From an uncultured Alphaproteobacteria bacterium (GTDB lineage: Bacteria > Pseudomonadota > Alphaproteobacteria > UBA7985 > CAJQQZ01), in the NCBI GenBank assembly GCA_905480575.1, contig CAJQQZ010000005.1, positions 1 through 45,842 of the forward strand: a stretch of 45,842 nucleotides of DNA, read 5' to 3'. The notes under the pieces are model-generated. The model did not search any database, was not told the DNA's origin, and saw only the letters and a list, made by a program, of their open reading frames with translations. The position numbers and the translations under genes were made by a program. The number at the start of each line of letters is the position of its first letter. Within the stretch, counting starts at the first letter, position 1. Below are positions 1 to 45,842 of this stretch, in pieces.

Positions 1-23
1 AAAGACCGCAGTTCGGTTTTTGT

Positions 24-99
<76 letters not shown>

Positions 100-190
100 T
101 TTTCTCCCTAGAACACATCTAGAGAATCAGCCAAACGAGGCACTAGTTCTTAGTTGGCAAAATGCCCTTTATGTATGCTCCAGTCATGAG

Positions 191-1090
191 CTACTTCGCA
201 AGAGCTTGATTTCTTTCTCTAAACCAAATCACCAAACCAGCTAGAATAATGATCGCGCCGCCCAGGATTGTCCATTGTCCTGGCAACTGGTCGAAAACCA
301 GGAAGCTCCAGATCGTCAAGAAAAGTACGAAAGTATAGCTGAACGGCGAAAGTGTTGTTGCTGGCGCATAGCCGTGCGCTCTGGTGAGCAATTCGTGCCC
401 TGCCCATCCCCAAATGCCAATCACCAGCATAATCACCCAATCAAGAGACGTAGAGGGATTTTGCCACTCCGCCAGAGCAAAGGGAGCGAGGGCTAAAGTG
501 CCGATCAATCCTGTGTAGAACTGGAGATTATCAACAGGGACTTTTCCCGCAAGTTTCCTTGTCAGAAGCACGTAACACGAGAAAGAACAAGCAGCGGCTA
601 ACGACAAAAGCATCGACCAATGAAAACCGCCCGCAAACGGGCGCATGGCCACCACGATGCCGACAAAACCAATGAGGATTGCCGACCAGCGCCAGATCCC
701 CACCCGTTCGTTCAACAGTGGACCAGAAAGGGCACAAACGATTATGGGAGCAGAAAAAAGGATCGTTGCAGTTAATGTCAGCGGTAGATAGCGAACTGAG
801 ATAAAATTGAGAGCTGTGGATGCCGCGAGAAAAAAGGCTCGCAATATCACCAGCCAAAAGTGATTTGATCGAAAGACGGTAGGATTAACTCCTTGTCTTA
901 CCATCATTCCCAACGAAATCAGAAAATGCCCAACATAGCGCATAAATGCGGCCTGTAAGGATGCCATCCCTGCCAACACCAACCATTTCGCACTTGTATC
1001 AATGAGAGAGAAGGCCAGGTAGGCAATCAGCATCAACCCGATGCCGAGAAGTGGGCGGTCCTCGTTTGCTTTAATTGACAGCCCACTCAC
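191..1090 (-). CDS. EamA/DMT family transporter
   Basis: This 299-residue protein is very hydrophobic, with about ten predicted membrane spans in two repeated halves, as is usual for drug/metabolite transporters of the EamA family (family length about 290-310). It would move a small metabolite across the inner membrane; the substrate and direction cannot be read from sequence. The start is a GTG with no clear Shine-Dalgarno, 11 bases after the stop of the dehydrogenase gene. It is therefore probably the last gene of the leftward dctP-dctQ-dctM-phyH-dehydrogenase operon, and may export a product or bring in a related substrate. The family call is firm; the role is unknown. Confidence 0.85.
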   Translation of the reverse strand: MSGLSIKANEDRPLLGIGLMLIAYLAFSLIDTSAKWLVLAGMASLQAAFMRYVGHFLISLGMMVRQGVNPTVFRSNHFWLVILRAFFLAASTALNFISVRYLPLTLTATILFSAPIIVCALSGPLLNERVGIWRWSAILIGFVGIVVAMRPFAGGFHWSMLLSLAAACSFSCYVLLTRKLAGKVPVDNLQFYTGLIGTLALAPFALAEWQNPSTSLDWVIMLVIGIWGWAGHELLTRAHGYAPATTLSPFSYTFVLFLTIWSFLVFDQLPGQWTILGGAIIILAGLVIWFRERNQALAK

Positions 1091-1101
1091 AGCGATTGGC
1101 T

Positions 1102-1998
1102 TTAAGATTTTTCGTCGGCGAAAAGATCGGCGAAGTAATCCACCATTTGGGAGACCATTTGATCACCACGTCCGTCGGCAAGCGCCAATCCCATGGCTTG
1201 CTTAGGTCCGTTAGACATCAAACTGGTGACACCAGCATCGTCAGCCATCGTTGAATAGTAACCAACATCTTTGCGGGCGTTACGGATTGAGAATTCCAGT
1301 TTCGATGCATCGCCATCAACAGCATAGCCTTTAACAAAATCCATCATACCGGAATGAAGCGGCCCTGCTGACATAACGTCATAGAGCTGTTGTCTGTCTA
1401 CACCAGCTTTCTCTGCCATCGCAAAAGCTTCAGCCATTGCATTAGCGACCGTCATGCCAAAGAAGTTGTTAATCAGTTTAATCGTATGCCCCGATCCCAG
1501 AGCGCCTAGGTGGAAGACATTCTCACCGAGATCTTCGAGGGTGGATTTCACCTTAGCAAAAGCCCCTTGGTCACCAGAACACATGATGTTCAACAATCCG
1601 TCTGCGGCATGCGCAGGTGTGCGTCCTAATGGGGCATCCAAATAAACACCTCCGGCTTCACTAACGGCCTCACCCAATTTCCGTGTTGATGCAGGTAGCG
1701 ACGTACCAAAGTCAATCACAACGGCATCCTTGTTCAGACCTGCTATCACGCCATCAGCGCCGTTCATACGCCCTTCCACAGACACAGATGTATCCATGCA
1801 AAGCATTACTATATCGCTGGCAGCGGCCAACTCGCAAGCTGTAGAAACCTCTGTAGCGCCTCTGGCAACGGCTTTATCGACGTTGCCTCTAGAGCGGTTT
1901 GCCATCACTGTTAATGAGTAACCCTGATCCAGTAAGCGTTGCACCATTGCCGAACCCATTAGGCCCAGACCAATGAAACCAATGGTCGGTTTTGTCAT
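1102..1998 (-). CDS. NAD(P)-dependent beta-hydroxyacid dehydrogenase family protein
   Basis: The 298-residue protein belongs to the 3-hydroxyisobutyrate/tartronate semialdehyde reductase family. It has an N-terminal Rossmann motif GFIGLGLMGSAM (about residues 7-18), the family catalytic Lys in GHTIKLINNFF (K174) and the C-terminal helical domain. The normal substrate-binding signature D-x-P-V-S-G-G is changed here to DAPLGRTPAH (121-130), so the substrate is probably not 3-hydroxyisobutyrate. The ATG at 1998 is preceded by AGGAAA at good spacing. It lies 15 bases after a PhyH-type oxygenase in the TRAP operon. I infer that it oxidises a hydroxyacid made or imported by its neighbours. Confidence 0.85.
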   Translation of the reverse strand: MTKPTIGFIGLGLMGSAMVQRLLDQGYSLTVMANRSRGNVDKAVARGATEVSTACELAAASDIVMLCMDTSVSVEGRMNGADGVIAGLNKDAVVIDFGTSLPASTRKLGEAVSEAGGVYLDAPLGRTPAHAADGLLNIMCSGDQGAFAKVKSTLEDLGENVFHLGALGSGHTIKLINNFFGMTVANAMAEAFAMAEKAGVDRQQLYDVMSAGPLHSGMMDFVKGYAVDGDASKLEFSIRNARKDVGYYSTMADDAGVTSLMSNGPKQAMGLALADGRGDQMVSQMVDYFADLFADEKS

Positions 1999-2013
1999 GT
2001 AGATTTCCTTTTG

Positions 2014-2901
2014 TTAGCAACGGTCATCTGAAAAGGCGGAGTTTTTGACTTGTGACTGAATTTCATAGATCGAACGATTTCGATCTGGTTGTGGTTGAGG
2101 TATACGGACCGGAACAGAAGTCAGCCGAGGTGTCCGCGTGGTTTCACCACAAAGCATACGCTCGTCATATTCCTCAATTGAATCAAAGCGTGTCATCGAT
2201 CCCATGACGGGGAAAGCATCCGCCGCCATGACTTCATAAAACAGCAAACGTCGGTCCCGATCAGAGGTATTGGGGGCGGAACCGTGTGCAATACGACCGT
2301 GATGGATAGAGATAGAACCAGCCGGACCGTTCAATTCAACGGCGTCATCCAAGCTCAAACCATTGGTAGCTAAGTTCATCGCTCCAGCAAATACCCCGTC
2401 AATATGATGGTCATAGATCGGTCCTCTATGAGATCCCGGCATAACCATGAGTGGGCCGTTCTCTGAGCCCATATCGTCGATGATCACACCGACAGCCAAA
2501 ACATCGTCGTTTGTATGCGGGTAAAAGGCAAAATCTTGGTGCCATTCAATGACAGCACCATAACCAGCCGATTTCATATTGAGTTTAGTCGTGTGAAGCC
2601 GAAGGTTCGGACCAATCAGATCACGGACAGGGGCCAGAATACAGTCTGAAAGCATCAGATCTTTAACAACATCTGATTGGGTGTGAGGCAACTTGATACG
2701 GCGAATACGGGGTTCTTCCGGCGTATGACTATCCTCAAGATCGAGACACTCGTTAGACTCTGTCATACCCTTCGCTTCTCGCTTAAAACCAGAAATTTCC
2801 GAGCGAATAGCTTCAATGGTCGATAAGGGAACCTGGTTCTCAAGAACCAAGTACCCTTGTTCGTTGTAGAAATCGATCTGCCTTTTGGTCAGGCTTTCCA
2901 A
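2014..2901 (-). CDS. phytanoyl-CoA dioxygenase (PhyH) family Fe(II)/2-oxoglutarate oxygenase
   Basis: The 295-residue protein has the PhyH-type double-stranded beta-helix signature. The iron-binding H-x-D is in WHQDFAFYP, the distal His in HHGRIAHGSAPN, and a downstream Arg in RDRRLLFYE would hold 2-oxoglutarate. The family hydroxylates small molecules or acyl-CoAs using O2 and 2-oxoglutarate. The N-terminus (LTKRQIDFYNEQGYLVLEN) is typical of the family, which supports the TTG start at 2901; the Shine-Dalgarno is poor. It sits 13 bases after dctM and 15 bases before the dehydrogenase, so the likely order is import, hydroxylation, then oxidation. The substrate is unknown. Confidence 0.85.
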   Translation of the reverse strand: MESLTKRQIDFYNEQGYLVLENQVPLSTIEAIRSEISGFKREAKGMTESNECLDLEDSHTPEEPRIRRIKLPHTQSDVVKDLMLSDCILAPVRDLIGPNLRLHTTKLNMKSAGYGAVIEWHQDFAFYPHTNDDVLAVGVIIDDMGSENGPLMVMPGSHRGPIYDHHIDGVFAGAMNLATNGLSLDDAVELNGPAGSISIHHGRIAHGSAPNTSDRDRRLLFYEVMAADAFPVMGSMTRFDSIEEYDERMLCGETTRTPRLTSVPVRIPQPQPDRNRSIYEIQSQVKNSAFSDDRC

Positions 2902-2914
2902 GGCAACAAATTTC

Positions 2915-4546
2915 CTACTTCAACAAGAGAGTTACAATTGAAGGCCACATCAACAAGACAGATAGCGCTAAAAGCTGAACACCTATGAACGGCAGGAAGC
3001 CACGGAAAATGTCAGTCAAAGAGATATGCGGCGGTGCCACTGATTTCAGATAGAAAGCTGCCGGTCCGAATGGTGGCGACAGGAATGAGACTTGCATGTT
3101 CATACAGAACAAAACACCGAACCAGATAGAAATATAACGAGGCTCGAGCGTCCCTATGAAGCCAATCTCTTCAATTGGCAACTTCTTCACGATCGGCAGG
3201 AACACAGGGATAATCAACAACACAATACCAACCCAATCCATGAAGGCGCCCATGAACAAAAGGATCAGCATCATAGTCAGCAAAACCAACATCGTCGGCA
3301 TTTCTGCCCCGACGATCAACTGAGCGATGTAGTTAGGGCCACCAGCCAAAGTATATGCACCAGCCAAAGAGGCTGCACCGACGGTTACCCAAATGATGGT
3401 TCCGGTCGACTTCAGGGTTCTCATCAAGCTGTCCCAAACAAGCCTAACGGATGCTTCGCCACGAACAGCAGCGATCACGAAAACCGCGGCAGCGCCCATT
3501 CCCGCAGCTTCTGTAATACCAGTCACACCGCCGTAGATCGAACCCAGCACGATACCGATAACGGTAAGAGGAGGAACAAGGCCTTTACCGTGCTCCCAAC
3601 CATTCTTTGAGCGTTCTTTACCAAAGGCGAAGTAAATGAGGGCGAGACCAACTACGATAATTCCAATGAAGTATGGGATATGGTAGATCATGCCAATACC
3701 AATTGGGTCGGCCAGTGCATCAGGTGTAGAGTTTCGGCCTGTTACAGTTAGATAAAGCACCCTTAACAAAAGCAATGCCGACGCACCAACCGTTAGGATA
3801 GAAAGGAACGCACCAAACATTGAAAGCTTGGCTAGTCCAGTCACTTCGCCTGGCTTCAATTCACGCAAAGGTGCCAACGATGGGTTGAGATTGGTTCTGA
3901 TCACGATGTAAATCATGATGAAGGAAGCCAGCATGGCACCAGGAATAAAGGCTCCTGTGAACAAAGCCTTAATGGAAGTTTCTGTGATCAAACCATAGAT
4001 GATCAAAACGATTGAGGGCGGGATCATCGTGCCGAGTGAGCCGGAGGCGCAGATCGTGCCAATCGCGAGGTTTTGGTTGTACCCTAGGCGCAACATCTGA
4101 GGCAAAGCGATCAAGCCAAGAAGAACAACTTCACCACCAATAATACCTGACATCGCCGCCATAATCACTGCCATCAGCGAGGTTACAAGGGCGATACCGC
4201 CTCTCACCCGACCAAGCCAGTAATCAAGCGAGTCATACATCTGCTTTGCAACGCCCGAGCGCTCCAGCAGGGCAGCCATGAATATGAATAAGGGCACCGA
4301 TATGAGTACGTATTCAGTTAAGAGATCGAATATTTTTTGCGTTAATATGTAGAGCGCGCCGCTACCCGGTCGCCCGGTTAACATCCCTTCCCCAAAAGAC
4401 AAAGGATCGAGGAAAAGGTTAGGCTCGAACTTCATAACCATCACAACAACAGCAAGGATGGCTGAAGCGAACCCCAAGGGCATACCGATCGCGAGGAGAA
4501 AAACCAGTCCGAAGACCAGCACAATTGAAATAGTACCGACGTCCAT
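2915..4546 (-). CDS. dctM: TRAP transporter large permease subunit (DctM-like)
   Basis: This is the sodium- or proton-coupled membrane subunit of a tripartite ATP-independent periplasmic transporter, with 543 residues and many membrane spans. Typical DctM stretches include the GEVVLLGLIALPQML and GTMIPPSIVLIIYGL regions and, near the C-terminus, FLSPPFGPAAFYL. It is about 110 residues longer than the usual DctM (about 425-430). The extra part lies near residues 215-330 and includes about two additional hydrophobic spans, as in the mannitol/chloroaromatic-type clade. Its ATG overlaps the dctQ stop as TAATG, with AGGAG inside dctQ, so translation is probably coupled. Confidence 0.93.
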   Translation of the reverse strand: MDVGTISIVLVFGLVFLLAIGMPLGFASAILAVVVMVMKFEPNLFLDPLSFGEGMLTGRPGSGALYILTQKIFDLLTEYVLISVPLFIFMAALLERSGVAKQMYDSLDYWLGRVRGGIALVTSLMAVIMAAMSGIIGGEVVLLGLIALPQMLRLGYNQNLAIGTICASGSLGTMIPPSIVLIIYGLITETSIKALFTGAFIPGAMLASFIMIYIVIRTNLNPSLAPLRELKPGEVTGLAKLSMFGAFLSILTVGASALLLLRVLYLTVTGRNSTPDALADPIGIGMIYHIPYFIGIIVVGLALIYFAFGKERSKNGWEHGKGLVPPLTVIGIVLGSIYGGVTGITEAAGMGAAAVFVIAAVRGEASVRLVWDSLMRTLKSTGTIIWVTVGAASLAGAYTLAGGPNYIAQLIVGAEMPTMLVLLTMMLILLFMGAFMDWVGIVLLIIPVFLPIVKKLPIEEIGFIGTLEPRYISIWFGVLFCMNMQVSFLSPPFGPAAFYLKSVAPPHISLTDIFRGFLPFIGVQLLALSVLLMWPSIVTLLLK

Positions 4547-5397
4547 TATTTTGCTCCTACACTACGTTTGATCGCTTCCAGCTCTTCCTGATCAATGTCA
4601 TCAGCAGCCGTGTGAACAGTAGGTTCAAGATTCCAGTCTGAGATCAAATTTATCACGGCTTGAAAGGCAATAAGAACCACGATAATAAGAATCATCGGCT
4701 GCACAGTCGCTGGGATCGGCGGATCAAAGGCAGTGCCAAACATTTCCCATTTGTAGAACTTCACGATGAAGACTTGCTTGTAACTTCCAAAGACCAGGAA
4801 GAAAGCAAAGATCGTCAGCAATGTTACCGAGATTACGTCGAAGGTGCGCTGCATCCAGCGGGGAACAATATCGTACAATAGAAAAATTCTGATGTGGCAA
4901 CGCTGTTGCATTGCATAAAGGCCAGAGCAGAGGAAAACGTAACCGGCAATCCACAGCGTCAACTCATTTGCCCAGAGCGTCGGAGCCTCAATCATGTAAC
5001 GGAGGAAAACTTCGTACAACATAACCAAAGTCATTGAGATGATGAGAACCATGGTGATCCGACCAAAGAACAAAGCTATTCTATCAATCGCTCGCCAGTT
5101 CTCAAATTCCATCGCTGCGCAGCGGACTGTCATACAACCGATGACAAAAATGATCGGCATCAAGATCAATGCGATCCAATCGATGATGTCTGCATGTCCA
5201 CCAAACAGACCAGGCCACCCGGGCGTGACGTCTTTGCGCGTATGCAGTTCGCCCATCTGGGCAAGAAGACTTTGGCTTGCAGGAGGAATGAAATCGAGGA
5301 TGTACGCAGGTGTGTGCCAAACGGCCCAACCAATACAAACGAAGAAGGCAAAAGGAAGTACCCACTCCCAAAGGCCGCCGACTGATTCTTTTTCCAA
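4546..5397 (-). CDS. dctQ: TRAP transporter small permease subunit (DctQ-like), extended
   Basis: This is the small membrane subunit that pairs with DctM. The canonical core is visible in the second half (VMLYEVFLRYMI, then LWANELTLWIAGY). At 283 residues it is about 100 longer than a usual DctQ (160-180): an N-terminal region with about two more hydrophobic spans precedes the four-helix core. The start is TTG at 5397. It is chosen because GGGAGG lies seven to eight bases upstream and no ATG is near. About 240 bases with a stable hairpin separate it from dctP. Confidence 0.92.
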   Translation of the reverse strand: MEKESVGGLWEWVLPFAFFVCIGWAVWHTPAYILDFIPPASQSLLAQMGELHTRKDVTPGWPGLFGGHADIIDWIALILMPIIFVIGCMTVRCAAMEFENWRAIDRIALFFGRITMVLIISMTLVMLYEVFLRYMIEAPTLWANELTLWIAGYVFLCSGLYAMQQRCHIRIFLLYDIVPRWMQRTFDVISVTLLTIFAFFLVFGSYKQVFIVKFYKWEMFGTAFDPPIPATVQPMILIIVVLIAFQAVINLISDWNLEPTVHTAADDIDQEELEAIKRSVGAK

Positions 5398-5581
5398 GGT
5401 TTTCCTCCCGTTAGAGACTTGTCGTTGGTAAGCGTCCTAATCCTGTACTGATGAGTATTAGTTGACCTCAATCAGACCTTGGTCAGCCCCCATTTTTTTA
5501 TTTTCTTTGTTCGCTATTAAGCGAAATCACAAACTTTTTGTCACGCACTTTTATGCCCGCATGAAAGGCATTTTTTAGCAA

Positions 5582-5610
5582 AACGCCAGGACCTATTTGA
5601 TCCTGGCGTT
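5582..5610 (-). terminator. hairpin between dctP and dctQ (partial terminator or mRNA 3'-end stabiliser)
   Basis: The arms AACGCCAGGA (5582-5591) and TCCTGGCGTT (5601-5610) form a perfect 10-bp inverted repeat with a 9-base loop. Read on the minus strand it lies 26 bases after the dctP stop and is followed by only a short T run (TTTT, then GC), so it is at best a leaky terminator. Binding-protein genes of transporters are often followed by such hairpins, which raise dctP mRNA relative to the permease genes. The structure is seen directly; the role is inferred. Confidence 0.6.
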
Positions 5611-5636
5611 AAACTTAGTCAAAAGCAAAGCTTCGC

Positions 5637-6647
5637 TTACTGCATTGCACCGAGTGCAACCAAGAAGTCGATGTGGCTTTGTAGAAGTGCTTTTGATTCT
5701 GGAGTTGTAGCAAACTCAGTCCAACCAGCCTTCACAGCAGCACGGTACTTAGCAAGCTCTTCTGGAGCCCATTCGTACAAGTTAATGCCTTTAGCGCGAA
5801 GGTCTTTCGCAGTTTGAGCATTCTTAACTTCGTTTGCTGTTGCATTACGAAGAGCAAGCGCCTGCATAGCAACCTTCATGATTGCCTGGTGGTGCGCTGG
5901 CATGCCGTCCCAAACGTCCTTGCGGCAAGCAAGGTGATCAGCAGGCATTGAGTGGAAACCTGGGAAGTTTGTGTGCTCTGCAATGTCATAAAGACCGAGG
6001 CCAACGTTGTTCGTCAGGTTAGCAGCGTCAGCACCGTCGATGATACCAGTTTCAAGAGCTGTAAAGATCTCGTTGAAATCCATCACGATTGGAGAAGCGC
6101 CAAGGTTTGCGAAAACCAAAGTTGCCATGCCAGGAGGTGATCGGAACTTCCAGTTTTTGAAGTCTTCCACGTTGCGAATTGGTGCAGTTGAAGAAAGTGA
6201 TTCAGGACCAGGGATCCACCAGCCAACGAATTCCATGTTGTGAGCGTTGTAAAGCTCATTCAACTTGGCATAACCATCGCCGTGAAGCATCCATGCCAAC
6301 TGCTGGTAAGGATTGGTGTAACCACCCATCAAATCGCCAGCAAACTGGAACGCAGGGTTCTTACCAGTCTGATAAGCACCACCAGTCATGTCACAGTCGA
6401 GAATGCCTGTTGCAGCCGCATCGAATGTCTCCGCAGACTTAACAACAGCAGAAGCGTAGAACATTTCAACGTTGATTTCACCGTTTGACATTGTTGTGAT
6501 GTCGTTGATGAACTCAGCTGCTAACTGCCCAGAAAGCGTTTCCTGTGAGAAGTGTGTTTGAATGCGAAGGTCTGTAGCAGATGCAGAAGCTGCAAAGCCA
6601 AGTGCAGCTACGAGTGCTGCACCCTTCATAAGAGTAGATTTGAGCAT
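5637..6647 (-). CDS. dctP: TRAP transporter periplasmic substrate-binding protein (DctP-like)
   Basis: The 336-residue secreted binding protein has a clear signal peptide (a K-rich start, then AALVAALGFAASASA, cleavage around residue 24). The TRAP-P carboxylate-binding Arg is visible in WKFRSPPGMATL, followed by the conserved FNEIFTALETGIIDGAD region. It resembles the mannitol/chloroaromatic/TakP-like clade (GKNPAFQF and LAWMLHGDG segments), but the E-W pair that TakP uses to bind keto acids is replaced by GADAAN. A carboxylate ligand is likely, for instance a sugar acid given the idonate genes nearby; this is inference. The ATG at 6647 has a strong AGGGAGG. It is the first gene of the operon. 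Confidence 0.93.
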   Translation of the reverse strand: MLKSTLMKGAALVAALGFAASASATDLRIQTHFSQETLSGQLAAEFINDITTMSNGEINVEMFYASAVVKSAETFDAAATGILDCDMTGGAYQTGKNPAFQFAGDLMGGYTNPYQQLAWMLHGDGYAKLNELYNAHNMEFVGWWIPGPESLSSTAPIRNVEDFKNWKFRSPPGMATLVFANLGASPIVMDFNEIFTALETGIIDGADAANLTNNVGLGLYDIAEHTNFPGFHSMPADHLACRKDVWDGMPAHHQAIMKVAMQALALRNATANEVKNAQTAKDLRAKGINLYEWAPEELAKYRAAVKAGWTEFATTPESKALLQSHIDFLVALGAMQ

Positions 6648-6965
6648 AGGTTCCTCCCTTAAAGCTCTTTTTGTTTGAGCCTTTGGCTCTTAATAAATGG
6701 TCCCAAGGGACCTCTTTGACGCCCTTAGTGAACGCCTAAATCGGCATTGGTGAAATAAGCCCTTTGCCAAAAAGACAACCCCTGTTCCTTTCAAAAAGAA
6801 AGAAACATTTTTGTCGGAGCATCTCCAGTACCTGAAGATTGGCATCACGATAGCCATTCGGTCGCACTTCGATCAAGAAAAAATTCGATTTATTTTTTAA
6901 TTTCGTTTATGAGTGTTTTTCACGAAATTTTATACCCATGCTTGGCGATCAATGAGAGATTTCTT
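6648..6965. promoter_or_regulatory. divergent control region between dctP and the GntR regulator
   Basis: About 318 bases hold no gene and should carry both promoters. Two inverted repeats lie in the dctP leader or promoter: GAGCC-TTT-GGCTC (6677-6689) and GGTCCC-AA-GGGACC (6699-6712). The second is a tight 14-base palindrome about 50 bases upstream of the dctP start and could be an operator for the neighbouring GntR protein. The right-hand part (6884-6908) is very A+T-rich. I could not assign convincing -35/-10 boxes. Confidence 0.4.
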
Positions 6966-7640
6966 ATGGAAACTGCAGAAAACCGGATGTCTTCAACCGA
7001 TATCTACCAAACGGTAAGAAACGGTTTGATAACGGGACGATTCGAAGCCGGATCAAAACTCAAGCCGGAAATTCTTCGCAAAAATTACGATTGCGCAGCA
7101 AGCACCATGCGGGAAGTGTTGTTTCGCCTATCTTGTGACGGATTCGTTTCTTTCGAGGAGCAACGCGGCTTCAAAGTTCCCGTCTCGACACAAAACACCC
7201 TTGAAGAAATCACTTCCCTTAGGACACTCATTGAACAAGAAGGCGCTAGGCTCTCAATCGAAAACGGAGACATCGATTGGGAGGCGCGTTTTGCGGCCGC
7301 ACACCACAAGCTTGCTCATATTGAAAGCCGCGCAACAGCTGTCAACGATGTCTCGCCTTTTATCGATGTCTGGAGCCAAGCGGAATGGGAGTTTCATGAC
7401 ACTCTACTGTCCGTTTGTGGTTCCAAAATGCTGCGACAGCTCCACAGAACCTTTTATGATCGCTTCCGCCAGCACCAACTATTGAGAGACCCGGACAGCA
7501 TGGGGTTTCGACCAGAAACATTAGATGAGCATGAGGCTATCTTGAAATCTGCTATTAACCGCGACACTGAACTTTGTTGCAAACTCATCAAAGAGCATCT
7601 TCACAACAATCTCATGGCTTACTTCAACCAACTGGTGTGA
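6966..7640 (+). CDS. GntR family transcriptional regulator, FCD (FadR) subgroup
   Basis: The protein has an N-terminal winged-helix DNA-binding domain (about residues 10-75, including YDCAASTMREVLFRLSCDGF) and a C-terminal helical FCD ligand domain. The likely metal/ligand histidines are seen in WEFHDTLLSV, LDEHEAIL and KEHLHNN. The frame is open from 6909, but ATG 6966 is preferred because TGAGAG sits seven bases upstream and the extra 19 residues do not look like the family; this gives 224 residues. It is divergent from the TRAP operon and close to the idonate genes, so it probably senses the imported sugar acid or a product. Its 3' end overlaps the convergent gnd gene by 22 bases. Confidence 0.88.
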   Translation: METAENRMSSTDIYQTVRNGLITGRFEAGSKLKPEILRKNYDCAASTMREVLFRLSCDGFVSFEEQRGFKVPVSTQNTLEEITSLRTLIEQEGARLSIENGDIDWEARFAAAHHKLAHIESRATAVNDVSPFIDVWSQAEWEFHDTLLSVCGSKMLRQLHRTFYDRFRQHQLLRDPDSMGFRPETLDEHEAILKSAINRDTELCCKLIKEHLHNNLMAYFNQLV

Positions 7641-9040
7641 TAACTGCCTTCTTTATCCAGCCTTTTGTAGGTATGTGCGCCAAAACAATCTCGCTGAGCT
7701 TGGATAAGATTCGCAGTTGATTTAGCTTGCGCCGCACCATCTATGTAGCTCAAGGCTGAAGCCAGAGCAGGCACTGGAATGCCGCACAGAACAGCATGGC
7801 TAACAACTTTTCTCAGGGCTTGGTGCCCATTATTTATCAAATCAGCGAAATATGCGGCCGTCAGCAGATTCGTTTCCGCTCTCTCAGTCGCATAAACAGA
7901 GGCAATTCGCGATAAGAACACCGAGCGAATAATGCACCCAGCGCGCCAAACCTCCGCGATTTCTTTCATAGGTAACGGCCACTGATGCTCGGCTCTTGCG
8001 GCTTCAAGAATAGAAAAACCTTGCGCATAGGCCGCAATCTTTCCAAGCAAAAGCGCCTGCTCGAGATCCTCATCACTAACGGTATTCGAGAGTTGAGTTC
8101 GTGCTTCATTAAAATCAAACTCAAAACATTCGGCAGTTTTCAGTCGCCCTTCCCTGTCGGCTGACAGAGACCGTGCGGCAACTGCTGCTTCTATGGTCGT
8201 CGCGCCAACGCCCAGTTTTTGTGCTTCAATCACCGCCCAGCGCCCTGTTCCCTTTTGTCCAGCTTTATCCAAAATCACATCAACCAATGGCGCAGATGTT
8301 TCGTCGTCATCAACGCTCAGTACTTTTGCTGTAATCTCAATCAGATAGGAGCTCAATTCGCCTTCGTTCCAGCGGGTGAAAACCGGAGCCATCTCTTTGG
8401 CGCCTCTCCCAAAGCCATCCTTCATAATGCCATAGATCTCGGCAATCATCTGCATATCGGCGTATTCAATGCCGTTGTGAATCGTCTTTACGAAGTTGCC
8501 AGCCCCATCCGGTCCCATGTAGGCACAACAGGGCTGATCATTGTATTTGACTGCGACCTCCTGCAAGAGTGGTCCTATCTGTTGCCATGAATGCTCCGAG
8601 CCACCAAACATGAGCGATGGGCCGTCACGTGCGCCCTCTTCTCCTCCGGACAATCCGAGTCCGACGAAATGAATGCCCTTTTCTTTCAGCTTGTTTGAAC
8701 GCCTAACGGTATCATTGAATTCAGTATTTCCGCCATCAACGATAGTATCCCCCTCCTCTAACAAGGGTGCCAGGGTTTCTATCACTTGATCAACAGGAGA
8801 GCCTGCTTTGATCAGCAGGATGATTGACCGAGGTCTTTTGATCATAGCGACCAGCGACTTTAGATCTGAAGCAGAGAAAATCTGTGAAGAGAGCGTCCCT
8901 GAATTTGCTACAAAAGCATCCGTCACTTCCACTTCACGATCATAAACTGCGATTCTGTAGCCTTTTTCCGCTATGTTGAGTGCCAGGTTCGACCCCATAA
9001 CAGCCAACCCGATCAAACCAACATCCGTTTGTTCCGCCAT
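7619..9040 (-). CDS. gnd: 6-phosphogluconate dehydrogenase, decarboxylating
   Basis: It oxidises and decarboxylates 6-phosphogluconate to ribulose-5-phosphate with NAD(P)+. The 473-residue length and motifs fit the family: the nucleotide-binding GLIGLAVMGSNLALNIAEKG at the N-terminus, the GLSGGEEGARDGPSLMFGG segment, and HNGIEYADMQ at the active site. The frame opens at 9064, but the ATG at 9040 is chosen because it overlaps the gntK stop as TAATG. The gene follows gntK and idnO, so gluconate made from idonate is fed directly into the pentose phosphate pathway. The 3' end overlaps the convergent regulator gene. Confidence 0.95.
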   Translation of the reverse strand: MAEQTDVGLIGLAVMGSNLALNIAEKGYRIAVYDREVEVTDAFVANSGTLSSQIFSASDLKSLVAMIKRPRSIILLIKAGSPVDQVIETLAPLLEEGDTIVDGGNTEFNDTVRRSNKLKEKGIHFVGLGLSGGEEGARDGPSLMFGGSEHSWQQIGPLLQEVAVKYNDQPCCAYMGPDGAGNFVKTIHNGIEYADMQMIAEIYGIMKDGFGRGAKEMAPVFTRWNEGELSSYLIEITAKVLSVDDDETSAPLVDVILDKAGQKGTGRWAVIEAQKLGVGATTIEAAVAARSLSADREGRLKTAECFEFDFNEARTQLSNTVSDEDLEQALLLGKIAAYAQGFSILEAARAEHQWPLPMKEIAEVWRAGCIIRSVFLSRIASVYATERAETNLLTAAYFADLINNGHQALRKVVSHAVLCGIPVPALASALSYIDGAAQAKSTANLIQAQRDCFGAHTYKRLDKEGSYHTSWLK

Positions 9041-9546
9041 TATCTCAATCTTTCCAGGAGACACAGTGCATCTTTAGCAATGGCATCAGGTGTTTGATCT
9101 ATGGAAATGGGTATGACCTGTTCTTCATCCTGCGGTTCCTCCAGGATTGCAAACTGACTTTCGATCAAGGAGGTCGGCATGTAGTGATTTTTTCTTTGGC
9201 TCATTCTGTGTTCAATCAAGCTTTTCTCGCCCTTCAAGTAGAGGAAGATAACGGCGTGCTCACAGCTTTGGCGAATATGATCACGGTAACTCTTTTTTAG
9301 GGCAGAACAGGCCGCAAAGGACCGCCCACGTTGGTCGACATCTTTTGAAAGGGTCCTGCCGATCTCGGCCAACCAAGGCCAGCGATCTTCGTCATTGAGC
9401 GGCTGCCCTGAAGCCATTTTTGCAACATTCTGATCTGAATGCAACTCATCCCCTTCGATGAAGGAACCGCCTAGGGTTTCAGCCAGTTTAGTTGCCAAGG
9501 TCGACTTCCCGCACCCACAGACCCCCATTACAACAACTGCGATCAC
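9040..9546 (-). CDS. gntK: gluconokinase
   Basis: The 168-residue ATP-dependent kinase phosphorylates D-gluconate to 6-phosphogluconate. The Walker A motif is in MGVCGCGKSTLATKL (residues 7-21). The gluconokinase-typical FIEGDELHSDQNVAKMASGQPLND segment follows, in which the E-G-D and H are family signatures, and then CSALKKSYRD. The start appears to be GTG at 9546; an internal ATG at 9528 would remove six residues. It lies 11 bases after idnO and is translationally coupled to gnd through a one-base stop/start overlap. Confidence 0.95.
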   Translation of the reverse strand: MIAVVVMGVCGCGKSTLATKLAETLGGSFIEGDELHSDQNVAKMASGQPLNDEDRWPWLAEIGRTLSKDVDQRGRSFAACSALKKSYRDHIRQSCEHAVIFLYLKGEKSLIEHRMSQRKNHYMPTSLIESQFAILEEPQDEEQVIPISIDQTPDAIAKDALCLLERLR

Positions 9547-9557
9547 AACCCTGGTCC

Positions 9558-10325
9558 CTAAATGGAAGCCGTAATGCCGCCATCCACATAGAGCGTATGG
9601 CCGCTGACAAACGAAGAACCGTCACCGGACAAGAAGACGGCTGCACCAACCAGTTCTTCGACGTCTCCCCAACGACCAGCTGGTGTTCTCTTCTCTAACC
9701 AAGCAGAAAACTCGGGATCGTCGACAAGCGCTTGATTGAGCGGAGTCTTGAAGTAACCTGGAGCAATGGCGTTAACCTGAATCCCACGACTGGCCCAATC
9801 CGTTGCCATACCTTTTGTCAAGTTACGAATAGCGCCTTTGGTCGCTGTGTAGGGTGCGATTCCTGGCCGTGCCAATTCACTTTGAACCGAAGCAATGTTG
9901 ATGATTTTGCCCGCACCACGTGAAAGCATAGCATTAGCGACGGCCTTACCCGTCAAATAAGCACTAGTAATATTGGTGCGAAGCAACAGATCCCACTTGT
10001 CGTCGGGGAAATCCTCTAACGGTGTGCGGAACTGCATACCCGCATTGTTTATCAAAATATCAATTGCACCGATTGAGTTTTCAATCGTGGCAACGCCTTG
10101 ATTGACCGCCTGTGCATCAGTAACGTCAAAAATCGCCAGTTCGACCTCAATACCATCTGCCTGTAATGCTTTTTGTGCAGCTTCTGCTTTTGACTGATCT
10201 CGCCCGTTCAGAACAATTTTCGCACCATACTCCCCCAAACCTTTCGCAAGAGCAAACCCAATCCCCTGACTAGAGCCAGTTATCAGTGCAAGTTTTCCAC
10301 TCAGATCAAAAAGAGATTTTTTCAT
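9558..10325 (-). CDS. idnO: gluconate 5-dehydrogenase (5-ketogluconate reductase), SDR family
   Basis: The 255-residue short-chain dehydrogenase reduces 5-keto-D-gluconate to D-gluconate with NAD(P)H. The N-terminus has the typical IdnO/Gno form (FDLSGKLALITGSSQGIGFALA, with TGxxxGIG as the cofactor motif). NNAG is present, and the catalytic Ser and Tyr-x3-Lys are in IASVQSE and YTATKG. It is first in the leftward idnO-gntK-gnd operon and divergent from idnD, which makes its substrate. This context makes the specific call strong for an SDR. Confidence 0.9.
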   Translation of the reverse strand: MKKSLFDLSGKLALITGSSQGIGFALAKGLGEYGAKIVLNGRDQSKAEAAQKALQADGIEVELAIFDVTDAQAVNQGVATIENSIGAIDILINNAGMQFRTPLEDFPDDKWDLLLRTNITSAYLTGKAVANAMLSRGAGKIINIASVQSELARPGIAPYTATKGAIRNLTKGMATDWASRGIQVNAIAPGYFKTPLNQALVDDPEFSAWLEKRTPAGRWGDVEELVGAAVFLSGDGSSFVSGHTLYVDGGITASI

Positions 10326-10348
10326 TTGGTTTGTCTGCCTATTTCTGC

Positions 10349-10366
10349 TCTATCCCAGCGGATAGA
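10349..10366. promoter_or_regulatory. palindrome in the idnO-idnD divergent promoter (candidate operator)
   Basis: TCTATCC (10349-10355) and GGATAGA (10360-10366) form a perfect 7-bp inverted repeat with a CAGC spacer, near the middle of the 79-base region between the two divergent starts. One regulator bound there could control both operons. A second inverted pair, CCTATTT (10338-10344) and AAATAGG (10391-10397), lies in front of each start, but its AGG cores may simply be ribosome-binding sites. Confidence 0.4.
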
Positions 10367-10404
10367 TGTTCGAGATATTGATGAGGGCCTAAATAGGTTT
10401 CGTT

Positions 10405-11439
10405 ATGAAAGCAATAGTTATCCATGGCGCTAAAGACTTGCGCATTGAAGATAGACCGGTCCTTTCTCCTGGAAAGAGTGAAGTCGAAATCGAGCTAAAA
10501 GCTGGCGGAATTTGTGGGTCTGACCTGCACTATTATAGCAATGGTGGTTTTGGCGCGATCCGTGTTCGCGAACCAATGATTTTGGGTCACGAAGTTGCAG
10601 GTGTTGTCAAAACAGTTGGTGAGGGTGCGAGCTTATCCGTTGGTGACAAAGTTGCTGTTTCCCCAAGCCGTCCATGCTTTGATTGTGAATACTGCGCAAA
10701 ACTGCAATTTAACCACTGCCTCAACATGCGTTTCTACGGCAGCGCTATGCCGATGCCCCACATCCAGGGTGCCTTCAGCGAAAGCCTGATTGCTCACGAT
10801 TGGCAATGCCACAAGATCGATGAAGAGGTTTCCATTCAGGAAGCGGCTTTTGCGGAGCCCTTCGCTGTCACGTTGCACGCGGTCAATCGCGCAGGTTCCC
10901 TGAAAGGCAAACGAGTTCTCGTCATGGGTTGCGGCCCGATAGGAGCGCTCACCATCATCGCGGCTAAAACAAAAGGCGCTGAAGAGATTGTTGCCGTCGA
11001 CATTCTGGACGCGGTCCTTAAGAAAGCAAAAGAGATCGGCGCCGACCAGACCATCAATTCAGCACATCAGGCGGAAATGATTGAGAGTTTCAAACAGGAC
11101 AAGGGATACTTTGATGTCCTCTTTGAAGCTTCTGGAAACGAGCAAGCTTTGCGCTCTGGTTTAGAGATGATCAAACCGCGTGGGACTTTGGTACAGCTTG
11201 GTCTTGGCGGTGATATTTCAATCCCCCAGAATGTGATTGTTGCCAAAGAAATCGAAATGAAGGGCTCTTTCCGATTTCATGAAGAGTTTGGAGAGGCCGT
11301 TGATCTCATCAATTCAAGAGCCGTTGACTTGACGCCTCTTCTCACCGGAACATATCCCATCGAACAAGCCGTTGAGGCCTTTGAAGCGGCAAGCGACAAA
11401 GGCAAATCGATGAAAGTTCAGATTGTCTTTAATTCCTAG
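10405..11439 (+). CDS. idnD: L-idonate 5-dehydrogenase (zinc-dependent alcohol dehydrogenase family)
   Basis: It oxidises L-idonate to 5-keto-D-gluconate using NAD(P)+. The 344-residue protein has catalytic zinc ligands at C37 (GGICGSDLHYY) and H62-E63 (GHEVAG), and a structural zinc loop with four cysteines at C91, C94, C97 and C105. The Rossmann motif is GCGPIGALTI. The early GGICGSDLHYYSNGGFG segment is characteristic of IdnD and its close relatives. ATG 10405 follows AGG at eight bases. It is divergent from idnO and followed by a 2-hydroxyacid dehydrogenase on the same strand. Confidence 0.92.
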   Translation: MKAIVIHGAKDLRIEDRPVLSPGKSEVEIELKAGGICGSDLHYYSNGGFGAIRVREPMILGHEVAGVVKTVGEGASLSVGDKVAVSPSRPCFDCEYCAKLQFNHCLNMRFYGSAMPMPHIQGAFSESLIAHDWQCHKIDEEVSIQEAAFAEPFAVTLHAVNRAGSLKGKRVLVMGCGPIGALTIIAAKTKGAEEIVAVDILDAVLKKAKEIGADQTINSAHQAEMIESFKQDKGYFDVLFEASGNEQALRSGLEMIKPRGTLVQLGLGGDISIPQNVIVAKEIEMKGSFRFHEEFGEAVDLINSRAVDLTPLLTGTYPIEQAVEAFEAASDKGKSMKVQIVFNS

Positions 11440-11475
11440 ACTTTAGATCCACCACGACTAAGAAAGACCCTGCCC

Positions 11476-12411
11476 ATGAAACGCGACTTACTGTTGATCA
11501 GCGATGCCACTCCTCGAATGATGGAGCAATTCAGTGAGACCTTCAACGTTGTTGGCATGGATCAATTGGCAGCAAGAACCGAAACCATCGAAGCGGTCGC
11601 CACCGACGGGCATCTCGGTGTTAAACCTGAAATCCTAAACCAGTTGCCAAACCTCAAGGTCATTTCTTGTTATGGTGTAGGATACGACGCGATCGACGTT
11701 ACTGATTGTGCAGAACGTGGCATTCCGGTTGGGCATACACCCGGGGTTTTGAGCGCCAATGTCGCGAATACTGCCATCATGTTAATGCTGGCTACCTGCC
11801 ACAAGCTCCTAAAACAAGACGCTTATGTGCGCAGCGGCGATTGGGCATCGAAGGGTAACTACCCTTTAACCCGTTCATTGGATGAGAAGAAGGTCGGTAT
11901 CCTTGGACTGGGTCGTATTGGAGAATCATTAGCAAGCAAACTGAAGGCTTTCGACTGTCCTGTCGTTTATCATTCTCGCAATCAGAAAACTGACGTCGAT
12001 TATGCATACTATGACAACCTTACAAAGATGGCTGCGGATGTCGACTACCTAGTCGTCATCACACCTGGTGGGCCGGCGACGGCCAAACTCGTTAACAAAG
12101 ACGTCATTAACGCCTTGGGGCCAGAAGGCATTTTGATCAATGTGTCACGCGGTTCTGTTGTGGATGAAGAGGCCATGATAGTCGCTCTCCAGGACGGTCG
12201 CTTGGGTGCTGCCGGACTGGATGTTTTCGCAACCGAGCCTCATGTACCGGCTTCGCTTCGAGCTCTAGAAAACGTTACTCTGACACCGCACGTCGGTAGC
12301 GCAACCGTTGAAACCCGCCAGGCGATGGGGGATCTCGTGGTCGAGAATCTAGCGTCGTTCTTTGCCACAGGCAAAGTGAAAACCTCAGTTCCTGAGACTG
12401 CACACTTGTAG
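11476..12411 (+). CDS. D-isomer specific 2-hydroxyacid dehydrogenase (2-ketoaldonate/hydroxypyruvate reductase type)
   Basis: The 311-residue protein has the NAD(P)-binding motif GILGLGRIGESLASKLKAF and the catalytic Arg-Glu-His triad of the family: Arg in NVSRGSVVDE, Glu in FATEPHVP and His in LTPHVGSAT. The family reduces 2-ketoacids such as glyoxylate, hydroxypyruvate or 2-ketogluconate. It is 36 bases after idnD, so a role as 2-ketogluconate or 2,5-diketogluconate reductase (GhrB-like) that channels other ketogluconates into the same route is plausible. The exact substrate cannot be told from sequence. Confidence 0.88.
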   Translation: MKRDLLLISDATPRMMEQFSETFNVVGMDQLAARTETIEAVATDGHLGVKPEILNQLPNLKVISCYGVGYDAIDVTDCAERGIPVGHTPGVLSANVANTAIMLMLATCHKLLKQDAYVRSGDWASKGNYPLTRSLDEKKVGILGLGRIGESLASKLKAFDCPVVYHSRNQKTDVDYAYYDNLTKMAADVDYLVVITPGGPATAKLVNKDVINALGPEGILINVSRGSVVDEEAMIVALQDGRLGAAGLDVFATEPHVPASLRALENVTLTPHVGSATVETRQAMGDLVVENLASFFATGKVKTSVPETAHL

Positions 12412-12640
12412 ACCTCTGAAGTTTGCGCCCACATTCGTCGCGACAAAATGCATGTCACTCATGCGTTTAGGATGGGTTGTGTCGCGCCCAACAACAAGAT
12501 AGATCACGCCCTCAGTATAAATGATCCAATGCTAAAGGCATGAGATCGTAAATCCCCCGCGCTCCCCGCACGAATTTCTTTCCAGTTAGAGAGAACACGG
12601 ACTTGCGTGGTCGTTTGAGGCTTGCCACTGGAGAGAACCT

Positions 12641-14131
12641 TTGAATTCTGACTTTTTACCTCGGATGCGCCTTGAGTGGTTTGGTAACGTTCGTGGAGAT
12701 TTGCTCTCTGGTTTGGTGGTCGCATTAGCGTTGATACCCGAAGCGATTGCCTTCTCAATCATTGCTGGTGTCGATCCCAAAATCGGCCTCTACGCGTCAT
12801 TCTCTATCGCTGTGATTACGGCGATTACAGGGGGACGTCCTGGTATGATCTCAGCAGCGACGGCTGCAACCGCCGTCCTTATGGTGACGTTGGTGAAGGA
12901 TCATGGGCTACAGTATTTGCTGGCGGCCACTGTCTTGGCCGGATTGCTGCAGATTGCAGCTGGCTTTTTGAGGCTTGGCTACGTCATGCGTTTCGTCTCG
13001 CGGTCGGTGATGACGGGTTTTGTTAACGCCTTGGCAATCCTCATTTTTCTCGCCCAATTACCCGAGTTGATCGGTGTCTCTAACCTGACTTACATCATGG
13101 TGGCCGCAGGGTTAGCGATCATCTACATCTTGCCTCGTTTTACCAAGGCAATTCCCTCGCCCCTCATTTGTATTGTTGTTTTGACCTCACTCTCGATCTA
13201 TCTCGGACTGGACATTAGAACGGTCGGTGATATGGGCGAGCTACCTTCGACATTACCGGTTTTCCTTATCCCGCAAATTCCTTTGAACCTGGAAACACTC
13301 TGGATCATCCTTCCCTACTCGGCTGCTGTCGCAGCAGTTGGTTTGCTTGAGTCCTTGATGACAGCCTCGATCGTCGACGAATTGACCGATACAAAAAGTA
13401 ACAAAAACCAAGAGTGTATAGGCCAAGGCCTAGCGAACACCGCGACTGGCTTTATCGGCGGCATGGCAGGTTGTGCAATGATCGGCCAGTCTATGATTAA
13501 CGTCAAATCCGGCGGGCGCGGGCGCCTTTCGACCTTTGCTGCTGGTGTGATGCTTCTAATTTTAATTGTCTTCCTCGGCGACTGGGTTAAACAAATCCCA
13601 ATGGCTGCCCTAGTAGCCATTATGATTATGGTTTCGATTGGCACATTCAGCTGGTCCTCCATCAAAAATCTTCGCGATCACCCGAAAAGCTCCTCCATCG
13701 TTATGCTCTCGACAGTTATTGTTGTTGTTTGGACGCATAATTTGGCTCTGGGTGTTTTAGTAGGTGTGCTTTTCTCGGGCATCTTCTTCGCATGGCGGAT
13801 CGCGAAAGAATTCGCCGTTCAGACCAGCCTTTCGGAAGATGGCAAACGCCGTACCTACTCTTTTGAGGGGCAACTGTTCTATGCTACGGTAAACGACTTC
13901 AACGAAGCCTTTGATTTCAAGGAAGCACTTGAACTTGTTACCATTGACGTTAGCCGCGCTCATATCTGGGACATCTCGTCGGTAACGGCTTTGGATATGG
14001 TGGTTTTGAAATTCCGTCGTGAAGGTGCAGAAGTAAAGATCGTTGGTTTAAACAAAGCCAGCGAAACCATCGTTGATAAGCTCGGCATCCATGACAAGCC
14101 TGACGCGCTAAAACGTTTGATGGCCCACTAA
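12641..14131 (+). CDS. SulP family inorganic anion transporter with STAS domain
   Basis: The 496-residue inner-membrane protein has the SulP hallmark near the N-terminus ([29 protein letters not shown]), about ten or more spans, the [23 protein letters not shown] segment, and a cytoplasmic STAS domain from about residue 400. Members carry sulfate, bicarbonate or other anions; the substrate is not evident. The start is TTG at 12641 with GGAGAG nine bases upstream; ATG 12665 is an alternative. The 229 bases before it hold no gene and no clear terminator. The gene is followed after 14 bases by a universal stress protein, so the two are probably co-transcribed. Confidence 0.93.
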
Positions 14132-14145
14132 AGAAGATCACGATT

Positions 14146-14991
14146 ATGAAAAACATCATAGCATTTGTTGACAGTTCCTCTTACGCTGACTCAGTTTGTG
14201 ACCATGCGGCTTGGCTAGCGACACGTTCTGATGCGGCAGTAGATTTGGTCCATGTTCTGGACCGCGAGTCCGCCCCTCGTGATTTAAGCGGCTCTATTGG
14301 CTTAGGTGCTCGAACCTCGCTGCTAGAAGAGCTGGCAGAAGTTGACGCAAAAAAAGCCAAACTATCTCAGCAGAAAGGCCGCGCACTCCTAGACGATGCC
14401 AGTGAACGTTTAGCAAAGGCTGGTGTCAGGGACGTCAACGCACGTCTCCGCCACGGCGAAGTTGTTGAAACGGTTCAAGCCCTTGAAGACGAAGCAGATA
14501 TCATCGTCATCGGTAAGAGGGGCGAAGACGCAGACCTGGCGCAATTGCATTTGGGTTCCAATCTAGAGCGCGTCGTTCGCGCCAGTTCCGAGCCAATTCT
14601 AGTCGCCGCCCGAGCCTTCAAACCCATCCAAAAAGTTCTCATCGCATTCGACGGAGGGGTATCCGCTCTCAAAGCTATAGACTACATTTCCGGAAGCCCA
14701 GTTGCTCAAGGTCTAGAATTCACCCTTCTGACCGTAGGGTCAGAGACCTCTGAAAATCAACTTGCACTCGACGTCGCAGTCACAAAACTGAGAGACGCTG
14801 GTCTAACAGCAACAACACAAATCTTGCAGGGCCAAGCCGACATCATCATCGCACGTGAGGTAGAACAAAGAGGTTACGACCTTTTGGTCATGGGCGCATA
14901 TGGCCACTCACGCATCAGAAACCTTATAATCGGCTCAACGACAACCGAGATGATCCGCTTTTCACTCGTGCCTGTTCTTTTATTCCGTTAG
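14146..14991 (+). CDS. universal stress protein with two UspA domains
   Basis: This 281-residue soluble protein contains two tandem Usp folds. The first ends around residues 118-153 (IIVIGKRGEDADLAQLHLGSNLERVVR). The second ends with LLVMGAYGHSRIRNLIIGSTT (around residues 246-266), whose G-x2-G-x(9)-G-S/T type loop is the ATP-binding form. The first domain has a less standard nucleotide loop. It is immediately downstream of the SulP gene, suggesting it modulates that transporter or responds to the same stress; this is inference. Confidence 0.92.
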   Translation: MKNIIAFVDSSSYADSVCDHAAWLATRSDAAVDLVHVLDRESAPRDLSGSIGLGARTSLLEELAEVDAKKAKLSQQKGRALLDDASERLAKAGVRDVNARLRHGEVVETVQALEDEADIIVIGKRGEDADLAQLHLGSNLERVVRASSEPILVAARAFKPIQKVLIAFDGGVSALKAIDYISGSPVAQGLEFTLLTVGSETSENQLALDVAVTKLRDAGLTATTQILQGQADIIIAREVEQRGYDLLVMGAYGHSRIRNLIIGSTTTEMIRFSLVPVLLFR

Positions 14992-15003
14992 GCTCTCGGA
15001 ACA

Positions 15004-16098
15004 TCAGACAGGGTCGTGCTTGTCCTTCATCAACTGCCAATTGAACGTGACACCGGTACCCGGTTCATCTGAAGCAATAGCAAGATGATTTTCAACAACC
15101 AGTGGCCTGGTGGTGTATTCATCAATCGGGAAGGAATGCACTTCTATCCAGCCCGCGTTTGATTGCCCAGAGACCAATCCAACATGCAGCTCCTGCATGC
15201 CGTGACTACAAACTGGCAGTCCATATTTCCTGGACATTTCTGCAACCTGTAACCAGCCCGTTATCCCGCCACAGTTAGAGGAGTCGGGCTGGATCCACGC
15301 CAGCTTTGCCTGCTCAAATGCATACTCAAACTCATGAATGGTGTGTAGGTTCTCACCCATTGCCAACGGCATACCTGTGGCTTCAGTGATCTTAGCGTAC
15401 CCGAGATAATCATCGGGAATTGTTGGCTCTTCGAACCACAACAGATCAAAGGGTTTAAAAGCCTCTGACGCTTCGATAGCTTGGTCAACAGACATAGAAT
15501 AGTTAGCATCGACCATGAATGCGATGTCCGGGCCGATCAGATCTCTGATCGCTGCGATACGCTCAACATCTTCTGCCAAAGTTGGTTGGCCGATCTTGAT
15601 TTTCACCCCATTGAAACCGCGGTTCAAATAGCCTTGGACAGAGGCCTTTAGCTTCTCGATAGAGAAGTTCAAATCAATGCCGCCACAATAGGCTTTACAG
15701 GATTTGGCAGCGCCGCCTGCCATCTTCCATAATGGTTCGCCTAAGGTTTTACCGCGAATATCCCAAAGCGCAATATCCACGGCGGAGATTGCAAATGAAG
15801 CAATGCCTCCCCGACCAACATAGTGGATGTGCCACTGCATCTCCTCATACAAGGCTTCTACATTCGCGGGATCTTGACCGACAAGGAACGGTGCCAAGTC
15901 ATGCTCGATCATGGCTAGGATGGATTGGCCACCTTTTCCGCCAGTATAGGTGTAGCCTGTACCTTCTGTCCCATCGTCAAGCCGTATCGTGGCCGTCACC
16001 AGCTCGAAATGTGTGTGACTGCCGTGTTTGGCATCAAAAAGTACCTCTTCCAAAGGCAGGCGAAAGAGCTGGGCATGAACAGATTGAATAGCTGGCAT
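15004..16098 (-). CDS. mandelate racemase/muconate lactonizing enzyme family protein (enolase superfamily, MR subgroup)
   Basis: This is an acid-sugar dehydratase- or racemase-type enzyme. Taking ATG 16098 (364 residues; the frame extends to a TTG at 16113), the expected residues are present: K166-x-K168 (VKIKIG), metal ligands D197 (VDANYS), E223 (FEEP) and E249 (GEN), and the Asp-His dyad D272 and H299 (CSHGMQ). The general base pair is therefore intact and the enzyme should be active. The N-terminal [11 protein letters not shown] loop would set specificity; I do not recognise the substrate. It may be the last gene of the leftward amidohydrolase-DUF3604-NfsA operon (52-base gap). Confidence 0.9.
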
Positions 16099-16150
16099 AG
16101 TTGGTTCCGACAATTATGTTTCTTTGTGTGAGTAATAAGGTAGCGCCTAG

Positions 16151-16888
16151 CTACTTCATGTCAAAGCCTTGATCTTTGAGGAATGCACGCATGTGAGGGC
16201 GAGATTCCTTGCCGAGTAGACCTGACATCTGTTCGCTCCAACTCATTTCCTTCTTTCCACCCGTGCGTGTTCGGTAGTATTGTCGAACGTCCTGATCATA
16301 AGCATCAATCAGAGCCCTATCCTGACCATCGTCATATGAATTTTCTTTCAGAACGACAGGAACGGGCAACCTCGGTTTCACTTCGGGATCTTGATCTGGG
16401 TATCCCAGGCAAAGACCAAAGACCGGATAAACATTGTTTGGCAATTCCAACAACTCCGCCGCTCTTGCAGGGTTGTTACGAATACCGCCGATGTAACAAA
16501 TGCCAAGGCCTTCAGATTCAGCCGCCACAACCACATTCTGAGCGAAAAGGCCGACATCAACAGTCGCAATAATAAACTGCTCAGTGAAGCCCACCGTCGC
16601 TTTAGCATCGTGCCACTCGCAACACCTTGAAGAGCGATCTAGATCTGCACAAAAAACAAGAAACTCAGCAGCGGTTGCGACGTATTTTTGCCCCCCTGAT
16701 ATGTCTACAAAAGCGGCCTTTTTCTCCCCGTCTGTTACGCGAATGACCGTGACGCCCTGCAAAAAACTGGACGTGGCAGCGGCCTGACCCGCTTGGATCA
16801 AATCGGATAGAAGTTCCTGCGAAATTTTCTTATCCGTAAACTTGCGGATGGAGCGGTGGGATTTCAAAAGTTCAATTACTGAATTCAT
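16151..16888 (-). CDS. NfsA-type NADPH-dependent flavin oxidoreductase (nitroreductase family)
   Basis: The 245-residue protein matches the NfsA/FRP branch of the nitroreductase fold: SHRSIRKFTDKKI at the FMN-binding N-terminus, QAAATSSFLQGVTVI, the central EGLGICYIGGIRNNP segment, and a C-terminal extension. The family uses FMN and NADPH to reduce nitroaromatics, quinones or flavin. It lies eight bases after the DUF3604 gene, so it is probably co-transcribed. Its role in that operon is unknown. Confidence 0.88.
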   Translation of the reverse strand: MNSVIELLKSHRSIRKFTDKKISQELLSDLIQAGQAAATSSFLQGVTVIRVTDGEKKAAFVDISGGQKYVATAAEFLVFCADLDRSSRCCEWHDAKATVGFTEQFIIATVDVGLFAQNVVVAAESEGLGICYIGGIRNNPARAAELLELPNNVYPVFGLCLGYPDQDPEVKPRLPVPVVLKENSYDDGQDRALIDAYDQDVRQYYRTRTGGKKEMSWSEQMSGLLGKESRPHMRAFLKDQGFDMK

Positions 16889-16896
16889 TTTCTACT

Positions 16897-19218
16897 CTAA
16901 TCAAAAACATAAATCGGGCTGGACCAAGCTTGATAACCATCTTCCGTAGTCACGCAAACCCAAAGAGGACTGTCTCTGCCTTTTTCAAGCGCAACGGTGC
17001 GTTCGAAGCTGATTTCCCTTCGTAAATTTTCCTCGGGTAGGCGAAAAAGGCTGATCTTTCTCTCTAGGCCACCAGCATCGAACACGAGGTCCTCTAAACC
17101 GACCTTATCGATGCTGACGTTTTCATTGACCAGGCTTGTTGCGATATCGATTTCGCTGTTGTCTTCTGCATCGATCCAAGCATCAAACCCCATGAAATTG
17201 CCCGTGGTTAGCGTGTCAAAAACAATTGTGCTTTCGCCGGTTTGCTCAAAAAGCCTTTCAGGATTCCAATGATTTATTGGTTCAAATCTGCCAATTTTGG
17301 CTCTTTTGAATTGAACCTGACCTCGCCAGAAAGTTTCTCGGCCGCGCCCCCTATACTCTGCTCCGCTCCACAGGCATCGAATACGATTCCCCAAATCATT
17401 CTTGGCGTAAGTTCGAATGGTTTCTAACACTTCTGAACCATTGCGAAGTTCGATCCTTTGCACCCCAGCATGCGCTAAAACCGACACAGAAATCGTGACT
17501 TGCTCTTGCCCTGCTTGGACAATGTCGCCCATGATTGCGGATTTGGTTGTTTTGCGCGCACAATCTGGCTGAGAAGCAGGATTACGTTCAAAGACCACAG
17601 CGGGTTCCGTAAACTTGGCTTCAACAGATAGATGCATCCGGCACCCAGTAGTGCCGTAATGATGCCGACGCCTCTGAGCTTCGAATATAGCGTCTCGACT
17701 GTTCTCTGACGTCAAAAAGCAGGTAAGGCCTCCGTAAGAACCAAAAGAAGACGCGCCAGGGTAGCTGGCGCCAGGGCGTCCCTTGTGGCCATCTGAATTG
17801 CAAACAACACCAACGCGTCGTCCAAGAGGGAAACCGTCCGTTAGTATCCATTCAAATGTGCCCCAAGCCGAGTGAACTTCTACAGCCGTTTCTAAATCTG
17901 GATCATGGTCAAAGGAGATGTCAGCAAACCGTCCCCCTACATGCGCGTAAACAACGGCATCCTCGTCTTTCAACGAAGAATACAAATCCGTGAGTGTTGT
18001 CGCATCACTGCCCATCTCACTTCTGTCTTCGAGGAGAGCATGTGAGCAACGACGAATAGCCCTTCCTTCTTCTCTGAAGAAAACATTGTGGTCACCACCA
18101 ATAGCAGTGTTACCGGACCACTCGTATCCAGGAAACGTCGTGAAACGCCCTGGCTCATTGCAATCTGCCGTAATTTTATTCAGATGATCCCAAAAGGTTG
18201 CCTTGATTTGAAAGTCGTTTCCCTGATGGGCAGAAACGTCGAGAAAGGCTTTGTTGCGTGCGAAATCGAAATAGCCTTCTATCGTGTTGATACCCACGGT
18301 TTCTCCAGTTTGACCATGAAGGTCGCCCCATAAACTCAAACCAGCGCCAGTTTGAACAACTAAGGGTCCTGCTTCCGTCACCTCTACATCATCGACGAAG
18401 ACCTTAATTCTGAGGGTGCCCTCTTTTGCTACTGCGAGGTTTTCGAACAGCATCGTTCTATCATTTGGCAGGTAGCCAAACTCAAGTGGTAATCCTGCTA
18501 CTGGAAGCGAAGGTTCCAGTCTCACGCTTCCGCCTGCCTGAGCCGTAGGATTGCCCCAAGCATCTTCGGCCTTCAGCCCAAAGAAAAACGCCTCTTCCGG
18601 ACGACGCAAAGTCGGTAGCACGGCTTTCCAGCACGCTGCTGGTCCGGCGACAATGGACACAGAGAACTGCTGTGCAAGGGGCAGAAAGTTTCCGGTCGCC
18701 TGTACATCAGTCATCACCCTGAATTCAAATCCACCTTCAGCAAAAGTTTGCATTAGCATTCCCGGCGATCCATGTGAGGTATCACCGAAGGTGATTGAGA
18801 TAATGTCTCCCTCCGCCAGGTAACCACCTTTGAGTTGGGCTACAACAAGGAAGTCCCAAGGCCGCAACCCTTTTCTGAACGAAAGGTCAATCCTGCCTGT
18901 GCCGCTGCAAGTGGCGGACACATAATTTGGCGCTTTAGGGTCATTGGCTTGATGGTAACCCCCGTCAGAGACCCAACGGAATGCAACGGCAATTGCTCCG
19001 TTGTCATCAAGACCTATCCGCCCAACAGTGTAGACTAGCTTGAAGGTCTGGTAGCTACGAATTTCCACCGGAGTAAGCGGTTCGATAGTAGCAGAACCAT
19101 ATAGACTAGGATCATCACCAGAACGAACGGATGGAGCGTTATCCCCTACCAGCTCCGGCAGAACGGGTCCAAATATCTCCTGTCTAATCGCTTTCTTCAC
19201 AATCCCACCACTCTCCAT
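16897..19218 (-). CDS. DUF3604 domain-containing protein (PHP-like metallohydrolase)
   Basis: The 773-residue protein has an N-terminal beta-rich region (about 1-290) and then a DUF3604 domain. The latter is rich in putative metal ligands in a PHP-like order: D299/H301 (GDLHGQTG), H331/D335 (SAHQGND), H377 (GGDHNVFF), H426 (YAHVGGR) and D476/H478 (NSDGHKG). No signal peptide is evident. The start is uncertain: ATG 19218 overlaps the upstream gene by 35 bases, and GTG 19200 is an alternative. Members of this family are poorly characterised; a hydrolase of a phosphoester or amide is inferred only from the metal pattern. The upstream COG3964 amidohydrolase probably shares its mRNA. Confidence 0.87.
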   Translation of the reverse strand: MESGGIVKKAIRQEIFGPVLPELVGDNAPSVRSGDDPSLYGSATIEPLTPVEIRSYQTFKLVYTVGRIGLDDNGAIAVAFRWVSDGGYHQANDPKAPNYVSATCSGTGRIDLSFRKGLRPWDFLVVAQLKGGYLAEGDIISITFGDTSHGSPGMLMQTFAEGGFEFRVMTDVQATGNFLPLAQQFSVSIVAGPAACWKAVLPTLRRPEEAFFFGLKAEDAWGNPTAQAGGSVRLEPSLPVAGLPLEFGYLPNDRTMLFENLAVAKEGTLRIKVFVDDVEVTEAGPLVVQTGAGLSLWGDLHGQTGETVGINTIEGYFDFARNKAFLDVSAHQGNDFQIKATFWDHLNKITADCNEPGRFTTFPGYEWSGNTAIGGDHNVFFREEGRAIRRCSHALLEDRSEMGSDATTLTDLYSSLKDEDAVVYAHVGGRFADISFDHDPDLETAVEVHSAWGTFEWILTDGFPLGRRVGVVCNSDGHKGRPGASYPGASSFGSYGGLTCFLTSENSRDAIFEAQRRRHHYGTTGCRMHLSVEAKFTEPAVVFERNPASQPDCARKTTKSAIMGDIVQAGQEQVTISVSVLAHAGVQRIELRNGSEVLETIRTYAKNDLGNRIRCLWSGAEYRGRGRETFWRGQVQFKRAKIGRFEPINHWNPERLFEQTGESTIVFDTLTTGNFMGFDAWIDAEDNSEIDIATSLVNENVSIDKVGLEDLVFDAGGLERKISLFRLPEENLRREISFERTVALEKGRDSPLWVCVTTEDGYQAWSSPIYVFD

Positions 19219-20326
19219 TCACGACCGCTCCTTTGGCCGCTATGCGTTTGTCACCCACCAAGATTTCACCAAGAACATCTTCATAGGGGAACTCATCTTC
19301 CTCAATGGAGAGAATGGATGCATCGCCGATACCACCGACTTCGAGCACGCCAAGTTCAGGCATTTGCAGCGCTTTACCGGCGTTAACTGTAGAGGCCGCG
19401 ATCACTTCGTTCAGCCCCATACCGAGGCAAAGAAATTTGGACAGCGTTGTCACCTGGTCGTAGGCTGGGCCATCAATACAAAGTTTGTGAATGTCTGACG
19501 AAATAGTGTCAGGCATAAAGCCGTTGTCGAGCATTGCCTTCGCTGTGTCGAAACCAAACGATCCCATGCCATGTCCAATATCGAACAGCACGCCACGATC
19601 TCTGGCAGCCAACACCTCATCCTTAACTTTCCCCACGCCATTCACGGGTGAATTAGGGAAGGGTCTGAAGGCATGAGTCAGAACATCGCCTGGGCGCATT
19701 GCTTCCAACACAGCTTCATAAGAAGGCGGCGGTTCATCGATGTGAACCATCATCGGCAATTCGACTTCTTCCGCAACCTGCACTGCGTATGTCATCGGCG
19801 TCATACCGTGGATACCCGATGCGTGACGGCCAAGGCGAACCTTGATCCCCGCAATCATATCACGGTTTTCTTCGACCACTCGGACAGCGTCAACAGGTGC
19901 CATCAAACGAATGTCTTCGCTCTCTCCCACCATGATGGTCTTCGAGAATCCAAAGATCCCAGCAAAGGAGATATGAAGGTAAGGGACAATACGAACCAAA
20001 CTTTCTTCGATCACATGCTTTCTGAATCCAGCGAAATTGCCAGGGCCGGCAGAACCGGTGTCAACGCAAGTGGTTACAGCGGATTTCCGGCAAAAATCCT
20101 CAGCATCAATGGAAAGAGACGTCCCGCCCCAATAAACGTGGGTGTGCATGTCGATCAGGCCAGGCGTAACAATCCTTCCTGTTACATCTTTGATCTGGCA
20201 CTCTTCACTGGGTTGGATTGAGGGAGCAATGGCGGCCACTAATCCGTCTTCGAATGCGACGTCTAAAACTGCGTCGGTTCCAGAAGCAGGATCAATAACC
20301 CGCCCACCTTTGAGTATTAAGTCCAC
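19184..20326 (-). CDS. amidohydrolase of the COG3964 group
   Basis: The protein belongs to the amidohydrolase superfamily with a binuclear metal site: H-x-H in LIDMHTHVYWGG, the bridging Lys in GIKVRLGR, His in MMVHIDEP and LTHAFRP, and the final Asp in SSDIHKLC. Segments FAGIFGFSKTIMVGE and FDIGHGMGSFGFD are typical of COG3964 (often misannotated as dihydroorotase). The frame opens at GTG 20347, but GTG 20326 is preferred because AAGGGGG sits five bases upstream and the protein then begins DLILKGGRVIDP, as family members do (380 residues). From memory, a characterised relative from Agrobacterium hydrolyses acetyl-(R)-mandelate, so ester or amide cleavage is likely. Confidence 0.9.
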   Translation of the reverse strand: MDLILKGGRVIDPASGTDAVLDVAFEDGLVAAIAPSIQPSEECQIKDVTGRIVTPGLIDMHTHVYWGGTSLSIDAEDFCRKSAVTTCVDTGSAGPGNFAGFRKHVIEESLVRIVPYLHISFAGIFGFSKTIMVGESEDIRLMAPVDAVRVVEENRDMIAGIKVRLGRHASGIHGMTPMTYAVQVAEEVELPMMVHIDEPPPSYEAVLEAMRPGDVLTHAFRPFPNSPVNGVGKVKDEVLAARDRGVLFDIGHGMGSFGFDTAKAMLDNGFMPDTISSDIHKLCIDGPAYDQVTTLSKFLCLGMGLNEVIAASTVNAGKALQMPELGVLEVGGIGDASILSIEEDEFPYEDVLGEILVGDKRIAAKGAVVNGEWWDCEESD

Positions 20327-20399
20327 CAAAGCCCCCTTTTGTTTCACAAACTCTTAGGCTTCGATCTTTCCGCGCTTTTAGACTCAGGTCAATGCTTTC

Positions 20400-21698
20400 T
20401 TAGGCAAATCGATATCGTGCATCAATCGCTAGGCCATAAGCAATAGCTTCAAAGAAATTTCCAGTCGTTAGCTCAGCATCTGGGAACATTCTTTGAACGG
20501 CTTTCTTCACAAACCCCATTTGGGCCGAACCGCCAACCAATACGGCCACATCAATGTCATCTTTTTGAACGCCTGCCAGCTTCACAGTTTCAATCATTGT
20601 CGTTTCAAGTGAGCTTGAAAATTTCTCTAGTTCAAACTCAACTTCATTGTACGACAGGCCCATCATGAGCCCTTTCTCTATGAATGAAAGGTCAATTTCT
20701 TGCACGCCTCTGTCCATCTGGTTTGCTGCTATCTTCAGTGTTTCGACAGCGAAAGCCAACTCGTGACCGCTTCGATTCTCGAGGACAGAAACTAAGCGCT
20801 CAATCAGCTCAGGTTGGTTGGATTGATAGAGTAGCTTGTTAACGGTTCGCAGCGTGCTCGGCGAATAGAGAAAGGCAATTTTCTGCCACGTTGCCAGATC
20901 AGAGTAGATCCACTTGGGCATCGCTATGCTCTCGCTCTGCATGAACTTTTTGACGGTTGATTTATACCCCAAGAGAGGTTGAGCGTGATTAAGGCTGAGC
21001 TCCCTGTCAAAGTTTGTACCGCCTATCCGAATACCATTGTTTGCCAGAATATCTTCTGTCCGATCTCCGCCTTGCATCCTTTCCGGTCCTAAACGCACAA
21101 TCGAAAAATCAGACGTGCCGCCGCCGATATCAACGATCAATGCTAGGGCTTCTTTCTTCAGGCTTCTTTCGAAATCAAATGCGGCCGCAAGCGGCTCAAA
21201 CTGGAATTCCACTGAGCGGAAACCTGCTTCTTCAAAACAAGCCTTGAGTGCTGATTCTGCTTTTACATTTTTTGCTTCATCGTCTTCGAAGAAGAAGACC
21301 GGTCGCCCAACAACAACATTTTCGAAGCTGTGATCCATCTGTTGCTCAGCTTGTTCCTTCACTCTTGTGATAAAGTTAGAAACAATGAAATTGAACGGAA
21401 CTTTGTGCCCCATAACGACAGTCTTTTCATCCATCAGGCTTGTGCCCAGAATGGATTTGAGCGCTCTCAGGTAGCGCCCGTTGTCACCTGCCATGTAGCG
21501 TTCTTTGGCGTCTTCTCCGGTAAAACTTCTTCTCTCATCATCATCAAAGAAAATCGCCGTGGGTGTCGTTAGTTTTCCATCCGGAAACTCGACCAATTTC
21601 ACATCACTGCCTACTGATGTACCCTTAGAAACTCCCAACGCTGAATTAGACGTGCCAAAGTCGAAACCACAAGCACTAGTGTAGCCTGTTGAAGTCAC
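20400..21698 (-). CDS. Hsp70 family protein, ATPase domain only (YegD-like)
   Basis: The 432-residue protein has the actin-like ATPase fold of Hsp70: phosphate 1 motif CGFDFGTSNSALG at the N-terminus, the phosphate 2 region LALIVDIGGGTSDFSIVRLG, and the adenosine motif VAVLVGGSAQMGFVKKAV. It lacks the roughly 200-residue substrate-binding and lid domains of DnaK, as in the YegD group. The start is GTG 21698 with GGGAGAG upstream. Neither a J-protein nor GrpE is nearby. Its role is unknown. Confidence 0.9.
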   Translation of the reverse strand: MTSTGYTSACGFDFGTSNSALGVSKGTSVGSDVKLVEFPDGKLTTPTAIFFDDDERRSFTGEDAKERYMAGDNGRYLRALKSILGTSLMDEKTVVMGHKVPFNFIVSNFITRVKEQAEQQMDHSFENVVVGRPVFFFEDDEAKNVKAESALKACFEEAGFRSVEFQFEPLAAAFDFERSLKKEALALIVDIGGGTSDFSIVRLGPERMQGGDRTEDILANNGIRIGGTNFDRELSLNHAQPLLGYKSTVKKFMQSESIAMPKWIYSDLATWQKIAFLYSPSTLRTVNKLLYQSNQPELIERLVSVLENRSGHELAFAVETLKIAANQMDRGVQEIDLSFIEKGLMMGLSYNEVEFELEKFSSSLETTMIETVKLAGVQKDDIDVAVLVGGSAQMGFVKKAVQRMFPDAELTTGNFFEAIAYGLAIDARYRFA

Positions 21699-21763
21699 TG
21701 TAACTCTCCCGAGTAAGATCAGTTTTGGGGGACGACAGGCTTTATAGAATGATCACCAAAAGA

Positions 21764-22369
21764 TCAAAGAGAATCTGGGAAAAGCAGCGATAGAAGAGCC
21801 AGGATGACAACCCCGGCCATTGCCAAAGCCATAAAAACGTTAATCGTCGATTGCGTCTTCGGAGCCAGTTCTAGGCGATGGAGTGAAATCCCTGCCAACA
21901 ACCAAGCCAAATGGATTGGAATCCAAATAGCATTGAGAATGAGAAACTTAATCACCGTTTCTGTCACAAGAGCTTCGGGCAAGAAAGCAAAACCAGAGAA
22001 CAGTGCTGTATTTACCGCGTAACATTTAGGATTGATGAATTGGAGGACGAAACCGTCAATGAACCCAGGTCTTCTTTTGGCCTCGATGAATGCGATTTTT
22101 GCGCCTGCGGTTGCGATCTTGAAGGCTAAGTAGAGCAAATAGAAAGCGGAGATAATAAGCAGAACTGTCCGCACCAGAGGCACCGAGAAGATGATCGCTG
22201 CCAAGCCTGTCACAACAGCCAAGCCAACCGCCGAGTTCCCGACACAAAGCCCAGACACGTAACTCAGCCCCGGTCCACGCCCGAAGGCAGCCCCCACACC
22301 AGCGGTCGAAAGCACCCCCGGCCCGGGGGTAATGATCAAAAGGAACACTGCCAAAGCGAAAGCTAACAA
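21764..22369 (-). CDS. LysE family exporter
   Basis: The 201-residue protein with about six membrane spans has the LysE/RhtB signature at the N-terminus (LIITPGPGVLSTAGVGAAFG) and the FINPKCYAVN segment in the middle. Such proteins export amino acids or similar solutes. The start appears to be TTG 22369, three bases after the ccdB stop, with AGGGG upstream. It could therefore be expressed by read-through from the ccdAB promoter. The substrate is unknown. Confidence 0.87.
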   Translation of the reverse strand: MLAFALAVFLLIITPGPGVLSTAGVGAAFGRGPGLSYVSGLCVGNSAVGLAVVTGLAAIIFSVPLVRTVLLIISAFYLLYLAFKIATAGAKIAFIEAKRRPGFIDGFVLQFINPKCYAVNTALFSGFAFLPEALVTETVIKFLILNAIWIPIHLAWLLAGISLHRLELAPKTQSTINVFMALAMAGVVILALLSLLFPDSL

Positions 22370-22372
22370 AAT

Positions 22373-22672
22373 TTAAAACCCCTGAAAAAGCATCTCGCGA
22401 GCATTCGAAACCTCCCAAGACCGATCAGATAGATTGGTAACTCGTTCTTTCAACTGGTTCGTTGGCACAGCCGATATGTATTGAGAAACCATCGAATAGC
22501 CTTGTCCTTCGATTTCGAAGGTTGGATTAAGCTGATGCCCTTGTGCAGGTGCGATTTCTAAAGGTAACAATGGGACAACAACCCGTGTGTTCAAGTCAGC
22601 GAACAGCTCGGCCTGTACATCGAGCAAAAATCCTTGTCCTGGTTGCCTCAGGTAGACATCGTACTTAGCCAC
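22373..22672 (-). CDS. ccdB: CcdB-type toxin
   Basis: The 99-residue protein resembles CcdB, the gyrase poison: DVYLRQPGQGFLLDVQAELF, then VVVPLLP, a central FEIEGQGYSMVSQYISAVPT, and a C-terminal NAREMLFQGF that matches the essential Trp/Gly-Ile-type tail of CcdB (here Gln-Gly-Phe instead of Trp-Gly-Ile). In the family the C-terminal residues contact gyrase A, so the changed tail may affect potency or target. The start is GTG 22672, overlapping the ccdA stop by one base (TAGTG), which is the classic coupled arrangement. Confidence 0.9.
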   Translation of the reverse strand: MAKYDVYLRQPGQGFLLDVQAELFADLNTRVVVPLLPLEIAPAQGHQLNPTFEIEGQGYSMVSQYISAVPTNQLKERVTNLSDRSWEVSNAREMLFQGF

Positions 22673-22908
22673 TAAAAAAGACGATATTTCTCGAGAGGTA
22701 AACCATGCTCTTCCACATAGCGATTAGAACTTTCTATCGCTCTCTGGTTTTCCCTCAGCCAGGCCTCTTCCTTGGCTTTCTTAACGGCTTGGCGAAGGCC
22801 TGTTTCAGCAGCCTCAGAAAGACTAAGGCCGAGTGCCTTGGCTTCTCGGACAAGCTCCACATCAAGAGAGAGATTAGTTGGTTTCTTTTTACGAGAGATT
22901 TTGTTCAT
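22672..22908 (-). CDS. ccdA: CcdA-type antitoxin
   Basis: The 78-residue protein has a ribbon-helix-helix N-terminus (KKPTNLSLDVELVREAKALGLSLSEAAETGL, about residues 8-39) and an acidic, flexible C-terminus ending in GLPLEKYRLF. The latter corresponds to the part of CcdA that wraps CcdB. It would neutralise the toxin and, with it, bind and repress the promoter just upstream. The gene precedes ccdB and ends in the overlapping TAGTG. The pair is chromosomal here, between a LysE exporter and a membrane hydroxylase. Confidence 0.92.
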   Translation of the reverse strand: MNKISRKKKPTNLSLDVELVREAKALGLSLSEAAETGLRQAVKKAKEEAWLRENQRAIESSNRYVEEHGLPLEKYRLF

Positions 22909-22927
22909 GTTTCATTTCAATTTCATG

Positions 22928-22956
22928 AGCATAAAACATGCGCATATGTGTGTAAA
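22928..22956 (-). promoter_or_regulatory. ccdAB promoter with internal palindrome
   Basis: On the minus strand TTTACA (22951-22956) and TATGCT (22928-22933) are separated by exactly 17 bases, a good sigma-70-type match ending about 20 bases before the ccdA ATG. The spacer contains the perfect palindrome ATGCGCAT (22938-22945). That is a sensible place for CcdA-CcdB autorepression. The -35 box starts five bases after the stop of the upstream hydroxylase gene, so the pair is an independent unit. Confidence 0.55.
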
Positions 22957-22960
22957 GCCG

Positions 22961-23938
22961 CTAATCCTTCTTCCTAAATATCCGTTGGCGCCTTTCCCGC
23001 ATCCGCTCATTGGCTTCAACGCTGCCGTCATGAAAGGAGCCGAACCAACGGTCCCAAGGCATCTCAAGTGTTCCATAGTTGCATTCAAAATAGCGGTGGT
23101 GCAACTGGTGAAAGAAATCCCCCATAGGAACAATTTCTTTGTCTTTGGCCATAATAGTCTCAAAGCCACAATGGGATGTAACAGCCTCCAACGCTTTGAC
23201 TTGCATATGAAAAAGAAAATGGATCGGGTGCGAAAGCAAAACCCAATGAATCATGCCGGTGCTGAGGTACAAAAGATGCTCAACTGGGTGCATGGACATG
23301 CCCGACCAAGGGCCAATGTTGATATTTCGATGATGCAGGCCATGGGCTAGCCGATAGAGCGGCGGCCAATGCAAAAAGCGGTGGATCCAATAGAAATGGA
23401 GTGAGCCCCAGATTGGCTGCAGGAGAAACAATGCGACGAACCAGTACGGGTTTTCTTGCCACGATAAGAACGAAACATAACCATTTGCAAAGCCCCAGAA
23501 CATCAGAATCTCAAAGCCAGTCCAGATGGTGACACCACTAGCTAAGGTCCAAAACATGTTGTCCCAAACTTGGTTCCTGAACAAAAAGGCGCCATTGTTG
23601 CAAGCGAGATCCCTAGAGTCAAATTTCCGCTCTTTGCCCTGGTTTTTAAATGTGTAGAGCAGTAAGTGCAATCCACCGGCAACAACAATCATCAGAAAGA
23701 GATTGCGAAGGTAAATTTCCGCGATCCAACCTAATTCGAATGTTCGACATCGCTCAAGCGCGGGCTGCCACCAAAACCAGGTCACAATGGACAGTAGAAG
23801 CATCACCATTCTGCTTGAAATTATGCACCAAGACGATACCAACCAACTAAGGCTCAGTAACGGCTTCGGCGGCACGTCAAAAAGCGGCGTTAGCTTGATC
23901 CTATCTTTTGGTAACCAATGCCAACCACTCAATGGCAT
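22961..23938 (-). CDS. fatty acid hydroxylase/sterol desaturase family membrane protein
   Basis: The 325-residue protein has several membrane spans and the diiron histidine clusters of the superfamily in order: HRFLH (H-x3-H), HGLHH (H-x2-HH), HPVEH and HQLHH. These would bind two irons for O2-dependent hydroxylation or desaturation of a lipid. ATG 23938 gives the full hydrophobic N-terminus. It is transcribed alone or with the preceding YCII gene (78-base gap). The lipid substrate is not deducible. Confidence 0.9.
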   Translation of the reverse strand: MPLSGWHWLPKDRIKLTPLFDVPPKPLLSLSWLVSSWCIISSRMVMLLLSIVTWFWWQPALERCRTFELGWIAEIYLRNLFLMIVVAGGLHLLLYTFKNQGKERKFDSRDLACNNGAFLFRNQVWDNMFWTLASGVTIWTGFEILMFWGFANGYVSFLSWQENPYWFVALFLLQPIWGSLHFYWIHRFLHWPPLYRLAHGLHHRNINIGPWSGMSMHPVEHLLYLSTGMIHWVLLSHPIHFLFHMQVKALEAVTSHCGFETIMAKDKEIVPMGDFFHQLHHRYFECNYGTLEMPWDRWFGSFHDGSVEANERMRERRQRIFRKKD

Positions 23939-24016
23939 AGAATCTGATCCAAACGGTTATTAATCTCCCCAAAAGCAAGAAACCAGCAAACCGTTCAGGT
24001 CAAGACTTTAAGCCGT

Positions 24017-24331
24017 TTACATGTCCATCGCTTCGGCAACTTCTACACTGCCGTGGCCGCCTACAAGAACAGGGCAGCCTTTTGCCATCTCGATAGCCGC
24101 TTCAATTGTATCGGCTTGAACAAGAGTATAGCCAGAAAGCGGGTTGGAGCCGCCGTTATCTTCTACACCGCTCGATGTAACGGTCTTCGACATGCCAACT
24201 GGATTGCCAGGATCGACAATGGCAGCGCCCAAGCTTTCCATCCAAGCGCCCCAAGCAGCCATGACCTTTTGGCCTTCTTCAGGCGATTCTGGCATTTGGC
24301 CACCGTGATAAGCGAATACGAATTTAGCCAT
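24017..24331 (-). CDS. YCII-related domain protein
   Basis: This small soluble protein (104 residues) has the YCII/DGPF fold features: FVFAYHGGQMPESPEE, a central Trp-containing helix (AAWGAWMESLGAAIVDPGNPVG), and a C-terminal GYTLVQADTIEAAIEMAKGCPVL. The His and Asp positions are typical of this family, whose biochemical role is mostly unknown. ATG 24331 has GGAGAAG upstream. The gene is divergent from the M24-like gene. Confidence 0.85.
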   Translation of the reverse strand: MAKFVFAYHGGQMPESPEEGQKVMAAWGAWMESLGAAIVDPGNPVGMSKTVTSSGVEDNGGSNPLSGYTLVQADTIEAAIEMAKGCPVLVGGHGSVEVAEAMDM

Positions 24332-24443
24332 GAAACTTCTCCTCTAAATTAACTTTATCTGAACTCGAAATCGGTTCAGTATTTATAGGACGATTGAGAA
24401 CTAACCTATTCGACAAGTTAAAACCAAAAATTTGGAGTTTATT

Positions 24444-25607
24444 GTGTCTGCACTATTTTCAGCCTTTTCTGACCAGGAATTTCAGGCGCGCTTCAACAAA
24501 GCAAGAGATCTGCTTCGCCAAGAATCGCTCGATGCATTTGTCATAGTTGCGCCAGAACACCTCTACTATTTCGGCGGTTATGATTCCTGGGTTTCCGTTA
24601 ACTCACCTCAAGCCTTGGTTTTCACCGCTGGGGAGGATGAGCCCACGTTGATTTTGAGAGATGTGGATCTCACGTTAGCGACTGAAACTTCCTGGCTAAC
24701 AGACATTAGAACCTACAACATGGTGTTGGAAGATTACCCTTCATGTGTGAAAGAGCTACTGCAACAGAAAGGGTTAACTGGTGGCAAAATCGGAATTGAA
24801 CGACAATCTTACGCTTTGCCTTTCAGCCTGGGACAAGCGTTGGGCAATGCACTTGGAAATTACGAATTTGTTGATGCAACGAACCTGCTGGGAGCCCTGC
24901 GCCTCATCAAATCCCCACAAGAACTCGCCTACATTAACAAAGCGGCAAGCTACGCCTCGGCTGGGCTTAAGGCTCTGCAAAAACATGCAAAAGTTGGCGT
25001 CAACGAAATGGCGCTTGGAACCGAGATTGATTATGCCTTGCGTAAATCCGGCAGCGACTACCCTGCTATTCCAACGGAGCTAACCAGTGGAACCCGTTCC
25101 GCTGGATGTCATGGCACACCCAGAAACAGAATTATCCAAGACGGTGATCTAGTGCATGCTGAATTCGCTGGTGTCGAACAACGCTATCATGCTGTCGCAT
25201 TTCAAACCTTGGTTTGTGGCGAGCCCTCACCTGAAGCAAAGGAGTTGTACAATGCTGGATTGGTCTCTCTACACGCCGGTATCAGCGCGATCAAACCTGG
25301 TGCAAGTGTTGCCTCAGTGGAAGAAGCCTCTCTGTTACCACTGAAGGCTCTTGGATTGGAATCTGCCGCCATGATGCGTTTTGGGTACGGCATCGGCATT
25401 GCATACCCGCCCATATGGTTGGAGACTTTACAAATAGCACGAGGCTTTGATCAATCTTTGGAATCAGGAATGGTGTTTGTCCTGCACTCCTGCCTTGAGC
25501 TCCCAAAACAGGGTTTAGGTGTTATTCAAGGGGGCACTTACCATTTAACCGAAGACGAACTCGCTATGATCGTCGGAACCGGTGATTGTGATTTACTGAT
25601 CAATTAA
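24444..25607 (+). CDS. M24 family protein of the creatinase/ectoine hydrolase (DoeA)-like, probably metal-free, type
   Basis: The protein has an N-terminal creatinase domain (HLYYFGGYDSWVSVNSPQAL) and a C-terminal pita-bread domain. The frame opens at TTG 24432, but GTG 24444 is chosen because TTGGAG lies just before it (387 residues). The usual five metal ligands are not preserved: GDLVHAEFAG has Glu for the first Asp, the second Asp is missing in YHAVAFQT, and the metal His of HGxGH is Tyr in GYGIGIAYPPIWLE. Creatinase and DoeA-type enzymes also lack metals and share a G-x-S/G-I-G-x-x-Y/F-P-P segment. It is therefore probably a C-N hydrolase, not an aminopeptidase. Confidence 0.82.
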   Translation: MSALFSAFSDQEFQARFNKARDLLRQESLDAFVIVAPEHLYYFGGYDSWVSVNSPQALVFTAGEDEPTLILRDVDLTLATETSWLTDIRTYNMVLEDYPSCVKELLQQKGLTGGKIGIERQSYALPFSLGQALGNALGNYEFVDATNLLGALRLIKSPQELAYINKAASYASAGLKALQKHAKVGVNEMALGTEIDYALRKSGSDYPAIPTELTSGTRSAGCHGTPRNRIIQDGDLVHAEFAGVEQRYHAVAFQTLVCGEPSPEAKELYNAGLVSLHAGISAIKPGASVASVEEASLLPLKALGLESAAMMRFGYGIGIAYPPIWLETLQIARGFDQSLESGMVFVLHSCLELPKQGLGVIQGGTYHLTEDELAMIVGTGDCDLLIN

Positions 25608-25666
25608 ATTGTTCTTGTTTTGTTCTGTTATTTTTGATAACTCTTACCCCCTAGCAGGAGAGAGTT

Positions 25667-26770
25667 ATGAAGGGTTTCGAGGACGGTAGTTCGGCTTTCG
25701 CGAAAGACATGCGCAGGGGCCGCGGGGCTGTTACCAACACAAGTGGCCGGTTTGAGAACCAGGACCGTGTAGTCAGCGACGATGGTTGGTCGAGTTTGGA
25801 AGACCTTGCACAACACAACACCAAAACCTCAGTTACCTTGGAAACACCCAGGTCAATTATCACCAAGAACCAATCTCCAGATATTCCCTTCGATCGCTCT
25901 ATCAATCCCTACCGCGGTTGTGAGCATGGATGCATTTATTGTTTCGCGCGCCCAACTCATGCCTTTCTCGGCTTATCGCCCGGCCTTGATTTTGAAGCGA
26001 AGCTGTTTGCAAAACCCGATGCACCTCAACTTTTGGAGAAGGAATTGAGATCGAAGAACTATCACCCCCAACCCATTGCGATTGGGACCAACACTGATCC
26101 CTACCAACCGATAGACCGGCAGTATCGACTGATGCGCCAATTGTTGGATGTTCTGCGCTCATTTAACCACCCCGTCACCATAACGACTAAGTCGGCTTTG
26201 ATCTTAAGAGACATCGATATTTTGGCAGACATGGCCACACAGGGATTGGTATCCGTTGCCATTTCCGTCACTTCTTTGGATGCTAAGTTATCGCGAGTGA
26301 TGGAACCCCGTGCCTCCACACCAATGAAGAGGTTGGCCGCAGTTTCAGTGCTCCGAGAAGCCGGTATACCGGTTGGTGTCCTTACATCACCGATGATCCC
26401 TGCAATCAACGATCATGAATTGGAGGATATTCTGTCGGCGAGTAAAAATGCCGGAGCATTATGGGCCAGTTACATCCTTTTGCGCATGCCGTTTGAAATC
26501 AAACATTTGTTTAGGGAGTGGCTGTACGAAAATTTCCCGGATAGAGCGGATAAAGTTATCAAGCTCATCAAGGATACACGAGGTGGAAAAGACTATGATG
26601 CCCAATGGGGCAAACGAATGAAAGGTGAAGGCCAATACGCTGAGTTATTGGCCTCCCGCTTCAAGTTGGCAAAAAGGAAATACGGTTTGGACAATAAAAC
26701 GCCACCGTTAAGAACCGATCTTTTCCAGCCGCCCTTGGCAACTGGGGATCAATTAGCCTTGTTCGGTTAA
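25667..26770 (+). CDS. PA0069 family radical SAM protein
   Basis: The 367-residue protein has the radical SAM cluster motif C85-x3-C89-x2-C92 (GCEHGCIYCFARPTH) and the family-specific IGTNTDPYQPIDRQYRLMR segment seen in PA0069-type and spore-photoproduct-lyase-like proteins. It should bind a 4Fe-4S cluster and S-adenosylmethionine; the reaction is not known. ATG 25667 has AGGAGAG upstream. The stop overlaps the convergent decarboxylase stop by four bases (TTAA). Confidence 0.92.
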   Translation: MKGFEDGSSAFAKDMRRGRGAVTNTSGRFENQDRVVSDDGWSSLEDLAQHNTKTSVTLETPRSIITKNQSPDIPFDRSINPYRGCEHGCIYCFARPTHAFLGLSPGLDFEAKLFAKPDAPQLLEKELRSKNYHPQPIAIGTNTDPYQPIDRQYRLMRQLLDVLRSFNHPVTITTKSALILRDIDILADMATQGLVSVAISVTSLDAKLSRVMEPRASTPMKRLAAVSVLREAGIPVGVLTSPMIPAINDHELEDILSASKNAGALWASYILLRMPFEIKHLFREWLYENFPDRADKVIKLIKDTRGGKDYDAQWGKRMKGEGQYAELLASRFKLAKRKYGLDNKTPPLRTDLFQPPLATGDQLALFG

Positions 26771-27954
26771 CAGAAGTTCGAAACCTGAATATACTTCTTC
26801 GAGCTATATCCGTTGAAATTTGTCGTCGTTGATGATCCGTAGGCGCCCATATCGTAGAACACGATAATATCCTCTTCCTGCAGATCGTTTGGAAACGACA
26901 ATTTACCTGGCAATTGGTCAAGTGAATCACAGGTCGGGCCGAAAACCGTAAACTCCAGATCTTCTGCTGCCTTCCGTTCTCCAGACTTAGAGAAGACTTC
27001 GTAGCGCGGTAACATCTTGATGATATGGCTTTCTTGAAAGCCGCCGTAAACGCCGTCGTTCAGATAAAGCCGTCCGTCACCCTTGATCGCTTTCACCTTC
27101 GTGACCAAAGCAACAGAATTAGCAACCATAGCACGGCCGGGTTCACAGACCAGATCCGGTCTCTGTTCGGGGAATGCATCATCCACTGCACTTACGATTT
27201 CATCCATGTAGACTTTCAAATCTTCAACCTTGTCTTCAGGGAATTGAACTGGGAAGCCGCCGCCAACGTTCAACGTTGATAACTCACATCCCGCGGCTTT
27301 CGAAATCTGCGAGGCCATTTCTATGTATTGGCGATAAGCGTTGGCTTGCCTGCATTGTGAACCGGGGTGAAAAGTGAGCGACACTCGAAAACCTAAAGCT
27401 TCAGCTTCAGCCACTAAAGCAATGGCCTCTTCAGGCGTCGCACCGAACTTGGTTCCGAAATCATACCCGGCCACGCCAAGGTCCAAATGAAAACGAATGG
27501 ATGCTTCAACCAAGTGCGCCTGATCAGCTACTGCTTCTTTCAGTTTTCGAAGCTCGCCGATACAGTCCACAGAGAACGATCTGACTTCATGCTGATGAAA
27601 CGCGGCGTCGTTTTCTCGCCTGCTGCGGATAGGATTATTGTAATGCAATTCCGCAGTTTTTGAAAAACCTCTGACAAGAGCAATTTCGTTTAGGGATGCG
27701 ACGTCAAAAGCCGCCATTCCTTCGTTCAAAAGAGTTTCAATGATCTGTGGTTCTGGATTGGCTTTAACAGCATAGGTCACTTGCCCAGGGAAAAACTCGG
27801 CAAACCGACGATATGTTGCCTGCAACTCTGAGGGAGCAAAACAGTACAGTGGCATTTCATCAGAATAATCTTTGATGGCGTCAATCAAATTCAATGGCCT
27901 GCTCAATTCACGAGCACCAAAATCTACGTCGACCAATTTCAAAACTGCATTCAT
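26767..27954 (-). CDS. type III PLP-dependent decarboxylase (ornithine decarboxylase-like)
   Basis: The fold-type III enzyme is related to eukaryotic-type ornithine decarboxylase. The PLP Lys is K64 in VTYAVKANPEPQ, the glycine-rich phosphate loop is LNVGGGFPVQFPED, CEPGRAMVANS follows, and the catalytic Cys is C342 in FGPTCDSLDQ. The start ATG 27954 has AGGAGA six bases upstream (395 residues); the frame opens at 28014 without such a site. Ornithine to putrescine, or lysine to cadaverine, is the likely reaction; I cannot separate these by sequence. It is divergent from an Lrp regulator whose repeats lie in the shared promoter. Confidence 0.9.
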   Translation of the reverse strand: MNAVLKLVDVDFGARELSRPLNLIDAIKDYSDEMPLYCFAPSELQATYRRFAEFFPGQVTYAVKANPEPQIIETLLNEGMAAFDVASLNEIALVRGFSKTAELHYNNPIRSRRENDAAFHQHEVRSFSVDCIGELRKLKEAVADQAHLVEASIRFHLDLGVAGYDFGTKFGATPEEAIALVAEAEALGFRVSLTFHPGSQCRQANAYRQYIEMASQISKAAGCELSTLNVGGGFPVQFPEDKVEDLKVYMDEIVSAVDDAFPEQRPDLVCEPGRAMVANSVALVTKVKAIKGDGRLYLNDGVYGGFQESHIIKMLPRYEVFSKSGERKAAEDLEFTVFGPTCDSLDQLPGKLSFPNDLQEEDIIVFYDMGAYGSSTTTNFNGYSSKKYIQVSNFC

Positions 27955-28022
27955 CTGCTTATCTCCTATTTGAAACAATAATGGCTCAGGAATTCGACAG
28001 ACTGTAGACTTCACTCTTTACG

Positions 28023-28068
28023 AAATTTGCTTTAACCTGTGCAAATTGTATGCAAATTGGACAAATTG
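28023..28068. promoter_or_regulatory. cluster of CAAATTG boxes in the decarboxylase-lrp promoter
   Basis: Three direct copies of (G/A)CAAATTG occur at 28041-28048, 28052-28059 and 28061-28068, spaced 11 and 9 bases. An inverted copy, AAATTTGC, is at 28023-28030. The last box ends four bases before the Lrp ATG, so bound regulator would block the lrp start and could activate or repress the divergent decarboxylase. Lrp/AsnC proteins bind as multimers to such phased sites. Confidence 0.5.
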
Positions 28069-28072
28069 CTAA

Positions 28073-28504
28073 ATGATCAACGAAACTGACCAGAAGATTC
28101 TGGACCTTCTTCAAGTTAATGCTCGGCTTCCAGTTTCTGATCTGGCTAGGAAATTGGGTGTTTCACGCACTACTGTGCAATCAAGACTTGATAGGCTTGA
28201 GGCCGACGGCGTGATCAAGGGTTACACCATACGGTTAGCGGACGAAAAGCTAAGAAACAAAATCAGAGCTTTGGTCACCATCAAAGTGGAGACCGGCAAA
28301 GCAGTCGCCGTTATCTCACAGCTCAAAAAAATGACGGAGGTTGATTCTCTACATTCCGTCAGTGGACGCTATGACTTCGTGGCATTCGTTTCTGGCGACA
28401 ATCCAGAAGCGGTCGACCAGGTTCTGGATCGGTTTTGGGAGATCGATGGCATTCTCAATACAGAATCTGCGTTGATCCTATCGACAAAACTCAACCGCCG
28501 CTGA
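28073..28504 (+). CDS. Lrp/AsnC family transcriptional regulator
   Basis: The 143-residue regulator has the typical start INETDQKILDLLQVNARLPVSDLARKLG with a helix-turn-helix (about residues 20-45, LARKLGVSRTTVQSRLDRLEADGVI) and a C-terminal RAM ligand domain (VSGRYDFVAFVSG). There is no good ribosome-binding site in front of ATG 28073, and phased operator boxes run up to it, so the mRNA may be leaderless or very poorly translated. It probably senses an amino acid handled by the neighbouring decarboxylase. Confidence 0.92.
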   Translation: MINETDQKILDLLQVNARLPVSDLARKLGVSRTTVQSRLDRLEADGVIKGYTIRLADEKLRNKIRALVTIKVETGKAVAVISQLKKMTEVDSLHSVSGRYDFVAFVSGDNPEAVDQVLDRFWEIDGILNTESALILSTKLNRR

Positions 28505-28515
28505 AGCCCACAACA

Positions 28516-30066
28516 CTAAAGCAAAGCTTCAATCAAGAACGGGCCTTTTTGATTAAGCGCTGCTTTCATCAGTTTGGCTAAATCTTCCGCCGTTTCAGCC
28601 CTTCCTGCCTCAACCCCCATCGAGTTCGCCAGCTGTGGCCAATTGATCGTCGGATTATCAAGAGTCAGCATATCCCGTGCACGAGGTCCCGGGTTATCAA
28701 AGCCAAGGTTCGACATTTCCCCTTTCAAAATCGCATAAGCACGGTTTGAGAGAATTATGGTCTTCACATCAAGGTTCTCGCGGGCCTGCGTCCATAAAGC
28801 CTGACAAGAGTACATCCCACTGCCGTCGGCCTGCATCGCAATCACGGTTCTATTCGGACAAGCAATCGCAGCCCCTGTTGCCATTGGAAAGCCGATACCA
28901 ATCGCGCCGCCTGTCCCTTGTAGCCAGGTATGGGGTTTGGTGTTCTTAGTGTATGGGAAGAAACCGCGGCCGGACGTGATCGATTCATCAGCCAAAATTG
29001 CATTCTCTGGCATCAGAGCCGCCAAAGTTAGAGCTATGTTGTCCGGATTGAGTTGCCCTGTCGGTAATTCCGTTGGTTGATATGCTTCATGCAACGGTTT
29101 GTGCCCACCGCCAATTTCGTCGGCAAGTGATTGCAGCGCCAAAACACCGTTCTCATCTTCTGCCGCCAGTTCCATGATCTTACAGCCTTCTTGGAAAAGC
29201 CGTTTTGGACGTCCCGGATAAGCAAAGAAGCCAACGGGTTCAACGGCATTGACGAGAAAGACTTGTTCAAAGTTACCGAGCTGCTCAAGCGCTTGGGGAA
29301 TGGGGTAGCGCACACGATCGATAAAGACGCGCCCCGCCCCTCTCTCCATTCTGTTGTTCGATCCCTGTGCTAAAAACTTGGCACCCGTAGCTTGAGAAAT
29401 CCGACTTATTGCATCTAGTCCTTCGTCTCGAAGCGTAAGTCCTGACAAAACGAAGAGACACTTTTCGCCTAGCTCTTTCGCTTTCTTACCGGCTTTTTCG
29501 ATTCGATCATCGGATACTCTGCCGGGTTGAGCCGGGTTAAATACTTGGGCCTCTTCTTCCAGATCGGTCCAAGCCATATCTGAGGGCAGGATCAATGTGG
29601 AAATATTACCGGGAGGGCTCTTTGCAATAGCAATAGCTTCGGCAGTGTCTTTGCCTAAGTTTTCCAATCTAGTCGTCGTCCGAACCCAGGCCGAGTTGCT
29701 TCCAGCGATGGCCTCAATATCTGACGTCAAAGGTGAGTCCAAATGACGGTGGTAAGTTGCGTGCTCTCCAACGATGTTTACCATGGGTGATTTGGCGCGC
29801 CGGGCGTTGTGGACGTTGGCTAGACCATTGGCCAGCCCAGGCCCCAGATGCAACAAAGTTCCCGCTGGCTTGTCTGCCATGCGCGCATAACCATCTGCTG
29901 CACCAGTCGCGACTGTCTCATGTAAACAAAGAACCGAGCGCATTTCGGGCGTTAGATCCAAAGCAGCGACAAAGTGCATTTCTGATGTGCCTGGATTGGT
30001 AAAACAAGTATCGACTCCACCCTTTAGAAGAGCATCGACCATCAATAATGCACCGCTTCTTTTCAT
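28516..30066 (-). CDS. thiamine diphosphate-dependent enzyme (acetolactate synthase/benzoylformate decarboxylase-like)
   Basis: The 516-residue ThDP enzyme has the activating Glu in VLCLHETVATGAADGYARM, a His in LLHLGPGLANG aligned by eye with the active His of benzoylformate decarboxylase, the Mg-ThDP region MQADGSGMYSCQALWTQ with SNRAYAIL, and a C-terminal GPFLIEALL. Annotation pipelines usually call such proteins acetolactate synthase large subunit, but no small subunit is present. It lies three bases after a ureohydrolase on the same mRNA, so a 2-ketoacid decarboxylase such as a 2-ketoarginine type is a possibility. Confidence 0.82.
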   Translation of the reverse strand: MKRSGALLMVDALLKGGVDTCFTNPGTSEMHFVAALDLTPEMRSVLCLHETVATGAADGYARMADKPAGTLLHLGPGLANGLANVHNARRAKSPMVNIVGEHATYHRHLDSPLTSDIEAIAGSNSAWVRTTTRLENLGKDTAEAIAIAKSPPGNISTLILPSDMAWTDLEEEAQVFNPAQPGRVSDDRIEKAGKKAKELGEKCLFVLSGLTLRDEGLDAISRISQATGAKFLAQGSNNRMERGAGRVFIDRVRYPIPQALEQLGNFEQVFLVNAVEPVGFFAYPGRPKRLFQEGCKIMELAAEDENGVLALQSLADEIGGGHKPLHEAYQPTELPTGQLNPDNIALTLAALMPENAILADESITSGRGFFPYTKNTKPHTWLQGTGGAIGIGFPMATGAAIACPNRTVIAMQADGSGMYSCQALWTQARENLDVKTIILSNRAYAILKGEMSNLGFDNPGPRARDMLTLDNPTINWPQLANSMGVEAGRAETAEDLAKLMKAALNQKGPFLIEALL

Positions 30067-30069
30067 AAC

Positions 30070-31041
30070 CTATTTACCCTTCCTGCTGTGGACAGCGTCA
30101 GCCAATACACAAAGCAGTTCAAAGATCATCGATGCCCCAACCCAAGCAGTGTTACCGCTGGAATCAAAAGGAGGTGACACTTCAACCAAGTCAGCGCCAA
30201 CTAAGTTCAACCCTTGGAGCAGTCTCACCATTTGCTGAGCCTGGAAGCTAGTAAATCCGCCGATCTCTGGTGTTCCTGTCCCCGGTGCCTGCGATGGATC
30301 AATGCCATCGATATCGAATGAAATGTATGTTTTACTGTCGCCAACTATTTTGCGCGCTTCGTTCATCACGTCTTCAACGCCGCGATCCATCAGCTCTTCG
30401 ATACGGATGATCCTGACACCCACTTCTTCTGCGAAATCGACATCATCTGTGCCATACATAGTTCCACGGATGCCAATCTGTACGACCTTCTTGGGGTCAA
30501 GACATCCCTCCTCAATCGCGCGTCGGAAAGGCGTACCATGGGTGTATTTGAACCCATCGAAATAGGAGTCAAACAGATCCGTATGAGCATCGAAATGGAT
30601 CATGCCCATGGCACCATGTTTCTTTGCCAGCGACCGTAAAACTGGCAATGACACGAGGTGATCCCCACCTGCTGTCATTGGCAATACGTCACGCGATAAA
30701 ACCTGATCATAAAACCCCGTTATACGTTTAAGGGCATCTTGCACATCCACAGGATTGATCGGGCTATCTCCTAAGTCAGCAACGTTCGTTAACTGAAATG
30801 GATCAATGCGTGACACGGGATGCATCGTTCGGATCATCGTCGACAAATCACGCAATTGTCTCGGACCATGCCTAGGGCCAGGGCGATTGGTTGTCCCGCC
30901 ATCCCAAGGCACACCAATAATGCCTATGTCGACCTCGTCAGTTTCCTCGATTTGCACATGAGGCAATCGCATGAACGTTGGCATGCCAGCGAAGCGTGGC
31001 GATACATTCCCTGCTATCGGTTGAAACTTCTCATTGGTCAT
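30070..31041 (-). CDS. agmatinase/guanidinobutyrase-type ureohydrolase
   Basis: The 323-residue binuclear manganese enzyme hydrolyses guanidino groups to urea and an amine. The full metal set is present: H128 (GGDHLVSLP), D151-x-H153-x-D155 (HFDAHTDLFD), and D243-x-D245 (SFDIDGIDP). The segment THGTPFRRAIEEG is more like guanidinobutyrase/guanidinopropionase types than Escherichia coli SpeB. ATG 31041 has AAGGGA upstream. It is the first gene of a two-gene unit with the ThDP enzyme, so it may act on a guanidinoacid rather than agmatine. Confidence 0.88.
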   Translation of the reverse strand: MTNEKFQPIAGNVSPRFAGMPTFMRLPHVQIEETDEVDIGIIGVPWDGGTTNRPGPRHGPRQLRDLSTMIRTMHPVSRIDPFQLTNVADLGDSPINPVDVQDALKRITGFYDQVLSRDVLPMTAGGDHLVSLPVLRSLAKKHGAMGMIHFDAHTDLFDSYFDGFKYTHGTPFRRAIEEGCLDPKKVVQIGIRGTMYGTDDVDFAEEVGVRIIRIEELMDRGVEDVMNEARKIVGDSKTYISFDIDGIDPSQAPGTGTPEIGGFTSFQAQQMVRLLQGLNLVGADLVEVSPPFDSSGNTAWVGASMIFELLCVLADAVHSRKGK

Positions 31042-31208
31042 TAGATGGTCCCTTTTTTCGATGCGAACAGGCCGATTTCGTTGCTCGATTTAGTAGGCTT
31101 TAAAGCACATTTTATTACAAGGCGTTATATAGTCTGGAATTCAGTTTACAGCAATCCGGCCTCTTGGTAATCCCCGTTCAAACAACAATCCTCAACTGGA
31201 GCCTCCGG

Positions 31209-32330
31209 ATGTCAATCCCGTTTATCGATTTGAAAAGCCAATACAAACTATTGCAGCCAAAAATTGATCAAGCAGTGTTGGACGTCATGGGTCATGGTCA
31301 GTTTATCTTGGGTCCTTACGTTGATGACTTCGAGAAAGAGATGACTGACTACCTGGGGTGTCACTCCACCGTTTCTGTCGCCAACGGCACGGACGGTCTT
31401 ATCCTGCCGCTTATGGCGTGGGGCGTTGGTCCAGAAGACGCTGTTTTCTTACCCGTCTTCACCTACACAGCCACGGCAGAGGTCGCTGTTTTAGTTGGCG
31501 CTACGCCGGTCTTTGTTGATGTTGATCCTGTTAGTTTCAACATCGATTTGGATGCTTTAAGAAATCAAATTGAGAATGTTAAATCTGCAGGCAAGCTGAC
31601 CCCGAAGGCGATCATCGCTGTCGACCTGTTTGGCAATCCAGCGGATTGGCCGGCTCTCGAAGCCATCGCTGAAGAATACGATCTCAAGCTCTTGGATGAC
31701 GCTGCGCAAGGCATTGGCGGTGTTTTGAACAACAAGAAAATTGGCCAGTACGCTGATGCGACCTCCACTTCCTTCTTCCCTGCTAAACCTCTGGGCTGTT
31801 ACGGCGATGGTGGTGCCGTGTTCACACGAGATGGTGAACTGGATGAGTTACTGCGCTCTCTCCGTTTCCATGGGCAAGGCAAAGAGCGATATGAGGTCGC
31901 GCGCATTGGCATGAATTCACGCCTTGATGCTATGCAGGCGGCTATCCTTTCAGAGAAGCTGAAAGTTTTCGAAGACGAGATGGAAGCCCGTAACAAATTG
32001 GCCTCCCTTTACAACGAACGTCTATCGCCTGTTGCAGAAGTTCCTTTTATCCGTGAAGGCGCCCGGTCTGCCTGGGCACAATACACCCTGAAAGTCGAAA
32101 AACGTGATGAGTTGCAGGCTCATCTGAAGTCGGCTGGCATTCCGACCATGGTTTATTATCCCTACCCGATGCATCTCCAAGACGCCTACCGTCAATATGG
32201 TGAGGGTGAAGGCTCTGTGCCTGTCAGTGAAGCCTTGAGCCAAGTTGTTATGTCACTACCAATGCACGGTTATATGAACAATGAAACCGCGAACTTCATT
32301 TGTGACGAAGTTCTCAAATTTTACGGCTAG
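31209..32330 (+). CDS. DegT/DnrJ/EryC1/StrS family sugar aminotransferase
   Basis: The PLP enzyme transfers an amino group to a keto-sugar nucleotide. It begins MSIPFIDLKSQYKLLQPKID and has the PLP Lys in FFPAKPLGCYGDGGAVF, typical of WbpE-like aminotransferases. ATG 31209 is chosen since TGGAG is seven bases upstream; the frame opens at 31164 without a site (373 residues). A glycosyltransferase follows 43 bases later, suggesting cell-surface polysaccharide decoration. Confidence 0.92.
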   Translation: MSIPFIDLKSQYKLLQPKIDQAVLDVMGHGQFILGPYVDDFEKEMTDYLGCHSTVSVANGTDGLILPLMAWGVGPEDAVFLPVFTYTATAEVAVLVGATPVFVDVDPVSFNIDLDALRNQIENVKSAGKLTPKAIIAVDLFGNPADWPALEAIAEEYDLKLLDDAAQGIGGVLNNKKIGQYADATSTSFFPAKPLGCYGDGGAVFTRDGELDELLRSLRFHGQGKERYEVARIGMNSRLDAMQAAILSEKLKVFEDEMEARNKLASLYNERLSPVAEVPFIREGARSAWAQYTLKVEKRDELQAHLKSAGIPTMVYYPYPMHLQDAYRQYGEGEGSVPVSEALSQVVMSLPMHGYMNNETANFICDEVLKFYG

Positions 32331-32373
32331 TCGCTCTCTGGCCCTAACAGCTGCTATCTGATAAGTCTTTGCT

Positions 32374-33234
32374 ATGCCAGCCGTTAGCGTCATCATCCCT
32401 ACCTACAACAGAGCTCATTGTTTAGAGACAGCGATTGCTTCTGTTCTTGCGCAGGACTTCGGTGATTTTGAGCTTATTGTTTCTGATGATGGATCAACAG
32501 ATCGAACAGAAGAACTGGTATCAGGAATTGCCGATAGCCGGATTGCCTATCTAAAGAACCAAGCAAATTCTGGCGCTGCCGCGGCTCGCAACTTGGCCAT
32601 CGAAAGAAGCATCGCTCCACTCATCGCCTTTCTCGATAGCGATGACATCTGGTTGCCTGGTAAACTCGATACTCATCTGCGTTGGATGCAACAGCAACCG
32701 ACTGTTCTGGCTTCATTTACAGACTACCAGCTCTTTCGAGAAAGCAACGGCAAAACCTCTGTTCGATCCCCTCATGCAGAAAGAAACGACTGGGCTTGGG
32801 ACCTTCTGCTCTATTGTCGTGCCGCCGCTGGTTCCACCCTGTTGGCACGCCGAGAGGCCTTTGAAATCCATGGCTTCTTTGATATGACCCTAACGCGGTT
32901 TGAAGATTGGGATTGGTTGCTCCGTCTTGCGTTCGAAAACCATCTTGCAAAAGCGCCGTTGATCGGCAGTCAGGTCACAAGAAGTGGCCACCAAGGCTGG
33001 CCAGACCTCGCACCTCATTACGATACTATGATCAACCGTTGGAAAAGATCCACAGAGCAAAAATACGGCCAGGAAGGACTGAAAAGGTTACGCGCCGGTG
33101 CGAGCATTCAACAGGCCACGTCAGCTTATGCAGCCGGTGACAGATTTTCTGCCCTCCCGCATCTGATCGCTGCGTTTGCAAAGCAACCTAACGCAACATT
33201 CCGGTTTTGTGCCTCACGACTCAGAAACCTCTGA
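32374..33234 (+). CDS. family 2 glycosyltransferase
   Basis: The 286-residue protein has the GT-A fold start VSVIIPTYNRAHCLETAIASV, the nucleotide-sugar motif VSDDGSTDRT and the metal-binding LDSDDIWLPGKL. WDWLLRLA in the second half is a typical GT2 acceptor-region element. No membrane span is evident, so it would act at the cytoplasmic face. It is probably co-transcribed with the sugar aminotransferase, and the pair may add an amino sugar to a surface glycan. The sugar is unknown. Confidence 0.92.
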   Translation: MPAVSVIIPTYNRAHCLETAIASVLAQDFGDFELIVSDDGSTDRTEELVSGIADSRIAYLKNQANSGAAAARNLAIERSIAPLIAFLDSDDIWLPGKLDTHLRWMQQQPTVLASFTDYQLFRESNGKTSVRSPHAERNDWAWDLLLYCRAAAGSTLLARREAFEIHGFFDMTLTRFEDWDWLLRLAFENHLAKAPLIGSQVTRSGHQGWPDLAPHYDTMINRWKRSTEQKYGQEGLKRLRAGASIQQATSAYAAGDRFSALPHLIAAFAKQPNATFRFCASRLRNL

Positions 33235-33303
33235 TTCTTCAGGCGACTCGCCAGTTTCAAACTTTCCTGATAGACTAGCCTGCTAAATCACAGGAGGACT
33301 ACT

Positions 33304-33702
33304 ATGAAAACCTATCTCTCAATTGCTGTTGGAACTGTGCTCGCTTTCTTCCTCGGCTGGATTTGGTACGGTATGCTGTTCCAGGCACAATGGATGTCGG
33401 CTGCTGGACTAAAAGCCGAAGACGTCGGAAGTGACATGGAGATAGGAGGAATGATAGTTCCTCTCCTCGCATGGCTGGTTACAGCAGGCTGTTTCCACTG
33501 TATTGCACACATGGCCAACGTCAGCGCCCTTGCAGGCAACGTCAAACTAGCCGTTCTTTGCTGGCTTGGTTTTGCTATGCCCGCCGTCGTTTTCTCGACC
33601 TACTTCCAAATGCTTGGTGGTTCGCTCTACTGGATCGACGGGCTTTATCTGCTGTGTGGTGCTTTATTGATCGCGTTAGCGCGGACGTTCATCCGCCGTT
33701 AA
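33304..33702 (+). CDS. DUF1761 membrane protein
   Basis: This small membrane protein (132 residues, about four spans) starts MKTYLSIAVGTVLAFFLGWIW, with WYGMLFQAQWM typical of DUF1761. ATG 33304 has a strong AGGAGG. Its role is unknown. It ends in a stop that overlaps the convergent ytoQ stop by four bases. Confidence 0.85.
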   Translation: MKTYLSIAVGTVLAFFLGWIWYGMLFQAQWMSAAGLKAEDVGSDMEIGGMIVPLLAWLVTAGCFHCIAHMANVSALAGNVKLAVLCWLGFAMPAVVFSTYFQMLGGSLYWIDGLYLLCGALLIALARTFIRR

Positions 33703-34151
33703 AGCTCACCACTGATGACATACCGCATAATCTGAACAACCTGCTCTGGTGTCTCAACGGTCGCCAGAGCAGCACCATTCACTTCTTTCAGTGGATGCGT
33801 CAGGTCTGGAGAATGCACAACAATCAGTGGCTTATTCAATGCCGCCGCATAGCCAGCGTCAAAAGCCGCGTTCCATTGTTTGTATTTGTCCCCAAAACGG
33901 ACCACAACAACGTCAGCCCGTTCCAACAAAGAACGCGTGCGAATGGCGTTAACCTTGGCTCCCTTGTGATCTTTCCAAAAACCGCTGTCTTCCTGACCAA
34001 GGATAGCAACGCCACAATCATCGGAGTTTTCATGATTGGTGACCGGGGCGGTGCAGATAACAGGAAGATCTGCTTCCTCCAAACCCTTCTCGATTTGCTC
34101 TCGCCAATCTGTGTGAATTTCACCGGAGAGATATAGAACCCATTCGTCCAT
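33699..34151 (-). CDS. YtoQ family protein
   Basis: This soluble protein (150 residues from ATG 34151) carries the family's N-terminal VLYLSGEIHTDWREQI and the later VVVRFGDKYKQWNAAFDAGYAAA segment, which resemble nucleoside 2-deoxyribosyltransferase-like folds. GTG 34163 is an alternative start that adds four residues. The function of YtoQ is not established. It stands alone, facing the preceding DUF1761 gene. Confidence 0.85.
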   Translation of the reverse strand: MDEWVLYLSGEIHTDWREQIEKGLEEADLPVICTAPVTNHENSDDCGVAILGQEDSGFWKDHKGAKVNAIRTRSLLERADVVVVRFGDKYKQWNAAFDAGYAAALNKPLIVVHSPDLTHPLKEVNGAALATVETPEQVVQIMRYVISGEL

Positions 34152-34331
34152 CTTTGCATCCACTTCATTAATCGAAAACTGATATCGTCATAAACGGGTG
34201 AAGTATTTAGCACCAGAAAAGAAACAAAAATTCCGCCTACTGAAAATCTTCATTTGCTTTCCAAACGGCTTAACCCTAGAGGGAAAGTTGACAAAATTTT
34301 AGGCCGACAGGGTCAGTTAATGGAGAACAAA

Positions 34332-35285
34332 ATGAAAGTAGGATTTATCGGTCTCGGCAACGTAGGCGGCAAGTTGTCCGGCAGCCTTCTGCGCAACGGT
34401 TTCGACATCACCGTACGCGACCTCAGCAAGGAAACGGCGCAACCTTTCCTCGATCAAGGTGCTAAGTGGGCAGAGAGCCCAAAAGAGATGGCAGAAGCCG
34501 TCGATATGATCATCACTTGTTTGCCAAGTCCTGCCGCTTCTGCCGCTGTCATGGAAGCGGAAGACGGAATTCTCGCCGGCCTTTCTGCTGGTAAAATCTG
34601 GGCGGAAATGAGCACCACTGACGAAGCAGAAGTCAAACGCTTAGGAGCTCTCGTAAAAGCCAAAGGCGCAGAGCCCATCGATTGCCCTGTGTCTGGTGGC
34701 TGTCACAGAGCTGCTACGGGTAATATTGCGATCTTTGCTGGCTGTGAGCGCTCAACCTTCGAGAAGGCCCTGCCCGTCTTAACCACAATGGGGCGCCGCA
34801 TCCTTAATACTGGAGACCTCGGATCCGCATCTGTTTTGAAAGTTGTCACCAACTACCTAGCAACAGCAAATCTCATCACTTGCTGTGAAGCGCTTGTCAC
34901 CTGTAAAGCAGCAGGAATGGACCTCAATACATCGTTCGAAGCTATCAAAATTTCATCCGGCAACTCATTTGTTCATGAGACGGAAAGCCAGGTGATCTTG
35001 AACGGTAGCCGCGACATCAATTTCACAATGGACCTCGTCATCAAAGACATGAGCCTCTTCTCTGCTGTTGCGGAACGCGCCAATGTTCCATTGGAAGTCG
35101 CCCCAGTCTTGCTCGACATCTTCAAAGACGGTCAAGAACGTTATGGTCCACGCGAATGGTCACCAAACATCATTAAGCGTCTAGAGGAAGCAACCGGTTT
35201 GGATATTCGTGCTGCGGGCTTCCCTGCCGAAATGCTAGACGACGAACCGGAGGAGCCCGGTTACGAGGTGGTTCCACAACGTTAA
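34332..35285 (+). CDS. NAD(P)-dependent beta-hydroxyacid dehydrogenase family protein
   Basis: The Rossmann motif is GFIGLGNVGGKLSGSLL, the standard substrate signature IDCPVSGGCHRA is intact, and the catalytic Lys is in SVLKVVTNYL. A second conserved Lys is in VIKDMSLFS. The frame is open from 34254, but ATG 34332 has GGAG six bases upstream and begins at the Rossmann strand (317 residues); ATG 34320 is possible. The C-terminal tail is longer and more acidic than usual (DDEPEEPG). It sits next to the convergent mandelate-racemase homologue, so it may act on a related hydroxyacid. Confidence 0.86.
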   Translation: MKVGFIGLGNVGGKLSGSLLRNGFDITVRDLSKETAQPFLDQGAKWAESPKEMAEAVDMIITCLPSPAASAAVMEAEDGILAGLSAGKIWAEMSTTDEAEVKRLGALVKAKGAEPIDCPVSGGCHRAATGNIAIFAGCERSTFEKALPVLTTMGRRILNTGDLGSASVLKVVTNYLATANLITCCEALVTCKAAGMDLNTSFEAIKISSGNSFVHETESQVILNGSRDINFTMDLVIKDMSLFSAVAERANVPLEVAPVLLDIFKDGQERYGPREWSPNIIKRLEEATGLDIRAAGFPAEMLDDEPEEPGYEVVPQR

Positions 35286-35290
35286 TAGAG

Positions 35291-36373
35291 CTAAGTGAAC
35301 TTGTAGCGTTCCACCGCTTGTTCATCCCATTCAAGCCCAGCTCCTGGACCATCCAAGGGCTGGGTTTTGCCGTTTTCTATCTGCATCCTGTTTGCCAAAA
35401 CTGGCTCCGCCCAATCAACGTATTCCAACCAATGCCTGGTCGGTGTTACGCACAAGAGATGGACAGAGAATTCCGGGTAAAGGTGTGAAGAGATTGGCAT
35501 CCCCACGGCTTCAGCTAAAGAAACGGATCTCATCCAGCCTGTCACGCCTCCGATTTTCCCTACATCAGGCATAAAATAGTCGCAAGCCCCTGCTTCGAAC
35601 GCCTTAGCAGCTTCATGAGGACCCCAACAGTTTTCGCCTGTTTGAATGGGGATTTCTGAAACGGCACGAACTTCCGCGTGACCTTTATAATCGTCAAATC
35701 TTACCGGCTCCTCAATCCAATCAAGCGTGCTGTCTTTCAATGCAATCGCTCGAACCCGTGCTTCAGTGATGGAGAGGCTTTGATTGTAGTCTGAGAAAAG
35801 GCGGACATCTGGGCCAACCGCAGCTCTTACTGCAGCAACGACGGCGACATCATCCTTTGCGGTAGGGTATCCGAGACGTACCTTGATTGCATCGAACCCC
35901 TCGGCAACCAGCTCTATCGCTTCGGCTGCTGCTTTCTCAGCCCCCATGATGCCGAGACCTTTGCTGTTATAGACCGGCAACTCCATCGGCTTTCCGCCGA
36001 GCAATTTGGCAAGAGGCAATCCTTGTGTTTTCGCTAACAAATCCCACAGAGCCATATCAATGCCGGATAAGGCCATGCCGGTCATCCCTTGAGCTCCCAG
36101 CAAACGAAGGCGTTTTTGGATGTCTTCCTCAATCATGAAGGGGCTTAGGTCTTCACCAACTATCCAATCGGCGAAGTCGGTTAACAAAGCCGTCATGGAA
36201 CGCAAGGCCGCTGACGTGTAACAGAAAACATATGATTTGCCGACAAGACCGTTGTCGCCTTGGATGTCTATCAACACCAATGGGGCGTCGGTTACAGCGC
36301 CACTGGCTGTGTGCAGAGGGCGGCGCATTGGCACCAAAACTGGTCGGGCGGTAAGGGATAAGATTTTTGTCAT
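35291..36373 (-). CDS. mandelate racemase homologue with K166R change
   Basis: The enolase-superfamily enzyme (360 residues) aligns by eye almost end to end with Pseudomonas mandelate racemase (359). Counting from ATG 36373, which overlaps the upstream Nudix stop as ATGA, the key residues fall on the racemase numbers: K164, D195 and N197 (SDYNQSL), E221 (WIEEP), E247 (GEN), D270, H297 (ISSHLYPE) and E317 (HWLEYVD). The KxK second lysine is Arg (K164-V165-R166, codon CGT). In mandelate racemase K166 is the (S)-side general base, so the chemistry is altered or one-sided. It is last in the MFS-Nudix-racemase set beside the hpa cluster. Confidence 0.88.
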   Translation of the reverse strand: MTKILSLTARPVLVPMRRPLHTASGAVTDAPLVLIDIQGDNGLVGKSYVFCYTSAALRSMTALLTDFADWIVGEDLSPFMIEEDIQKRLRLLGAQGMTGMALSGIDMALWDLLAKTQGLPLAKLLGGKPMELPVYNSKGLGIMGAEKAAAEAIELVAEGFDAIKVRLGYPTAKDDVAVVAAVRAAVGPDVRLFSDYNQSLSITEARVRAIALKDSTLDWIEEPVRFDDYKGHAEVRAVSEIPIQTGENCWGPHEAAKAFEAGACDYFMPDVGKIGGVTGWMRSVSLAEAVGMPISSHLYPEFSVHLLCVTPTRHWLEYVDWAEPVLANRMQIENGKTQPLDGPGAGLEWDEQAVERYKFT

Positions 36374-36861
36374 GAGGTTCTTTCCAATGCTTCCTGGTCT
36401 ATTAGCAACCAATGAGAAGGTTCACGTTCAACGAATTCTTCCCAAATGGTTTTAACGGCATTCCTTTGGCTTGCGAAAATAAGCCGTTCTGTGGCCTGCT
36501 CAAGGCTTACCCATTCATAGATATCGTGTTCCTCGTTCAAAACCACTTCATGACTTTCATCAATGAAGCCAACAAAGACTGGGCTTAACCAAATTGAGTC
36601 GCGATCGATTTCATAGAACTGTTCGCAGATATCAGCAGAGTAGAAACTCGCTGGGGTTAAACTCGTCTCTTCTTTTACCTCACGCAGCGCCGCTTGCCAG
36701 GCTGTTTCATTCTCTTCGATCTTCCCGGCCACCTGTGCCCAGAATGATGATTTCCTATCCGTTCTACGCATGAGTAGAAAGTGGGTATTCTTCCCTCTCC
36801 CCTTCAGTAAGTAGGCAGAAACTCCGCGGACAGCGACAGGGTTAGTTATGTTGACGGTCAT
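36370..36861 (-). CDS. Nudix hydrolase
   Basis: The Nudix box is GKIEENETAWQAALREVKEE followed by TSL, so the late Gly of the consensus is Ser. It should hydrolyse a nucleoside diphosphate derivative with magnesium. The start ATG 36861 is chosen because GGAG lies eight bases upstream (163 residues), although the frame opens four codons earlier. Its 5' end overlaps the MFS gene by 20 bases and its stop overlaps the racemase start, so all three are translated from one mRNA. Confidence 0.88.
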   Translation of the reverse strand: MTVNITNPVAVRGVSAYLLKGRGKNTHFLLMRRTDRKSSFWAQVAGKIEENETAWQAALREVKEETSLTPASFYSADICEQFYEIDRDSIWLSPVFVGFIDESHEVVLNEEHDIYEWVSLEQATERLIFASQRNAVKTIWEEFVEREPSHWLLIDQEALERTS

Positions 36862-38065
36862 GAAAGTCTCCACGCTTCAGGAAAACTACTATCATCACAA
36901 CGACGCCAAAAATGCCAGAGATGACGAGCGAACCTGCAACACCAAACAAGGAACCAAGGCCACCGAGAATAAAGGCACCGATGGCAGGGACTCCTAAAGA
37001 AACAGTAGTCCAGATCGACATAACTCGACCGCGGTGATTGTCATCTGTTGTCACTTGCAATTGGGTTTGAGCCATAATTCCAATAAAAGTGGCTAAAAAG
37101 CCCATACTTGCGGCAAGGATTGAGGCAATGATCATATCGTTGGTTACCCCCAACATCAGAAGCACAAAACAAGCCGCCACTAAAATCAAGGCCATAACCA
37201 ACAGCGAGCCCTGTTTACTTGAGCGAAAAACCTGCAAATAGATCCCAAGACAAGCGGCCCCCGCGCCCGATGCTGCGGTCAATGTTGCCAAGCCTTCCGC
37301 GCCTGAGTTCAATACTGCGCCAGCATAGGCGGGTAGAATTTCGAAGAAACTTCGCCCCAGCAACCCGTTGAGAGCGGTCACAAGGACTATCATTGCGGCC
37401 CCCGGAAGCTGTAGAAGGTAAACAATCCCATCGACAAGTTCGCGCCCAAGAGATTGCCTTTTCAAAGGCTTACCTTCTTTTGGCGTAAGGACGACTCTCG
37501 TGAAGAAAAGCACATAAAAAATACTGCAGAATGCCGAGGCAAAAAAGGAGAAAGCAACACCGTACTGAGCGATGATTACGCCACCAACAAGTGGGCCGAC
37601 AATTCTTGCGAAATTGAAAACAAGAGCGCCTAGCCCAGCTGCACTCAAGTACAAGCTCTTCGGCACTAGTCTTGGCATAACAGACAACCGCATGGGGCTG
37701 TAGGCAGCAACGAGAACACCATGCAAAAGGCTAAAGACGATCATGAAGGAAATTGATAACTCGCCCCAGTAACTCCCCGCTGCGAAAGCGAGTGAGATCA
37801 AACCTTGGCCCGACGTAATCGCCATCATGGTGCGTTTCAAACGCCAACGATCCGCGAAAACCCCAAAAATCGGCGTCAGAAAGAAAGTCGGCGCCAAGGT
37901 GGAGGCAATGATCAGTCCCGTCCAGAAGGGAGACTGAGTAATCTCCCAAGCGGCCCAACCCAAGGCAACTTTGAAAACCCAAAAGCCGATGGTCGAAAAC
38001 CACCCACATATAAAGTAAGCGCGGTAAGCCGGGAGTTGTAAAGCTGAAGTAAGTTCTTTGCTCAT
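36842..38065 (-). CDS. MFS transporter (MFS_3/EntS-like)
   Basis: The 407-residue protein has about twelve spans and the family's loop 2-3 signature FGVFADRWRLKRTMM, typical of the EntS-type exporters. The substrate is unknown. ATG 38065 is 53 bases after the SDR stop, so it may continue the hpa operon. The next genes (Nudix, racemase homologue) overlap it. An aromatic acid or its product would be a reasonable cargo given the neighbours; this is inference. Confidence 0.88.
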   Translation of the reverse strand: MSKELTSALQLPAYRAYFICGWFSTIGFWVFKVALGWAAWEITQSPFWTGLIIASTLAPTFFLTPIFGVFADRWRLKRTMMAITSGQGLISLAFAAGSYWGELSISFMIVFSLLHGVLVAAYSPMRLSVMPRLVPKSLYLSAAGLGALVFNFARIVGPLVGGVIIAQYGVAFSFFASAFCSIFYVLFFTRVVLTPKEGKPLKRQSLGRELVDGIVYLLQLPGAAMIVLVTALNGLLGRSFFEILPAYAGAVLNSGAEGLATLTAASGAGAACLGIYLQVFRSSKQGSLLVMALILVAACFVLLMLGVTNDMIIASILAASMGFLATFIGIMAQTQLQVTTDDNHRGRVMSIWTTVSLGVPAIGAFILGGLGSLFGVAGSLVISGIFGVVVMIVVFLKRGDFHDRQHN

Positions 38066-38118
38066 GGCTCTAATTTAGGTGCCTCACATTGAGATCAAGA
38101 GATGATCCCAAAATCATT

Positions 38119-38856
38119 TTAGGCATAGATATAGCCACCGGAAACAATTTGGTTTTCACCGGTCATATAGGTGTTGCGATTGCTGGCTGCCATAAGCACA
38201 AACTCAGCAATTTCTTCTGGCTTTGCGCCGCGCCCCAAAGGAGAAGCTTTGGCGAGTTCTGGAAGAAATCCAGCTGCTGCTGCTTTCTGGGTCGCCATAC
38301 CTGCAGGTGCAACGGAGTTTACAAGAATCTGGTCCGCAGCCACTTCATGAGCGAAGGATTTGGTCAAACTGACTACGGCGGCTTTTGTCGCTGCATAGTG
38401 CGCATTTTGGGGATGAGCTTTAAAAGCATCAACGGATGTGATGTTGACAATGCGCCCAGCGACCTCGGGAGGATTGGTGTATTGGCGCATATGGTACACC
38501 GCTGCCACCATCATGTGGTAGGTGCCCTTTATGTTGACCGCATTCTCGAGATCCCATTCTTCATCGGTTACTTCGAGAATAGCTTTTCGAGGATAGACAG
38601 CCGCTGAGTTAATCAGGGAATGAACACGACCCAATTGAGAAACAGCTTCATCAAAAGCTTTGTGGCAGGCCTCACTTGTCCGTATGTCCGCCTTGATTGC
38701 AATGCCGCCAACTTGGCGCGCGACCTCGCTGGCTGCCCCAAGCTCCAGGTCAACGATCGCGATTTTCGCTGCACCACGTTGTTTTGCTAATGTCGCTACT
38801 GTGGCACCAAGTCCGGCACCACCGCCAACAATGACGATATTCTGCCCGTCCAACAC
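38119..38856 (-). CDS. SDR family oxidoreductase linked to hpaD
   Basis: This 245-residue short-chain dehydrogenase has the cofactor motif in [18 protein letters not shown] (the usual TGxxxGxG is GGGAGLG), the catalytic Ser in ITSVDAFK and Tyr-x3-Lys in [10 protein letters not shown]. It starts with GTG 38856, four bases after the hpaD stop. It is not a standard homoprotocatechuate pathway enzyme, so it may oxidise or reduce an upstream aryl substrate. I do not recognise the substrate. Confidence 0.88.
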
Positions 38857-38860
38857 GCGA

Positions 38861-39844
38861 TTAGTGCGCGATGATGGGTTGAGCTTTCAGATCGGCTTCT
38901 CTGGTTGGGGTGTCTGGGAATTCAGACCCCTCCTCAAACCAAGAGCGTGGAGCAGGTGTACCCCAAAGTGTCTGGCGCTGAGTATCCAACAAGGACCAAC
39001 GGATTGGCTCATGATCCGGATCAACCGTCATGTAGTCAGAAGCATAAAGCTCAATGCGATGATCATCTGGATCTCTGACGTAGAGGAAAAAGGCATTGGA
39101 GATACCATGACGACCAGGGCCACGCTCCATGTTGCCTAAGTATCCTGTCGTCGACATAAGGTCACAAAGATGGATCAAATGTATCGCTGTTGGAAGGAAC
39201 AAAGCCGCGTGATGCAGTCTCGGTCCCATGCCATTAGTAAAGGCCACGTCATGGACAGTTCCTTTGCGATGCATCCACGCGGCCCACATGATGTCGTTGT
39301 CGTCTTCAGCAGTGTACTCGGTTACGCGGAAACCAAGCTCCGAATAGAAATCCACGGACTCCTGAACATTGGGGCTAAAGCAGTTGAAATGATCAAACCG
39401 CAATGGCTGAGCTGCTTTGTATTCTTCATACTTTTGAAGAAGAGATGGAACCTTCTCAATTTCAAAAAAGAACTCAAGCACTGCACCATGATTGTCTCTT
39501 GTTCTGAGTGTACGACCTTGATGTTCGCGTTCGACAAACTCAGCAGGAATGCCTTTGCTCTCGAACCAGACCTTTGCTTTGTCGAGATCTTCTTCAGAAC
39601 CAACCTTAAAGCCCTGCGCGTTACAGACACCAGGCGTGTCAGACTTGCGAAGCACGAAACAGTGATGGTTACGATCTTCCATCGCGCGCAAATAGATCGC
39701 GTCATCAGTCCGCAAGGTCGTTTTGAGACCTAGCGTGTTGTCATAGAAATGCTGGCTCTTATCGAGGTCTGATACAGCGAGATCAACATAAGCACAACGG
39801 ACAGTGTTGAAGGGTGGGGTCAAAGTATAAGGAGGAACTGGCAT
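38861..39844 (-). CDS. hpaD: homoprotocatechuate 2,3-dioxygenase, class I extradiol (VOC) type
   Basis: The 327-residue two-domain VOC protein should cleave the ring of 3,4-dihydroxyphenylacetate using Fe(II) or Mn(II). Metal ligands fit the class I enzyme: H152 (DHFNCFSP), H211 or H212 (LHHAALFL) and E265 (HRIELYASD), with spacing like the Brevibacterium enzyme (155/214/267). Escherichia coli instead uses a LigB-type HpaD, so this is the non-homologous form. The start overlaps the hpaE stop (TAATG). The operon context makes the substrate likely. Confidence 0.88.
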
Positions 39845-41361
39845 TAGGATGCTCCCAATTTTGGAATATTATGATAGCCGGTTGCAAAACCGACATGCTT
39901 GGTTTCCATATAGAATTCAAATGAATATTCACCGCCGTCACGGCCAATACCACTGGCTTTTGTACCACCGAAAGGCGTTGGCAAGTGGCGGACATTTTCT
40001 GAATTAACCCAGATCATGCCTGCTTCAAGCTTTTCGGTGAATCTCATGGCGCGCGTGACATCAGAAGTCCAAACGTATCCCGTCAGACCATAGATGACAT
40101 CATTGGCCATTTTCAAAGCTTCTTCTTCGCTGTCGAATGGGATGACAGTCAGGGCTGGTCCGAAGATCTCTTCTTGTGCGATACGCATCTGATTATTGGC
40201 GTTGGTGAAGAGCGTTGGCTCAACGTAGTACCCCTCGCCCTCTTTCCTTTTACCGCCGACAGCGATGGTCGCGCCGTCTTCCTTCGCGATATCAAAGTAA
40301 GAACAAACTTTATCCATGTGAATTTGATGGATCAAGGGGCCTACCTCAGTTGCAGGATCAAGCGGGTGCCCGACTTTCAAATTTTGAACGCGAACCTTTA
40401 GCTTCTCAACGAAATCATCGTGAACGTTGGATTGAATGAGCAACCGGCTGGAGCAAGTGCAACGTTCTCCGTTCAAGGAGTAAATCATGAAGATTGCAGC
40501 ATCTAACGCGCGATCCAAATCCGCATCATCGAAAACGACAACTGGGTTCTTACCACCGAGTTCAAAGTGAACACGCTTCAATGTTTCGGCTCCTTGGCGC
40601 ATAATGTGCGACCCCGTGGAGCTTTCGCCAACAAAAGCAATTGCTTTGATCGCTGGATGCTCGGTCAACGCCTTACCGGCGTCCTCACCAAAACCATTCA
40701 CTAAGTTCCAGACACCAGGTGGTAGACCGGCTTCTTCTGCTATCTCCATCAAAATACGTGCGGTGATCGGAGAGAACTCAGCAGGTTTGTGAACAACTGT
40801 ACAACCAGCGGCTAGAGCAGGCGCAATCTTCCATGTCGACAGCATGAACGGTGTGTTCCAAGGCGTGATGACACCAACTGGGCCGATTGGAACACGGGTG
40901 GTGACATTCAGAAGCGTCGGGGACGGCAAGGTTTGACCATCGCGCGCTGCTTCGCACTTATCGGCATAATAGCGGAAGTTTTCGGCTCCACGGAGCGCTG
41001 CCTTAGACATAAAGCGGAGTGCTTGGCCCGTGTCTAAGCACTCCAAAAAGGCTATCTCTTCTGCTCGCTCAACAATCTTGTCGGCGATTGAGTGAAGGAT
41101 TTTTTTACGCTCTTTCGCGGCCATGTCGCGCCATGCTGGAAAGGCTGCTTTGGCCGCCTTAGCAGCACGGTCAATGTCAGTTGCTGTACCCTTGGCACAA
41201 TCAACCATTTTCTTGCCATCGACTGGAGACACGACCTCAAAGGTTTCCCCCGCATTCAAAGCGATGTCTTCACCGCCAATGCGATTGCGAACCCCAGTGT
41301 CCTGAACTTTCTTCAGGTACCCAAGCGCTTTATCGATGTTAGTTTGAAGATCAGACAACAC
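39844..41361 (-). CDS. hpaE: 5-carboxymethyl-2-hydroxymuconate semialdehyde dehydrogenase
   Basis: The 505-residue NAD+-dependent aldehyde dehydrogenase has N169 (PWNT), K192 (VHKPAE), the catalytic pair E267 (FELGGKNP) and C301 (NGERCTCSSR), and the C-terminal GGTKASGIGRDGGEYSFEFY segment. It oxidises the ring-cleavage product of HpaD. Its start is GTG 41361, preceded by AAGGAGAAGG and overlapping the hpaF stop by 11 bases. It is flanked by hpaF and hpaD. Confidence 0.93.
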   Translation of the reverse strand: MLSDLQTNIDKALGYLKKVQDTGVRNRIGGEDIALNAGETFEVVSPVDGKKMVDCAKGTATDIDRAAKAAKAAFPAWRDMAAKERKKILHSIADKIVERAEEIAFLECLDTGQALRFMSKAALRGAENFRYYADKCEAARDGQTLPSPTLLNVTTRVPIGPVGVITPWNTPFMLSTWKIAPALAAGCTVVHKPAEFSPITARILMEIAEEAGLPPGVWNLVNGFGEDAGKALTEHPAIKAIAFVGESSTGSHIMRQGAETLKRVHFELGGKNPVVVFDDADLDRALDAAIFMIYSLNGERCTCSSRLLIQSNVHDDFVEKLKVRVQNLKVGHPLDPATEVGPLIHQIHMDKVCSYFDIAKEDGATIAVGGKRKEGEGYYVEPTLFTNANNQMRIAQEEIFGPALTVIPFDSEEEALKMANDVIYGLTGYVWTSDVTRAMRFTEKLEAGMIWVNSENVRHLPTPFGGTKASGIGRDGGEYSFEFYMETKHVGFATGYHNIPKLGAS

Positions 41362-41746
41362 CCTTCTCCTTCAGTTTCTCGTGAATAGAATTACGTTTCA
41401 TATTAGTATTGGCATCGAGCTCTCGGATTTCAAAAGACAGCGCCAGCGGGCGTTCCCCGAAATGAGCTTCTAGATGGGCCTCAATTTTTTGGAACATCAT
41501 GATCGCCGCTGCTTTTCGGACTTTCTCCTCGCGTCCAACACCGACTTTGCCCGCAATATCAATGAAGGCATTGTCGGGATCATCATCAGCGATTGAGTAA
41601 TGTTCGCAACGAACAGCGCGAACACGCAATCCGCCGACCGGAAAGATACCGGTTTCAAGCGCGGCTTCGCGAACAACATCACAAAGGTCCGTCATATCAA
41701 TGGACATTTCGAGATTGGCAGAATATTCAACAGTAAAGTGTGGCAT
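41351..41746 (-). CDS. hpaF: 5-carboxymethyl-2-hydroxymuconate delta-isomerase
   Basis: The 131-residue tautomerase-fold enzyme isomerises 5-carboxymethyl-2-hydroxymuconate. The ATG at 41746 is decisive: it gives a protein beginning Met-Pro (MPHFTVEYSANLEM), and the Pro becomes the catalytic N-terminal residue after Met removal. The frame opens at 41764 but that would bury the Pro. It is the first gene of the leftward hpaF-hpaE-hpaD operon, 12 bases from a likely HpaR site. Confidence 0.93.
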   Translation of the reverse strand: MPHFTVEYSANLEMSIDMTDLCDVVREAALETGIFPVGGLRVRAVRCEHYSIADDDPDNAFIDIAGKVGVGREEKVRKAAAIMMFQKIEAHLEAHFGERPLALSFEIRELDANTNMKRNSIHEKLKEKGVV

Positions 41747-41757
41747 GATTGGACCTG

Positions 41758-41782
41758 TTGACAAAATTAATTAACTTGTTAA
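41758..41782. promoter_or_regulatory. imperfect palindrome between hpaF and hpaG (candidate HpaR operator)
   Basis: TTGACAA (41758-41764) and TTGTTAA (41776-41782) form an inverted repeat with six of seven positions paired, around an A+T-rich centre containing TTAATTAA. MarR proteins bind such palindromes. It lies just before the hpaF start and about 60 bases before hpaG, so it can repress both directions. Confidence 0.45.
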
Positions 41783-41839
41783 GCATTTCCTATCCGACGC
41801 ACGACGTCAAGTATGTTTTATTCAGATAGGAAAAGAGAA

Positions 41840-42526
41840 ATGGCCTTTTGTGGTTTGGACTTACCTGGTGGCTTAGATCGCCCTGGCATGATTTTCTGTG
41901 TTGGTGTTAATTATCCAGCCCGCAATGAAGAGTATAAAGACGGCAAAGAACTGCCTCCTTTTCCAAGCCTTTTCCCGCGTAGCCCCTTCTCTTTTGTCGG
42001 TCATGAAGAGCCGATCATCCTCGTCCCGGAATCAGAGCAATTTGATTATGAAGGCGAGATTGCACTCATCATTGGCAAAGGTGGCCGCCGCATTCCAAGA
42101 GATCAAGCAAGAGAGCACATCCACGGTCTAACCCTCTGTAACGAAGGTTCATATCGTGATTGGATCCGCCATGCGAAATTCAACGTCACTCAGGGTAAAA
42201 ACTGGGACCGTTCCGGATCACTGGGCCCATCAGTTGTTCCCATCGACGAAATCGAAGACCTGAACAATCTTGATCTCGAAACATGGGTCAACGGCGAGTT
42301 GCGCCAGAAAGACAATACGGGTCGCATGATCTTCCCGATTGATTATATCATCAACTATATCTCTACATTCACGACATTGACACCTGGCGACATAATCGTA
42401 ACGGGCACTCCAGTCGGTGCTGGCGCGCGTTTTGACCCACCAAAGTGGTTGAAGGAAGGTGATGAGGTGATCGTGAAATGCCCACAAATTGGCGAGCTTA
42501 GAAACGTCGTCAAAGCCGAAGGTTAG
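41840..42526 (+). CDS. hpaG: fumarylacetoacetate hydrolase family decarboxylase/isomerase, single-domain HpaG type
   Basis: It should decarboxylate 5-oxopent-3-ene-1,2,5-tricarboxylate to a hydroxy-heptadienedioate and isomerise it. The FAH domain is seen in GMIFCVGVNYPARNEEY, the metal Glu pair in DYEGEIALIIGKGG, and VTGTPVGAG. The last metal-ligand Asp of the N-D-x-x-x-R-D motif is Glu here (NEGSYRDW). Escherichia coli HpaG has two fused FAH halves, while this has one (228 residues from ATG 41840, with AGGAAAAGAG upstream; the frame opens at 41813). It is divergent from hpaF and five bases before hpaR. Confidence 0.85.
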   Translation: MAFCGLDLPGGLDRPGMIFCVGVNYPARNEEYKDGKELPPFPSLFPRSPFSFVGHEEPIILVPESEQFDYEGEIALIIGKGGRRIPRDQAREHIHGLTLCNEGSYRDWIRHAKFNVTQGKNWDRSGSLGPSVVPIDEIEDLNNLDLETWVNGELRQKDNTGRMIFPIDYIINYISTFTTLTPGDIIVTGTPVGAGARFDPPKWLKEGDEVIVKCPQIGELRNVVKAEG

Positions 42527-42531
42527 TCTCG

Positions 42532-42978
42532 TTGTCCCAAGACAACCTAATCCCCAAAGACACCAACCGCTCGCTTCCCATCGCTCTGCTCAGGGCTCGA
42601 GAAGTGGTGATGTCTCAGTTTCGTCCTATGTTGGCGGAGCATGGTTTTAATGAGCAACAATGGCGGGTTGTTAGAGTGCTCAGTGAAACCGGCGCCATCG
42701 ACCAGACTGAACTCGCGGAACGGGCCTCATTGTTGGGACCAAGCCTGACCAGAATCGTTGCTGCCCTTTCACAGCGTGGTCTCGTTACGCAAGAGAGGGA
42801 CACAGCGGATCAAAGGCGACGATTGATCGCTCTTACTCCCGAGGGTGAAACCACCATTACAGCGATCTTGCCAGAAAGCCAGGAAATCTACGCGAAACTA
42901 GAATCCAGCATTGGAAAAGAGAAAATCGCGTCCTTGTTGGATCTCTTAGAAGAGGTCACAAAGAAGAAGCGTTTTTAG
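42532..42978 (+). CDS. hpaR: MarR family regulator of homoprotocatechuate degradation
   Basis: The 148-residue winged-helix regulator starts SQDNLIPKDTNRSLPIALL, then continues with REVVMSQFRPMLAEHGFNEQ, which matches the HpaR subgroup. The recognition helix is in LGPSLTRIVAALSQRGLV and the wing in RDTADQRRRLIALT. The start is TTG 42532, five bases after hpaG. It probably represses hpaFED and hpaGR until homoprotocatechuate or a related acid binds. A hairpin (43003-43017) lies after it but belongs to the 3' end of the convergent amidase gene. Confidence 0.92.
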   Translation: MSQDNLIPKDTNRSLPIALLRAREVVMSQFRPMLAEHGFNEQQWRVVRVLSETGAIDQTELAERASLLGPSLTRIVAALSQRGLVTQERDTADQRRRLIALTPEGETTITAILPESQEIYAKLESSIGKEKIASLLDLLEEVTKKKRF

Positions 42979-42995
42979 ACGAAGAAATTCTCCTT

Positions 42996-43598
42996 CTAAA
43001 TTGTCCCGCCACGGGACAGTACCTCTACAAGCCGATGTAAGTGTTCGCCTGGGCAGGCCGTTGGTGCACGATCTCCGTGACCAAAAACTTTGGAGGCTGG
43101 CAGCGAATATTTGCTTCGCATCTTTCCAACCAAACTCTGCAAAGCCAAACGCTGTTTGGCTCCAGGTTCTTCTCTATTGAAGTCCCCCTCAAGTACGATG
43201 TGGATCCTATTTGCTGGATTGTATCCGGTGTTGGTGTCACCTGCATATTTGAGATCCCTGCCCTCTGCGATCACGCCATGCATGTCGATGTAGAAATGAT
43301 AAGGGATATCTCCCCAGGGTTTGTTCCGCTGCGCGTGCGTTTGCAGTTTCCGCAGTTTTTGCCCAATGCTCTTATTACCGTCTTTGGGAAAACCGATATG
43401 GTGGATTACAATTTCCTTGATTCTGTGCCGCTTCATTCGCTGAGTTATTGGCGGCTTGGCATTCCAACTCTCGCGGCTAAGAATGAATTGAGACGCTGCA
43501 AACTGGGGGAAAACGCAAAGAAGCAGCCCGGACAACACAATGAGGGCAAGCAAAGAATTCAAATCAACACGTATTGAGTAGAACTGTCTGACCTTCAC
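42996..43598 (-). CDS. secreted PGRP-type N-acetylmuramoyl-L-alanine amidase (short paralogue)
   Basis: The 200-residue protein has an N-terminal hydrophobic signal or anchor (about 13-36) and an amidase_2/PGRP domain. Zinc and catalytic residues are at H66/H67 (IVIHHIGF), Y100 (DIPYHFYID), H174 (FGHGDRAPT) and C182 (TACPG). Thr two residues before the Cys is as in animal PGRPs, not the Lys of phage T7 lysozyme. It should cut peptide stems from peptidoglycan. The start is GTG 43598 without a good site. It is 13 bases after its paralogue, which has the same DTNTGYNPANRIHIVLEG. Confidence 0.88.
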   Translation of the reverse strand: MKVRQFYSIRVDLNSLLALIVLSGLLLCVFPQFAASQFILSRESWNAKPPITQRMKRHRIKEIVIHHIGFPKDGNKSIGQKLRKLQTHAQRNKPWGDIPYHFYIDMHGVIAEGRDLKYAGDTNTGYNPANRIHIVLEGDFNREEPGAKQRLALQSLVGKMRSKYSLPASKVFGHGDRAPTACPGEHLHRLVEVLSRGGTI

Positions 43599-43611
43599 GC
43601 TTTACTGTCCG

Positions 43612-44448
43612 TCAGTTTGAGCATGATCTAGAACCCGTTTCACCAAAATGTTCAAGGAAACGAGCTCGAGAGTTTTCACTATCAACGGAGAAAGACGTCC
43701 CGTTCGCCGCGTTATAGGCTTTTAACGACGCACGGCTCATAGGCCCCCAATCGCCGTCAACAACACCAGCATAGCATCCATGTGACAGCAGATGCGTTTG
43801 CGCCATCTCGTAGATTTCACCTAATCCGAAGCATTGCCCATCAAATTTCGCCCCAGTACAAGGGGCCACGTAGGAGCTGGCTAAGTCACTCGTTTGACCG
43901 GCGGCCATTTGACGAACTAACGGCAGCAGATTTTCGCCTGGGCAATCTGTAGACACATGATCCATATGACCAGAGATCTTGTGGCTGGGCACAGAGAACC
44001 GGTTTTGAAGGCTTCCCACCAAGGCAGCCATTGAAGAAATCTGGCCTGTACTGGGTACCTCGCCATCAAAATGGCCTTCTAGAACGATATGGATACGGTT
44101 AGCGGGGTTGTATCCCGTATTTGTGTCGCCGGAATACTTGAGCTCTCGCCCCTCCCCTATCTCACCATGCATATCAATGTAGAAGTGATAGGGTACGTCG
44201 CCCCAATTTTTCTTGCCCTGAGAAAACCCCTGTAAGCCTCTCAGCTTTTGTTTGAGGCTATACTTTTTCTGTTGTTTGACGCCGGTGTGATGAATCACGA
44301 TCTCTTTGATCGAGTGGTTTTTCATCCGGCTTGTGATGCCTGGCTTTGCTCCCCAGCTGTCACGGCTCACTATAGTCTGAGCCGTGACTGAACTGGTTGA
44401 AACTATAGCCAAAAGACCTACTAAAACGATCTTTGCTAAGGTTCTCAT
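43612..44448 (-). CDS. secreted PGRP-type amidase with C-terminal cysteine-containing PG-binding-like module
   Basis: The 278-residue protein has a signal peptide (1-24), a PGRP/amidase_2 domain (about 25-182) with H53/H54, Y87, H161 (SGHMDH) and C169 (TDCPG), and then a C-terminal module (about 195-275). The module contains HLLSHGCYAGVVDGDWG, like peptidoglycan-binding domain 1 but with paired cysteines. The same module form occurs in the next protein upstream. It should degrade peptidoglycan outside the cytoplasm. It is six bases after the Asn-rich gene, so all three are probably one operon. Confidence 0.9.
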   Translation of the reverse strand: MRTLAKIVLVGLLAIVSTSSVTAQTIVSRDSWGAKPGITSRMKNHSIKEIVIHHTGVKQQKKYSLKQKLRGLQGFSQGKKNWGDVPYHFYIDMHGEIGEGRELKYSGDTNTGYNPANRIHIVLEGHFDGEVPSTGQISSMAALVGSLQNRFSVPSHKISGHMDHVSTDCPGENLLPLVRQMAAGQTSDLASSYVAPCTGAKFDGQCFGLGEIYEMAQTHLLSHGCYAGVVDGDWGPMSRASLKAYNAANGTSFSVDSENSRARFLEHFGETGSRSCSN

Positions 44449-44454
44449 CCTCGT

Positions 44455-45417
44455 TTACTTACACGACTTCTTAACGTAAGCCGAAGACGCGCCTTGGCTG
44501 CGAGCATAGTTCTTGAAGTCCATGGCGCCGCTGTACGAGGTCGGACCATCAACAGAACAATACCAACCCGCTGTAAAGTTCGGGTAGTCTTGCTTGTTTG
44601 TGTAAATCACGCGACCGCCTACCAAGAGTGCCGCTGACTCTGCTGAATTATAGTTCTTTGTACAGGCGCTAATGCCAAACCAACCACAAATGGCGCCGGC
44701 ATTATTACCGCTGTTGTTGTTATTGTTGTTTGAAACCTTTTTCCGCACACAACGTCCATTTGAATTCAGGACTTTCCCAGAAGGACAGTTACAAATGTTA
44801 AAACCAGCGGCGTCGATGTCTTCAATCATTCGGGCGAACTGAGTAGAGTTACTTGATTTACGCAGGTTCGTACCCAGCTGGTTGTTTGCAGCAGCGATGG
44901 CTTTTGCGGTACGGCCACCCCAGACACCATCCGCGCGACCTACGCGACATCCATTGTCTGTAAGCGCTTCCTGCAACATCTTCGTCAATGCCCACTTGTC
45001 AGTGATACAATCGTTATTGCTGCTCCAATAGCCTGGACAATTAGAAATATTGTTGTTCTGGTTCGAATTGTTATTGGAATTGTTGTTAGAATTCGAGTTG
45101 TTATTCGAATTGCTGTTTGTATAGGAATTGTTGTTAGAGTTGTTATTTGAATTGGAACCGGTGTTCGTATTTGAGTTACTGTTGCCCTCGTTCTTGACAC
45201 AAGATTTATATTTAATCTTCGCAAGCTTCGCCGCTGTTGTTCCAGGATAGTCCTCGACAACGACTAGGTACATCTCACAATCACCACCCTCCTGGGCTAG
45301 TTTGTAAAACTCCAATGCTTCTTTGTTGTTTGCCTCTGACGTAACTGGATTAGCAACCATCATCAGCGGAGCTAGTAACAGCCCACCTGCCATCCAAAAC
45401 TTCAACTTACTCAACAT
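44455..45417 (-). CDS. secreted Asn-rich protein with PG-binding-like and SPOR-like segments
   Basis: I do not recognise this 320-residue protein as a whole. A signal peptide (about 1-28) is followed by a short helical region with two Cys (33-73), an Asn/Ser-rich linker (79-126), and a cysteine-containing module (128-213) with ALTDNGCRVGRADGVWGGRT that resembles a peptidoglycan-binding domain. A second Asn run (230-239) leads to a C-terminal region (244-319) whose GWYCSVDGP and SSAYVKKSC recall SPOR or YARHG modules. ATG 45417 has GGAGGA. It leads the amidase operon, so a role at the cell wall is likely. Confidence 0.8.
   Translation of the reverse strand: MLSKLKFWMAGGLLLAPLMMVANPVTSEANNKEALEFYKLAQEGGDCEMYLVVVEDYPGTTAAKLAKIKYKSCVKNEGNSNSNTNTGSNSNNNSNNNSYTNSNSNNNSNSNNNSNNNSNQNNNISNCPGYWSSNNDCITDKWALTKMLQEALTDNGCRVGRADGVWGGRTAKAIAAANNQLGTNLRKSSNSTQFARMIEDIDAAGFNICNCPSGKVLNSNGRCVRKKVSNNNNNNSGNNAGAICGWFGISACTKNYNSAESAALLVGGRVIYTNKQDYPNFTAGWYCSVDGPTSYSGAMDFKNYARSQGASSAYVKKSCK
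45040..45183. repeat. degenerate short tandem repeats encoding the Asn/Ser linker
   Basis: About 144 bases consist of imperfect repeats of a unit near GAATTGTTGTTA (plus strand), giving NNSN-type protein repeats. Unit lengths stay multiples of three, so slippage would change linker length without frameshift. The copies are diverged (for example GAATTGTTATTG, GAATTGCTGTTT). Confidence 0.75.
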
Positions 45418-45467
45418 TTCGGCTCCTCCATCACTTTTGTTAAGACAATTTCAATAATATAAAAATA

Positions 45468-45496
45468 CGCTAACACGGCGTGAAAGAATGTGTCAA
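45468..45496 (-). promoter_or_regulatory. possible promoter of the Asn-rich/amidase operon
   Basis: On the minus strand a perfect -35 box TTGACA (45491-45496) is 17 bases from TTAGCG (45468-45473), a weak -10. It lies about 50 bases before the start codon. The neighbouring IS21 end is 74 bases further upstream, so the promoter seems undamaged. Confidence 0.35.
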
Positions 45497-45574
45497 ATCG
45501 CACATAAGCCATCGTTAATTTCTGTTAAAAGGGTGGACAAAGCTACTTTCGAATTAGCTTCTATTAGTGTGTGC

Positions 45575-45595
45575 GGCGGTGCAAAATTAGTCCAC
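45575..45595 (+). repeat. IS21 end repeat, copy 1
   Basis: This 21-base unit begins GGCGGTGCAAAA and ends GTCCAC. It matches copy 2 (45622-45642) at 17 of 21 positions. Such repeats at IS21 ends are binding sites for the IstA transposase. Confidence 0.7.
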
Positions 45596-45621
45596 GGTAG
45601 CGGCGGCATTGTGTTGTCGCG

Positions 45622-45642
45622 GGCGGCGTAAAAGTCGTCCAC
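45622..45642 (+). repeat. IS21 end repeat, copy 2
   Basis: This 21-base unit begins GGCGGCGTAAAA and ends GTCCAC. It lies 47 bases after copy 1 in the same orientation, inside the presumed element end and 43 bases before the istA start. Confidence 0.7.
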
Positions 45643-45685
45643 TTTACCCCTTTCGTTTTATCGGGAGGGTTTGAGGATATACACC

Positions 45686-45842
45686 GTGGACATCTATTTG
45701 AAAGTTCGTCATGCTCATTTCGAGGAAGGCTTAAGCAGGCGACAAATTTCTCGTGATTTTGGTATCAGCCGAGACACTGTTTCCAAAATGTTGGCCTATT
45801 CCGAGCCACCTGGCTACAGGCGGATAGCCACCATTGCTCGCC
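45686..45842 (+). CDS. istA: IS21-family transposase IstA, N-terminal fragment
   Basis: The frame starts at GTG 45686, with GGGAGG upstream at 45663-45668, and runs off the window after 52 codons. The N-terminus VDIYLKVRHAHFEEGLSRRQ followed by ISRDFGISRDTVSKMLA is the helix-turn-helix of IS21 IstA transposases, with the YSEPPGYRR segment typical of the family. The catalytic DDE region is outside. The fragment is open throughout, so the element may be intact. Confidence 0.87.
   Translation, partial: MDIYLKVRHAHFEEGLSRRQISRDFGISRDTVSKMLAYSEPPGYRRIATIAR

Follow-up and report, generated by a model that had tools for sequence, protein, structure and literature searches.

The window (the whole stretch of 45,842 nucleotides that was analyzed) encodes a mandelate racemase (MR)-like protein that carries Arg at the site of the catalytic Lys166 of MR. 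The swap is common to a large, old branch of homologues, here called K-x-R after the motif at positions 164–166, and therefore probably marks a different substrate or reaction, not an isolated oddity. The enzyme is rather likely to be Mg2+-dependent and to remove the alpha-proton of a 2-hydroxy acid other than mandelate by means of His297/Asp270, with Arg166 serving as a second acid/base or as a fixed cation.

MR is a textbook system for enzyme-catalyzed proton abstraction, and K166R is its classic laboratory mutant (Kallarakal 1995, as cited in PMC9835602). A natural clade that is fixed for a K166R-type change, has few other active-site differences, and includes a solved member offers a ready experiment on how the loss of a catalytic lysine is compensated. 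The clade is also a caution for annotation, given that misannotation of the MR family in NR reaches up to 90% (PMC2781113).

The Gene Product and Position 166

The MR-like gene occupies positions 35291–36373 on the minus strand; the plus strand has no open reading frame over this interval. Its product of 360 amino acids contains MR_MLE_N and MR_MLE_C, both above the Pfam cut-off, and aligns end to end with Pseudomonas putida MR over 354 residues (E 3e-94). There is a two-residue insertion near residue 140, and from approximately residue 144 onward the numbering is that of MR. The alignment confirms the MR-like length, numbering, and catalytic residues listed in the first-pass annotation, with K164 (the first residue of the K-x-K motif; codon at 35882–35884, minus strand), D195, N197, E221, E247, D270 (35564–35566, minus strand), H297 (35483–35485, minus strand), and E317 all retained; H297, the general base in MR, and D270 form the His/Asp dyad of the seventh and sixth strands. 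Arg at position 166 is confirmed as well (codon CGT, 35876–35878, minus strand), and the alignment offers no other Lys for this position, an alternative that the annotation had named against itself.

K166 is the sole catalytic residue of MR that is changed in the window protein, and the top-scoring PDB sequence is that of the engineered MR mutant K166R (1mdl), above wild-type MR. K164, R166, D195, N197, E221, E247, D270, H297, and E317 show no variation across 40 aligned sequences of K-x-R relatives. Codons 317–321 (E-Y-V-D-W; 35411–35425, minus strand) retain E317 and contain V319 and W321, which are specific to the clade. The metal ligands D195, E221, and E247, together with the H297/D270 dyad, place the protein in the MR subgroup of the enolase superfamily. 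No NCBIfam equivalog fits the protein; the score against NF047820 (L-talarate/galactarate dehydratase) is 202 bits, below the cut-off of 500.

Phylogeny of the K-x-R Proteins

Homologues were taken as the best 80 loci from 84,980 species genomes, hence with a bias to near relatives, and were supplemented with samples of the class, the phylum, and the nearest relatives, and with plasmid records. Arg166 is seen in all close relatives (approximately 50% identity or more) except L022, and more distant homologues are a mix of K-x-R and K-x-K. Among representative K-x-R relatives Arg166 is present in 46 of 46, down to approximately 37% identity, which rules out chance or a base error at codon 166. 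These proteins come from Alphaproteobacteria, Burkholderiales, Rokubacteria and Binatia MAGs, and many Bradyrhizobium species.

In the careful tree of 63 rows (46 with Arg and 17 with Lys at position 166) the label changes once, against a mean of 15 for shuffled labels, and a single branch separates all 46 K-x-R rows from P. putida MR and the other K-x-K rows. The branch itself has weak to moderate support (54/80; present in 51% of bootstrap trees). A quick free tree with nine rows added (plasmid homologues, 3UGV, and 3TOY) shows two changes, because the K-x-K proteins L027 and L033 are placed close to the base of the Arg rows; in some trees they lie among the K-x-R rows. When the K-x-R rows are constrained together, the likelihood is higher than that of the free quick tree, and the constraint is not rejected (AU p 0.75); hence a single origin of K-x-R is possible and probable, though not proven.

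Comparison of the 46 Arg rows with 16 Lys rows reveals further differences. R166 and W321 are invariant in the former (46/46); N136 is nearly invariant there, with Asp in most K-x-K rows (corresponding to D138 of MR); position 319 is Val in 40 of the 46 Arg rows and Leu in none, and Leu in 13 of the 16 Lys rows. The fixation of positions 136, 319, and 321 together with R166 does not count as independent statistical support for co-evolution, since it perhaps reflects a single transition. The window protein carries this signature (3UGV type: Arg166, N136, V/M/Q319, W321). The K-x-R clade whose existence the first-pass annotation had set as a test of its reading is borne out, and it is set apart from the genuine mandelate-pathway enzymes. 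No open papers on K-x-R in the MR family or on 3UGV were found in the literature.

Predicted Structure and Pocket

The AlphaFold model, built with a 40-row clade alignment, has a mean pLDDT of 97 and a pTM of 0.94. Its closest solved fold is 3UGV (TM 0.98), with MR next (0.96–0.97). Positions 319 and 321 come after E317 in the last strand of the barrel, and position 136 adjoins the substrate-binding Ser139 of MR; by this placement, taken from MR, the clade-specific differences would cluster near the active site.

The pocket positions V29, F52, Y54, and L298 are apolar in most K-x-R members. This bears on the tentative possibility of a one-base enzyme, a dehydratase or an epimerase acting from one side: proton transfer would fall to His297/Asp270 alone, and Arg166 would hold a distal acid or hydroxyl group of the substrate. 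Arg is a poor general base, and other members of the MR subgroup are acid-sugar dehydratases, both of which speak for such an enzyme; however, the apolar F52, Y54, and L298 are unlike a polyol-binding site, and E317, N197, and S139 are the same as in MR.

Genomic Context in the Window

The MR-like gene closes a directon of seven genes on the minus strand, with spacing of −32 to +53 bases: an HpaF-like 5-carboxymethyl-2-hydroxymuconate isomerase (41351–41764, below the NCBIfam cut-off), the 5-carboxymethyl-2-hydroxymuconate semialdehyde dehydrogenase HpaE (39844–41361) and the 3,4-dihydroxyphenylacetate 2,3-dioxygenase HpaD (38861–39844), both above it, a short-chain dehydrogenase (SDR; 38119–38856), an MFS transporter (MFS_3 in Pfam; 36842–38065), and a NUDIX hydrolase (36370–36873) that overlaps the MR-like gene by four bases. 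Among the neighbors in the window HpaR is also above the NCBIfam cut-off, and an HpaG-like protein is below it. The hpa genes and the MFS transporter that the first-pass annotation had placed beside the gene are real; the hydroxyacid dehydrogenase, a beta-hydroxyacid dehydrogenase family protein of the 6PGDH/HIBADH type (34254–35285, plus strand), is convergent with the MR-like gene, not co-directional.

Among the loci fetched, the hpa linkage is seen in the window and one congeneric MAG (L040/L132) only, with the same gene order from HpaE onward; outside this genus neither HpaD nor the F, G, or R genes are found near homologues, and neighbors elsewhere vary. A context of hpa genes shared across the clade, which would have met the test set in the first-pass annotation, is not supported, and the hpa linkage was rejected as a functional clue for the clade.

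In the congeneric copy (L040:4332–5412, L132) a frameshift breaks the reading frame near codon 45 and codon 58 is an in-frame TGA, which reflects either an assembly error or recent inactivation. This lesion would fit a decaying gene, or a sequencing error as the source of Arg166, an explanation that is very improbable nonetheless: Arg is conserved across the clade, the reading frame in the window is intact, and the two copies share 86% protein and 74% DNA identity, as expected under long purifying selection. In an attempt at dN/dS estimation dS was saturated.

Other parts of the window contain, on one strand, genes for an ornithine/arginine-decarboxylase-type PLP enzyme, a ThDP enzyme (PRK07586 type), and an agmatinase-family ureohydrolase (26767–31041, minus strand), the latter two genes being three bases apart; and two adjacent ORFs of 278 and 320 amino acids (43612–45417, minus strand), the first without an NCBIfam match and the second without a Pfam match at the thresholds applied.

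K-x-R Neighbors in Other Lineages

Pfam scans of approximately 190 neighboring ORFs reveal no dominant family, SDR being the commonest. Clustering of the ORFs recovers only within-genus synteny in Bradyrhizobium and spurious antisense ORFs; neighbors vary by lineage, and many K-x-R genes stand alone among housekeeping genes. An SDR orthologous between families (56–72% identity) directly adjoins the K-x-R gene in L165/L020, L025, L168/L030, L036, and L121. A divergent GlcD-like FAD dehydrogenase lies beside the K-x-R genes of L161/L013 and L100, which the tree places close to the window protein; an L-2-hydroxyglutarate-oxidase-like gene is near those of L100 and L165; and in L144 (Polaromonas) PanE (2-dehydropantoate reductase) overlaps the K-x-R gene.

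In L165 (L165:3790–14239; contig C36 of G229) the K-x-R gene is flanked by a complete LarA-LarB-LarC-LarE nickel-pincer racemase cluster on one side and an SDR–PdxA pair on the other, with a tartrate-dehydrogenase-like gene and the L-2-hydroxyglutarate-oxidase-like gene close by, which suggests a 2-hydroxy-acid pathway. Next to complete LarABCE, a 2-hydroxy-acid racemase cluster, a second racemase would seem redundant, and this also counts toward the one-base dehydratase or epimerase. Generally, the gene content of this handful of loci is suggestive of a 2-hydroxy-acid theme, not of a conserved operon.

Relation to the Mandelate Pathway

A compact mandelate operon is found on plasmid pAtK84c of Rhizobium rhizogenes K84 (L143:3262–7077), with nitrilases, benzoylformate decarboxylase, an FMN-dependent hydroxyacid dehydrogenase, and a K-x-K racemase that groups with P. 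putida MR; it is the functional anchor of the K-x-K branch. Close homologues (at least 62%) of its decarboxylase and dehydrogenase adjoin four K-x-K loci (L143, L145, L149, and L150) and none of the 121 K-x-R loci, a set that includes redundant and closely related entries and many short flanks. The source genome has no benzoylformate decarboxylase above the NCBIfam cut-off, and the ThDP enzyme of the window (28516–30066) fits PRK07586, not benzoylformate decarboxylase. Three full-length FMN_dh-family proteins are encoded in the source genome; their presence is uninformative, because FMN_dh matches in 14 of 14 control genomes. Elsewhere in the genome a ThDP enzyme gene comes immediately after an FMN-dependent hydroxyacid dehydrogenase gene, a pair resembling the mandelate pathway (G000:C132:12550–15280).

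These observations weigh on the unlikely possibility of an ordinary mandelate racemase that tolerates Arg166 and retains a useful rate on mandelate or hydroxymandelate. The likeness to MR is high (44–45% identity in structural alignment, TM 0.96–0.98), and the hydrophobic MR pocket is largely kept. The K166R mutant reportedly has a kcat some two to three orders of magnitude lower. It is cited as still able to turn one enantiomer into the other (PMC11851776), which favors such tolerance. However, Arg is invariant across the clade with other residues fixed alongside it, mandelate operons are found with K-x-K relatives and none with K-x-R genes, and the source genome lacks a benzoylformate decarboxylase above the cut-off. 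The changed substrate offered in the first-pass annotation is likely.

Proposed Function

For the preferred reading, removal of the alpha-proton from a 2-hydroxy acid other than mandelate, the following course may be envisaged. The enzyme would bind Mg2+ and a 2-hydroxy carboxylate whose side chain is apolar or aromatic; His297/Asp270 would take the alpha-proton from one face; and the enediolate would be stabilized by Mg2+, K164, and E317. Arg166, on the opposite face, would act as a second acid/base, giving a non-mandelate 2-hydroxy-acid racemase or epimerase, or would remain a fixed cation, giving a one-base reaction. A two-base racemase with Arg and a one-base enzyme with Arg as a fixed cation are about equally likely. 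In the genus of the window a hydroxylated aryl or ring-cleavage 2-hydroxy acid would be a plausible substrate, because the gene ends a directon with homoprotocatechuate meta-cleavage genes.

In MR, the parts that the window protein conserves serve to bind Mg2+, to stabilize the enediolate, and to take the alpha-proton from (R)-mandelate (His297), with Lys166 taking it from (S)-mandelate (PMC9835602); with Arg at position 166 the His297 half-reaction is still possible. Since the engineered K166R enzyme is cited as converting enantiomers, Arg166 does not by itself abolish two-base racemization; the one-base reaction that the first-pass annotation took K-x-R to suggest is one possibility. It is conceivable, although doubtful, that the clade consists of natural two-base 2-hydroxy-acid racemases with Arg as the second general acid/base, in which V319, W321, and N136 have co-evolved, tuning its pKa or making room for it.

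Comparison With Known Systems

P. putida MR (EC 5.1.2.2; 2mnr, 1mns) shares with the window protein the fold, length, metal ligands, K164, N197, H297–D270, and E317. The window protein differs in having Arg for K166, Asn for D138, Val for L319, and Trp for L321, and its genomic context is not that of the mandelate pathway. The SFLD defines the MR family by a His and Lys acid–base pair on opposite faces of the active site (PMC5467563). The other family features, E317, K164, and N197, are present in the window protein, but the pair is absent from it and from 46 of the 46 K-x-R representatives. Since position 166 is Arg, this protein should not go by the name mandelate racemase, although its first half-reaction is probably MR-like. 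The K166R mutant of MR (1mdl) has the same Arg at the same position, but it is engineered, carries this one mutation, and lacks the other clade residues. The Bradyrhizobium ORS278 protein BRADO_4202 (3TOY/3TTE) is a close homologue with the same fold, but is K-x-K and groups with the K-x-K rows.

At least 13 MR/MLE proteins are encoded in the source genome. One, a distant protein with a K-I-K motif and D-x-N, is in the window itself (15004–16113, minus strand). Another paralogue (L006:1396–2547), of the 3u4f/3tcs group, reads KWRVG, a separate occurrence of K-x-R, and is followed on its contig by a ThDP-enzyme gene (G000:C10:23002–24549).

K-x-R in nature is not unprecedented. The 3u4f/3tcs group of the MR subgroup is also K-x-R (FKVRAG), but it is a different, distant group and a separate occurrence of the motif. 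Within the clade of the window protein, 3UGV is a solved member ("an enolase" from alpha proteobacterium BAL199, EFI-501650, Mg bound, 2011; the entry title names no substrate), assigned to it by the K-L-R motif (FKGLKLRMG), Asn at MR position 138, and W321, with a TM of 0.98 to the window protein. The two proteins are 41% identical, and 3UGV has Glu at position 52 and Gln at position 319, hence its pocket differs from that of the window protein.
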